Assembly (NCBI GenBank): GCA_029260055.1
Contig: JAJDDX010000324.1
Location: 1-42,672 of the forward strand
DNA: 42,672 nt
Direction: 5' to 3'
DNA from: Phycisphaerae bacterium
GTDB lineage: Bacteria; Planctomycetota; Phycisphaerae; UBA1845
Below are positions 1 through 42,672 of the stretch, piece by piece. Numbering within the stretch: position 1 is the stretch's first letter; every line of letters starts with the position of its first letter. The notes beneath the pieces are model-generated. The model saw nothing but the letters and a program-made list of their open reading frames with translations. It had not been told where the DNA came from and made no database searches. A program made the translations under genes and the position numbers.

Positions 1-36
1 TGCAGAAGGTCGCGAGTTCGAGTCTCGCTGGCTCCA
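1..36 (+). tRNA. 3' end of a tRNA (isotype not visible)
   Basis: The first 36 bases read as the end of a tRNA. They hold the 3' strand of the anticodon stem, a five-base variable loop AGGTC (7-11), a T arm with perfect stem GCGAG/CTCGC around a TTCGAGT loop (12-28), the acceptor 3' strand TGGCTCC (29-35) and discriminator A. CCA is not encoded. A T-rich run follows at 37-50 and could end transcription. The anticodon lies outside the window, so the isotype cannot be read. Confidence 0.8.
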
Positions 37-239
37 GTTTCTTTTTTCTCAGTTTGACGGGCTGGGGTGCGCCCCTGTTTGGCCGGGCCGGCGGTACGCC
101 AGCGGGGCAGACGCTCTACGGCCCGTTCGGGTCGCCCGAATCCTCGAGCCCCTGTTGACCGTTCCCCCGAAATTCGCCCCGCGGCCTTGGCGGGAATTCC
201 GGCGTGGGTGATGGGGGAACCGCCACGAGCGCGGCAGCG

Positions 240-2477
240 CTACTCATCGTATGTGTCGAACGCATACACGATGTCGTAGGCGCCCAAGGCGCACAGCCAA
301 TCGGCAATCGCCTTGGCACCCTCAGCGGTAACGTTCAGGTAGCCACCTCTCAGCGACACGGTCTTTGGACCCCGAACGATCCAACCGTTTCCACCGTATC
401 GTTCATAGTCCGTGTTCAGTTCGTAATGATCATAATCACAGTCGCCGTCATCACCGCCTGTCGCTTCGTCATCGGCTTCGTCATGATCTCCTTCGATCCT
501 CCTGTGGCGCGGCGAGCCGCCATCTTCCTCCGCAGCGTCCTCCTCGTCCTCGTCGATTCGGTCTTCTTCACCCAGCGTCTCGTATTCATCCGCGTAGTCG
601 ACGAACGTGCCGCCCATCCGTTCGATCAGTTGACGCAGCTCCTCCTTGTCACACTCGCCCATCTGCGCTTTCAGATAGAGGTCGATTGTGATGGTATCGA
701 TGTCCGGCTTAGACGCCTTCAGATCGGCCACCACATCGCGCGTGATCTCGTCGCTGAACCTCTCCACTTCGTCGACGTCACCGATGCGCGCCGCGGCGGA
801 CGCGCGCTCGTCGTCCACGACCGCCTCTAGAACGACCTCCGCAACCTCCGTGCAGATCGCCCGAGCCCTGTATTGCTCGGACTCGGCGGGATCGTACACA
901 AGCGCACCAGGTTGCCACGGCGGGTCCAACGCGTATTGGTACGGGTTTTCAAAATACGCACGAAACTCCTTGTCCACACGGGCGGCGAGCGCCTCGTCCC
1001 GAAACGTCGCATCCAGCGAGAAGAACACCTCCACGTCGGGCGACTGAACGAGCAGCTCCCGCGCTTCCGGTTCCCACGTGCCAATCCAAGATTGCAGGGT
1101 CTGCGGCGTAGCAGTGTGATCCAACGCGACAGTGACCGATTGTCCGAACCACTGGAGATGGTCTTTTGACGACACCTCCGGTCTTGCCGCAAGGTATGCC
1201 GCTTGCGCCTCGGCTGAAGTGGCGAATGTGGCGATGACCGTCTTGGTGCTGGAAGTGGGTACGTATTGATCGCCGCGTATCTCGGACGCATCACAGTCGT
1301 ATTCGTAAAGCAGCGGCGGTGCCAGGCCCATCAGCCACTGCTCCCTGAGGTCTTCGTTCACGGCAGCGCCCAGACCCACGCCGGCCAGTAAAGCTACGAC
1401 CAGACCCGTACCGTGAGCGAACAGAAAGCCGATCGAGGCAAGTACACCGGGCGGGCGCGTGTTGATCTGCTCGACTACCTGCAGCGTAAACTGCGCCAGC
1501 GTCCTGGTGGTCATCTTGGCCTTGATTCTCGCGCGCAGTGCTTCGACGATGCGTAGTGCCGTCGCCGGTGCGATTCGATCATCCTCGGTGACCAGTTCGA
1601 GATCCCCTTCGGATCTCAGCTGTTGGGCAATCTGTCCGTGACGTATGGTGACTCGGATCGTCAGGAGTAGAAGCGCCGCAAGTCCGATCAAGAACAGCGA
1701 ATGCCCAAACATCGCGGAAAGGGCGAGGAGAACAACGATGGTGACGACGCGAAGCGCCACGTCGAGATAGTAGTGCCTGCAGAACAGCACCGCGTGCAGG
1801 ACATGGCCTCCGTCAAACGGCAGAAGCGGGACGAGATTAAGTCCGTTGAGGAACAAGGCGACGATGCACCCGTACACAAGCCAATCCAATTCGAGCACGA
1901 GCGCCGCAATCCCGACAACGGTGGCCAGGAAGATGCTGGGTACCGGGCCCATCAGCGCGACCATGGCCTTCTTCCACGCAGGCACGTTGAACTGTTGGCC
2001 CGTCACGGCTGCTCCGAGGAGGGGAATGAAGAACATGTTGACGTTGCGGTACTTGAAGCTCTTCATCGTGACGAAGTGGCCAAGCTCGTGAATGAGCAGG
2101 ACGGGGACGAGTGTCAAGGTCAGCTCCCAGGACCACCATGCCGTCCCGGCGGCCACAAACAGGACACCGGAGATCAGCACGGTGAGGATCAGCGCGCCCA
2201 CTCCCCTGGACTTGCTCTGAGCTTTCTCTATTTCACTCAGGAATTGTTCGTCTTCGGCGGAGCGAGCGGCCGGCGCGGCAACGGATGCGGGCGTCGCGAT
2301 GTCTCCCGCGAATCCCTCCGCCCGCACGGGGACGTATCCATCGAGTGGTGATGGCGGATCGGTCGGGCCATCCTCTATGTGTTCCATACCTTCGACGGAT
2401 CCCTCGTCACCGATACCGTTTCCGGGGCCCTCGTTGTCGAGCGACTCGTCAAAGTAGTCATCCTCATGATTGGCCAT
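240..2477 (-). CDS. M50 family (site-2-protease-like) membrane zinc metallopeptidase
   Basis: The 745-residue product has an acidic cytoplasmic-looking N-terminus of about 90 residues, then a hydrophobic helix bundle. The zinc motif HELGH is near residue 127 and the second M50 motif, with PFDGG, near residue 220. This is the arrangement of intramembrane S2P/SpoIVFB-type proteases, which cut transmembrane anti-sigma factors or other membrane substrates. After a last helix near residue 370, roughly 350 residues follow that are not part of the peptidase core. They include a very acidic Asp/Glu-rich stretch near residues 620-680. The ATG at 2477 is chosen because GGAG lies 6 bases upstream; a TTG directly before it is the alternative. 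The substrate is unknown. The family call is secure; the C-terminal function is not. Confidence 0.88.
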   Translation of the reverse strand: MANHEDDYFDESLDNEGPGNGIGDEGSVEGMEHIEDGPTDPPSPLDGYVPVRAEGFAGDIATPASVAAPAARSAEDEQFLSEIEKAQSKSRGVGALILTVLISGVLFVAAGTAWWSWELTLTLVPVLLIHELGHFVTMKSFKYRNVNMFFIPLLGAAVTGQQFNVPAWKKAMVALMGPVPSIFLATVVGIAALVLELDWLVYGCIVALFLNGLNLVPLLPFDGGHVLHAVLFCRHYYLDVALRVVTIVVLLALSAMFGHSLFLIGLAALLLLTIRVTIRHGQIAQQLRSEGDLELVTEDDRIAPATALRIVEALRARIKAKMTTRTLAQFTLQVVEQINTRPPGVLASIGFLFAHGTGLVVALLAGVGLGAAVNEDLREQWLMGLAPPLLYEYDCDASEIRGDQYVPTSSTKTVIATFATSAEAQAAYLAARPEVSSKDHLQWFGQSVTVALDHTATPQTLQSWIGTWEPEARELLVQSPDVEVFFSLDATFRDEALAARVDKEFRAYFENPYQYALDPPWQPGALVYDPAESEQYRARAICTEVAEVVLEAVVDDERASAAARIGDVDEVERFSDEITRDVVADLKASKPDIDTITIDLYLKAQMGECDKEELRQLIERMGGTFVDYADEYETLGEEDRIDEDEEDAAEEDGGSPRHRRIEGDHDEADDEATGGDDGDCDYDHYELNTDYERYGGNGWIVRGPKTVSLRGGYLNVTAEGAKAIADWLCALGAYDIVYAFDTYDE

Positions 2478-3049
2478 CAACGGCTCCTTACCGATCTTCC
2501 TACGAGCTTACGATTGACCGGTCCCATCCAGGGTACCGAAACCGAAGGAGAACGTCTCCCACTCGGCACGACAAGCCGGCCGCCTGCCGGCGAGACGCTG
2601 CCTTTCGATCACGGCCTTGGATTTCGATGAAGGCGATAGCACGGTACGCGGTCGGACCGGAACGTCAGCGGCCGCCTGTTTTTGGAAACCGTAGTCTGCC
2701 GTTGTTCGGGGGCTTTGCGGGCGGAAATTCCTGCTCGCGGGCAGGTACGCTACATCGAGCGTTCAGCGAGGGTTGTGTGAACTGGGCCCAGTAGGACTTG
2801 AACCTGCGACCTCGTCGTTATCAGAATGACCCAGTGCCTCGCCAAGAAACCTGAAAAACACTGTATTTATAGTAGTTTACACGCCTTCACCGAAAATGCA
2901 AGCCTTCGCATTGCACCCCGTTCTCGGGCAAATAAACGCGGTACCAACTCGCACAAACGGTAAAGTTCGGACGTTCTCCGCGTGCCATCTTTGCGCGTGA
3001 CTCGCCTCAACGAGCCTCGCTCGACGTCGAATCGCCCCTGAGTCTGAGA
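2478..3049. other. Gene-free stretch containing the left element boundary
   Basis: No convincing reading frame is seen on either strand. The only recognisable item is the 87-bp att-like repeat with a tRNA-Ile 3' fragment (2738-2824). Bases 2825-3049 are the first bases inside the proposed element; part of this is AT-richer (about 2850-2960). Confidence 0.6.
2738..2824 (-). repeat. Distal attachment site with truncated tRNA-Ile
   Basis: This is the copy of the 87-bp repeat far from the integrase. Bases 2783-2824, read on the minus strand, are the 3' half of tRNA-Ile starting in the anticodon loop. Compared with the right copy it has one change in the tail (base 2752 region) and one in the T stem near 2806. 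The T-stem change creates a C-A mismatch, consistent with drift in a non-functional remnant. Confidence 0.85.
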
Positions 3050-6000
3050 CTACGGGCACGCCTGCCCTGGACAATCGCAGGGCACGGCGAACGGGTAACT
3101 GCCGCCCTGGAACCCAGCCACGGCCGCGTTGATGTCGGCGAAGTTGATGTCGCTGAAGTCCGGGATCTCCGGCGCGGCCGATCCGCCTTGCAGGTCAAGC
3201 CATACCTTTGGCTCGCTTTGAACGCTCTGGAACCCACGAACGACTGCCGAGATGTCCTTGAAGTTCCGCGTGGCGTCCGGAGGCAAGCCGGCAGAACCGC
3301 CTACGACATCGCCGAAGTTGCCCACCGTCGGAAGTACGAGCGGTGACGAGTAGTTGGCGTCATCGGCGATGTCCGCACCTTCGGTGATCGCCTCGATCAG
3401 ATAAGTCTGACCAGGCGAGACCTCGCAGTCGCCGACGTGCAGCGTCGAAACCGCCCACGGTTGCCCAAGATCATCCACGCTCCAATCCCGGTAGTGTCGG
3501 AGGCTCTCATCAACGAGACGCGCAAGGAGCTGCGGGCCGGGCTCAGGCCCCGCGATCGTGACCAGGCTCGGCTCGCCGATCCATCCGAGCACGTGTGTTT
3601 GCCCACCACCGAGATCAAGGCTGACACGTCGCGCCGTGGTGAGACCGTCGTTCGACGGATTCGGCTCAACCGAGACGTACCGGTTCTTGGGAACGTAGCA
3701 GGTCCCGTCGACGCAGGCTTCTTCGTTCACGCAATCACCGTCGTCCACGCAGACACTTGTACCCTCGGGCGCGGGCGTTTCCACCGACGGCTCAGAGGCC
3801 GTAGTCCAACTGAGGTTGTCATGGCCGAACGACTCACCCCATTCTGTATCTGTGGCGAAGAACGTCACTTGCGAAACGGGTCCTGTCGCGACAAAGCCCA
3901 TGAACCCGTCCCCATCCCCGCTCGTAAGCAGATCTTCGAACAGGTAGTCGGTACCATTCACTCTCAGCACCAAGCCGATGTTTTCGGTCGTGGAGACGAA
4001 ATCGCCCCCGTACGCGGTCACTGATTCGGGCGGATGAATGTGAATCACCTCTGCACACGACGGGTATATGCTGGAGCAAAGGCGAGCGAAGTTGGTTCCG
4101 TCGACATTCAGAGAACTCGTGCCCGGCCAGATGGAGTTGCCTCCCTCCGGCGGGGGGTGGTGGTCAACCAACTCGATGTCGACTAAGCCCACGGGGTTGT
4201 GGCCCTCCACCAGGTAGTAAGGTGTCGGCTCGAAGTCGTTGAAGTCTTCATGGGCGAGGTTGCCGCCCGCCGCGGCCTCCCACGCCCCGCGGTCGGTGTA
4301 GAACGTCAGTTCCACGTCCAGCCAACAGACGAACCCGTCACCGATGTATCCCGGATTGCATTCGCACGTGAAGGTCCCCGGATGATTCGTGCATGTAGCA
4401 TTGACATCACAGGGGTCGCCCAAGCACTCGTCGATGTCGGTGCAGACGCTCGGCTCACCTATGCATTCATAGCCGTCTTCGACATGGCAGGCCGACGAAC
4501 ATCCATCGCCACCATCCGAGCCCCCATCGTCGCAGGTTTCTTGCCCCTCGATGACACCGTCGCCGCAGACTGAGCCCGGCGAAGACAAGTCCGCCACCTC
4601 GGATGCATCCAGAGCGTGGTTGTAGAATCTCAGATCGTCGACACGGCCGTCCAGCCCACCTTCTCCTATGGCGCCGATCCTGAGATCCTGGTCGGGGACG
4701 ATCGCGCTCGTCAACACGGAGATGTCAATCGCGGGATCGGGGACGCCATCGACCCAGATCGTGGCCAAGTTGGCGTTGCGATCGACGGTCAGCGCGTAGT
4801 GGTGGAAGGCCGTGGTGTCCGTGTGGGTGTTCTGGGACCTGACGTCGATCATCGCCCCCGTGTCGTCGTCAAGACGCCAGATGATCTTGTTCGAGTTGGC
4901 CTGGTTACCGAAATAGCAGTGATAACCTACTCCCCCGCCCGCGAGTGCATCGAACACGCCGTCAAAGTCAGCGATGCCGGAGTCGTTCTGGTCGCGCTTG
5001 ACCCAGAACGCCATACTGAAGTCGCCCGTGCCGGGGGAGAACGCATCGCCCTGGGGCACGTCGATCCGCTCACTGGCAGGGCCGGCGGCAAGGCCGAAGA
5101 CCGCCGCCTGACCAATCGCGCCGGGAGCGAACGACACGTTGGCGCCCACGTCCCCGTTGGCATCCCCACCGGCGCTGTCGTTGCCGTCGTTCTCTAACTC
5201 GTAGTGGTCGACCAGATCCGACACTTCACAGGTGAACCCATCACCCACGTATCCCTCGTCGCATTCGCACGTAAAGCTACCCACGAGGTTCGTACATGTG
5301 GCATTCGGATCGCACGGAAAAGCCAAGCACTCGTCGATGTCCGTGCAGGCGCTCGGCTCACCGGTGCATTCGTATCCGCTTTCGACCAGGCAGAATGACG
5401 AGCAGCCATCACCACCGTTCGGATTGCCGTCGTCGCACGTCTCCGGATCCTCAATTACGCCGTCGCCACAGCCTAGATTCCCGGTGACCAGAGCCACCAC
5501 TTCCGCCTCTTCGAGCTTGTAGTTATAGAACCGCAGATCGTCGAGCTTGCCGTCAAGTCCCTTGGCCCCGGCGTTGTTGAAACCGCCGATTTGAAGCTTT
5601 TGACTCGGCGAAAGGGCGCCCCTTAGGATGGTGATGTTCACCGGTGAGTCGGGAATGCCGTCGACGTAGATTACTGCCAGCCTGTTAGTGCGATCGACGG
5701 TCAGCGCGAGGTGGTGCCACTCCGTGGTGTCCGTCAGCGGGTTCTGGGAGACGATGTCTTTGTAATCGCCCGTCACGTCATCGAGACGGATCTTGAGATG
5801 GTCTAGCTGATCGCCACCCGAGAAGAAGCACTGGTAACCGCTCCCATTCCCGGTGATGTCCAGGGCGTCGAATACGCCGTCCCCGCTCGTCGTGTCCACC
5901 TGGTCGCGCTTGACCCAGAAGGCCATGGTGAAGTCACGCTCGCCGGGATCGAAGGCATCGACCTGCGGCACCTCGATCCGGTTGTCGACTCCCGCAGAGC

Positions 6001-7759
6001 TCACGCCGAAGACTGCCGCCTGTCCGAACCGGCCCGGCGCAAACGTGACGTTCGCTCCGACGGAGCCATTGGCATCGCCGCCGGCGCTGTCGGATCCGTT
6101 GTTCTCGAGTTCATAGTGGTCAATCACAGCCGGAATCAGCGGAGCAAACACGAACCCCGGTGAACCGACGTTGACCGCGCTGTTGTTCCCGGCCGGGTTG
6201 CTCTCGTATGCTCCATCGACGCCGCTTACGCTGAGAGCCCACGACTCGCCCCGCGTATTGTCCGTTTCATAATCGACCATGTACGCCGAGGCCTGATCGT
6301 CATCCTCAGGCCAGGGCGTAACGCCGGCGTACGTGATGTCCTGTACGGCTTTGGTGAAGTCGCCGCCGTCGTACGTGGCCAGACTGCTCCAAAGGCCGAT
6401 ATGGTCGCCGGCGTTATCCAGCTCCGGAAAATCGGTCACCGCGACCCAGTTGATGTCCGTGCCCCATGCGGCTTCCATGCCTGTGATGGAGTTGTCGGCG
6501 GCGTTAAACAGGATGCCCGACTCGCCCGGCGGGATTACACCGGCCGCGATGTTCGACGCGGCCAGCGGACTGAGATTATCGTCGTCAAAACACCAGCCGG
6601 CCAGGTCGATCGGCTCGTCGCCCCAATTGTACAGCTCGACGTACTCCCAGGTGCCGTCCGGGGCACTGGCAGGGTTGTACATGACCTCGGTGATGAGCAG
6701 CGGCTTGGCGTAGCTCACCGCACAACGGAACCCGACTTCGTAGTTGCCAGCATCGGGATAGAACGCAGTCTTGTTCGCGGAGCGGGAGTTGAGCGGCGAG
6801 TGAAACCAGCCGCCGCCGCAGACCACATGCCTCCCGCCAATGTCATAGCCCTGCGGATCCCGGTACGGGGAATAGCTGTAGTACTGCTCAGCGTATCGGT
6901 CCCAGGCCCACTCATACACGTTCCCGGACATGTCATAACAGCCGTAGTAACACTGGGCGTTCTGTGTCTGATAGCTGGTCTGGGTACCCGGCCAGTTGAA
7001 GTCCTCCTCGAGGTGCAGATCGCCGTTGTAGAAGCCGACCGGTGTCGTCTCCTCCACCATATTGGCTATGTCCCACTGATCGTCCCACGGGTCTTCGATC
7101 TCCGCGTTACCGAAGGTATTCGCCCTCTGTTCGTCGAGACAGGAGAAGCCACAGCCGTCGGTGTGTTCGCCGAAACGGAAGTGGTACTCCAGTGCCGGGT
7201 CCCAGCCGGCCGCCTTCTCCCACTCCGCGTTCGTCGGCAGCCGGTACCCGTCAGCGGTGAAGTCACACGTCCATGTCTCGAGGTCATAGCACGGGGTCAG
7301 GCCGGCCTGCTCGCTGCGCCAGTTGCTGTACGCCAGGGCGCCGTACCAGGTCACCACGATCACCGGATGGTCCTGCTTGCCGGTCCTCACCGAGAACGTC
7401 CCGCCGCCGAATGTAATACCGCTTTGCTCGGCCGGATACGTTGCGCAGTACGGCTCGGTGTCACCGGCTTTGTAAACATAGCCGGCACTGACATCGATCA
7501 GCCCCTGCGCGTACGCCGAATTCAAGAACTCGACATACTTCGAATTCGTCGTTTCGTATACATCGATGTAGAACGAGCTGACGTAGACGTTGTGCGCCGG
7601 CCACTCGTCGACGTCCCCCCCACCGAAGGTGTCGCCCATTCGGTATTGGCCGGCCCCGACGAACACCATGTCTGTCAGATCCGCCCGCACCGGCCCGCTC
7701 AGCACGATCGCCGCGACGGCCGCCATGATTCCAATGTCGTACTTTCTACCGTAGTTCAT
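3050..7759 (-). CDS. Giant secreted FGE-like / lamin-tail / LamG / EGF protein
   Basis: The 1569-residue product has a signal peptide (about 1-26), then a formylglycine-generating-enzyme-like (SUMF1/FGE) domain at about 30-350. The domain ends with the family signature GFRC, but the catalytic cysteine pair expected after GGGW is absent. A lamin-tail domain follows from about 355, starting LLITEVMYNP. Next come a LamG/concanavalin-like domain at about 545, a CGDG...CDDGN cysteine-rich repeat at about 761, an EGF-like DIDEC module at about 805, and a second LamG/Cys-rich/EGF set at about 848-1146. A beta-rich segment and a C-terminal dockerin-like module (about 1356-1569) end the protein. It is presumably exported, with a carbohydrate- or protein-binding surface role. 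The signal peptide closely resembles that of the neighbour starting at 11447, so the two are paralogues with shuffled domains. Confidence 0.85.
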   Translation of the reverse strand: MNYGRKYDIGIMAAVAAIVLSGPVRADLTDMVFVGAGQYRMGDTFGGGDVDEWPAHNVYVSSFYIDVYETTNSKYVEFLNSAYAQGLIDVSAGYVYKAGDTEPYCATYPAEQSGITFGGGTFSVRTGKQDHPVIVVTWYGALAYSNWRSEQAGLTPCYDLETWTCDFTADGYRLPTNAEWEKAAGWDPALEYHFRFGEHTDGCGFSCLDEQRANTFGNAEIEDPWDDQWDIANMVEETTPVGFYNGDLHLEEDFNWPGTQTSYQTQNAQCYYGCYDMSGNVYEWAWDRYAEQYYSYSPYRDPQGYDIGGRHVVCGGGWFHSPLNSRSANKTAFYPDAGNYEVGFRCAVSYAKPLLITEVMYNPASAPDGTWEYVELYNWGDEPIDLAGWCFDDDNLSPLAASNIAAGVIPPGESGILFNAADNSITGMEAAWGTDINWVAVTDFPELDNAGDHIGLWSSLATYDGGDFTKAVQDITYAGVTPWPEDDDQASAYMVDYETDNTRGESWALSVSGVDGAYESNPAGNNSAVNVGSPGFVFAPLIPAVIDHYELENNGSDSAGGDANGSVGANVTFAPGRFGQAAVFGVSSAGVDNRIEVPQVDAFDPGERDFTMAFWVKRDQVDTTSGDGVFDALDITGNGSGYQCFFSGGDQLDHLKIRLDDVTGDYKDIVSQNPLTDTTEWHHLALTVDRTNRLAVIYVDGIPDSPVNITILRGALSPSQKLQIGGFNNAGAKGLDGKLDDLRFYNYKLEEAEVVALVTGNLGCGDGVIEDPETCDDGNPNGGDGCSSFCLVESGYECTGEPSACTDIDECLAFPCDPNATCTNLVGSFTCECDEGYVGDGFTCEVSDLVDHYELENDGNDSAGGDANGDVGANVSFAPGAIGQAAVFGLAAGPASERIDVPQGDAFSPGTGDFSMAFWVKRDQNDSGIADFDGVFDALAGGGVGYHCYFGNQANSNKIIWRLDDDTGAMIDVRSQNTHTDTTAFHHYALTVDRNANLATIWVDGVPDPAIDISVLTSAIVPDQDLRIGAIGEGGLDGRVDDLRFYNHALDASEVADLSSPGSVCGDGVIEGQETCDDGGSDGGDGCSSACHVEDGYECIGEPSVCTDIDECLGDPCDVNATCTNHPGTFTCECNPGYIGDGFVCWLDVELTFYTDRGAWEAAAGGNLAHEDFNDFEPTPYYLVEGHNPVGLVDIELVDHHPPPEGGNSIWPGTSSLNVDGTNFARLCSSIYPSCAEVIHIHPPESVTAYGGDFVSTTENIGLVLRVNGTDYLFEDLLTSGDGDGFMGFVATGPVSQVTFFATDTEWGESFGHDNLSWTTASEPSVETPAPEGTSVCVDDGDCVNEEACVDGTCYVPKNRYVSVEPNPSNDGLTTARRVSLDLGGGQTHVLGWIGEPSLVTIAGPEPGPQLLARLVDESLRHYRDWSVDDLGQPWAVSTLHVGDCEVSPGQTYLIEAITEGADIADDANYSSPLVLPTVGNFGDVVGGSAGLPPDATRNFKDISAVVRGFQSVQSEPKVWLDLQGGSAAPEIPDFSDINFADINAAVAGFQGGSYPFAVPCDCPGQACP

Positions 7760-8027
7760 GTTCCCTATCCTCTGTCATGCATGGACGCCGCGCCGTAAGC
7801 GCAGGCTGTTTCACCCGAAACTCCAGGCCCCCGTCGACTCCCTCCGTCGAGACTCTGACACGATCGATGTCGTGCTTCTCGGCGCGCGGAGATCGCGCCT
7901 TCTCTGCGATGTTCGCTTTTCTCCCTTGTCCCCAACGACGCAACCGGAACGGGGGTACGCCGGCTTACCAGAGCTTCTCCGGCCTCCCTACGTCAACGAA
8001 CCCAAGCCCTGCGACCGCTCGCGGATG

Positions 8028-11000
8028 CTACACCGCGCGTGAACGTCGGCCGAAGCTCAACGCCTTGGCACCGACGAGCAGCAGCAACGCTAGGACAACC
8101 AAACCCCACGTCGAGACGGTCGGGACCGGCTGACGGCTCGTACACGCGGAGGTGCATGCATCCGTCTCGTCGTCGTTCCCGTCGTCGCACTCTTCCCCTT
8201 CCTCCTGGACGCCGTTGCCACAGATCGGAATGCAATCCGAGTCGTCATTCGCATTGCAGCCGTCGGCACAGCAGCCATCGTGATCGATACAGTCATCGAT
8301 GGTGGTGTCGGCCGGGCAGGCGTCGCCGAGGCCGTCACACGCTTCGAGCGGGTCACACGTACCCGTGGACGCACGGCAGACATCGATCGACTTGTCGTCG
8401 ACCGGGCAATCGTACGTGCTTCCGTCACAGAGCTCCTCGATGTCGCACTCGCCTGCTTCCGCACGGCACACGTGCGTGTCTGGCTTCACGTGATCGACGC
8501 AGCCTCCTGCTCCATCGCAGCTGTCAGGCGCGTTGCAGTCCGTGTCGTCCGGGTCACCGCAGGCGGTGAACTCGGGTTCAAATCCATCAACCGGGCAAGC
8601 GTGCGTGGCACCGTCACAGTACTCCTCAACGTCGCATTCACCACCGGCGGTGCGGCACTCGTACGTGTCGGGTTTCGCTCGATCGACGCAGCTTCCAGCG
8701 GCATCGCAGCTATCCGGCGCGTTGCAGTCCGTGTCGTCCGGGTCACCGCAGGCCGTCAGCTCGGGCTCGAACTCATCGATCGGGCAGTCGTCGCCCACAC
8801 CATCGCAGGCCTCGAGCGGGTCGCACACTCCGGTGGACGCACGACAGACATCCGTCGACTTGGCGTCGGTCGGGCAGTCGGGGTCCGCACCGTCGCAGGA
8901 CTCGGCGATGTCGCACTCACCTGCAGCGGCACGGCACTCGGTAGTCAACAACACGTCAGCCGGGCAGTCCGGGTTCACGCCGTCGCAGGATTCGGCGACG
9001 TCGCAATCACCAGCGGCAGCACGGCACTCGGTGGTCAGCAACACGTCGGCCGGGCAGTCGGGGTCCGCACCGTCGCACGACTCGGCGATGTCGCACACAC
9101 CGGCAGCCGCACGGCACTCGGTGGTCAGCAGCAGGTCGGCCGGGCAGTCGGGGTTCGCACCGTCGCAGGACTCGGCGATGTCGCACGCTCCTGCTGCGGC
9201 ACGGCACTCGGTGGTCAGCAGCACGTCAGCCGGGCAGTCCGGGCTCGCACCATCGCAGGACTCGGCAACGTCGCACGCACCGGCGGCAGCACGGCACTCG
9301 GTGGTCAATAGCACGTCGGCCGGGCAGTCTGGATTCGCACCGTCGCAGGACTCGGCGATGTCACAATCGCCGGCGGCGGCACGGCACTCGGTGGTTAGGA
9401 GCACGTCGGCCGGGCAATCGGGATTGACACCGTCGCAGGACTCGGCAACGTCGCAGTCGCCGGCGGCAGCACGGCACACATGAGCGTCGGGCTTTATGCG
9501 ATCGACACAGCTTCCCGCGGCGTCGCAGGTGTCTGCTGCGTTGCAGCCCGTGGCGTCTGCGTCACCGCAGGCTGTAAACTCCGCCTCGAACATGCAATCG
9601 GCGGAGCAGCAGTTGCCGTCGGCGGTGGTATTGCCGTCGTCGCACTCCTCCGTCCCTTCGACAACCCCGTTGCCGCAGACTGCGGGTGCTTCGCACGGAG
9701 GATCGATCGTGGTGCAATCTGTCCCGGCGCCGCCGTAGCGGAATCCCACCGCGTTGCAGTCGGCTTCGAGTTCGAGAGTGCAATCGCCGGTACTGTCGTC
9801 GCAGCAGGCGCCGGGCATCAGGCCCTGCAATTCCGCCGCCGTCAGCTTGTAGTTGTAGAACCTCAGATCATCGAGCTTTCCGTCCAGTCCGCCTTCCCCG
9901 ATGGCACCGATCCTGAGATCCTGATTGGGGACAATCGCGCTCGTCAATACGGAGATGTCGACCGTTGCATCGAGCACGCCGTCAGCCCAGATCTGGGCAG
10001 TATCGGCCGTCCTATCCACAGTCAGCGCGTAGTGATGGAACGAAATTGTGTCGGCGAAGGCCGTTGCGGACACGACGTTGAGCCAAGCACCGGTGTCGTC
10101 GTCGAGACGCATGAAGAGCTTGTCGAGGTTGCCACCGCCGGCGTTGGCGTCGTTGCTGAAGTAGATCTGGTACCCCGTCCCTCCGCCGTTCAGCGCATCC
10201 AGGACGCCATCGAAGTTGCCGGTGTCGTTCTGATCGCGTTTGACCCAGAATGCCACGGAGAAATCGCCAGTGCCCGGGTTGAACCCATTGGCCTGAGGCA
10301 CGTCGATCCGCTGACTTGCCGGGCTGGCGGCAACGCCGAAGACCGCTCCCTGACCGAGCACACCTGGCGCGAACGAGACGTTGGCACCTGCCGCTCCGTT
10401 CGCATCACCGCCCGCGCTGTCGACGCCGCCACCCTCAAACTCGTAGTGATCGATCAGATCCATCAGCACGCAGGCAAACCCATCACCCACGTACCCCGCG
10501 TTGCATTCGCACGTGAAGCTGCCCGGGAGATTCGTACATGCGGCATTAGGATCGCACGGGGCGCTCAGACACTCATCGATGTCCGTGCAGACGCTCGGTT
10601 CACCGGCGCAATCGTAGCCGGCCTCAACGTTGCAGCTCGAGGAGCAACCGTCACCATCAGCCGCGTTTCCGTCATCGCATGCTTCGGCACCTTCAATGAG
10701 GCCGTTTCCGCACACCGCCGTCACCGGAGAATAGAGGTTCTGCACCTCTGCCGCCGTCAGCCTGTGATCGTAGAACCGCAGGTCGTCGAGGCGGCCGTCC
10801 AGCCCCCATCTCGAGCTACCGCCGTTGACACCGCCGATCCTGAGATCATGCGATGGCGCAATGGAGCCTATCAGCACGGAGACGTCGATCGCGGGATCGG
10901 CAACGCCGTCGAAGTACCACCTGCCAAGCCCGGCCGTGCGGTCGACGGTGAACGCGATGTGATGGAACCCGGTTGTGTCCGTGATCGTGCTTGTGGAGAC

Positions 11001-11447
11001 GACGTCGAGCCACGCTCCCGTGTCGTCGTCAAGGCGTATGACAAGTTGACCGGAGTTATTGAAGTAGGCCTGGTAACCTACCGTGCCACTTTGGAGCGAA
11101 TCGAACACGCCGTCGAAGTTGCCGGTGTCCGCTTGGGTGCGCTTGACCCAGAAGGCGATGGTGAAGTCGCCCGTGCCGGGGGCGAACGCATTGGCCTGGG
11201 GCACGTTGATCCTGTAGTTGGGGTTCGAGACATAGAATAGAGTCCCGAAGACCGCCGCCTGGCCGATCTCCCCGGAGCCGAACGAGACGTTGGAGCCCAC
11301 AGTGCCGTTGGCGTTGCCGCCGGCGCTGTCAACACCGTTATTCTCGAATTCGTAGTGATCGACCAGAACCGCCCGGGCCGAACCGCTCAAAACGATCGCC
11401 GCGATAGCCGTGGCGATCCCGATGACGTGTGTCCTGCTCCTACTCAT
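8028..11447 (-). CDS. Secreted LamG/EGF cysteine-rich repeat protein with IPTL-CTERM-like anchor
   Basis: The product has 1139 residues. The ATG at 11447 is chosen because GAGGAG lies 6 bases upstream and a clean signal peptide follows. Order: LamG domain (about 25-235), CGNG...CDDGN cysteine-rich repeat and EGF-like DIDEC module, second LamG (about 325-530), another CDDGN repeat, and a seven-copy tandem array of 30-residue disintegrin-like cysteine repeats (657-867). Diverged copies of the same type follow, then a last CDDGN repeat. The C-terminus reads VPTVSTWG, a hydrophobic helix and an Arg-rich tail, which matches the IPTL-CTERM class of surface sorting signals. It is probably a surface-anchored adhesion or binding protein. 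It lies 128 bp downstream of the FecR-like gene, suggesting a shared regulon. Confidence 0.85.
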   Translation of the reverse strand: MSRSRTHVIGIATAIAAIVLSGSARAVLVDHYEFENNGVDSAGGNANGTVGSNVSFGSGEIGQAAVFGTLFYVSNPNYRINVPQANAFAPGTGDFTIAFWVKRTQADTGNFDGVFDSLQSGTVGYQAYFNNSGQLVIRLDDDTGAWLDVVSTSTITDTTGFHHIAFTVDRTAGLGRWYFDGVADPAIDVSVLIGSIAPSHDLRIGGVNGGSSRWGLDGRLDDLRFYDHRLTAAEVQNLYSPVTAVCGNGLIEGAEACDDGNAADGDGCSSSCNVEAGYDCAGEPSVCTDIDECLSAPCDPNAACTNLPGSFTCECNAGYVGDGFACVLMDLIDHYEFEGGGVDSAGGDANGAAGANVSFAPGVLGQGAVFGVAASPASQRIDVPQANGFNPGTGDFSVAFWVKRDQNDTGNFDGVLDALNGGGTGYQIYFSNDANAGGGNLDKLFMRLDDDTGAWLNVVSATAFADTISFHHYALTVDRTADTAQIWADGVLDATVDISVLTSAIVPNQDLRIGAIGEGGLDGKLDDLRFYNYKLTAAELQGLMPGACCDDSTGDCTLELEADCNAVGFRYGGAGTDCTTIDPPCEAPAVCGNGVVEGTEECDDGNTTADGNCCSADCMFEAEFTACGDADATGCNAADTCDAAGSCVDRIKPDAHVCRAAAGDCDVAESCDGVNPDCPADVLLTTECRAAAGDCDIAESCDGANPDCPADVLLTTECRAAAGACDVAESCDGASPDCPADVLLTTECRAAAGACDIAESCDGANPDCPADLLLTTECRAAAGVCDIAESCDGADPDCPADVLLTTECRAAAGDCDVAESCDGVNPDCPADVLLTTECRAAAGECDIAESCDGADPDCPTDAKSTDVCRASTGVCDPLEACDGVGDDCPIDEFEPELTACGDPDDTDCNAPDSCDAAGSCVDRAKPDTYECRTAGGECDVEEYCDGATHACPVDGFEPEFTACGDPDDTDCNAPDSCDGAGGCVDHVKPDTHVCRAEAGECDIEELCDGSTYDCPVDDKSIDVCRASTGTCDPLEACDGLGDACPADTTIDDCIDHDGCCADGCNANDDSDCIPICGNGVQEEGEECDDGNDDETDACTSACTSRQPVPTVSTWGLVVLALLLLVGAKALSFGRRSRAV
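8847..9476 (-). repeat. Seven tandem 90-bp coding repeats
   Basis: Seven consecutive 90-bp units encode 30-residue modules of the form CRAAAG-CD-AESCDG-PDCPAD. The units are near-identical except at a few fixed positions (D/A/V/E after G; V/I after CD; N/S/D before PDC). They lie in frame within the LamG/EGF gene, so copy-number change by 90 bp keeps the frame. Six cysteine or acidic positions per unit are invariant. Confidence 0.9.
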
Positions 11448-11575
11448 TGCCCGCTCCTCTCTCCTCAAACGAGTCCTCCCGCGCCGCACTGCCCTCACAT
11501 ATGCGACCGGCCAAACGGACTCCGATTCCTCGTTGCACTGCGCGTGCGCCGACACAGGTTGTCTCCCGGTCGGTG

Positions 11576-13042
11576 CTAGCTACCTTCCTCGACCGCCTCG
11601 GTCAGAATCCGGGCTTGGTCGATATACTGCTTGGTCCGAAACCGGATCTGGATCTTCATGCGATCTCTGCCGATCGCGAACATCTCGTCGTCGAGCCCGC
11701 GAAGTCCTCGATCCGCGCTCGGCGGGAAGCCTTCCAGCCCGAACACGGGGTCGCTCGCGTATAGCCCCTCGTCTGAGAAGATCACACCGATAATCGGAGT
11801 CGGGAACTCCAGCACGAGCGCGGCCTGCCGCTCTTTCTGGTTCTTCCTGATGTCCGGGTCAAAGTGCAGGAAATAGCTGTTGACGACCCGACCGGCTGGA
11901 ACGGATTTGCCACGTACGCGAGTCTTGCCGGTGGCCACCGGGCCGTAGCTCCCCGGCCTGGTGACTACATCTCGCAACGGTTCTTCGAGCGTAACGTTCA
12001 GTCGTTCCGGAAACAGCCACACGCGCTCCTCGTCAACGCACTTGCCTGGAGCAACCGTCGGAACGCCTTGAGGTTCGTAGCGCACGTCTCCGAAGACTGT
12101 CGGGCGGTGGACGAACTCATCCCAGGAGCGCGCAAACCTCGTCCGATCGGCCGATTCGATCGGCCGCACGTGCTCTGGTAGGGATTGGCCCGCAGGGATC
12201 GTTCCGGCGTTCCCGGCCTCCACGCGTACGCTATGAGGATTTAGCTTCTCGGACGCCCCGGGCACCCGCAGTTCAATCTCACCGGCGAATACGGCAAACT
12301 CCACCTGGCCGCCGGCGCCGACTTCCACGCCGAACTCCGTTCCGAGGTCCACGATCGACCCGGCCGGTGTCACGACCGTAAAGCCCCGCGCGGAAGGTCT
12401 CACTCTTGCCGACAGCTTTCCGGAAGCGAGGGTCAGTTCATTGTCGTTGGTCAGCTCAATCGCGGTCGGCGCTTCGAGTATGACGGTAGCGCCGCGCCCC
12501 AACGTGACCTCGGCGGAGCCGCCGACCAGCGACATCTTGCCGGCCTGCAACCTCTCGCCGGTAGCGGTCGCATGCCCTTCCGTCTCCCATCGTGCGGCAT
12601 GCTGGCGGGTAAGCGTCGCGATACCCGCGCCCGATCCAATCCAGAAATACCGAACGCCCAGAATCGCCACCAGAACACACGCCGCGAGGGCGGCGTATCG
12701 CACTTGCCGGCTGAAAAGCCACCACACGGGGATGCGCGGCTTCCACGCAGTTTGTTTTGGAGCCTCGCGGGCCGGCTCTGCGCCGGCATCGTGGTCGGCC
12801 GCCGACTCCGTGAACAGAAGCTCGGCCACCTTGGCTTCATCGAAATCCCCCGATCCACCGAGCAGCGACTGCATGTCGCGCGCTCGCAGCGCGTCGTAGA
12901 GATGCGAATGGGCAGTTGACGCGCGCACGAAACGCCGGGCGTTGTTCGGGTGCGCGCTAATCCACGCTTCCAGCGCCTCCACTTCATCCGCGGAGAGCTG
13001 GCCGTCGAGAAAGTCGTAGATGAGTTCGACGGTGATCTTCAC
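11576..13042 (-). CDS. FecR-domain putative anti-sigma/transmembrane regulator
   Basis: The 488-residue product starts at a GTG whose last two bases and the next A form the TGA of the sigma gene (GTGA overlap), with GGAGAG upstream. Residues 1-60 resemble the short cytoplasmic anti-sigma segment (YDFLDGQL, then a His-containing helix). One transmembrane helix lies at about 117-136. A FecR domain follows at about 150-260 (TPAGSIVDLGTEFGV). The last 200 residues are an extra extracytoplasmic domain of unknown type. The known role of such proteins is to hold or activate the partner ECF-type sigma factor in response to an outside signal. The partner is evident from the overlap; the signal is unknown. 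Confidence 0.85.
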   Translation of the reverse strand: MKITVELIYDFLDGQLSADEVEALEAWISAHPNNARRFVRASTAHSHLYDALRARDMQSLLGGSGDFDEAKVAELLFTESAADHDAGAEPAREAPKQTAWKPRIPVWWLFSRQVRYAALAACVLVAILGVRYFWIGSGAGIATLTRQHAARWETEGHATATGERLQAGKMSLVGGSAEVTLGRGATVILEAPTAIELTNDNELTLASGKLSARVRPSARGFTVVTPAGSIVDLGTEFGVEVGAGGQVEFAVFAGEIELRVPGASEKLNPHSVRVEAGNAGTIPAGQSLPEHVRPIESADRTRFARSWDEFVHRPTVFGDVRYEPQGVPTVAPGKCVDEERVWLFPERLNVTLEEPLRDVVTRPGSYGPVATGKTRVRGKSVPAGRVVNSYFLHFDPDIRKNQKERQAALVLEFPTPIIGVIFSDEGLYASDPVFGLEGFPPSADRGLRGLDDEMFAIGRDRMKIQIRFRTKQYIDQARILTEAVEEGS

Positions 13043-13581
13043 GACGAGGGCTCTCCTGCAAGCCGCTGCTCGATACACCGTTCCAGGGCGGCTCGAACAC
13101 GATGCAGCATCACGCGCACGGCGTTCGCAGATAGGGTCAGGTGCTCGGCAATCTCTCGGGGTTTCAAGTCGCGTGCGTAGCGGAACTCCAGCAGGTGTCG
13201 GGCCCGCTCAGTCAGTCGCTCGCGGCAGTGCTCCAACGCCTCGCGCCGTTCCAGGTCGAGCGGAGCCTCTGCTTCATGCGCCGCGACAATTTTGTCCAGC
13301 GTGTCGCTGCCGAACAGCGGGAGCTCCCGGCCCTTCCGGCGCCGGTACTCCAGCACCTTGAACCGGGCGATCCCGAGCGCCCATGATGGAAAAGGCCGCT
13401 CCGGCTCGTAGTCGCCGAATCGCGTCGCGACAGTCTGGGCGGTCTGCTGCAGCACATCGGCGGAATCGTGGAAGTCGTGTACCACGGAACGAATGAACGC
13501 CGCGACGATAGGGTGGGCCTGCGTCCAGAGCTCGGCCATGCGAGCCATATCGTCGGGTTGCTGCTCCTGAGCGCTTGACAC
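13039..13581 (-). CDS. ECF-like sigma-70 factor (planctomycete/verrucomicrobial type)
   Basis: The 180-residue product begins at GTG with GGAG 7 bases upstream. Region 2 includes the segment FPSWALGIARFKVLEYRRRK, the core-binding and -10 recognition helix. Region 4 near the C-terminus (LKPREIAEHLTLSANAVRVM) is the -35-binding helix-turn-helix. There is no extra domain, and the length is normal for the family. It directs RNA polymerase to a dedicated promoter set. The 4-base overlap with the FecR-like gene shows co-translation. The two giant secreted genes downstream on the same strand are plausible targets, by position only. Confidence 0.92.
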   Translation of the reverse strand: MSSAQEQQPDDMARMAELWTQAHPIVAAFIRSVVHDFHDSADVLQQTAQTVATRFGDYEPERPFPSWALGIARFKVLEYRRRKGRELPLFGSDTLDKIVAAHEAEAPLDLERREALEHCRERLTERARHLLEFRYARDLKPREIAEHLTLSANAVRVMLHRVRAALERCIEQRLAGEPSS

Positions 13582-13961
13582 CAGACTGCTCCGCTACGGC
13601 TGATCGAAAAAGAAAACGCTAGTTACGCACGGCTCCGGCTATGCGGGCTTGGCCGGCCCAATCGTCACACCTTCGCCCTCCGTATAGTAATTGACGGTCG
13701 GCGGGAGAACATTACATGATCAAGCTGCGTTTTTTGCTCGAGACGCCGATTGCTGAGCCCCAGGTGCATTTCGAGTCGAAACACGGGACCCGAGCCTACC
13801 CACAGGTCCTCGCGCAGCAGGCGGTTAAATAGCAGCGGCCTCGAGGTATTCCGGGATGTCGCTTCCGTCTGCTTCGAGCTGCCGCCGCCAGAACGCAGCC
13901 TCGTTCCGTCGGCGGTTGCGAGGTACTTGGTCACCGCGTTCCGGTCTGGGGGGGTAACTAC
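13582..13961. other. Gene-free stretch, possibly decayed 5' part of the next gene
   Basis: No complete gene is seen. A short start-like frame near 13715 runs to a stop before 13835. The frame of the downstream remnant is open only back to a TAA near 13825 and has no signal peptide. The stretch therefore looks like eroded coding sequence plus the divergent promoter region of the sigma gene. Confidence 0.4.
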
Positions 13962-14906
13962 GTGGACAACGACGACGACACGGTGTGCGATCCGCTGGAC
14001 AACTGTCCCCTGTACAATCCGGATCAGGCAGACTGCGACGGCAACGAAGTTGGCGACGTGTGCGACATCGCGGACAACGGAAGGCCGATGGCGGAGAATC
14101 GATTCGACAATGACGGGACAATCCGCCCGTGCATGACGGACGATGATTGCCTTGCCGGCTTGAATCCCGAGTCGCAGGCATACTGCGTGCATCCACCGAG
14201 TGCCCCGGGTGGCGAGGGCACGTGCTACGTCCAGAAGAACCGCTACATCTCGATCGATCCGACTCCGGTGACCGCCTGCACCCCAACAGCTCGGCGGGAG
14301 ACACTCGACATGAACGGAAACGGCATATGCGAACCCGGGATCGACATCGTGATCGGCTGGGTTGGCGAACCGACCGAACCGACGATCACCGGCCCACTAG
14401 ACGTGCCTGAACCATCGCCTCAACTCCTCGCTCGGATCGTGGCCGACGCGGCTGCCCATTACCGCGATTGGGCCCGCCAGCACAACGGCGAACCGTGGGT
14501 TGACCCGAGCGTCCAAGTTGGCGACTGCGAGGTTTCGCCCGGCCACACATACTTCGTGCAGGCGATCGCGAAGGGTGCCGACATCGCTGACGAGGCCAGC
14601 TACTCCGTGGCGGTTGTTCTGAGGACGACAACGCTGTTCGGTGACGTGACGGGCGGGACGATCGGTACGCCGCCGGACAACATCTGCAGTTTTAGGGACA
14701 TCACTGCCGTCGTGCAGGCGTTCCAAGGGAATCAGCGGATACCAAAGGCCTGGTGCGATCCGCTGGGTGGAACGCAAACGCCTGAGATCCCGGACTTCTC
14801 CGACACTAGTTTCGGCGACATCGGCCGGGCTGTGGACTGCTTCCAGGGTCAGCCCTATCCGTTCTGCCCGCCGTTGGATTGCACCGACACGGGTTGTCCG
14901 GAATAG
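13962..14906 (+). pseudogene. Truncated relative of the giant secreted protein's C-terminal module
   Basis: The 314-codon frame begins at a GTG inside a thrombospondin-type-3-like calcium repeat (DNDDDTVCDPLDNCP). It continues as a close relative of the last 210 residues of the 3050-7759 protein. Shared signatures are CYVQKNRYISI versus CYVPKNRYVSV, GDCEVSPG, GADIADEASYS, FGDVTGG, and PEIPDFSD followed by a dockerin-like FGDI. It has no signal peptide or clear ribosome site, and the open frame upstream of the GTG does not look like protein. A 5'-truncated copy left by recombination is the simplest reading. A short expressed protein cannot be excluded. Confidence 0.6.
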
Positions 14907-15155
14907 GCTGATTTGCGATTGTCCAGGGCAATGTTGCCCGCAACAGATGGTCCCCGGGCCGGCGGTAGGCTCAGCGTACGTTCTACACTGCGGGGACAGC
15001 GACTCTATACCCAGCTCCAATTCAGGATCTGCCGTCGCAGCTTCTCCGCCCAGCTTCCGGATCCAACGTGGCCTGCGTGAACCCCGCCCGCCGTTTTGCT
15101 ATGCTGCTCTCATCGGTCGGTGGCGAGGTGAAGGGGATGGCATACGGCGGACAGG

Positions 15156-17543
15156 ATGGCTGAGGCATCACAAGATCAAAACGCAGACGACAGCGCGCTC
15201 GATGAGCGTTTGGGCGGGATTCTGAACGCACTCGAGGAGCGAATTGCAGGCGGAGAGAACGTCAGCGAGGCTGCAGTGCGCGCCGAGTATCCGGAGTATG
15301 CGGATCAGCTACTCCCGGCGCTTGCGAGGCTACGCGAGATCGGCCGCCTGGAGGGAATCCGCCCTTCGACTGACAGCGTCGCGAACCTGGTGGAACGCGG
15401 CCTTCTGACGCCGTCCTCAGATCCAGCGTACGCGGCCGAGTTGGGGCCCTACAGGGTTCGCCGCCTGATCGGAAGCGGCGGGATGGGGATCGTCCTCGAA
15501 GCCCACGAGGACGCCCTCGATCGCACGGTGGCGCTCAAGATCATCCGCCCTGAACTTGTTCGCGACGGGGCCGCGTTCGTGCGGTTTGAGCGCGAGGCCA
15601 AGGCTACCGCCGCGCTCCAGAACCCCAATGTGGTCACCGTCCACGCGGTCGGCGAGCATGGTGGCACGCACTTCCTGTCCATGGAGTACATTCGCGGTAG
15701 CTCGCTGAGCGGCTTGATTAGGCAGCACGGACCGCTGCCGATGGCAACGATCCGTCATATCTTCCGCAGGATACTTTTCGGTCTTGTGGCTGTGCACGAG
15801 GCGAACCTGGTCCACCGCGACATCAAGTCCTCCAACGTGTTGATCGGTGATTACAACCTGGTGGAATACGAACGCCAGCATGCCGCGTGCAAGCCGGCGC
15901 ATGACGCAGAAGCCGACCCATTGCCTAGCCCGGGCTCCGGTGACGCCGGGCCCGACTTCGCCGTGAAGATTGCGGACTTCGGGCTGGCGCGGCTCGATTC
16001 CGCGCAGGCGACCCTCACCGGCAAGGGGTGCGTTCCCGGTACGCCGGAGTACATGAGTCCCGAGCAGACCCGCACTGGCGACAAGATTGGTCATCGCACA
16101 GATCTCTACTCGGCCGGAGTCGTGCTCTACGAGATGCTCGCGGGGCGCACACCGTTCAAGGCCGAATCGCCCTCGACTGTGGGATACCGGATCGTGCATG
16201 AGGATCCTGCCGATCCGCGGGCGCTGAATGCCGCGGCTGCGCCCGATCTTTCCAGCCTCGCCCTGCGGCTGCTGGCCAAGCGTCCGGAGGATCGGTTCGA
16301 GACGGCCGCCGAGGCGATCTCGGCACTCGACCGCGGAACACGTGTCCATCTACCTCGCACGCGGCGCCGGATGCTGCGCTGGTGTGCGGGTCTGGTGATC
16401 GTGATGGCGACCGCAGGCGGCTGGGCGATGCTCGGAGGCGAGACCTCGCCGACTGTCTCAGATGTGACGCCGCCGATCATCACGGGTGTCACGGTGCGCG
16501 AGGACATTGATGGCAACCGCACGCGTACATTGCTGGTTGATTACGCGGACGGACGATCTCGTGTGCCGTTTGTCACGCTTCCCGGCGTCGTTGGCCGGAT
16601 CAATGCCGCTGCCGTAGTAGACCAGGATGGACACCCTGACAACGGCGACGAGTTGGTCGTGGCGGCACTCAACAATCCTCGGAATCGCAACGCATTCGTA
16701 TGGTACGACGCTGCTGGCACACACGTATGGCAACAGGACATGACGCCACGCGATCACGTGAAGCTAGCGACATGGCCGGATGTCGATAATGCGGAGGCGA
16801 CCCTTCCCTGGTCGGGACGCTGGTTGGCGACCGGCAATCTCGATGGCGTGCCGGGAGACGAGGTCGTCCTCGGCGCGAACCACCAAGGGACTCCGGCGCG
16901 CGTCACGGTTTGCGCTCCGCGAGGAGACGATCTCATCGCAACCTTCTGGCACCACGGTCACCTTTCCCACGCGACGATCGTTGAGGACTTCCTGGGGCCT
17001 GGCCGGCCTGCGATTGTAGCGTGGGGCCAGAACAATGAACTCGATCGGCCAATGGCTCCGCCGACAGATCCGCGCGGGGCAGCGTGGCCCTTAGGCACGC
17101 CCCTGACCGTATACGATCTGGTGCTGATCCTCATGGTGCTGGACCCGGCGCAAATGAACGGTATCGGGCCGCCACGAATGGCGGAACTCGCACACCTGGA
17201 CGGCGACCCTCCGTACGCCTATGCGTTCCTGAACCATGCGTACCAACTTCGCGAATCGGAGGACGGCACCGGTCTGGGGTGGGCCGAAGTGGAGGAGGTT
17301 TCCGCGCACGATGGCAGCGGTGAGACGTGGCTCCGGCTTGTATTCAATGTGACGGGCAAAGTCGGCACGGACGAGAAGCCGATTGGCGGCCGTGGCTTTG
17401 AGTTCTTCGTCGATAAGGATCTGAAGATCCGCGGGAAGGTCAGCGTGTACAACGAGCGTGTCTTCAAGACCCGCTGGCGTGAGGCATGGACGCCGATCAT
17501 CCAGGAGGGACAATGGCTCAGGCCGGGCGAGCATGGCGGCTGA
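15156..17543 (+). CDS. Transmembrane Hanks-type Ser/Thr protein kinase
   Basis: The 795-residue product has an N-terminal helical segment of about 95 residues typical of planctomycete kinases. A full kinase domain follows: Gly loop GSGGMG near 102, catalytic-site lysine in VALKII near 127, HRDIKSSN near 221, DFG near 274 and PEYMSPEQ after it. All key residues are present, so it should be active. An insert of about 35 residues separates HRDIKSSN from the DFG segment. A single transmembrane helix lies at about 405-425. The remaining 370 residues, outside the cytoplasm, are unknown; they begin with a beta-rich part and a sentence-like PDVDN/DGVPGDEVV pattern resembling FG-GAP-type repeats. The gene is alone on the plus strand. 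Confidence 0.9.
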   Translation: MAEASQDQNADDSALDERLGGILNALEERIAGGENVSEAAVRAEYPEYADQLLPALARLREIGRLEGIRPSTDSVANLVERGLLTPSSDPAYAAELGPYRVRRLIGSGGMGIVLEAHEDALDRTVALKIIRPELVRDGAAFVRFEREAKATAALQNPNVVTVHAVGEHGGTHFLSMEYIRGSSLSGLIRQHGPLPMATIRHIFRRILFGLVAVHEANLVHRDIKSSNVLIGDYNLVEYERQHAACKPAHDAEADPLPSPGSGDAGPDFAVKIADFGLARLDSAQATLTGKGCVPGTPEYMSPEQTRTGDKIGHRTDLYSAGVVLYEMLAGRTPFKAESPSTVGYRIVHEDPADPRALNAAAAPDLSSLALRLLAKRPEDRFETAAEAISALDRGTRVHLPRTRRRMLRWCAGLVIVMATAGGWAMLGGETSPTVSDVTPPIITGVTVREDIDGNRTRTLLVDYADGRSRVPFVTLPGVVGRINAAAVVDQDGHPDNGDELVVAALNNPRNRNAFVWYDAAGTHVWQQDMTPRDHVKLATWPDVDNAEATLPWSGRWLATGNLDGVPGDEVVLGANHQGTPARVTVCAPRGDDLIATFWHHGHLSHATIVEDFLGPGRPAIVAWGQNNELDRPMAPPTDPRGAAWPLGTPLTVYDLVLILMVLDPAQMNGIGPPRMAELAHLDGDPPYAYAFLNHAYQLRESEDGTGLGWAEVEEVSAHDGSGETWLRLVFNVTGKVGTDEKPIGGRGFEFFVDKDLKIRGKVSVYNERVFKTRWREAWTPIIQEGQWLRPGEHGG

Positions 17544-17692
17544 CGCCACATCCCAGCCCTCGTGCCGGGCGCGGCCCGTCAGCGTGCGGTTGCGGGCTCT
17601 CAACCGGTCGCCACGCGCTGTTCGTGTCAATCTGGTGCCTCGACGCGCACGCCCTCCAGTGAAGCGTCGATATGTGCCCCAACGCCATTCGG

Positions 17693-20600
17693 TCACGGCC
17701 CGAAGACGAGGTCTGTCGGCCACTGCAGTCCGCTTCCGATAAAGGAGCCAATGCTCGCGCCCGTCTCACCGTCGAATTCATGGACCTCACCACTGGAACT
17801 GTAATCGACTACCAACAGATTGCCATTCGGCCCGAAACCGAGACCATAAGGGTACATCCCGCCAGCACCGCTGGTAAACACGCGCAGGAAGGCGCCGGTT
17901 ACGCCGTCGAACACTACGACTTGCCTGGATCCGTGGAGGCTACTTACGTAGGTATTGCCGTCACGGCCGAACACCACTCTGACCGGCTTGTCGACGTGCG
18001 AATCGGCGGCGATGAAAGTGGTCGCATCGCCGTTGTCAAAGTCGTACCTTGTCACGGTCTTGGACCCGTAGTTCACGATGTAGAGATCGCCGTCAGGTCC
18101 GACCGTGACGCCGTGCGGTTGAGATAGCACTCCAGAGCCGATTGCCTCTCCGATGAACACGCCAGTTATGCCATCGTACTCAAGCAAACACTGTTGACCC
18201 TGACCCTCCACGACGAATAAGTTCATTTCCGGGCCCGCAAATGCCATGCCACGTGGGTGAGAGGGGCGTCCCGCGTTGGTTGTAATGAAGTCCCCGATCA
18301 GTTCTCCCGTGTGTACGTCGAATTCTCCAACGCGGTTGAACCTTGGATAGGAAACAAACAGATTACCATTCGGGCCGAAGGTCGCGCTTTCGGGATGATC
18401 TGCGGCGCCGTGCGTGAACACTGCAAGTAACTCGCCTGTGGTGCTGTCGTACTGCTTCACGTTGTTGCCCTCGTGGTTCACCACGAAGAGATCGCCCAAC
18501 TGGACGGACGGTCTGTTGGGTCCGGCCATGTCGGGCTCGAGTTCCGCCCAGTCATCCAGGTCCACGTCCCCATCGCCGTCGGCGTCAAACGTGTCCTGGC
18601 AGGCGGGAGATGGACCCGAGCCGTAGCACCGCTGGAACTCGTGGAAGTCTCGGAGATCGATGTCCCCGTCCCGGTCCCAATCGCCTGGAATGAACGGCGG
18701 ACAACCGAACTCATCAACTTCCGTATCGGGTATCGTGTCCGGGCAATCGTCGCAGCTATCGATGACGCCGTCCCCGTCACCATCCGATTCGCATTCGTCG
18801 GGGATGCCGTTCGCATCGCAATCCTGACTCAGCCCGCAGTCAGGGAGGTCGCATGGGCCGCCGCTAGATCCACACTCAATGTCGCACGCATCCCGAATGC
18901 CGTTACCGTTGCAGTCGTCATCTGCGTTGTCATCCATGTAGATGAACGTCCCACCAGAGGACTCGGCCAGGTCTTCCAGAAAGACGTAATCGGAGACGGC
19001 GGGCAGGTTACGGCTCCCACCGCCTTCGCGATCCTTGCCGCCACGCTGTCCGAAGGATTCCCAGAAGCGCGCCTGCGCAGTGACCCCGTTGTCGTGCAGC
19101 CTGTCGTACACTCTCTGCTGCCACGAATCGAGGTCGTAGTTGCCGGACGGCGGTGGGCCGCTGTCACTCCAGAAGCCGTCGCATTCGCCATCACTTGCGT
19201 TTTCGCCACCGTCCGTGCTGATCGCAAGCACCCGATCGCCGAGGGTCTCAACCGGATAAGATGCGACCAGATCATCGATCGCCTCGCAGATGCTCTCGGC
19301 GAGCGGCGTTTGTCCATCGCACCCGTCCGGTGCCAGGCCGTCGATGGCGGCAAGAGCCTCCGCTTCGCCAACAAACCCGGTGAGCGGCGTTGGCTCAGTG
19401 TTGGCGAAGGTCCAGACAGCTGCGGCACCCAACGGGTTGTCCGCGAAGAACGTAGAGACATCATCAGCGGCGTAGATCAACGCATCCTCGCAGCGGGTGT
19501 GGCCGTTGATGCGAGGCGTTATCATCGACCCGGTGCGGTCGATCAATACGAGCATGTGATCCGATTCGCATTCGTCAGGGATACCGTTGGTGTTGACGTC
19601 TATTGAGGGCAGCTCGTTCAGTTCACCGTCGAAGCTCAACCCTGCGCCAATGTTGAAGCTCCCGTTCGGTGACCAGACGTTGACGGTGACGGCGCCACCG
19701 GGGGTATACGGCTCGATGGTCCCACCGGTCCAGTTGAGCTGGCCATGGCCGTGGAACCCGATGTTGATCGTGTCAGCGATCAAGGTGCCCCCGGCCAGGT
19801 TGTACGTGCCGTCTGCGCCGCAGTTGACGCCGATGTAGAGTGTTTCTTGAACAGTGTCGGTTCCACCGATCTGCGTGATCTGGCCGGTGCCGTCAAGGCC
19901 AATGGTCAGGACGCTGCTGCTGACGTTCCCGTGCGTAATGTCCAAAGTGGAGACCACGCCGTCATATGCGCCCTGCCCGACGGTGAGGTGCTCAACCGCG
20001 ATGTCGCCTGCGATGTCGACCGCACCCGCCGGAGCATCAATGATGAAGTAATCCGTGCCGAGCAATTGGCCATGAACGCCACCATCCACGGAGAGCGTGC
20101 CTCCAGTGAGCCGATACGATCCCACTGCCCCAGCGGTCACACCGATGTGCAGATCACCGGTAACGTGCATTGTGCCGCCGGCTTGATTCACGGCCCCCAC
20201 GCCGTACTCGCCGACGCGCAGCTCACCGGCATCGAGCGTCGCACCGGCTCCAAGATCAAGCGTGCCGTCGGTCGAGAATGCTGCCCGGTTGGTGATTGCG
20301 TGGCTAGAGGAGCCGGCGAGTGTCACGTTGCTTTCGCTCTCGACGCGCAACTCGCCAGTGTCGATCGTCGCGCCATCTCGGAGATGAAGCGTGCCACCAG
20401 TGGAAATGGCTGTCAGATCTGTGACGGTGCAGGCGGAGATCCCGTCGAGCGTGACGACGCTGCCGCCCTCGACGCGCAGCTCACCGACATCGAGCGTTGC
20501 ACCGGCTGCAAGATGAAGCGCGCTGCCGGCTGAGAGGGCTGCCAGATCGCTCACCGTATAGGTGAAGATCCCGTCGAGCATGACGTCGCTCCCGCCCTCG

Positions 20601-21724
20601 ATCCGAAAATGCTTCGTAGTTGCGATGCCTGGCATCGTTACGATGTGCACCCCGGCCATGTCGAAAATGGCGGCTTGATATGCGCGTGGTACGCCTTGGC
20701 TCCAGTTTTCGGGTATGCTGAAGTCGCCGCCACCAGCGGTTACCCAGCGCTTTTCCTCGGCGATGACGTCGTTGATCCACGGGATATGTACGCTCACGCG
20801 CGTCGCGCGACCTATTTCATCGTAATAGCTACCGGGATTGCCGCAACAAATGCCGGAGTTAACACCGGCGAGCACGAGATTACCCGACTCCGGGGGGTGC
20901 TCGATAAACCAGCCGCCACCGCTATCTCGTTTCGCCATGTGGAATTCCGTTGGTAGAGGAATTGGGGAGCCATCAGTGAGCGTATTGATTCCATCGTTCT
21001 CGAAGCTGTCAAAGTCGGCCAGGATTAGGTTATCCGACCAATCGAAGGTGCCCCCGTAGGCGTCTATGTCGTTATGACCGCCAGCGGCTCCCCACATCTG
21101 GGGCTGCAAATACCAGTGTTGAGACGATCCGCCCTTCCCGTTCCCCCAGAACCCGAAGCCGACGATTAGCGCCGGCTTGCCCACTTCGTCGATGTCGATG
21201 TTCAGTGTGGCATGCTCAACGGTGCTGACCGGAAGGGCTAACCGGATAAGGGCCAGATCATAGCCGTCATCCGGCTCCATGGGGGAAAGGTCACCGGGCG
21301 GCACCAGCCACTTCTGGTGCACAATGATGAACGAAACATCGTACCTGTCTGGGTTTGGCACATTGGGATCATCGAAATCGAAGAACGTGCCAGCGGATGA
21401 AAGATCGATGTCATGAGCTGCGAATTCCGCGGCGTGGACAACGTGCGCCGCTGTCAGGATCCAGACGGGCGTGATTAACGTGCCGGAGCCTCGCGAAACG
21501 CTTCCGAGATGTGGGATGTCAAGCTCCAACCGCCCCACACTTGGGCAACTCTCGGCTAGGCTTTGGTATGGTGGATAATCTGGCGCCATGTCGTACTGAT
21601 ACGGATCTGACTCGCTCGGATCGTGTTGGATGACACCCGCTTGCGCAACCAAGCTCGCCCCCAACAAGATCATCCCGAGAAGACTCCGCCGGGCCAAGAA
21701 TCGCGTCTGCCCTACCTTCTGCAT
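17693..21724 (-). CDS. Secreted trypsin-like / VWA / dockerin / beta-propeller protein
   Basis: The 1343-residue product starts at ATG with GGAGGG 8 bases upstream (GTG at 21727 is the alternative). A signal peptide is followed by an S1 trypsin-type domain with a complete triad: TAAHVV near 92, DLALIRL near 156 and DSGGGW near 266. Three 43-residue repeats and further beta-helix repeats (autotransporter-like, GELRV and GGTL motifs) span about 370-690. A VWA domain with the metal-binding motif DRTGS lies near 728. TSP3-like calcium repeats and a type-I dockerin pair (GDWDRDGDIDLRDF and DADGDGDVDLDDW) are near 1014. A C-terminal NHL-like propeller (repeated FGPNGNL) spans about 1075-1343. It is a large exported modular protein; the protease target is unknown. 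Confidence 0.85.
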   Translation of the reverse strand: MQKVGQTRFLARRSLLGMILLGASLVAQAGVIQHDPSESDPYQYDMAPDYPPYQSLAESCPSVGRLELDIPHLGSVSRGSGTLITPVWILTAAHVVHAAEFAAHDIDLSSAGTFFDFDDPNVPNPDRYDVSFIIVHQKWLVPPGDLSPMEPDDGYDLALIRLALPVSTVEHATLNIDIDEVGKPALIVGFGFWGNGKGGSSQHWYLQPQMWGAAGGHNDIDAYGGTFDWSDNLILADFDSFENDGINTLTDGSPIPLPTEFHMAKRDSGGGWFIEHPPESGNLVLAGVNSGICCGNPGSYYDEIGRATRVSVHIPWINDVIAEEKRWVTAGGGDFSIPENWSQGVPRAYQAAIFDMAGVHIVTMPGIATTKHFRIEGGSDVMLDGIFTYTVSDLAALSAGSALHLAAGATLDVGELRVEGGSVVTLDGISACTVTDLTAISTGGTLHLRDGATIDTGELRVESESNVTLAGSSSHAITNRAAFSTDGTLDLGAGATLDAGELRVGEYGVGAVNQAGGTMHVTGDLHIGVTAGAVGSYRLTGGTLSVDGGVHGQLLGTDYFIIDAPAGAVDIAGDIAVEHLTVGQGAYDGVVSTLDITHGNVSSSVLTIGLDGTGQITQIGGTDTVQETLYIGVNCGADGTYNLAGGTLIADTINIGFHGHGQLNWTGGTIEPYTPGGAVTVNVWSPNGSFNIGAGLSFDGELNELPSIDVNTNGIPDECESDHMLVLIDRTGSMITPRINGHTRCEDALIYAADDVSTFFADNPLGAAAVWTFANTEPTPLTGFVGEAEALAAIDGLAPDGCDGQTPLAESICEAIDDLVASYPVETLGDRVLAISTDGGENASDGECDGFWSDSGPPPSGNYDLDSWQQRVYDRLHDNGVTAQARFWESFGQRGGKDREGGGSRNLPAVSDYVFLEDLAESSGGTFIYMDDNADDDCNGNGIRDACDIECGSSGGPCDLPDCGLSQDCDANGIPDECESDGDGDGVIDSCDDCPDTIPDTEVDEFGCPPFIPGDWDRDGDIDLRDFHEFQRCYGSGPSPACQDTFDADGDGDVDLDDWAELEPDMAGPNRPSVQLGDLFVVNHEGNNVKQYDSTTGELLAVFTHGAADHPESATFGPNGNLFVSYPRFNRVGEFDVHTGELIGDFITTNAGRPSHPRGMAFAGPEMNLFVVEGQGQQCLLEYDGITGVFIGEAIGSGVLSQPHGVTVGPDGDLYIVNYGSKTVTRYDFDNGDATTFIAADSHVDKPVRVVFGRDGNTYVSSLHGSRQVVVFDGVTGAFLRVFTSGAGGMYPYGLGFGPNGNLLVVDYSSSGEVHEFDGETGASIGSFIGSGLQWPTDLVFGP
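20213..20599 (-). repeat. Three 129-bp tandem coding repeats
   Basis: Three consecutive units with a 129-bp spacing (unit marks at 20313, 20442 and 20571) encode 43-residue beta-helix turns. Each carries a VTLDG-like start, a hydrophobic T/L-rich strand, a GATLD or GATID turn and GELRV. They are part of the trypsin/VWA gene and indicate internal duplication. Confidence 0.75.
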
Positions 21725-22018
21725 CACTCTATCCCTCCTGCGATCGTCGCAGTATACGAACGGCTGCGGAGCGGCATTATCGCGCCGGACACTGGTTCAC
21801 TGATCTGGCAAGCGATCGGGGCAGGTGAATCGAGCGCGGAAAAAGCGAGAAGTTCGGCGAAACGCGTGTGGAGCCGCATTGAGGCGGCTCATGGTGGGTC
21901 CACGGCTTCTCCGTACGTCCGTTTGGCGGTGGCGGAGGGGCCGTTGCAGAGCGCCTTCTGGGCGATGGATCACTCTGGGGAATCCGTGGTTCCTGGCCAG
22001 CGCTGCCCGTGCGCGGGC

Positions 22019-22249
22019 CTACCACGGTCCGGTGCGTACGCCATGACTCGCGTGGTCGAGCTTCGCCGTCCTAAGGCGCGGCAGGAGCTGCCGATCGTAC
22101 GAAACGAGCCGCTTGTCCTCTCGCTGATGCCAGAGCCGCCCGCAGCGACAGCACTCCAAGACGACAAGCGGCGGCATGCCTGCGACCATGTGTGCGAAGA
22201 ACAGACCTCGACAACACGTGCTGATCCGATCGGAGTCTGGGTGGGTCAT
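22019..22249 (-). CDS. Small hypothetical protein with Cys pair
   Basis: The 76-codon frame is preceded by GGAG 8 bases before the ATG. It shows strong G/C preference at third positions, as in the neighbouring real genes. The product contains CCRCG in its middle, the only possible metal-binding feature, and is otherwise basic with no membrane segment or signal peptide. It lies between the sigma gene (22423) and the trypsin-like gene (21724) on the same strand. The family is not recognised. The rest of 21725-22422 holds no other supported gene. Confidence 0.42.
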   Translation of the reverse strand: MTHPDSDRISTCCRGLFFAHMVAGMPPLVVLECCRCGRLWHQREDKRLVSYDRQLLPRLRTAKLDHASHGVRTGPW

Positions 22250-22422
22250 GTTGCCTGCTCCCGTCAAACGTCCGCATCGCGTTGTGGGTCGGTCGGGTCG
22301 AGGCGCGACTTGGCCGCCGCACCCGTTCCAGCAAGCGGCCGGCACGGGCGGATTCAGCGCGGGAATTGGAGACCTTGACGGAACGTGCGGGACTGCGTTG
22401 GCGGTACTTAGGCTCGGTCGGC

Positions 22423-23046
22423 CTACCGCTGCAGCATGTATCGCGAGATTGACCCCATATGCTCGCCGAGCTTCTGGACTCCGCGCCAACAGAGGCCGTT
22501 GACCGCCGGCTCCGATTTATCCATGCATGCCGCGACTTCAGCCACCGTCTTTCCTTCGAGGTAGCGCAGTCGGATTGCGTTGCGTTGGTCGTCCGACAGC
22601 CTCGCAAGGCTCGTGATCAGCGCCGCGTTGGCATCCCCCTTGGCAAGCTTGGCGCTCGGAGAGTCGCCGCCGTCGCTGAGAATTGCGGAAAGCCCTGCGT
22701 ACGACCCTTGGCCGTCGAGTCGCGGCCGCCCGACCCGGCTCTCACCGGCCGGCAGCCGCTTTACGGTTCTTCGCCGGTCCGCGAGCCTTCTCAGAGTGAT
22801 GGTCTTGAGCCATTGGTAGAACGGCGCGGGGCCGGCGAATTCGCACGACGCGATCGATCTGCTGGCAGCCACGTAGGCATCCTGGAGCACGTCCTCCGGA
22901 GTGAAGTGCCGGCAGACGGCTGCGTCCATCTTCTTGTCGAGGAGCGCACGTAGCGGTCTGTGGTACTCGATGAACAACCCCTGAAGGGCGTTCGCATCGC
23001 CCCTGACGGCCATTTCGATCTGCGCTGTTCGTTCCCGTTCTTCCAT
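22423..23046 (-). CDS. Sigma-70 family factor (planctomycete ECF type)
   Basis: The 207-residue product starts MEERERTAQIEMAVRGDANA. Region 2 includes HFTPEDVLQDAYVAA and the FYQWLKTITLRRLADRRR helix. Region 4 follows a 40-residue linker, with LSDDQRNAIRLRYLEGKTV and a helix-turn-helix to the end. There is no Shine-Dalgarno sequence before the ATG. Instead a TATACT box ends 7 bases upstream, which would place transcription start at the ATG. Gene order suggests it may serve the trypsin-like gene downstream, but that is by position only. An upstream start (23148) is possible but adds a basic, non-family N-terminus that overlaps transposase remnant sequence. Confidence 0.87.
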   Translation of the reverse strand: MEERERTAQIEMAVRGDANALQGLFIEYHRPLRALLDKKMDAAVCRHFTPEDVLQDAYVAASRSIASCEFAGPAPFYQWLKTITLRRLADRRRTVKRLPAGESRVGRPRLDGQGSYAGLSAILSDGGDSPSAKLAKGDANAALITSLARLSDDQRNAIRLRYLEGKTVAEVAACMDKSEPAVNGLCWRGVQKLGEHMGSISRYMLQR

Positions 23047-23053
23047 GGCGAGG

Positions 23054-23059
23054 AGTATA
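23054..23059 (-). promoter_or_regulatory. Candidate -10 box giving a leaderless sigma mRNA
   Basis: TATACT on the minus strand ends 7 bases before the sigma ATG at 23046. At 17 bases upstream the hexamer is GGCTTA, a poor -35. The absence of any Shine-Dalgarno sequence fits a leaderless transcript. Confidence 0.3.
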
Positions 23060-23083
23060 CATCGGGACTTCGGACGTAAGCCA

Positions 23084-23299
23084 GCACGTCTGCGCCAAGA
23101 GTGCCTGGGCGAAGACTGGTTTCTGTCGCTCACCGACGCGCGAGCCAATCCAGAAACCCGGCGTTGTCAGTACCACGACAAGCGCCTCCACGGCTCGCTG
23201 GGCAACTTGGTCCCCAGCGAATTCGTCCGATTAGGCCAGGCGACCATGACCGAGGACCAGCCAAGATTTCTCGCAATGAATGGCACTGAAAAGGTGTAA
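23084..23299 (+). pseudogene. Remnant of IS3-family transposase (OrfB C-terminus)
   Basis: The frame reads RLRQECLGEDWFLSLTDAR, then YHDKRLHGSLGNLVPSEFV. This matches the end of the IS3-family integrase core: the glutamate of the DDE triad in a DECL-like motif, an NWFLSL segment, then an RPHSSLG-like and a TPEEF-like motif. Everything upstream of this (the first two catalytic aspartates) is missing, and no OrfA is near. The remnant abuts the sigma promoter and separates the secreted-protein block from the RNA repair operon, so it may mark a past rearrangement. Confidence 0.75.
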
Positions 23300-23420
23300 G
23301 ATCCACAGGCCGGAACTCCAAGCCAACTCCTGGATCAGTCCGAGGGGGAGAGGCCGGCGTCTGCGCGGTTGTTTGTGGCTGACCGGCAGGAGAATCGTCC
23401 AGTGTACCGACGTGCACGCC

Positions 23421-26012
23421 TCACAACCTTGGGTCGACCGGCTCGCTTTCCATAGCGAGCACGCCGAAGGCACATTCGTGAACGCGGCGGAGCGGTTCGC
23501 GCTGCACGAAGCGTTCGAGGCTTTCCACTCCCAGGGCGAACTCGCGCAGCGCGAGCGACCGCTTCGTGCTCAACGAGCGGTTACGCAGTCTTTCGAGGTG
23601 TTCGTCAGCGGTATACTCCGCCCCATAGATGATCCGCAGGTACTCGCGGCCGCGGCACTTCAACGCCGGTTGCACGCGACCGTTCTTGCCTCTTCGGATG
23701 AAAGCCAGCGGTTTGACGACCATGCCCTCGCCGCCGCGTTCGGTCAGCTCCGACCACCAACGACATCCTTCGTCTTCACTTTGCGGGTCAGCGAGGTCGA
23801 CGAGTCTGTTCGGCGTTGCCAGCAGCAGTTCTCGTTCGGCGTCGCAGAGCCGGGCGAGCGTCTCCATGTGCCAGGTGTGATCCTTGTCGGTATGAACCGC
23901 GCCCTCGCTGGCGAGGATGTGAAACGGTGCGAGCTTCAAGTCGGATACCGATGCGACCGGCCAACAGTACTGGCGGTAGGCGTCCACGAACTTCGTCGCG
24001 CACTCGCCCTTCGAGCGGTATCGTTCGAGTAATCCGTCCAGGTCGCAGCCGCGCGTCGCCGTCAGAGCCAGAGCGTCCACCACATCAGGAATGGCAGCTC
24101 GCGCGGCGGCACCGACAGCGGCGTACTGGCTGCGAAGCAGTTCCTGGGCCTTAGCCGACCACGGCATCAACTCGCAATCCAGGCAAAGCCAATCCGTGTC
24201 GAGTTCCTGCCACAGCCCGGCCCGCTCGATAGCCGTGTTGATCCGGAGCAAGAACTCCGCCTCGGCCGCTTCGTCGTTGAAGAACCGCCGTCCGGTCCGC
24301 GTATAGCAGGTGCCGATGCCCTCGTCAGCCACCCCGAAGCGCGCCCGTGCCGCGTCCTCGTCGCGGCAGACGATCACGACCGCGCGCGACCCCATGTGCT
24401 TCTGCTCGCAGATTACCTTGTCGATGCGCTGACGCCGGAAATAGGCAAACGCCTCGGCTGGATGCTCCAGCAAGCCCGGTTCCTTGGATGTCTCGCTCGG
24501 CGACATCGTTGGCGGCAGGTAGATCAGCCATTTCGGGTTGACGGCGAACCGGCTCATCACCTCCAGCGCGGCGATACTGTTTTCCTCGCGAATCGTGACG
24601 CTGCTGCGCAGGCGGGTCGTGATGATCCGCTTGCCCGTCACGTCGCCGATGTCGAGCAGGTCGTCGTGTTCCTGCTGCGCCGTCAGTGCTGCGTCGGTCG
24701 CATCACCGACGGGGAACGGCTTGGGCGATTCGACGTAGACTTTAGCCGCCGGCACCGAGACCAGCTCACGCTCGGGGTATCTAAGCGCCGTGAGCTTGCC
24801 GCCAAAGACGCAGCCGGTGTCTATGTTGATGGTGCGGTTGAGCCATTCCGGCTCCGGCACAGGTGTGTGGCCATAGACGACCGAGGCGCGTCCGCGATAC
24901 TCCGACGCCCAATTGTATCGGATCGGCAGGCCGAATTCGTCGGTTTCGCCCGTCGTCTCGCCGTAGAGTGCGAACTCACGCACCTTTCCCGATCCACGCC
25001 CCTGCATCTCCTCCTTCATCCCCGCGTGTGCGACCACGATCTTGCCGTCGTCCAGCACGCAGTGGCTCACGAGCGAGTAGATGAACTCGGCGAGTTGGTC
25101 GCGGAATGCCGCGGCGATGTCCTCCGGCAGGGCGTCGAGTTCTTCGACCGTTTGGGCCAGGCCGTGCTTGATCTGCACGTCCCTACCGCGCAGTAGACGA
25201 TGGAGCTTCATGTCATGGTTGCCGGGTACGCAAAGGGCGTGGCCGGCCTTGACCATGTTGTGGACGAGTCGGTAGCAGTCGAGGACGCGCGGACCGCGAT
25301 CTGCGAGATCGCCGAGGAAGACTGCTCTTCGTCCTTCGGGGTGGGCATAGACGGGGCCGCTGTCGAGAGTCTGTCCCTCGCGCCGCTGGGTGACTTCGTA
25401 GCCGAGTTCGCCGAGCAGCGTTTCCAGTTCGTCGCAACAGCCGTGCAGGTCGCCGATGATGTCGAACGGGCCGCGTTCGTGTTTGAGGTTGCTGTAGAGT
25501 GGCGTGCGCTCGATTGCGGTGATGGCGTCGACCTCTTCGACGCTGCTTAGCTTGTGGATCTGGCGGAAGCCCTCGCGCTTCAGGCCTCGGAGGCCGCGTC
25601 GCATCTGGCTGACTTGTTGAGCGACGACACGAGCTCCGAAGTTCCGATCCGCCCGCTCACGGTTGCGCTCGACGCAGACGTCCTTGGGAATGTCCAGCAC
25701 GATGGCGACGGGCAGGCAGTGGAAGTCCCGCGCCAAGTTGACCAGCGGCTTACGATCCTCAGGCCGAATGTTGGTCGCGTCCACGACGGTGAGCCTGCCG
25801 GCAGCGAGGCGCTTGCGGGCGATGAAGTGCAGCACTTCGAAGGCATCGACGGTGGCGGCCTGGTTGTTTTCGTCGTCGGAGACGAGGCCGCGGCAGTGGT
25901 CGCTCGACAGCACCTCGGTTGGTTTGAAGAGCTTGCGCGCGAACGACGACTTGCCGGACCCGGATGGTCCGATGAGGATGACGAGCGAGACTTCAGGAAG
26001 GCTGAGATTCAC
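23421..26012 (-). CDS. pnkp: Polynucleotide kinase-phosphatase-ligase (RNA end healing and sealing)
   Basis: The 863-residue product has the full length and domain order of bacterial Pnkp. The 5' kinase has P-loop GPSGSGKSS at 15-23. The central binuclear metallophosphoesterase (2',3'-phosphatase) has GDLHG near 186, GDLADRG near 234, GNHD near 263, a VVAHAG segment and YGHTP. The C-terminal ligase/adenylyltransferase has nucleotidyl lysine motif KHMGSR near 538. Pnkp repairs RNA cut by ribotoxins: it phosphorylates the 5'-OH, removes the 2',3'-cyclic phosphate and, with Hen1, ligates. The start is GTG, overlapping the upstream stop as GTGA, with GGGAG 10 bases before it. It is the last gene of the three-gene operon. 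All catalytic motifs appear intact. Confidence 0.95.
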   Translation of the reverse strand: MNLSLPEVSLVILIGPSGSGKSSFARKLFKPTEVLSSDHCRGLVSDDENNQAATVDAFEVLHFIARKRLAAGRLTVVDATNIRPEDRKPLVNLARDFHCLPVAIVLDIPKDVCVERNRERADRNFGARVVAQQVSQMRRGLRGLKREGFRQIHKLSSVEEVDAITAIERTPLYSNLKHERGPFDIIGDLHGCCDELETLLGELGYEVTQRREGQTLDSGPVYAHPEGRRAVFLGDLADRGPRVLDCYRLVHNMVKAGHALCVPGNHDMKLHRLLRGRDVQIKHGLAQTVEELDALPEDIAAAFRDQLAEFIYSLVSHCVLDDGKIVVAHAGMKEEMQGRGSGKVREFALYGETTGETDEFGLPIRYNWASEYRGRASVVYGHTPVPEPEWLNRTINIDTGCVFGGKLTALRYPERELVSVPAAKVYVESPKPFPVGDATDAALTAQQEHDDLLDIGDVTGKRIITTRLRSSVTIREENSIAALEVMSRFAVNPKWLIYLPPTMSPSETSKEPGLLEHPAEAFAYFRRQRIDKVICEQKHMGSRAVVIVCRDEDAARARFGVADEGIGTCYTRTGRRFFNDEAAEAEFLLRINTAIERAGLWQELDTDWLCLDCELMPWSAKAQELLRSQYAAVGAAARAAIPDVVDALALTATRGCDLDGLLERYRSKGECATKFVDAYRQYCWPVASVSDLKLAPFHILASEGAVHTDKDHTWHMETLARLCDAERELLLATPNRLVDLADPQSEDEGCRWWSELTERGGEGMVVKPLAFIRRGKNGRVQPALKCRGREYLRIIYGAEYTADEHLERLRNRSLSTKRSLALREFALGVESLERFVQREPLRRVHECAFGVLAMESEPVDPRL

Positions 26013-27148
26013 GGATTGTCTGCTCCCCGATCGATCTCGCTGACTATCGCCTGAGTAGATCTTGAGCGCATAAGTAGATTCTGTAGAAGGGCCGTCGCTC
26101 GATCTGCTAGGCGGTCGAAGCCGATGATCTCTACTGAACCGCGTCTTGAGTCGTTTTCTGCATGGAGTCGCGCCCGTTGTTTCGCGTTGAGGCTTGACTC
26201 CATTCCGACTACGGCGATCGCATGTGGCGACTGAAGATCGGGAAACTGCTGCACGGCGTAGAGCCGGTTATCGACTAGCCACTGGCGGTATTCGAGAGCC
26301 TGCCGCACCGCTTCGGTCGCCGCGGCGGATAAGTTCCCTGATTTCGTCATCAGTAAATCGCCGGGTGATTCTATCTCCACGACGCGGTATGAGTTATCAA
26401 CCTGCTGCACGACGAAATCCGCGACGAGTTCTTCACCAAGACGCGGCTTTGACCAAGTCCGAAGCTGCAAGGGATTCAGCAAGTGGGGCTCGGAAGCCAG
26501 GAACTGGTGCACTTCCTCCTCGATGGGCTCTCTAGCAAGCAGCGCGCGGTAGTCCTGGATGCCCGCATCGTTGATGCGGAACCAACCTGTTAGCATAGCC
26601 TCGAAGAGCTCTGCGCTTGGACTCCGGCCTTCAGGTTTCTCCAGGTTGTCGGGAATCGCCAAGGCGTTAAGTGCAGAGACAAGATCCCACGACAGCTCCG
26701 ACTCGGCGTCCACGCCCGCTGCAAGTCGCGTCAATTGTCCGCGAGCAAGTTCGCGAGTGTTGTGGGCACTGCTCAGTTCTTCCTCCAAGTCAGGTGCCTT
26801 GTGACACCAGATGCCCGCCAAAGTTCCCTCCGTTCCGGCCGCGAAGTGCGCAAGTGTCTGAATCGCTACAGACCGCGAACTGTGTCTTTCCGTCCTAAGT
26901 CCGCAATCGGCTAGGGCCGCAAATCCGTCTGATCCGAAGACGCCACACGCAAGTGCGGATGTGTATTTCTGATGCCACTTGAACGTCCATCCGCCATAAT
27001 CGTGATCGACCATCTCGGCCAGTAGCGCAAGAGCCTCGCCTGTGCCGACCTTCAGGCAAGCTCGAATACCCTCATTCGTCTGCTCAGGCGAACAGCCATC
27101 CGAGAGGACCTTCTGCCGCAGCTCGTTCAGATCCGTAGCGTCGCTCAT
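26009..27148 (-). CDS. Helical protein with DUF4263 (Shedu-type) nuclease-like domain
   Basis: The 379-residue product has about 200 helical, HEAT-like residues with no recognised motif. A C-terminal alpha/beta domain (about 205-350) has the DUF4263 pattern of the PD-(D/E)XK superfamily. Visible elements are EEEVHQFLASEP (helix with E211/E212), LGEELVADF (D244), VVEIESPGD (E258, with E260 where K is usual), TKSGNLS, and an A-RQALEYRQW helix (Q283). Shedu SduA, an antiphage nuclease, has this fold. It overlaps hen1 and pnkp by 4 bases on both sides (ATGA and GTGA), so translation is coupled and a joint function with RNA repair is likely. The domain call is by motif reading; whether it still cuts, and cuts DNA or RNA, is not shown. 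Confidence 0.75.
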   Translation of the reverse strand: MSDATDLNELRQKVLSDGCSPEQTNEGIRACLKVGTGEALALLAEMVDHDYGGWTFKWHQKYTSALACGVFGSDGFAALADCGLRTERHSSRSVAIQTLAHFAAGTEGTLAGIWCHKAPDLEEELSSAHNTRELARGQLTRLAAGVDAESELSWDLVSALNALAIPDNLEKPEGRSPSAELFEAMLTGWFRINDAGIQDYRALLAREPIEEEVHQFLASEPHLLNPLQLRTWSKPRLGEELVADFVVQQVDNSYRVVEIESPGDLLMTKSGNLSAAATEAVRQALEYRQWLVDNRLYAVQQFPDLQSPHAIAVVGMESSLNAKQRARLHAENDSRRGSVEIIGFDRLADRATALLQNLLMRSRSTQAIVSEIDRGADNP

Positions 27149-28545
27149 GTGGTGAACACTCCCATCTGCGTCGGCGAGCCGACCTCCTCATCCTCTGGGC
27201 CTACCGGAGCGAAACGCACTGAGTACCCGAACCGCTCAGCCACGCCGCCGGCCCATGCCTGGAACTCCGCACGGGCCCACTCGAAGCGGTGATCCTTGTG
27301 CCGTAGCTTTCCGGCTGGGAGGGTATCGAAGCGCACGTTGTATTCCACGTTCGGCGTGGTCACGATCACGGTCCTCGGCCTGGCGCACTCGAAGACTACT
27401 CGCTCGAAGGCCGCAAGGCGTGGTGCGTCGAGGTGTTCGATCACCTCGACGACGGTGGCTGCATCGAAGCCGGCCAATCGCTCGTCGCGATACATCAGCG
27501 AGCCGTGGATCAGCTCGATCCGCTCTCGCTGTTTGGGTGGCATGCGATCGAAGTTGAGGCGGCGTTGCGCGATCTCCAACGCGCGATACGACACGTCCAT
27601 CCCGACGATCCGCTCGAACGACCTGTCCGCGAGCAGGAGTTTGAGCAGCCTGCCTGCGCCGCAACCCAGATCGACCACGCTCTTCGCACCGGCTTCCTTC
27701 AAAGCCACAACCACCGCCTCCAGTCGCTGATCGTTCAGTCGCAGCGTCGCTTCGACGGCCTCCTCTTCGGCAGCGTGAGCTTCTTCAACCTCGTCGGCGT
27801 CGGGACTTTCCTCCTCGATGAGTCGGTCGAGTGCGGCCCTCATCAGCCCGGTTCGATGTTTGAGGTAACGGCGGGCGATCAGTTCCTTCTCGGGATGCGA
27901 CTCCAGCCACCCCTCACCCTTGGCCAGGAGTTTGTCGACCTCGTCGTTGCCGACCCAATAGTGCTTGTCGTCGTCGAGCACAGGAACCAGCGCGTAGAGG
28001 TGCGAGAGCAAGTCCTGCAGTCGGCATTCAGCCGTTAGCTCGACCGTGTAGTACGGGGCTTCCCCCCATTCGGGGAACTTCTCATCGAGCGGATGGCATG
28101 TGGCCGTGACACGGTATCCAAGCGGCTCGAAGAAACGGTGCAATAGAACCTCGCCACCGCGACACGGCACGACGCTAATCTTGGCCGTAAGCGGGATCGG
28201 CTGTTCGACCAGATCCGCCCTCTGCTCACAGCGTCCGCCCAATGCAGAGCCGAACACGCGCGAGATAGCCACGCTCATCAGCGACGAGGCGACGTAGGGC
28301 CGATCGTTGACGTATTGCCGGAGCTGGAAGCCCTCGCCGGCGGGTCCGCGGCGGTTGCGGACCAGTCCGATCGGATCGACATCGAGCAACAGGGCAGCCG
28401 TGCAGCGGTCCTCGCCGGACTCCGGGTAGAAGACGTGGGCTTTGCCGAACGGCAAATCGAAGCTCTGGCACCGATCCGGGTGTTTGTGCAGCAGATAGCC
28501 CAGGTCGCCTGCGGGAGCATGGGTAGTGGAGATCGTCAGTAGCAT
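27145..28545 (-). CDS. hen1: RNA 3'-terminal ribose 2'-O-methyltransferase Hen1
   Basis: The 466-residue product has the bacterial Hen1 layout: an N-terminal half (about 1-240) that in known systems activates the Pnkp ligase, an acidic linker, and a C-terminal methyltransferase. The latter has AdoMet motif VVDLGCGAG near 293, the metal motif EVIEH near 368, and RHKDHRFEW, which supplies the further His of the Hen1 metal site. Hen1 methylates the 2'-OH at the repair junction before sealing so the same ribotoxin cannot cut again. It is the first gene of the operon, followed by the DUF4263 gene through an ATGA overlap. All expected catalytic residues are seen. Confidence 0.94.
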   Translation of the reverse strand: MLLTISTTHAPAGDLGYLLHKHPDRCQSFDLPFGKAHVFYPESGEDRCTAALLLDVDPIGLVRNRRGPAGEGFQLRQYVNDRPYVASSLMSVAISRVFGSALGGRCEQRADLVEQPIPLTAKISVVPCRGGEVLLHRFFEPLGYRVTATCHPLDEKFPEWGEAPYYTVELTAECRLQDLLSHLYALVPVLDDDKHYWVGNDEVDKLLAKGEGWLESHPEKELIARRYLKHRTGLMRAALDRLIEEESPDADEVEEAHAAEEEAVEATLRLNDQRLEAVVVALKEAGAKSVVDLGCGAGRLLKLLLADRSFERIVGMDVSYRALEIAQRRLNFDRMPPKQRERIELIHGSLMYRDERLAGFDAATVVEVIEHLDAPRLAAFERVVFECARPRTVIVTTPNVEYNVRFDTLPAGKLRHKDHRFEWARAEFQAWAGGVAERFGYSVRFAPVGPEDEEVGSPTQMGVFTT

Positions 28546-28637
28546 AGCTCATCACCGGGTACCACGCCGTTCGGCCCGGGCTGTCCGGAACAGGGTGCTC
28601 ATTGTCTCAGGTCAATGCGGGGCCGGCGCATTCGGGA
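28546..28637 (-). promoter_or_regulatory. Short intergenic stretch upstream of hen1
   Basis: A TTGACC hexamer lies about 80 bases upstream of the hen1 start, but no good -10 follows at 16-18 bases. No operator-like palindrome is evident. It is the only non-coding space before the RNA repair operon if the small gene upstream is real. Confidence 0.2.
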
Positions 28638-28907
28638 TCAAGACACCGGACCGCACGACGAGACCTTCATGTCGCCGCCCGAAGGTTGCCGAATGCTCCA
28701 CCACGCGCACGGTCCCACTCGTACTAGCACTCTCGCCGTGCCCCGCTCAGTAATCAGTCGTGTCCCATGCTGGATCACGCCCATCGTGGCCGACTTGATC
28801 CGAACGTCCGGCATCCCTTCCGCCAGCTTCCGTCGAATGTCGGCGACCCCCGGTCGCAAACACATGCGAGAAGTCGCATTATGCCCTGAAGTGGGCGTTC
28901 GGGGCAA
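28638..28907 (-). CDS. Small hypothetical protein before hen1
   Basis: The 89-codon frame starts at a TTG 6 bases after the stop of the replication-initiator-like gene. Third positions are rich in G/C as in real genes. The predicted product contains VADIRRKLAEGMPDVRI and a GTARVLVRVG segment, with no recognised domain. It would be the last gene of the mobility block or the first of the repair operon. The weak start codon and short length keep this tentative. Confidence 0.35.
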   Translation of the reverse strand: MPRTPTSGHNATSRMCLRPGVADIRRKLAEGMPDVRIKSATMGVIQHGTRLITERGTARVLVRVGPCAWWSIRQPSGGDMKVSSCGPVS

Positions 28908-28913
28908 CCGGAT

Positions 28914-29996
28914 TCACGCTGAGATGGTGCAATCTGTCGCTCCAAGCTCGCCGGGAGACTCCGCTGCACTGGGTGGTCCTGCGCCAGACCCTCCACGAGC
29001 CCGGTCTCCCCTGTAGGAATTCCAAACGTACGCCCTTACCCCCGGATGCTGGATGGGGTCGTCCATGGCTTCAGCGGCTCGGCAGCTTTCTGGGGTCACG
29101 CGATCCATCGCGCGTTGCACGTAACCCGCGAGGCGCTCGGGCGGCAAGTTCGCCAGTTCTTCGAGAACATCCGAGCGCTGCTGGTCGACGTGCCGTGCGT
29201 GCTCCCGAGTTTTTCGGTGGAAGGCCTCGCTCTCACGGGCACGATGGCGCTGCCGTTCCTGGGAGCGATCGTGCTCGCCCGACTCGTGGGACGCCGAATA
29301 GCCGTTCCGCAACGCCGATGTGATCCATCCGAGCCGATTCGTGATGACCCCCCTCGCAGTCTGTCGATCGCATTCCCGGATCACCTCCTCGACGCGCTCG
29401 ATTGTCGCTCCGGTCTCAGCCGCGAGCCTCTGAGCGGAAGCCTCATCGAAGCCGGCTTGCTCCAAGCGCAGGACGACAGCACTCTGTTTGTCTACTTCTC
29501 TACTTGTATCTAAAGAGTGCCCCGATTCTGACTCAACGCTTGCAGCATTGGAAGCACAACCTTGATCCAATTCAGAACAAGGTTGTTCGGATTCGACATA
29601 AGGTTGTGCTGATTCGGCATAGGGGTTTTCCTGGACCATGCGGTACTTGTTGACTTGCCGGCCCTCGCGTCGACCCGGGGCACGCCCGGAATACCTCACG
29701 ATGAGCCCCTGTTTCTCAAGCTCTGCGACGGCCCCAAAAACTGTCTGATCTCCCACGCCCGCGGAAGCCGCTATTCGCTTGGCGGTCACTTCGCACTCGA
29801 ACGTCGTGAAATCGGCAAACTGCCACTACGCAAGGTAGACCTTCGTCGCGCTCCCAGACAGACTTGCCAGGAAACCGCCCACGATTACCCAATGAGGTAC
29901 GCGAGCGAAGTGGTCACCCGCGTCCGCGGCACGAGCCCGCTGCTCGGCGGTCGGGACGTGTTGGCGCGCGCCCGCGCCCTTGTTAGACTTGGCCAT
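28914..29996 (-). pseudogene. Winged-helix replication-initiator-like gene interrupted by TAG
   Basis: One frame of 361 codons starts MAKSNKGAG at 29996 and runs to 28914. It is broken by a single in-frame TAG at 29826-29828. Before the stop it reads HWVIVGG...SGSATKVYLA. Directly after it continues FADFTTFECEVTAKRIAASA and GDQTVFGAVAELEKQGLI, a winged helix-turn-helix of the replication-initiator type. The stop falls where the family usually has Leu, so one TTG to TAG change explains it. The rest is hydrophilic, with Glu/Gln-rich and Arg-rich stretches. An internal GTG at 29789 could yield a product lacking the first helices. Alternatives are readthrough, an amber suppressor or a sequencing error. 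Confidence 0.7.
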
Positions 29997-30056
29997 TGAG
30001 CTTATCCGCTCTATACAGCGACCGGCCGCTTGGTGGGCACCGGTCGCTGTGTGCAT

Positions 30057-30356
30057 TTAGAATCCAAGGTCCCTCAGCTCTCGCTCAGCATCCTCCGCTG
30101 CACGCTCTGGTGTTGGCTGCGACCCCGCGGGCGGCGCGTGCGGATGCGTAAGCTGGTCGCAGAACCGCTGAAGCGACTCGACGCTGGTGCAGAGGGTCCC
30201 GCCTACGCGGATGACTTCGAGCTTGACGCCTCGACATCCGCGCTGAGCCCACCGGAACAGGGTGGACACATGGGGACGCTTACCGGATCGCCGCCGCGGC
30301 AGGTGGGCCGTAGCGTTGTTGAGCGATATGACTTCTTCATTCGTTAGATCGATCAT
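30057..30356 (-). CDS. DUF1580 family DNA-binding-like protein
   Basis: The 99-residue product starts MIDLTNEEVISLNNATAHLP and has RRRSGKRPHVSTLFRWAQRG, the conserved core of DUF1580, a family found in planctomycetes. It resembles a MerR/excisionase-type helix-turn-helix that reads a promoter or att site. GAGG lies 7 bases upstream of the ATG. It sits 60 bp before the interrupted initiator-like gene on the same strand. In an integrative element it could be the excision factor or regulator; that role is inferred. Confidence 0.85.
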   Translation of the reverse strand: MIDLTNEEVISLNNATAHLPRRRSGKRPHVSTLFRWAQRGCRGVKLEVIRVGGTLCTSVESLQRFCDQLTHPHAPPAGSQPTPERAAEDAERELRDLGF

Positions 30357-30472
30357 GCGGCACCTCGCTAGTGTTTGCTTCCACCAGCTAAATCATGTCG
30401 CATGAACCCGGAGCTAACCGGCAAATAGCCGGCAAATGCGGCGCTCGCCCTTCAGCGCCATTCGGCGGCGGT

Positions 30473-31720
30473 TCAGGCTCTCTGTCGGTCACGTAGGAAT
30501 AGCTGACCAGCCGGCGTGATTCCGTATCCCTTCCGGGGACCGTCCGGCCGGCTAACGAGTCCATGGTTCTCAAGGCGCCTCAACCTCGGGCGGATCGTGC
30601 GCTCGCACAGAGGAGCGCCGCCACCAACTGGCACAACAGAGATACCGGAGGCAAGCGTAAGCTTGCGATCCTCTAATAGAGCGCGGAGGATCCCAAGGTC
30701 ATCAGGGCTTGGCGCGAAGCCTCCGCAAGGGCCACTCGCGGGCTCGCCAGAACCGAGGCAGTAGAAAGTCGCTGATTCGAGGTGATCCCCCTCGCGCCAC
30801 TCGATTCGCCGAAGCCTCAACTCGTCTCTGCGCAGCAGCGACCCCAACCGATCTTCGAGGCGGCGGTCAGAAACCTCGACCGGCGCGAAGGCGTCTCGGA
30901 TCGCTTGGTGCACGTTCTCCGGCGATAGGGCGTACGGCGGTGGCTCCTCGCCAGCATGGAACCACAGCAGGGTTTCCGTGTCGATAGGCACTGAACCGCA
31001 GGGGATGCGATCGGGAGTTTCCGCCGAAACGTGCCTCTTTGCCACGTCTTCAAGTTCCTCATCCGTCGGTTCGAAGTCCAGCCTACCCTCGGAACGGAAC
31101 GCACGGCACACCCCAAGGACATGCCGCCGCGCGGCATCCACGTCCGGCCAATCGAGTCTGAGGTGTTCATTCGGGAGCAGCTCGTGTACGCACGATGGAG
31201 AGGTCACAGGAAACCACCCCTTCTCTTCTACCTCGGCCCGAATCTGCGAATGGCACGCCTTGAGTTCGTGCTCAGTACGTGGCACGAACCGGAGTATTGC
31301 GGCCAAGCGAACCGGGTCTCGGTCGCACGCCAACCGCTGTCGCAACGGGCGCGGCAAGGCGCCCAGCGCAATCGTAAGGCGCGCGCGGGCCATGGACCAG
31401 TGATACGCGATCTCGGACCAGACCGGACTATACAATCCGTCCGTCTTAACCGAAGCCTCTAGCTCGGCGATCCATGCTGCCGGCGGGGTACTCGCGTCCG
31501 ACCGTCGCGCCTCGGCAAGGAGCGAAGGCAGGGCCGACGGATCGATAAACCGGAGGACAGCACGAACATGCAGCCAGAGACGACACAGTTCCACCCGCGT
31601 GGCCGATGCCAGCCAAGCAGGGTCAGTAACGGCTCGGAAGACGTAGACCAGCGCGGCAAGGTCACGTAGAGCGCGCATGAGCCGCCATCGGTTCGTACGT
31701 AGATCAGTCGCAACATCCAC
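30473..31720 (-). CDS. Hypothetical protein with possible C-terminal winged helix
   Basis: The family is not recognised. The GTG at 31720 is preferred because GGGAG lies 7 bases upstream; starts further upstream add a Cys/Arg-rich stretch unlike protein. The 415-residue product is helical in its first 120 residues (RWLMRALRDLAALVYVFRAV-like). The middle is charged. The end (about 345-415) has the pattern of a winged helix: DDLGILRALLEDRKL, RTIRPRLRRLENHGLV, GYGITPAGQLFL. It lies between the DUF1580 and DUF5681-like genes, so an element-maintenance or regulatory role is reasonable but unproved. Confidence 0.65.
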   Translation of the reverse strand: MDVATDLRTNRWRLMRALRDLAALVYVFRAVTDPAWLASATRVELCRLWLHVRAVLRFIDPSALPSLLAEARRSDASTPPAAWIAELEASVKTDGLYSPVWSEIAYHWSMARARLTIALGALPRPLRQRLACDRDPVRLAAILRFVPRTEHELKACHSQIRAEVEEKGWFPVTSPSCVHELLPNEHLRLDWPDVDAARRHVLGVCRAFRSEGRLDFEPTDEELEDVAKRHVSAETPDRIPCGSVPIDTETLLWFHAGEEPPPYALSPENVHQAIRDAFAPVEVSDRRLEDRLGSLLRRDELRLRRIEWREGDHLESATFYCLGSGEPASGPCGGFAPSPDDLGILRALLEDRKLTLASGISVVPVGGGAPLCERTIRPRLRRLENHGLVSRPDGPRKGYGITPAGQLFLRDRQRA

Positions 31721-32192
31721 GGTTTCTCTCCCGGCAAGGCGTACCTGAGGCGTCTGGTGGTTGGGTTGCGGCGAGCACGTGAAAGAGCGTCGTCTGGCGA
31801 TTAGGCTAGCACAGAATGATGTGCGAGCATAGGCAACGGTATGCAAATGTTCGCGCACGCACGGCCGACACCGCGGGTTCTCGTGTCCGCGCCTGGGCGT
31901 CGCGCCGTAGCCCTGACAACTCACAGGCTCGCTCCGTTAGCGGGGCGATCCGAACGTCACAGGCAAGACGGCGGGGGTGTGCAGCGAATCCGTGATTGCG
32001 TTCCGACTACGTCGGCTTGCCGAGTGCCACGAAATTGTCGCTTGGCATGTGAGAGAAACGTACGACGCAGGAGACCGTCGCCACCTACGAATGCCAAACG
32101 GGGGCGCGGCGGCCGCGTGCTTCACGTTCGACGATGTAGCTTCGCGGAAACGGGCCCTCCATCCTGCCGCTCTTTTTGCGCGGGAACTCTGT
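31721..32192. other. Gene-free stretch within the mobility block
   Basis: No supported gene, repeat or hairpin is seen. It probably holds the promoter for the gene starting at 31720 and possibly regulatory DNA of the element. Confidence 0.4.
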
Positions 32193-32552
32193 CTAGATTC
32201 GCAGCCCCTCGATCTCGACGCGGTCCTCGTCTATTTCGATGCGGCGCTCCGAGAGTCGCAAGCGTTCCTGCTCGAGTTCCTCACGCTGCGGGTCCGCCAT
32301 CTGTGCTGGCTTGCCAGCGAGCCGGTCGAGGAGCTCGCGCGTGGCGGCGATGTCGCCCTCCTTGGCACGCTGGACCAGTGCCGCGACAATCGCTCGCAGG
32401 TCCTCTTCACTGACGGCCTCAAGGATGATCGAGCGGATCTGTGCCACTCTCCGAGCGTGGGGGTTACCGGGACCACCGGCGTTGCCTTTGGCGAACCGCC
32501 CGTTGGCACCTCGCGCACCGTTTGCACCGTTTGTTGACGGTCTGCCGGCCAT
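32193..32552 (-). CDS. DUF5681-like small protein
   Basis: The 119-residue product starts MAGRPSTNGANG with GGAG 7 bases upstream. Its N-terminal part has GRFAKGNAGGPGNPHARR, the Gly-rich signature of DUF5681-type proteins found beside phage terminase and integrase genes. Residues 40-85 are helical. The tail is a highly charged Glu/Arg helix (REELEQERLRLSERRIEID) that may form a coiled coil. No terminase large subunit follows, so a packaging role is not supported. It lies 118 bp from the integrase stop on the same strand. Confidence 0.7.
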   Translation of the reverse strand: MAGRPSTNGANGARGANGRFAKGNAGGPGNPHARRVAQIRSIILEAVSEEDLRAIVAALVQRAKEGDIAATRELLDRLAGKPAQMADPQREELEQERLRLSERRIEIDEDRVEIEGLRI

Positions 32553-32669
32553 CTGGTTGCTCCTTTGCTGCGCTCCTTCGCGACTCACCCGCCGACGCGG
32601 CTGTCGGCACGGAGGCTTCGGCGCGGGCGTGCCTTGCCGCGCCCTTCACGTCCGATCCACGACACCGCG

Positions 32670-33851
32670 CTATCCGATCTTTGCGGCGATCTGCGCCGCG
32701 GTTGAGCGATCCGTCTCCGCATAGATTTCCGTCATCATGGGCGATCGATGGCCCAGTAGAATCCGCGCGGCCTCGATGCCGTGGTCCTTCCGTACGCGGG
32801 TTGCGAAGTTGTGACGCAACTGATGCGGATGCCACCGCGGCACGTTGGCTTTGTCGCACGCCCTTCGTATCGCACGGCGATAGCTGTCGCGATCGTAGAA
32901 CTCCCGCGGTGGCCGCTTGGGGCTGCGCTTCGGGGTCCGCTTCGCCTGACTCGGGGTCATCGGTGACTTGCGGTTCTGACGGCGCTCCTCATTCCGTGCG
33001 GCCTCGGCGTCGCGAGGGTCGAACAGGTACGCCTCGACCTCCGCCTTGAGGAACGGCCTGATCACGTCCTGAGCCTTCGGACCCAACTCGACGATGCGTA
33101 CGTGATCGTAGTGCTCGGTCTTGTGGCTGGATGGACGGTAGATCCAGACGTCTTCGGTCATATCGATCTCGCAGCCGCGCATGATCGTCACCTCGCCCGA
33201 CCGCATCCCGGTGAGTCGCTGCAGCTCGATCATGGCCCAGATCTGTGGAGCCACGTGCTCCTTGACCGCATCCACGTGTTCGTCCGGCCCCGGCCTAACG
33301 CGCGATCCCTCGGACGCCTCGGTACGCCCGCGCCTCAAGCCGGTCACGGCCTGAAGCGCCTGGTATCTGCTTGGATGAACAAGTTCGTTCTCGACACCCC
33401 ACCGGAACATCCGCTTGACCCGCCCCGCCTGGTCGTTCGTGTACTTGCGGCCGTGCCCGGCCCTGACCATCTCGTCACGAACGACCTTCAGCGCGAGTGG
33501 CCCGAAATCATTTGCGGGAGTTCGGCCGTACAGCCTCGCCACGGGCCGCATCGTGCAGCGGATCTTGTTGACCTCATCCGTAAGCTTGCCGTTCTTTCGG
33601 TGGTAACTCTCGGCATGCCGGTAGTAGGCAACCACCAGCTCAGCGACGGAGATCCCGTCTTCGGACTGGGCGCGAACTGGGATCGCCCGGCCGTTGGCCA
33701 GCCACTCGCCAATCAGGCGATCGTACTCGTTGCGGCTTTCGTCGGTGCCGTGCTTCCCGAGGTAGAAGTCCCGTGCGCCGAGCGTAACGATGGCTTGTCC
33801 GGACTCTCGATGCAGGCGATACCGGGGTACGTGATTCTTGGACCAGGGCAT
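32670..33851 (-). CDS. Tyrosine recombinase/integrase of the tRNA-Ile element
   Basis: The 393-residue product has an N-terminal arm-binding part (about 1-75), a core-binding SAM-like domain (about 75-175) and a catalytic domain. The catalytic residues are visible: Arg in TGMRSGE near 214, HQLRH near 343, LLGHRS and the nucleophile Tyr in TEIYAE near 375. An unusual Lys/Pro/Arg-rich insert (QAKRTPKRSPKRPP) precedes the HxxR motif. GGAGG lies 6 bases before the ATG. It sits 70 bp from the att repeat overlapping tRNA-Ile and reads away from the tRNA, the usual position for an integrase that uses a tRNA site. Confidence 0.95.
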   Translation of the reverse strand: MPWSKNHVPRYRLHRESGQAIVTLGARDFYLGKHGTDESRNEYDRLIGEWLANGRAIPVRAQSEDGISVAELVVAYYRHAESYHRKNGKLTDEVNKIRCTMRPVARLYGRTPANDFGPLALKVVRDEMVRAGHGRKYTNDQAGRVKRMFRWGVENELVHPSRYQALQAVTGLRRGRTEASEGSRVRPGPDEHVDAVKEHVAPQIWAMIELQRLTGMRSGEVTIMRGCEIDMTEDVWIYRPSSHKTEHYDHVRIVELGPKAQDVIRPFLKAEVEAYLFDPRDAEAARNEERRQNRKSPMTPSQAKRTPKRSPKRPPREFYDRDSYRRAIRRACDKANVPRWHPHQLRHNFATRVRKDHGIEAARILLGHRSPMMTEIYAETDRSTAAQIAAKIG

Positions 33852-33921
33852 GAGCGGCCTCCTGATTTGAGAAACGGTAGACTACCGTTTCTCAAGTGCT
33901 TTCAGGCCGCGCTGCCCGACA

Positions 33922-34008
33922 CGGGCAGGTACGCTAAATCGAGCGTTCAGCGAGGGTTGTGTGAACTGGGCCCAGTAGGACTTGAACCTACGACCTCGTC
34001 GTTATCAG
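33922..34008 (-). repeat. Proximal attachment site overlapping tRNA-Ile
   Basis: This is the second copy of the 87-bp direct repeat. Its right end falls in the anticodon loop of the intact tRNA-Ile and its left end 45 bp past the tRNA 3' end. Crossing-over in the anticodon loop is typical for tRNA-directed tyrosine recombinases. Confidence 0.85.
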
Positions 34009-34039
34009 CGACGCGCTCTGCCAACTGAGCTATGAGCCC
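33967..34039 (-). tRNA. tRNA-Ile (GAT)
   Basis: The complete 73-base cloverleaf has acceptor GGGCTCA/TGGGCCC (one G-U), a D arm with AGCTCAGTTGGCAGAGC, an anticodon loop with CTGATAA giving GAT, variable loop AGGTC, and T arm GTAGG/CCTAC around TTCAAGT. The discriminator is A and CCA is not encoded. The 3' half is supplied by the element's repeat and keeps all pairs, so the gene stays functional after insertion. Confidence 0.96.
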
Positions 34040-34149
34040 CGAGACCATGCCGATGGGTGCCGAAGCTGCCGCGCGGTTTCTTGGCCGATACCGCGTCCGC
34101 TGGCCCCCAAAGGCAGGCGACAATGTAGCCCGGCGGGCCCGAATGTCAA

Positions 34150-34180
34150 CACGGCGCGCCGGGCTGACCGACGCGCCGTG
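34150..34180 (-). terminator. 9-bp GC hairpin between VIT-VWA gene and tRNA-Ile
   Basis: CACGGCGCG at 34150-34158 pairs perfectly with CGCGCCGTG at 34172-34180 across a 13-base loop. It lies 29 bp beyond the stop of the gene ending at 34209. There is no T run on the minus strand after the stem, so intrinsic termination is only possible. Confidence 0.35.
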
Positions 34181-34208
34181 CTGCGTGGCTCGGCGTGTAA
34201 ATCGGGGC

Positions 34209-36494
34209 TCACTCCGCCTCAGCGGGCACGGTTTCGTAGGTCACTCCCGCGACAACAACCACCACTCGCTCGCCAAGGGCGAAGCACTTGGCAAGCTCCG
34301 GGTGCGTGCGGAGCAGCTTGAAGTAGGCGTCCGAGAACACCTCGACCTTCTGCGTCGCAGCGTCCTTGGCGTGGGCTTCGTCAACCCAGCGATCGTCGAT
34401 GAAGTAGAACGTGCGCGTGGCGACGCGCTGGACGAGCTTTTGCTTCTTCGCCCGGCCCTCGCCGTCGGCCCGTCCTCCGATTGCGTCGAGGGCTTCTTCG
34501 CTGTCGGCGACTTGGAGTTGCCGGGCGGCCTTCGATTCACGGACGGCACCGCCGTTGGCTCCGACGGCGTGCGTCCTTCCGCGTCTCGCCCCACCCCGCG
34601 CCATGGCGCCGGGCGCGGCTGCCTCGGTGGCGACGCGCACGTCGTCGAATAACCGTGCCCCTCCTCGGCCACCGGCCCTCATCGCCACGCTGCCCGGCTC
34701 GGTCACGAGGTAGGCTGTGTAGGGCGTGACGATGCCGTACTTGGTCGCGAGTTGGACGACGGTGTCCTTGAGCTCCTGGTTCTCGCCGTGCAGGCGCATC
34801 TCATCGAGCAGAAAGCCGACTTTTCGCACGGCCCACAGGCGGGGCAGGAAAGCGTGATCGGTGGCGATGGATGGGAAGTTTGCCTCGTAGACGAACCGCT
34901 CGGCGCGGCCCCGCCGCTTCCCGTTCAGTTCGACGGCCTTGTGCCCTTCGCCCTTGTAGCGGCCCATCACGACTAGTTCCGTGCCCGAGAAGAGGTCGGC
35001 AAGCTTCCCGGGGAACATGTCGTAGACATCGAGGCCGCGAAACGCCAGGGTCAGGTCCGCGAGCACCGGGTCGGACACCTTCCGGTAGAAGCTCGACAGC
35101 TTGAGTTCGAGGTCTTCGCCCGGCTCGACGTAGTCGCGCGATCCGCGGTTCTGCTCAGCCAGCAGATCGAGGAGCTTCGTGTTGACGTCGTAACCGACGC
35201 CGAAGACGAACAGGCGCGACTTGGCGCCGTTTTTGGCGAGCACGTTCGAGAGGATCGTCTGGGTTGCCGTCTCGCCGACGGTGGGAATGCCGTCGGTCAG
35301 GAATACGGTCAGGAAGGGTCTGCCCTCGTCGGCACTGGGGGTTGCGTCAAACGCGGTGACCAGGGCATCGTTGATGTTCGTCCCGCCTTGGGCCTTGAGC
35401 TTGTCGACAAACGCGCGGGCCGCCTCGATGTTCTCCTTCGTGGCGAGCACCAGGCCGTCTTTGAAACGCAGGGCCTCGTGTGAGAACGGGATGATGTTGA
35501 ACCGATCCCGCTCGTTGAGGTTGGAGAGGCAGAAGTTCATGGCGGCCTTGGCCTGGTCCATCTTCAGGCCGGCCATGCTGCCTGAGGTATCCAACACGAA
35601 CGAGATATCCTTGGGCAGCACGTCTTTATCTGTCGTCAGGGCCGGGGGCGAGATGCGTGCCAGGAAGAACCCGTCGCTGCCCGACTCGCGGAACGTCAGC
35701 ACGGTGAGGCCGAACTCCTTGTCGCTCAGCGCGTAGAAGAGCTCGAAGTCCTTGTCCGGCAGCACGTTTGACTGTTCGAGGCTCGCGCTGGCCTTGTGCT
35801 CGGACGAGCGATTGACGGCAACGCTGTGGCTCGAACTGAACACGCTCTTGATCGGCACGCTGCCGGCTATGTTGACGACGATGCTGAGGCTGCCGATCGG
35901 CGAGCCGCTGTGTCGCTTCATGGCGAGCGGATACTCATATCGCACGAGGCCGTCATCCGCCTTCAGCATCTGCGTGTACGAGAGCCGGACCCTGGCCTCG
36001 CCCTTCGGTTCGATCGGGAAGATGCGCGCACGGAACATGCGCGTGCCGAGGTACTCCAGCAGCGCGGGATCGCGCATTCTCGCGACGATCGACTCGTAGG
36101 TGCGGCGTGCCTCTTCGACGCTGAGCAGCTTGCCCTCGACCTCCTGGCCGTTGATGAACATCGTGAAGCGGCTCAGCGCCACGTCGTCCGCGAGCGGGAA
36201 GATGTACGTACCCTCGACCGTGTGCGGGTAGGGATTGACGAAGACCTGATCGATGTTCGTGACGGCTGCACCGTCGACGATGGAGACGTCGATCGCGTGC
36301 TTCTTGACCGTCAGCGGTGTATCGCGTTGCGGCGGCCTCGGACGCGGCGGCATTGGTCGAGGGTGCGGCCGTGGTCGCGGGTGTGGTCGCGGAATCCTGG
36401 GTTCGGGGATGATCGTTTGGGCGGACGCGAGCGGGGCAGCGGCTGCGAGGGCCAAGATGAGGATGGCATGTGTTCGGATTGGAAAGCGTATCAT
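34209..36494 (-). CDS. Secreted VIT-VWA domain protein
   Basis: The 761-residue product has a signal peptide (about 1-25), then an odd His/Pro/Arg-rich repeat (PRPHPRPRP type, about 30-58). The VIT domain follows (about 60-190) with FVNPYPHTVEGTYIFPL and FRARIFPIEP. The VWA domain (about 295-470) has a complete metal-ion site DTSGS and the later Thr/Asp motif FLTDG. The C-terminal part has ATKYGIVTPYTAYLV, the usual end of this family, then a Gly/Arg-rich linker and about 90 residues more. GGGAGG lies 8 bases before the ATG. It is an exported protein of the inter-alpha-trypsin-inhibitor heavy chain type. No exosortase or sorting tail is seen. Confidence 0.92.
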   Translation of the reverse strand: MIRFPIRTHAILILALAAAAPLASAQTIIPEPRIPRPHPRPRPHPRPMPPRPRPPQRDTPLTVKKHAIDVSIVDGAAVTNIDQVFVNPYPHTVEGTYIFPLADDVALSRFTMFINGQEVEGKLLSVEEARRTYESIVARMRDPALLEYLGTRMFRARIFPIEPKGEARVRLSYTQMLKADDGLVRYEYPLAMKRHSGSPIGSLSIVVNIAGSVPIKSVFSSSHSVAVNRSSEHKASASLEQSNVLPDKDFELFYALSDKEFGLTVLTFRESGSDGFFLARISPPALTTDKDVLPKDISFVLDTSGSMAGLKMDQAKAAMNFCLSNLNERDRFNIIPFSHEALRFKDGLVLATKENIEAARAFVDKLKAQGGTNINDALVTAFDATPSADEGRPFLTVFLTDGIPTVGETATQTILSNVLAKNGAKSRLFVFGVGYDVNTKLLDLLAEQNRGSRDYVEPGEDLELKLSSFYRKVSDPVLADLTLAFRGLDVYDMFPGKLADLFSGTELVVMGRYKGEGHKAVELNGKRRGRAERFVYEANFPSIATDHAFLPRLWAVRKVGFLLDEMRLHGENQELKDTVVQLATKYGIVTPYTAYLVTEPGSVAMRAGGRGGARLFDDVRVATEAAAPGAMARGGARRGRTHAVGANGGAVRESKAARQLQVADSEEALDAIGGRADGEGRAKKQKLVQRVATRTFYFIDDRWVDEAHAKDAATQKVEVFSDAYFKLLRTHPELAKCFALGERVVVVVAGVTYETVPAEAE

Positions 36495-36710
36495 TCTCGG
36501 AACCTCCCGACGTAAGAGTCATGATTCCCCGCGGCACGAGGAGCGTCGTGGTATGACGCTGCTGTCGCTCGTGCTCACGTCAAACTCTTAGACTCGGGTC
36601 CGAACGGGAAGTTTCATGGATTTGGGGTGGGATGGTGGAAAAAAGGCTATCGGTCGGCTCGACCGAGCCTCGTGTACGGGCGGCGTTGGGCGGTAAGGCG
36701 TCGAGCGTGC

Positions 36711-37592
36711 TCAGCTCATCGAGTTGTCAAAGCCGGCCGAGACGCGCTGGTGCCCGCCGCGCAGGTAGCCCACACAGCTATGGATGAAGGCATCGCGTGG
36801 AATCGGCTTTGGCAGTACGTCGTCGAAACCGAGTTTCATGGCTTCGGGGCGGAACTCGTCGGCGTCGCAGGCGCTCATGGCGACGATGGGAACCGTGATG
36901 CCTTTTGCTCGCAGCGCGGTCGTGGCGTCTCGGCCGTCCATCTCGGGCATCTCGATGTCCATGAGGATCAGATCGAAGTGTCGGTCCTTGACCGCCTCCA
37001 GGGCTTCCAATCCGTTGCCGGCGACGACGACTTCGGCTCCTGCGAGTTGCAGGATGCGCGACTGGAGCTTCTGCGTCGGGATGGTGTCTTCGCACATGAG
37101 GATCACGGCGCCCGACAGCGGATGGGCGTCATCGGCGGACGGCTCGGTCTTGTGCTCAGTCATGACAGGCTCCGATTCGACACGTGTAACATCGAGTGAT
37201 TCGACGAACGCCCGGACGGCGTCCGGCAGGCTCTCGTCCTGACGGAAGGCATGATCCGGGCGAAGCACTTCGACATCGCGCCCGGGATCGCCGTCGGCGC
37301 AGATCAGGCCGATGGGGATGGTGCAGTGTAGCGGCGAGCACTTCATGGCGGCGACGAGCGATTTGCCGGGTATGCCGGGCAGGTCGGCGGACGCCACGAC
37401 GGCGGACGGGCGATCGTGCAGGATTTCGTCGAGGGCCGCCGGTACCTGGCTGGCGGTGCGCACCGAGGCGCCGGCCGCTCGGCAGACGCCGGCGAGCATG
37501 TCGCGTTGATGCCTGCAGGGCTCGACGATGAGTACCGTCGATTCGAAGTTGGTAGCTCGCCCGTTTCGGTTTCGTTCGCCGTCAATTAACAC
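36711..37592 (-). CDS. Tandem pseudo-receiver/receiver protein
   Basis: The 293-residue product starts at GTG, with AGGAG 9 bases upstream. Receiver 1 (about 18-140) has the fold pattern (STVLIVEP, ADLPGIPG) but Ser replaces the phospho-accepting Asp. Receiver 2 (about 165-290) is complete: acidic pair in CEDT, LMDIEMPEMDG with the phospho-Asp, a Thr/Ser position in VAMSA, and LPKP with the conserved Lys. No output or kinase domain is present, so it would act as a phosphate-controlled partner protein. The gene at 37801-38598 is a paralogue in the same orientation. Confidence 0.87.
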   Translation of the reverse strand: MLIDGERNRNGRATNFESTVLIVEPCRHQRDMLAGVCRAAGASVRTASQVPAALDEILHDRPSAVVASADLPGIPGKSLVAAMKCSPLHCTIPIGLICADGDPGRDVEVLRPDHAFRQDESLPDAVRAFVESLDVTRVESEPVMTEHKTEPSADDAHPLSGAVILMCEDTIPTQKLQSRILQLAGAEVVVAGNGLEALEAVKDRHFDLILMDIEMPEMDGRDATTALRAKGITVPIVAMSACDADEFRPEAMKLGFDDVLPKPIPRDAFIHSCVGYLRGGHQRVSAGFDNSMS

Positions 37593-37800
37593 TGCCGTAT
37601 CTCCTGGTATGCCGTCTCGGGGGAGGCAATCCGCCACGGCGTGCAAGAACCCCAGGCGACCCGCGCCCCGACCACATCACTATCGGATCGGCGAACCGCG
37701 CAACGGACCTGAGAACGGCGAAGCGTCCGTCTCGTGCGGCCGAGAAGGTCCGATAGAAAGGCCGAGGGTGGGTGTTGTGGCGTGGGCGAGCCGCAGGCGT

Positions 37801-38598
37801 CTACGGCGTCACGCAGACGTAGCCGGCACAGCGGTCGATGAGGACCTGGCGATCGAGGGGTTTTGGAAGCACGTCGTCGAAGCCGAGTTCCATCGCCTCG
37901 GGGCGGAATTCCTCTGGGTCCTTTGCGGTGAGTGCCACGATCGGCGTCCGCACGCCCTTGGCCCGGAGCGCCAAAGTCGCCTCACGTCCGTCCATCTCGG
38001 GCATCTCGATGTCCATGAGGATCAAGTCCGGGTTGCACTTGCCCGCGAGGTCGACGGCCTGTTTGCCGTCGGTTGCGGCCACGACGACGGCGCCGGCGGT
38101 GTGAAGGATGCGACCGATCAGCGCCTGGATCGACATGCTGTCTTCGCACAGCAGGATGTTCACGTTCGCCAGCGGCGGCTGATCCGCCTCGGTGGTTGCA
38201 CCATCCTCCGTCTTGGCTCCGATCCCGAGGGACTCGAGGAAGCGTTCGACCGACGTACTCAGCGCGCTGTCTTTGGTGATGATCGCGTCGGGCTGATAGA
38301 CGCCGAGGTGTCGATGCGATGAATCCGTGCTGGTGATCAGCCCGATGGGTATCGCGCGATGATGCGGCGACGACTTGAGCGCGGCGATGAGGGCTCCTCC
38401 GGTCAGGCCGGGCAGTTCGAGCGCGGTCAAGACGGCCGTCGGCGGCGCCGCGCCTACGCGAGTCACGGCCTCGCCGACATTCTCGACAGCCTCGACGCGG
38501 GCGCCGCGGTCTTCGCAGACCTTGGCGGCGATGTTCGCGACGACGCGCGATGTCTCGACGATCAGGACCGTTGGTCCTTCGTGTTGATCGCTTGTCAT
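37801..38598 (-). CDS. Tandem pseudo-receiver/receiver protein (paralogue)
   Basis: The 265-residue product starts MTSDQHEGPTVLIVE. Receiver 1 has Ala in place of the phospho-Asp (TALELPGLTG). Receiver 2 is complete: CEDS, LMDIEMPEMDG, VALTAKD and LPKPLDRQ. The order, the C-terminal GFDDVLPKP segment and the degenerate first domain match its downstream neighbour, so the pair arose by duplication. The distance of 208 bp allows a separate promoter for the second gene. No cognate histidine kinase lies in the window. Confidence 0.87.
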   Translation of the reverse strand: MTSDQHEGPTVLIVETSRVVANIAAKVCEDRGARVEAVENVGEAVTRVGAAPPTAVLTALELPGLTGGALIAALKSSPHHRAIPIGLITSTDSSHRHLGVYQPDAIITKDSALSTSVERFLESLGIGAKTEDGATTEADQPPLANVNILLCEDSMSIQALIGRILHTAGAVVVAATDGKQAVDLAGKCNPDLILMDIEMPEMDGREATLALRAKGVRTPIVALTAKDPEEFRPEAMELGFDDVLPKPLDRQVLIDRCAGYVCVTP

Positions 38599-38908
38599 CC
38601 GTCCTTGTCCCGTAAGGATCCGTGGAGGCTGCACGCCCTGCTAGAACTCATGTAGTTCGATCGGTGAAAACCCGCATCGGCGTGAGGACGCCCGGGCGTC
38701 GGCGTGGATGGTGAAATCCCGCAGATCGCGACTATCGGACGCACCGGACGGTCGTTGCAGGTGGGGATATCCACGCTAGCCCGCGAAGCGTTGTGGCGGG
38801 CAGTCGGCGCGGCTACGATCGGTTTCGTTACAGATGCCGCCCGACGCGACCTGTCGGCCGGTTCAGATCAACCGCGGAGCCGCGCTTGCGGCACGATCGG
38901 AGCATGAT
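38599..38908. other. Divergent intergenic region before crcB
   Basis: This 310-bp space separates the receiver genes (minus strand) from crcB (plus strand). It must hold both promoters, but no clear boxes are seen. A fluoride riboswitch was looked for and no convincing match to its conserved core was found. Confidence 0.4.
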
Positions 38909-39292
38909 GTGGAGAAGTTGCTATTCATCGCAGCCGGCGGCGGCGTCGGCTCCGTGATGCGTTATCTCGTGGCTGGGTTCGGACAGCGTTTGATCGTCGG
39001 GCCGTTTCCACTGGGCACGTTGATCGTCAATGTCATTGGCTGCTTCGCACTCGGCTTGCTGGGTGCTGCCTTCGCCGGTCCGGTGCTGATCCGCGAGGAG
39101 TACAAGCTGGCCATTCTCGTGGGATTGCTCGGCGGCTTCACGACGTTTTCGACATATGGCTGGGAGACGCTTTCGCTTGTCAACGATGGGCAAACGGCGC
39201 GGGCGCTGGCGAATATTGTGTTGAGCAACGTGCTCGGGCTGGCGGCTGCGCTGGCGGGTTATCGAATCGCACAGCAGTGGTTAGGAGTTTGA
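38909..39292 (+). CDS. crcB: CrcB/Fluc fluoride channel
   Basis: The 127-residue product has four hydrophobic helices and family signatures: GGGVGSVMRY in helix 1, GTLIVNVIGCFALG in helix 2 (the conserved Asn), and GLLGGFTTFSTYGWE in helix 3 (the Phe/Thr track that lines the fluoride pore). Such proteins export fluoride as dual-topology dimers. The GTG start is chosen because GGAG is 6 bases upstream; an ATG start further upstream adds a non-family head. It is followed after 4 bases by the DUF190 gene, a common pairing. Confidence 0.93.
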   Translation: MEKLLFIAAGGGVGSVMRYLVAGFGQRLIVGPFPLGTLIVNVIGCFALGLLGAAFAGPVLIREEYKLAILVGLLGGFTTFSTYGWETLSLVNDGQTARALANIVLSNVLGLAAALAGYRIAQQWLGV

Positions 39293-39296
39293 TGCC

Positions 39297-39647
39297 ATGC
39301 GTTTACCACAACGAGGCTGCCTGCTGCGGATCTTCATCGGCGAGAACGACAAGTGGGACGGCAAGCTGCTGTACGAAGCGATCGTGCTCAAGGCGCGTGA
39401 GCTTCACTTGGCCGGGGCGACGGTGCTGCGCGGCCCGATGGGTTTCGGTGCGCACAGCCGGCTTCATACCGCCAAGGTGCTGCGATTGTCTGAGGATTTG
39501 CCGATCGTGATCGAGATCGTGGACGCACGAGAGAAGATCGACGAGTTGCTGCCGCATGTCGACGAGATGGTGCAAGAGGGGCTCGTGACGTTGGAGCAGG
39601 TCGAGGTGATCAAGTATCGGGCGAACGAGCCGGAGGAAGCCTCATAG
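39297..39647 (+). CDS. DUF190 family PII-like protein
   Basis: The 116-residue product has the DUF190 core: LRIFIGENDKWDGKLLYEAI, GATVLRGPMGFG, LPIVIEIVD and VTLEQVEVIKY. Family members have a PII-like ferredoxin fold and are often encoded beside crcB, probably as a regulator or partner of the channel. Four bases separate its ATG from the crcB stop. The last 50 codons are copied immediately downstream (39680-39828). Confidence 0.9.
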   Translation: MRLPQRGCLLRIFIGENDKWDGKLLYEAIVLKARELHLAGATVLRGPMGFGAHSRLHTAKVLRLSEDLPIVIEIVDAREKIDELLPHVDEMVQEGLVTLEQVEVIKYRANEPEEAS

Positions 39648-39654
39648 CATTCGT

Positions 39655-39671
39655 GGTCCGCACAGCGGACC
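39655..39671. repeat. Palindromic element, copy 1
   Basis: GGTCCGC pairs with GCGGACC around ACA, flanked by TTCGT on the left and CTACG on the right. It lies 8 bp after the DUF190 stop and could act as a terminator hairpin. Confidence 0.6.
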
Positions 39672-39679
39672 CTACGTGA

Positions 39680-39828
39680 CTGAGGATTTGCCGATCGTGA
39701 TCGAGATCGTGGACGCACGGGAGAAGATCGACGAGTTGCTTCCGCATGTCGACGAGATGGTGCAGGAGGGGCTCGTGACGCTGGAGAAGGTCGAGGTGAT
39801 CAAGTATCGGGCGAACGAGCCGGAGTAG
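39680..39828 (+). pseudogene. DUF190 3' fragment
   Basis: About 49 codons identical in frame to the end of the DUF190 gene (EDLPIVIEIVD to YRANEPE), ending in TAG. It has no start codon of its own and no ribosome site, so it is a non-functional duplicate. Confidence 0.85.
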
Positions 39829-39845
39829 GGATCATAGCATTCGTG

Positions 39846-39860
39846 GCGGGTAGAACCCGC
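39846..39860. repeat. Palindromic element, copy 2
   Basis: GCGGGT pairs with ACCCGC around AGA, in the same TTCGTG...CTACG frame as copy 1. The stem sequence is different while its pairing is kept. It lies between the convergent DUF190 fragment and the polyferredoxin gene. Confidence 0.6.
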
Positions 39861-39901
39861 TCTACGCGCTGCTCTTGATGGATCGCGACGAGGGGCGGCC
39901 C

Positions 39902-41365
39902 TCAACTCATCCAGCCGAGCACCAGTCCGAGGGACACGATGGTGACTACGCCCAGCGATACGGTAACCGGACCGTTCGCGCCGCGGCCGTTCGCCATGCG
40001 TGCCTCACGCATTCCCAACATGAATCCCGCGACGATGAGCGCGATGCCGACGGCGGCGACGGCCCACATGGGCAGAAATGCGGCGGGCGCGGCTGCCGTT
40101 TTGCCGCTGATGGCGGCGGCTGTGGCGGCACCGGAAGGATCAGCCAATGCTCCAGGCAGATAGCCGCCCCAGGAGTTGACCTTCGCCAGCCCCTTGGCCA
40201 TGTGGCCCGCGGCGATGATGACGACAACGGGAAGCGCCAGGCGACGCCACGCTGCGGCGATAGACGAGGCACCGCCCAGGACCCGCACGATCAGGCCCAG
40301 CAGCGTCCACACCACAAGCGGGACAACGAACAACATCCACACGCCTTTCGCCCAGCCCGCGCCGATGCCAACCTGTGCGGCGATCCAGTTCGGGACGAAC
40401 TTGAACGTCTTCGCCGCAGCCGGCCACTCGCTGCACAGCTCATACGTCACGAAACCGCAGACGAGCATCACGAAAAGCGTGATCGGCCAACTTGCCAGGG
40501 GCTCGCGCGCGTCGCGGGCGGAAAACGGCGGACGGAGCACGAGTTGCATGTTGTCCGGCTCGCATGCCTTGATGCACTGGCCGCAGACCAGGCAATCACG
40601 GTTGGTGTCCAGCTTGGGTGGGTTGAGCAAACTCGGGCAGCTACGCCCATCAAGCTTCGTACGGTTGCAGCTCTGAAGGCAACTGCGCTCATCACAGGCA
40701 GCGCATTTCTCCTCACCGCCGGCACGCACGGCGAGCATCCCGCCACGGCCATAGGTGCCGAGCAACAGGCCGACCGGGCAGAAGCCGCGGCAGAAGGCGC
40801 GATGCCGGATCAACACGCCGGTCACAAGCGTCATCGCCAGCAGGCCGATGAGGAAGATCGCGGTGTAGTGCGGCACGCGGTGCAGATGTGCGCCGGCGAC
40901 GAGCAATTGGATCAACGCATAGAGCGCCAAGATCACCCACCCCGCCGCCATCCATCGCGGAAGGTTGGCCTGTGGTAGAGCGAGCCGGCGGCTGAGGCGC
41001 TCGGCGAGGTTGCTGACCAACTCGAGCGGACAGACCATGCACCACGCTCGGCCGAAGAGGACGGCGAACCAGACCATCGTCGGCCACCAGAGGCCCCAGA
41101 TGAGCAGCGTCACGAGGTGCGTCTTTGCGAAGAGCTTGTCCGGCGCTGACTCCGGGGCTCGTACGTTCCAGCCGAGCCATGCCAGGCCGACGAAAGCGAT
41201 CAGTAGGCCGACTTGGAAGACGTAGGGGAAGCCCGGCCAGAGCACGAGGGTCCGGATCGGGGCCAGCCGTAGCAGGTTGTAGCCCGCGCTGGGGACTTGC
41301 TCGCCTGTCGACGTCGTTTCCGCAGTCGATAGCGACCCAATCTGGCAATGCTCACGCTCGGCCAT
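39902..41365 (-). CDS. Membrane polyferredoxin (NapH/NosR-like 4Fe-4S protein)
   Basis: The 487-residue product has about ten predicted transmembrane helices. Two CxxxCP-type motifs of the NapH/NosR family are visible (GRAWCMVCPLE near 112 and CRGFCPVG near 196). They are followed by cytoplasmic cluster motifs CAACDERSC and CLVCGQCIKACEP, the latter a classical 4Fe-4S signature. It lacks the N-terminal FMN domain of NosR. It probably passes electrons between the quinone pool and a soluble partner; the partner is not in the window. The ATG at 41365 has GGAG 10 bases upstream. Two small genes precede it on the same strand. Confidence 0.88.
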   Translation of the reverse strand: MAEREHCQIGSLSTAETTSTGEQVPSAGYNLLRLAPIRTLVLWPGFPYVFQVGLLIAFVGLAWLGWNVRAPESAPDKLFAKTHLVTLLIWGLWWPTMVWFAVLFGRAWCMVCPLELVSNLAERLSRRLALPQANLPRWMAAGWVILALYALIQLLVAGAHLHRVPHYTAIFLIGLLAMTLVTGVLIRHRAFCRGFCPVGLLLGTYGRGGMLAVRAGGEEKCAACDERSCLQSCNRTKLDGRSCPSLLNPPKLDTNRDCLVCGQCIKACEPDNMQLVLRPPFSARDAREPLASWPITLFVMLVCGFVTYELCSEWPAAAKTFKFVPNWIAAQVGIGAGWAKGVWMLFVVPLVVWTLLGLIVRVLGGASSIAAAWRRLALPVVVIIAAGHMAKGLAKVNSWGGYLPGALADPSGAATAAAISGKTAAAPAAFLPMWAVAAVGIALIVAGFMLGMREARMANGRGANGPVTVSLGVVTIVSLGLVLGWMS

Positions 41366-41418
41366 GCCTGATGAACTCCGCAAGCGACAGGATCATGAAA
41401 AGCACTCCGCCCTGCTAA

Positions 41419-41577
41419 TCAGCGTGGGGCCCAGCGGTCTGGCTCGCACCGCGGACACATCCGTGCGGCGATGAACCCGGAACCGAAGAAGGCGGGGATG
41501 CTGATCGCGTGAACGTCCGGCAACGTCGTCGTTCCGTGGTCGACGACCGTGCGGAGGCGCCGCGACGGCCGATTCAC
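41419..41577 (-). CDS. Small hypothetical protein
   Basis: The 52-codon frame starts at a GTG with GGAGG 10 bases upstream. Third positions are strongly G/C. The product has HAISIPAFFGSGFIAA and ends with MCPRCEP, a CxxC pair that might bind metal. It lies 53 bp upstream of the polyferredoxin start on the same strand, so it may be co-transcribed. The family is not recognised. Confidence 0.4.
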   Translation of the reverse strand: MNRPSRRLRTVVDHGTTTLPDVHAISIPAFFGSGFIAARMCPRCEPDRWAPR

Positions 41578-41724
41578 ACCGGGCGATCCTCCGGCATCTG
41601 ACAAAGGGTTCCACCGCCGGACATTGTGCGGCCTGCGCACGAACCTGTCCAGCGTGCGCGGCCGGTGCGTTATGCGTGCGGATCGCGAGCGCAGGGTGGA
41701 GGGGAGATCGGCGCAGGCGTGGTG

Positions 41725-42039
41725 CTACTGGCGTTGCTCGATAGACGCGTCGACGAGTGCCGTGATGCAGGCGACGTAGGCGGGGGCGGGCGGCTCGCCG
41801 ATGTAGACCTGCGTGAACTTCTCCAGCAACTTGTCTCGGCTGCCGTCGGTTGCGCACATGGCTTCGAACAGGTTGTCGATCGAGGTTTCGGTGAGGCCGG
41901 CTGCGCGGCATTGTGCGTGGGCTCGATCGAACGTCCTGCCGGCGTGCAGCTCGCCACTTACGATCCAGATCGCGCCGGCGGTCACCAGAACGACGACAGC
42001 CGGCATGAGCCACAAACGTCTGCCTTGCGCGGCGCCCAT
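41725..42039 (-). CDS. Small membrane-anchored hypothetical protein
   Basis: The 104-residue product starts at ATG with GGAG 6 bases upstream. One N-terminal transmembrane helix (about 12-32, VVVLVTAGAIWIV) is followed by a 70-residue exported domain with three Cys (AQCRAAG, AMCATDG, VACITAL) and regular helices. The family is not recognised. It is the first of three same-strand genes ending with the polyferredoxin, so an electron-transfer or assembly role is possible but not shown. Confidence 0.7.
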   Translation of the reverse strand: MGAAQGRRLWLMPAVVVLVTAGAIWIVSGELHAGRTFDRAHAQCRAAGLTETSIDNLFEAMCATDGSRDKLLEKFTQVYIGEPPAPAYVACITALVDASIEQRQ

Positions 42040-42218
42040 GATTATCTCCTGCTTGAGTGCGAACGTGCTCATCCGGCCGGGCCCGCGCGGCGGACCTTGC
42101 GGGTCTCGGCTAGATGACGTGATCTTAGACGCGGGCCTACGTGTGAAGTTCCGTCGATTCTGAGTTCGCACAAGCTGCGGCGGTCAGGTTGTCTGCCGTG
42201 CGCTCTGATGGGTGGCAT

Positions 42219-42265
42219 GGGCAAGCGATAGCTTGCCCGTGGCGCAGCCGGAGACGGACGCGGGC
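42219..42265. repeat. Interspersed repeat, copy A
   Basis: This copy opens with an 8-bp stem, GGGCAAGC/GCTTGCCC, around GATA. It continues with GTGGCGCAGCCGGAGACGG and ACGCGGGC. The same 44-bp block recurs at 42619-42662 with two differences. Confidence 0.85.
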
Positions 42266-42302
42266 AAGTCCCGGTGAGCCGGGAACCATACCGCCAGTTC
42301 GG

Positions 42303-42325
42303 CACTGGTGGACAAGCCACCAGTG
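42303..42325. repeat. 9-bp perfect hairpin
   Basis: CACTGGTGG at 42303-42311 pairs with CCACCAGTG at 42317-42325 across ACAAG. Confidence 0.8.
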
Positions 42326-42379
42326 GCACCCCGCGTGGCACGTTGCGCCTCATTCAGCCCCGAAGGGGCGAAATAGGCC

Positions 42380-42523
42380 AAGCCCAGGGCAACGCCCTGG
42401 GGAAAGAACGCAAGACGGAGCCTCCGAGCCCTGAAAGGGCGCCATAAGGTACAGTGCTATTGCGCCCTTTCAGGGCTCAGCTCGCGATGCTTCGTGACGT
42501 ACCCAGGGCGTTGCCCTGGGCTT
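42380..42523. repeat. Nested inverted repeats
   Basis: The outer arms (42380-42401 and 42502-42523) are 22-bp reverse complements, each itself a palindrome of the CCCAGGGC/GCCCTGGG type. The inner arms (42426-42442 and 42462-42478) are 17-bp perfect reverse complements, GAGCCCTGAAAGGGCGC and its mate, around a 19-base loop. Together they could fold as a large cruciform. Confidence 0.85.
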
Positions 42524-42618
42524 GTGCTATCAGGCCCTGTCTCGGACCTTGGAGGTGAGGCCATCAGCGACTACGTCGCACTTCCGCTCCCCGTCGGGAT
42601 GGTCTTGGGGGTCATGCT

Positions 42619-42662
42619 CAAGCGATGGCTTGTCCGTGGCGCAGCCGGAGACGGACGCGGGC
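42619..42662. repeat. Interspersed repeat, copy B
   Basis: This is the second copy of the 44-bp block at 42222-42265 in the same orientation, with differences at two positions that weaken its opening stem. Confidence 0.85.
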
Positions 42663-42672
42663 CAATTCCGGC

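Follow-up and report, generated by a model that had tools for sequence, protein, structure and literature searches.

The hen1-pnkp operon and its third gene

The window analysed here is a stretch of 42,672 nt (positions 1-42,672) of contig JAJDDX010000324.1 from the Phycisphaerae bacterium assembly GCA_029260055.1 (GTDB lineage Bacteria; Planctomycetota; Phycisphaerae; UBA1845), the minus strand of which carries three ORFs in the order hen1, a middle gene and pnkp. The first of these, hen1 (27145..28545, minus strand, 466 AA, ATG start), encodes a 3'-terminal RNA ribose 2'-O-methyltransferase (TIGR04074, 748 bits with a cut-off of 340; PF12623, 389.6 bits), whose N-terminal Hen1_L region, which associates with Pnkp, is the single Hen1_L match in the genome. 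The last, pnkp (23421..26012, minus strand, 863 AA, GTG start), encodes a polynucleotide kinase-phosphatase with a C-terminal ligase-type adenylyltransferase domain (TIGR04075, 1428.8 bits with a cut-off of 750; PF16542, AAA_33 and Metallophos), and both proteins lie far above the equivalog cut-offs of bacterial RNA repair. Between them, the middle gene (26009..27148, minus strand, 379 AA, ATG start) encodes a protein with a HEAT-like N-terminus and an SduA_C domain of the PD-(D/E)XK type, belonging to an E-x-E branch. Its start overlaps the hen1 stop in ATGA (27145..27148, minus strand), and its stop overlaps the pnkp start in GTGA (26009..26012, minus strand), 4 nt in each case.

These overlaps had been reported in a first-pass annotation together with the identities of the three genes, and both claims are upheld, with TIGR04074, TIGR04075 and PF14082 all above cut-off. 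With one strand and 4-nt overlaps running through the middle gene, hen1 and pnkp appear to form one operon, and PMC4411300 states that Hen1 and Pnkp always share one operon and that repair with 2'-O-methylation resists the same ribotoxin. Compared with the bacterial Hen1-Pnkp operon, the window has the same equivalog genes in the same order but holds a third gene inserted with a 4-nt overlap to each neighbour. Further upstream, a helix-turn-helix protein (28914..29789, minus strand), with MarR/Crp-type matches all below cut-off, is encoded 368 nt from hen1, and a DUF1580 small protein (30057..30356, minus strand; PF07618, 52.8 bits) lies between hen1 and an integrase gene.

The middle protein as a Shedu-like predicted nuclease

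The middle protein matched PF14082 SduA_C, the domain earlier called DUF4263, with 44 bits (cut-off 27) over residues 210-347 (26108..26521, minus strand). Its best PADLOC match was SduA (6e-24), PADLOC labelling its SduA models 'DUF4263 domain', and no NCBIfam profile gave a score over cut-off. A first structure model, built from 6 rows, had a pLDDT of 52 and was set aside. The predicted model matches solved Shedu structures and suggests a PD-(D/E)XK fold, in keeping with the nuclease fold proposed in the first-pass annotation, at an identity of 16-19% to the solved Shedu chains. For the nuclease domain, the ranking placed Shedu closest, followed by FokI, Nt.BspD6I and EndoMS, with Can2 lower, and the protein is predicted to be a DNA nuclease. 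Residues 1-189 (26582..27148, minus strand) are all-helical in the secondary structure of the model and match designed helical repeats and HEAT proteins; since helical-repeat matches are easily obtained, the HEAT/alpha-Rep class is only indicated. As to a type I DNA-end clamp, the model alignments with 8ps4 and 8ps5 start at residue 183, and the N-terminus is helical.

The predicted active-site Asp, D244 (26417..26419, minus strand), and Q283 (26300..26302, minus strand) of the QxxxY motif (Q283, Y287) are invariant in all nine aligned SduA_C proteins. At E258-I259-E260 (26369..26377, minus strand), both glutamates are invariant in 6/6 rows, comprising the window protein and five full-length relatives at 33-37% identity, among which D244, E258, E260 and Q283 are all retained. 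Shedu 8ti8 has EIK at this site, and in chain 8ti9 the residue matching E258 is Ala. As E260 takes the place of the lysine of the canonical Shedu E-x-K in every row, the protein is classed among the SduA_C proteins as Shedu-like, in an E-x-E branch, and not as a canonical Shedu. The E-x-E is also present in 6 further Planctomycetota sequences, and the five that were scanned all scored above the SduA_C cut-off. Unlike known Shedu (SduA; E. coli 8ps4/8ps5 and B. cereus 8ti8/8ti9), the window protein has E-x-E instead of E-x-K, a HEAT-like N-terminus left outside the alignments with known Shedu, and a gene that lies inside a repair operon.

Searches of 114 genomes from the order and 392 from the phylum found no full-length relative besides the window's own protein. 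Protein searches, in each of which scoring was confined to the roughly 8,000 candidates with the most shared words, gave at least three and at least four metagenome relatives, and a further search added five E-x-K SduA proteins. No relatives were found on the viral contigs searched, and a plasmid search for SduA_C returned one partial match, from Planococcus. The only full-length relative with readable context (L040, Bacteroidia) follows genes for an Eco57I-type methylase, a BsuBI/PstI-type endonuclease and an IrrE-type protein; the 9.6 kb covered there gave no match to hen1 or pnkp.

Variable cargo between hen1 and pnkp, and a probable tRNA-Ile island

A recurrent Hen1-Shedu-Pnkp system had been proposed, and a count of DUF4263 linkage was set beforehand as its test. 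The count came out against a fixed system in the phylum sample, the window's own junction being the only one of the 60 assessable in which SduA_C separates hen1 from pnkp. Among 40 other hen1-bearing genomes of the sample, SduA_C was matched in 6 and in none of them near hen1. The fixed three-gene system was dropped on this count, which is a count for Planctomycetota, other phyla being covered by plasmids and the single relative L040 only.

Sequence comparison instead shows the hen1-pnkp junction to be a variable slot for cargo, filled by many alternative genes. It exceeds 700 nt in 13/60 loci and is below 300 nt in 44/60, and an insert is present in all eight assessable loci of the window's family. 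Three close relatives, with hen1 and pnkp DNA 75-85% identical, each carry a different cargo (a protein partly resembling Dsr1, an unknown one, and a RhuM and RlaP array), the homology breaking at the hen1 end and picking up again at the pnkp start. The repair kit is thus likely to be a carrier for the swapping of defence genes, its cargo being exchangeable and often defence-like. RNA-repair modules are said, by Burroughs and Aravind in 2016, to be generally shuffled.

Comparable insertions occur elsewhere. The hen1-RlaP-RlaP(-X)-pnkp operons of Deinococcus gobiensis and D. ficus plasmids and of Planctomycetota (L043, L052, L113 and, in part, L044) likewise have extra, mostly coupled genes in the same slot, although their cargo has RlaP nucleotidyltransferases and no SduA_C; such RlaP pairs recur in both Planctomycetota and Deinococcota. 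In hen1-NucS_C-pnkp (L120, from genome G488 of the same order), the slot also holds a PD-(D/E)XK nuclease with a 4-nt overlap to the pnkp start, but one of NucS type with a NucS_C/DUF7669 architecture and an SduA_C score of 19.1 bits, under the cut-off of 27. ORFs of 311-391 AA without a Pfam family over cut-off occupy the slot in five loci (L045, L062, L112, L113 and L114), and much of the cargo either resembles RNA-repair genes (RlaP) or has no known function, rather than being defence-like.

The operon probably lies within a tRNA-Ile island. A phage-type integrase gene (32670..33851, minus strand; PF00589, 57.3 bits) adjoins, at 115 nt, a tRNA-Ile (GAT) gene (33967..34039, minus strand; ARAGORN; Rfam RF00005, 72.5 bits), the likely attachment-site gene. 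An 87-nt direct repeat containing the 3' half of the tRNA (33922..34008, plus strand) is 97.7% identical to a left copy (2738..2824, plus strand), the putative other end of the island. No empty island site was found in relatives, the left flank not being syntenic in G401. Among six loci with the right-flank VIT/VWA gene, a tRNA-Ile is adjacent in one (L161; 94.7% over 76 nt) and absent from the other five; beyond this tRNA, L161 showed no match to the window's integrase, nor was the window's left flank found in it. The M50 synteny is broken in L156. The integrase family is matched at only one other of the 62 hen1 loci searched (L049), which gives no support for shared mobility of other hen1 operons.

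Possible roles of the operon

Combining the coupled gene order, the SduA_C domain and the unrelated cargo that core genes border in close relatives, all of which are read from sequence, our main reading is a Hen1-Pnkp operon with a Shedu-like predicted DNA nuclease in its cargo slot, the three proteins likely being co-produced as one anti-phage unit (probability about 0.45). The nuclease would attack invading DNA, while Hen1 and Pnkp would reseal and 2'-O-methylate RNA broken by ribotoxins or tRNA-cutting defences in the same infection; the operon would travel on the tRNA-Ile island, and new cargo may enter when the conserved hen1 and pnkp genes recombine. We infer this cooperation of nuclease and RNA repair, and chance capture is possible given that the Shedu-like cargo is seen in one operon only. 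Counting against the main reading are the missing canonical Shedu lysine, the short slot in most loci, the share of cargo that is not defence-like and, for the island, the flank comparisons and the rarity of the integrase family at other hen1 loci.

A passenger gene would account for some of these features: the slot may be simply a site at which the mobile operon tolerates insertions, and where an autonomous Shedu-like defence gene gains expression with no functional tie to Hen1 or Pnkp. The single SduA_C junction, the restriction-type surroundings of the Bacteroidia relative and a GC3 contrast are consistent with this, but the stop/start overlaps at both ends of the middle gene and an insertion placed exactly between hen1 and pnkp argue against it, as do the recurrent RlaP pairs, which indicate a function for at least some cargo, and we consider it doubtful. 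It is improbable that the PD-(D/E)XK domain has RNA as its substrate, alone or along with DNA, and readies ends for Pnkp as a step of the repair pathway; the location within a repair operon, the RlaP cargo elsewhere and Can2 among the distant fold matches would suit such a role, whereas the nearest predicted folds are those listed above Can2, and RNA-specific features were not found. The replacement of the lysine by E260 could also mark a pseudo-nuclease, its HEAT-like domain sensing ends and the protein being a scaffold for the repair enzymes. A HEAT protein in L043 and its homologue of 482 AA in L109 (25% identity, 8e-39), from distant Hen1 lineages, stand directly before pnkp, and the gene of each shares 4 nt with the start of pnkp. 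Yet D244, E258, E260 and Q283 are invariant in relatives at 33-37% identity, the E-x-E extends to further Planctomycetota, and BamHI is active with Glu where E-x-K enzymes carry Lys, making an inactive protein very improbable.

In a broader form of our main reading, held more tentatively, Hen1-Pnkp may be a mobile chassis that has an effector slot as an integral part. Nucleases against phage, and effectors of other kinds, would be exchanged there, the cargo in this case being an E-x-E Shedu-like nuclease. Recombination in hen1 and pnkp would bring each effector to a place of co-production with enzymes that mend and immunise RNA; if so, cutting for defence and repairing for survival would form one exchangeable package. 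RNA repair and phage nucleases are mostly studied separately. A literature search covering few subscription papers gave nothing joining Shedu with RNA repair or Hen1 with a defence island, and no title or abstract opening in the Hen1/Pnkp and Shedu literature joined both topics. A slot taking nucleases, toxins and repair accessories allows the combination of repair and defence to be approached at the level of genes and predicts sites of undiscovered effectors, the 311-391 AA ORFs being candidates, while the E-x-E branch of SduA_C poses a question on Shedu catalysis. A phage search for Hen1 gave four weak matches, all below 33% identity. Hen1 is also found at two loci on viral contigs, one of which (L141) has no Pnkp match at E<1e-20, and the other (L142) has a Pnkp match upstream of hen1.

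The operon of hen1, a Shedu-like gene and pnkp, and its occurrence

The first-pass annotation was exact in its placement of the three minus-strand genes (hen1 at 27145-28545, the middle gene at 26009-27148 and pnkp at 23421-26012), and the 4-nt overlaps that it described (ATGA and GTGA) are present on both sides of the middle gene. Both hen1 and pnkp matched their equivalog models far above cut-off. The middle gene encodes a 379-aa protein, of which residues 210-347 match SduA_C (PF14082) with 44 bits, above the curated cut-off of 27, and its top PADLOC match is SduA (6e-24). At 0.621, the middle gene has a lower GC3 than its two neighbours (0.764 and 0.795). One Hen1_L and one SduA_C match above cut-off were found in the window's genome; a second SduA_C match, on another contig, is below cut-off.

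Of the 392 genomes in the phylum sample, 41 have Hen1_L, as do 40 of 397 in the class sample, 22 of 114 in the order and 21 of 100 nearest relatives; these samples overlap one another. Together with the window, 74 hen1 loci were examined (40 + 19 + 1 + 13 fetched), leaving out G433 (L135), whose Hen1_L match is below cut-off with two stops and in which tblastn gave no hen1. In 60 loci the end of hen1 could be read as well as the start of pnkp; the other 14 (L053, L060, L079, L080, L108, L115, L122-L124, L150 and L152-L155) were broken, without pnkp nearby or running off contigs and were set aside. A recurrent three-gene linkage, which the annotation named as support for a system, was not borne out in these loci: SduA_C lies inside the junction only in the window (1/60). 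A PF14082 scan of the phylum sample placed no SduA_C near hen1 in its other 40 hen1-bearing genomes; the matches in six of these lie on different contigs or no closer than 0.4 Mb. With a profile of the middle protein, the window was the only full-length match in the order (four partial matches) and in the phylum sample (five partial matches).

A full-length relative of the middle protein was observed in a Bacteroidia MAG (JALHRL010000035.1, L040:7998-9077), where it stands last, overlapping the preceding gene by 1 nt, after genes for an Eco57I-type methylase, a BsuBI/PstI endonuclease and an IrrE-type HTH protein. Six further Planctomycetota loci (L127, L129 and L136-L139) encode SduA_C-type proteins with E-x-E replacing E-x-K; in four of these the ORFs are 196-246 aa, with no room for the HEAT-like part.

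Variable cargo between hen1 and pnkp

The junction is shorter than 300 nt in 44 of the 60 loci, 300-700 nt in three and longer than 700 nt in 13. In the window's family (the window, L107, L109, L111, L112, L113, L114 and L121), seven of eight junctions exceed 700 nt, as do six of 52 outside it; the remaining one, L111, is 354 nt long and contains an ORF of 113 aa that overlaps hen1 by 4 nt and abuts pnkp. The DNA of hen1 and pnkp in the window is 75-85% identical to that of L113 (whose contig runs out inside pnkp), L114 and L121; homology ends at 27153-27155 and restarts at 25999, with no match between. The same break was observed at lower identity for L107, L109, L111 and L112. In a Hen1 tree built by a quick method with SH-aLRT support only and including five partial rows (L053, L077, L109, L112 and L121), the window groups with L113, L114 and L121 (support 100), four members with four different cargos. 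At least nine changes of cargo state are required over the 56 labelled rows, 18 with cargo (including L068, L083 and L111) and 38 without.

Cargo was identified by Pfam and PADLOC scans, with ORF lengths counted from the first start codon, which may lie within hen1 (L107, L114 and L121 among them). Within the family, L107 carries a partial DUF1963, L109 an IrrE-type and a 482-aa protein, L112 a 333-aa and a PIN protein, and L114 a 357-aa ORF without match. The 1234-aa ORF of L121, without Pfam match, aligns to Dsr1 at 110 bits over profile positions 575-1096 of 1227, in the later portion of that profile. L113 carries RhuM, a 345-aa ORF, RlaP, an ADP-ribosylglycohydrolase, RlaP, a DSP phosphatase and a 391-aa ORF. 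Between its RhuM and the remaining cargo lies a second hen1 3' end (L113:4703-4792, 83% DNA identity to its own hen1), which suggests cassettes stacked through recombination in hen1.

Elsewhere, L120 carries a 250-aa NucS_C protein (43.5 bits), whose SduA_C score of 19.1 falls short of the cut-off; its gene and pnkp share 4 nt. L043 holds RlaP, AbiEii, RlaP, a HEAT protein and two ORFs without match; L052 two RlaP, recognised as such because they are 80-81% identical to the L043 ones, flanking an R2K ATP-grasp; L044 RlaP and, judged by eye, a second RlaP-type frame; and L068 what appears by eye to be an RlaP remnant. L045 and L062 share one family of 311-326 aa without match (55% identity to each other), and the L145 slot has no same-strand ORF of at least 75 aa. 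The HEAT-type proteins at L043:2217-3527 and L109:8869-10317, from distant Hen1 lineages, are homologous (25%, 8e-39), each standing immediately before pnkp with a 4-nt overlap with its start.

Among 17 plasmid records listing both genes, 13 have a gap below 80 nt, the Deinococcus gobiensis and D. ficus plasmids have inserts above 1.7 kb, the distance is about 345 nt in Streptomyces BHT-5-2, and in Hymenobacter the stretch spans the record start. The Deinococcus plasmids show the order hen1-RlaP-RlaP(-X)-pnkp, most borders being 4-nt overlaps; in D. taeanensis hen1 is followed by RlaP and a nucleotidyltransferase, and the stretch examined contains no pnkp.

Proposed working of the operon

Gene order, overlaps, domain family and the differing cargo between conserved core genes are direct observations, and the middle protein is predicted to have a nuclease fold. 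Co-translation would supply the three proteins in matched amounts; the Shedu-like protein would cut invading DNA, and Hen1 and Pnkp would repair and methylate cleaved RNA, as PMC4411300 describes for this enzyme pair. According to a review (PMC12904381), EcSduA recognises DNA ends and cleaves them, and Shedu can be toxic when expressed in foreign hosts. That the Shedu-like gene is instead a passenger in the operon is an alternative of considerable standing. As the cargo mixes RNA-repair accessories with defence-like genes, cargos need not all act alike. The ADP-ribosylglycohydrolase of L113 recalls a Deinococcus ligase-PARG-kinase operon, for which PMC11833690 proposes a role in removing ADP-ribose from the ends of nucleic acids. 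Descriptions already exist of Hen1-Pnkp operons, of versions with RlaP and of Shedu; in the literature searched, a Shedu-like or NucS-type gene lying between hen1 and pnkp was nowhere described.

Genomic setting and apparently fused or decayed loci

The operon falls within a 31-kb span between two copies of an 87-nt direct repeat (2738-2824 and 33922-34008), a repeat that comprises the 3' half of tRNA-Ile (33967-34039) and its flank; an integrase gene (32670-33851) adjoins this tRNA gene. Much of the left part of the span resembles ordinary chromosomal genes (kinase, ECF sigma factor and lectin-like proteins), and the actual element may therefore be smaller than the span. Among six relatives' loci of the right-flank VIT/VWA gene, tRNA-Ile lies alongside in one (L161, G402), followed by tRNA-Pro and without a match to the window's integrase; it was not seen in the other five. 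The window's left flank had no match in L161, so no empty site emerged from the comparison. In G337, hen1 is preceded at about 0.1 kb by an integrase gene (L049:4564-5892) whose product is 36% identical to that of the window, and the slot there is empty. Three tandem repeat copies spaced 129 nt apart were also observed at 20212-20608, within the ORF 17693-21727.

In L060 (G299), hen1 residues 1-273 continue into pnkp residues 85-863, and a single 1045-aa open frame contains the genome's Hen1_L match (L023), an apparent natural hen1-pnkp fusion through deletion. In L124/L134 (G427), apparently a decayed operon of the window's family, matches are limited to the first 47 hen1 codons and about 24 pnkp codons, 3.6 kb apart.
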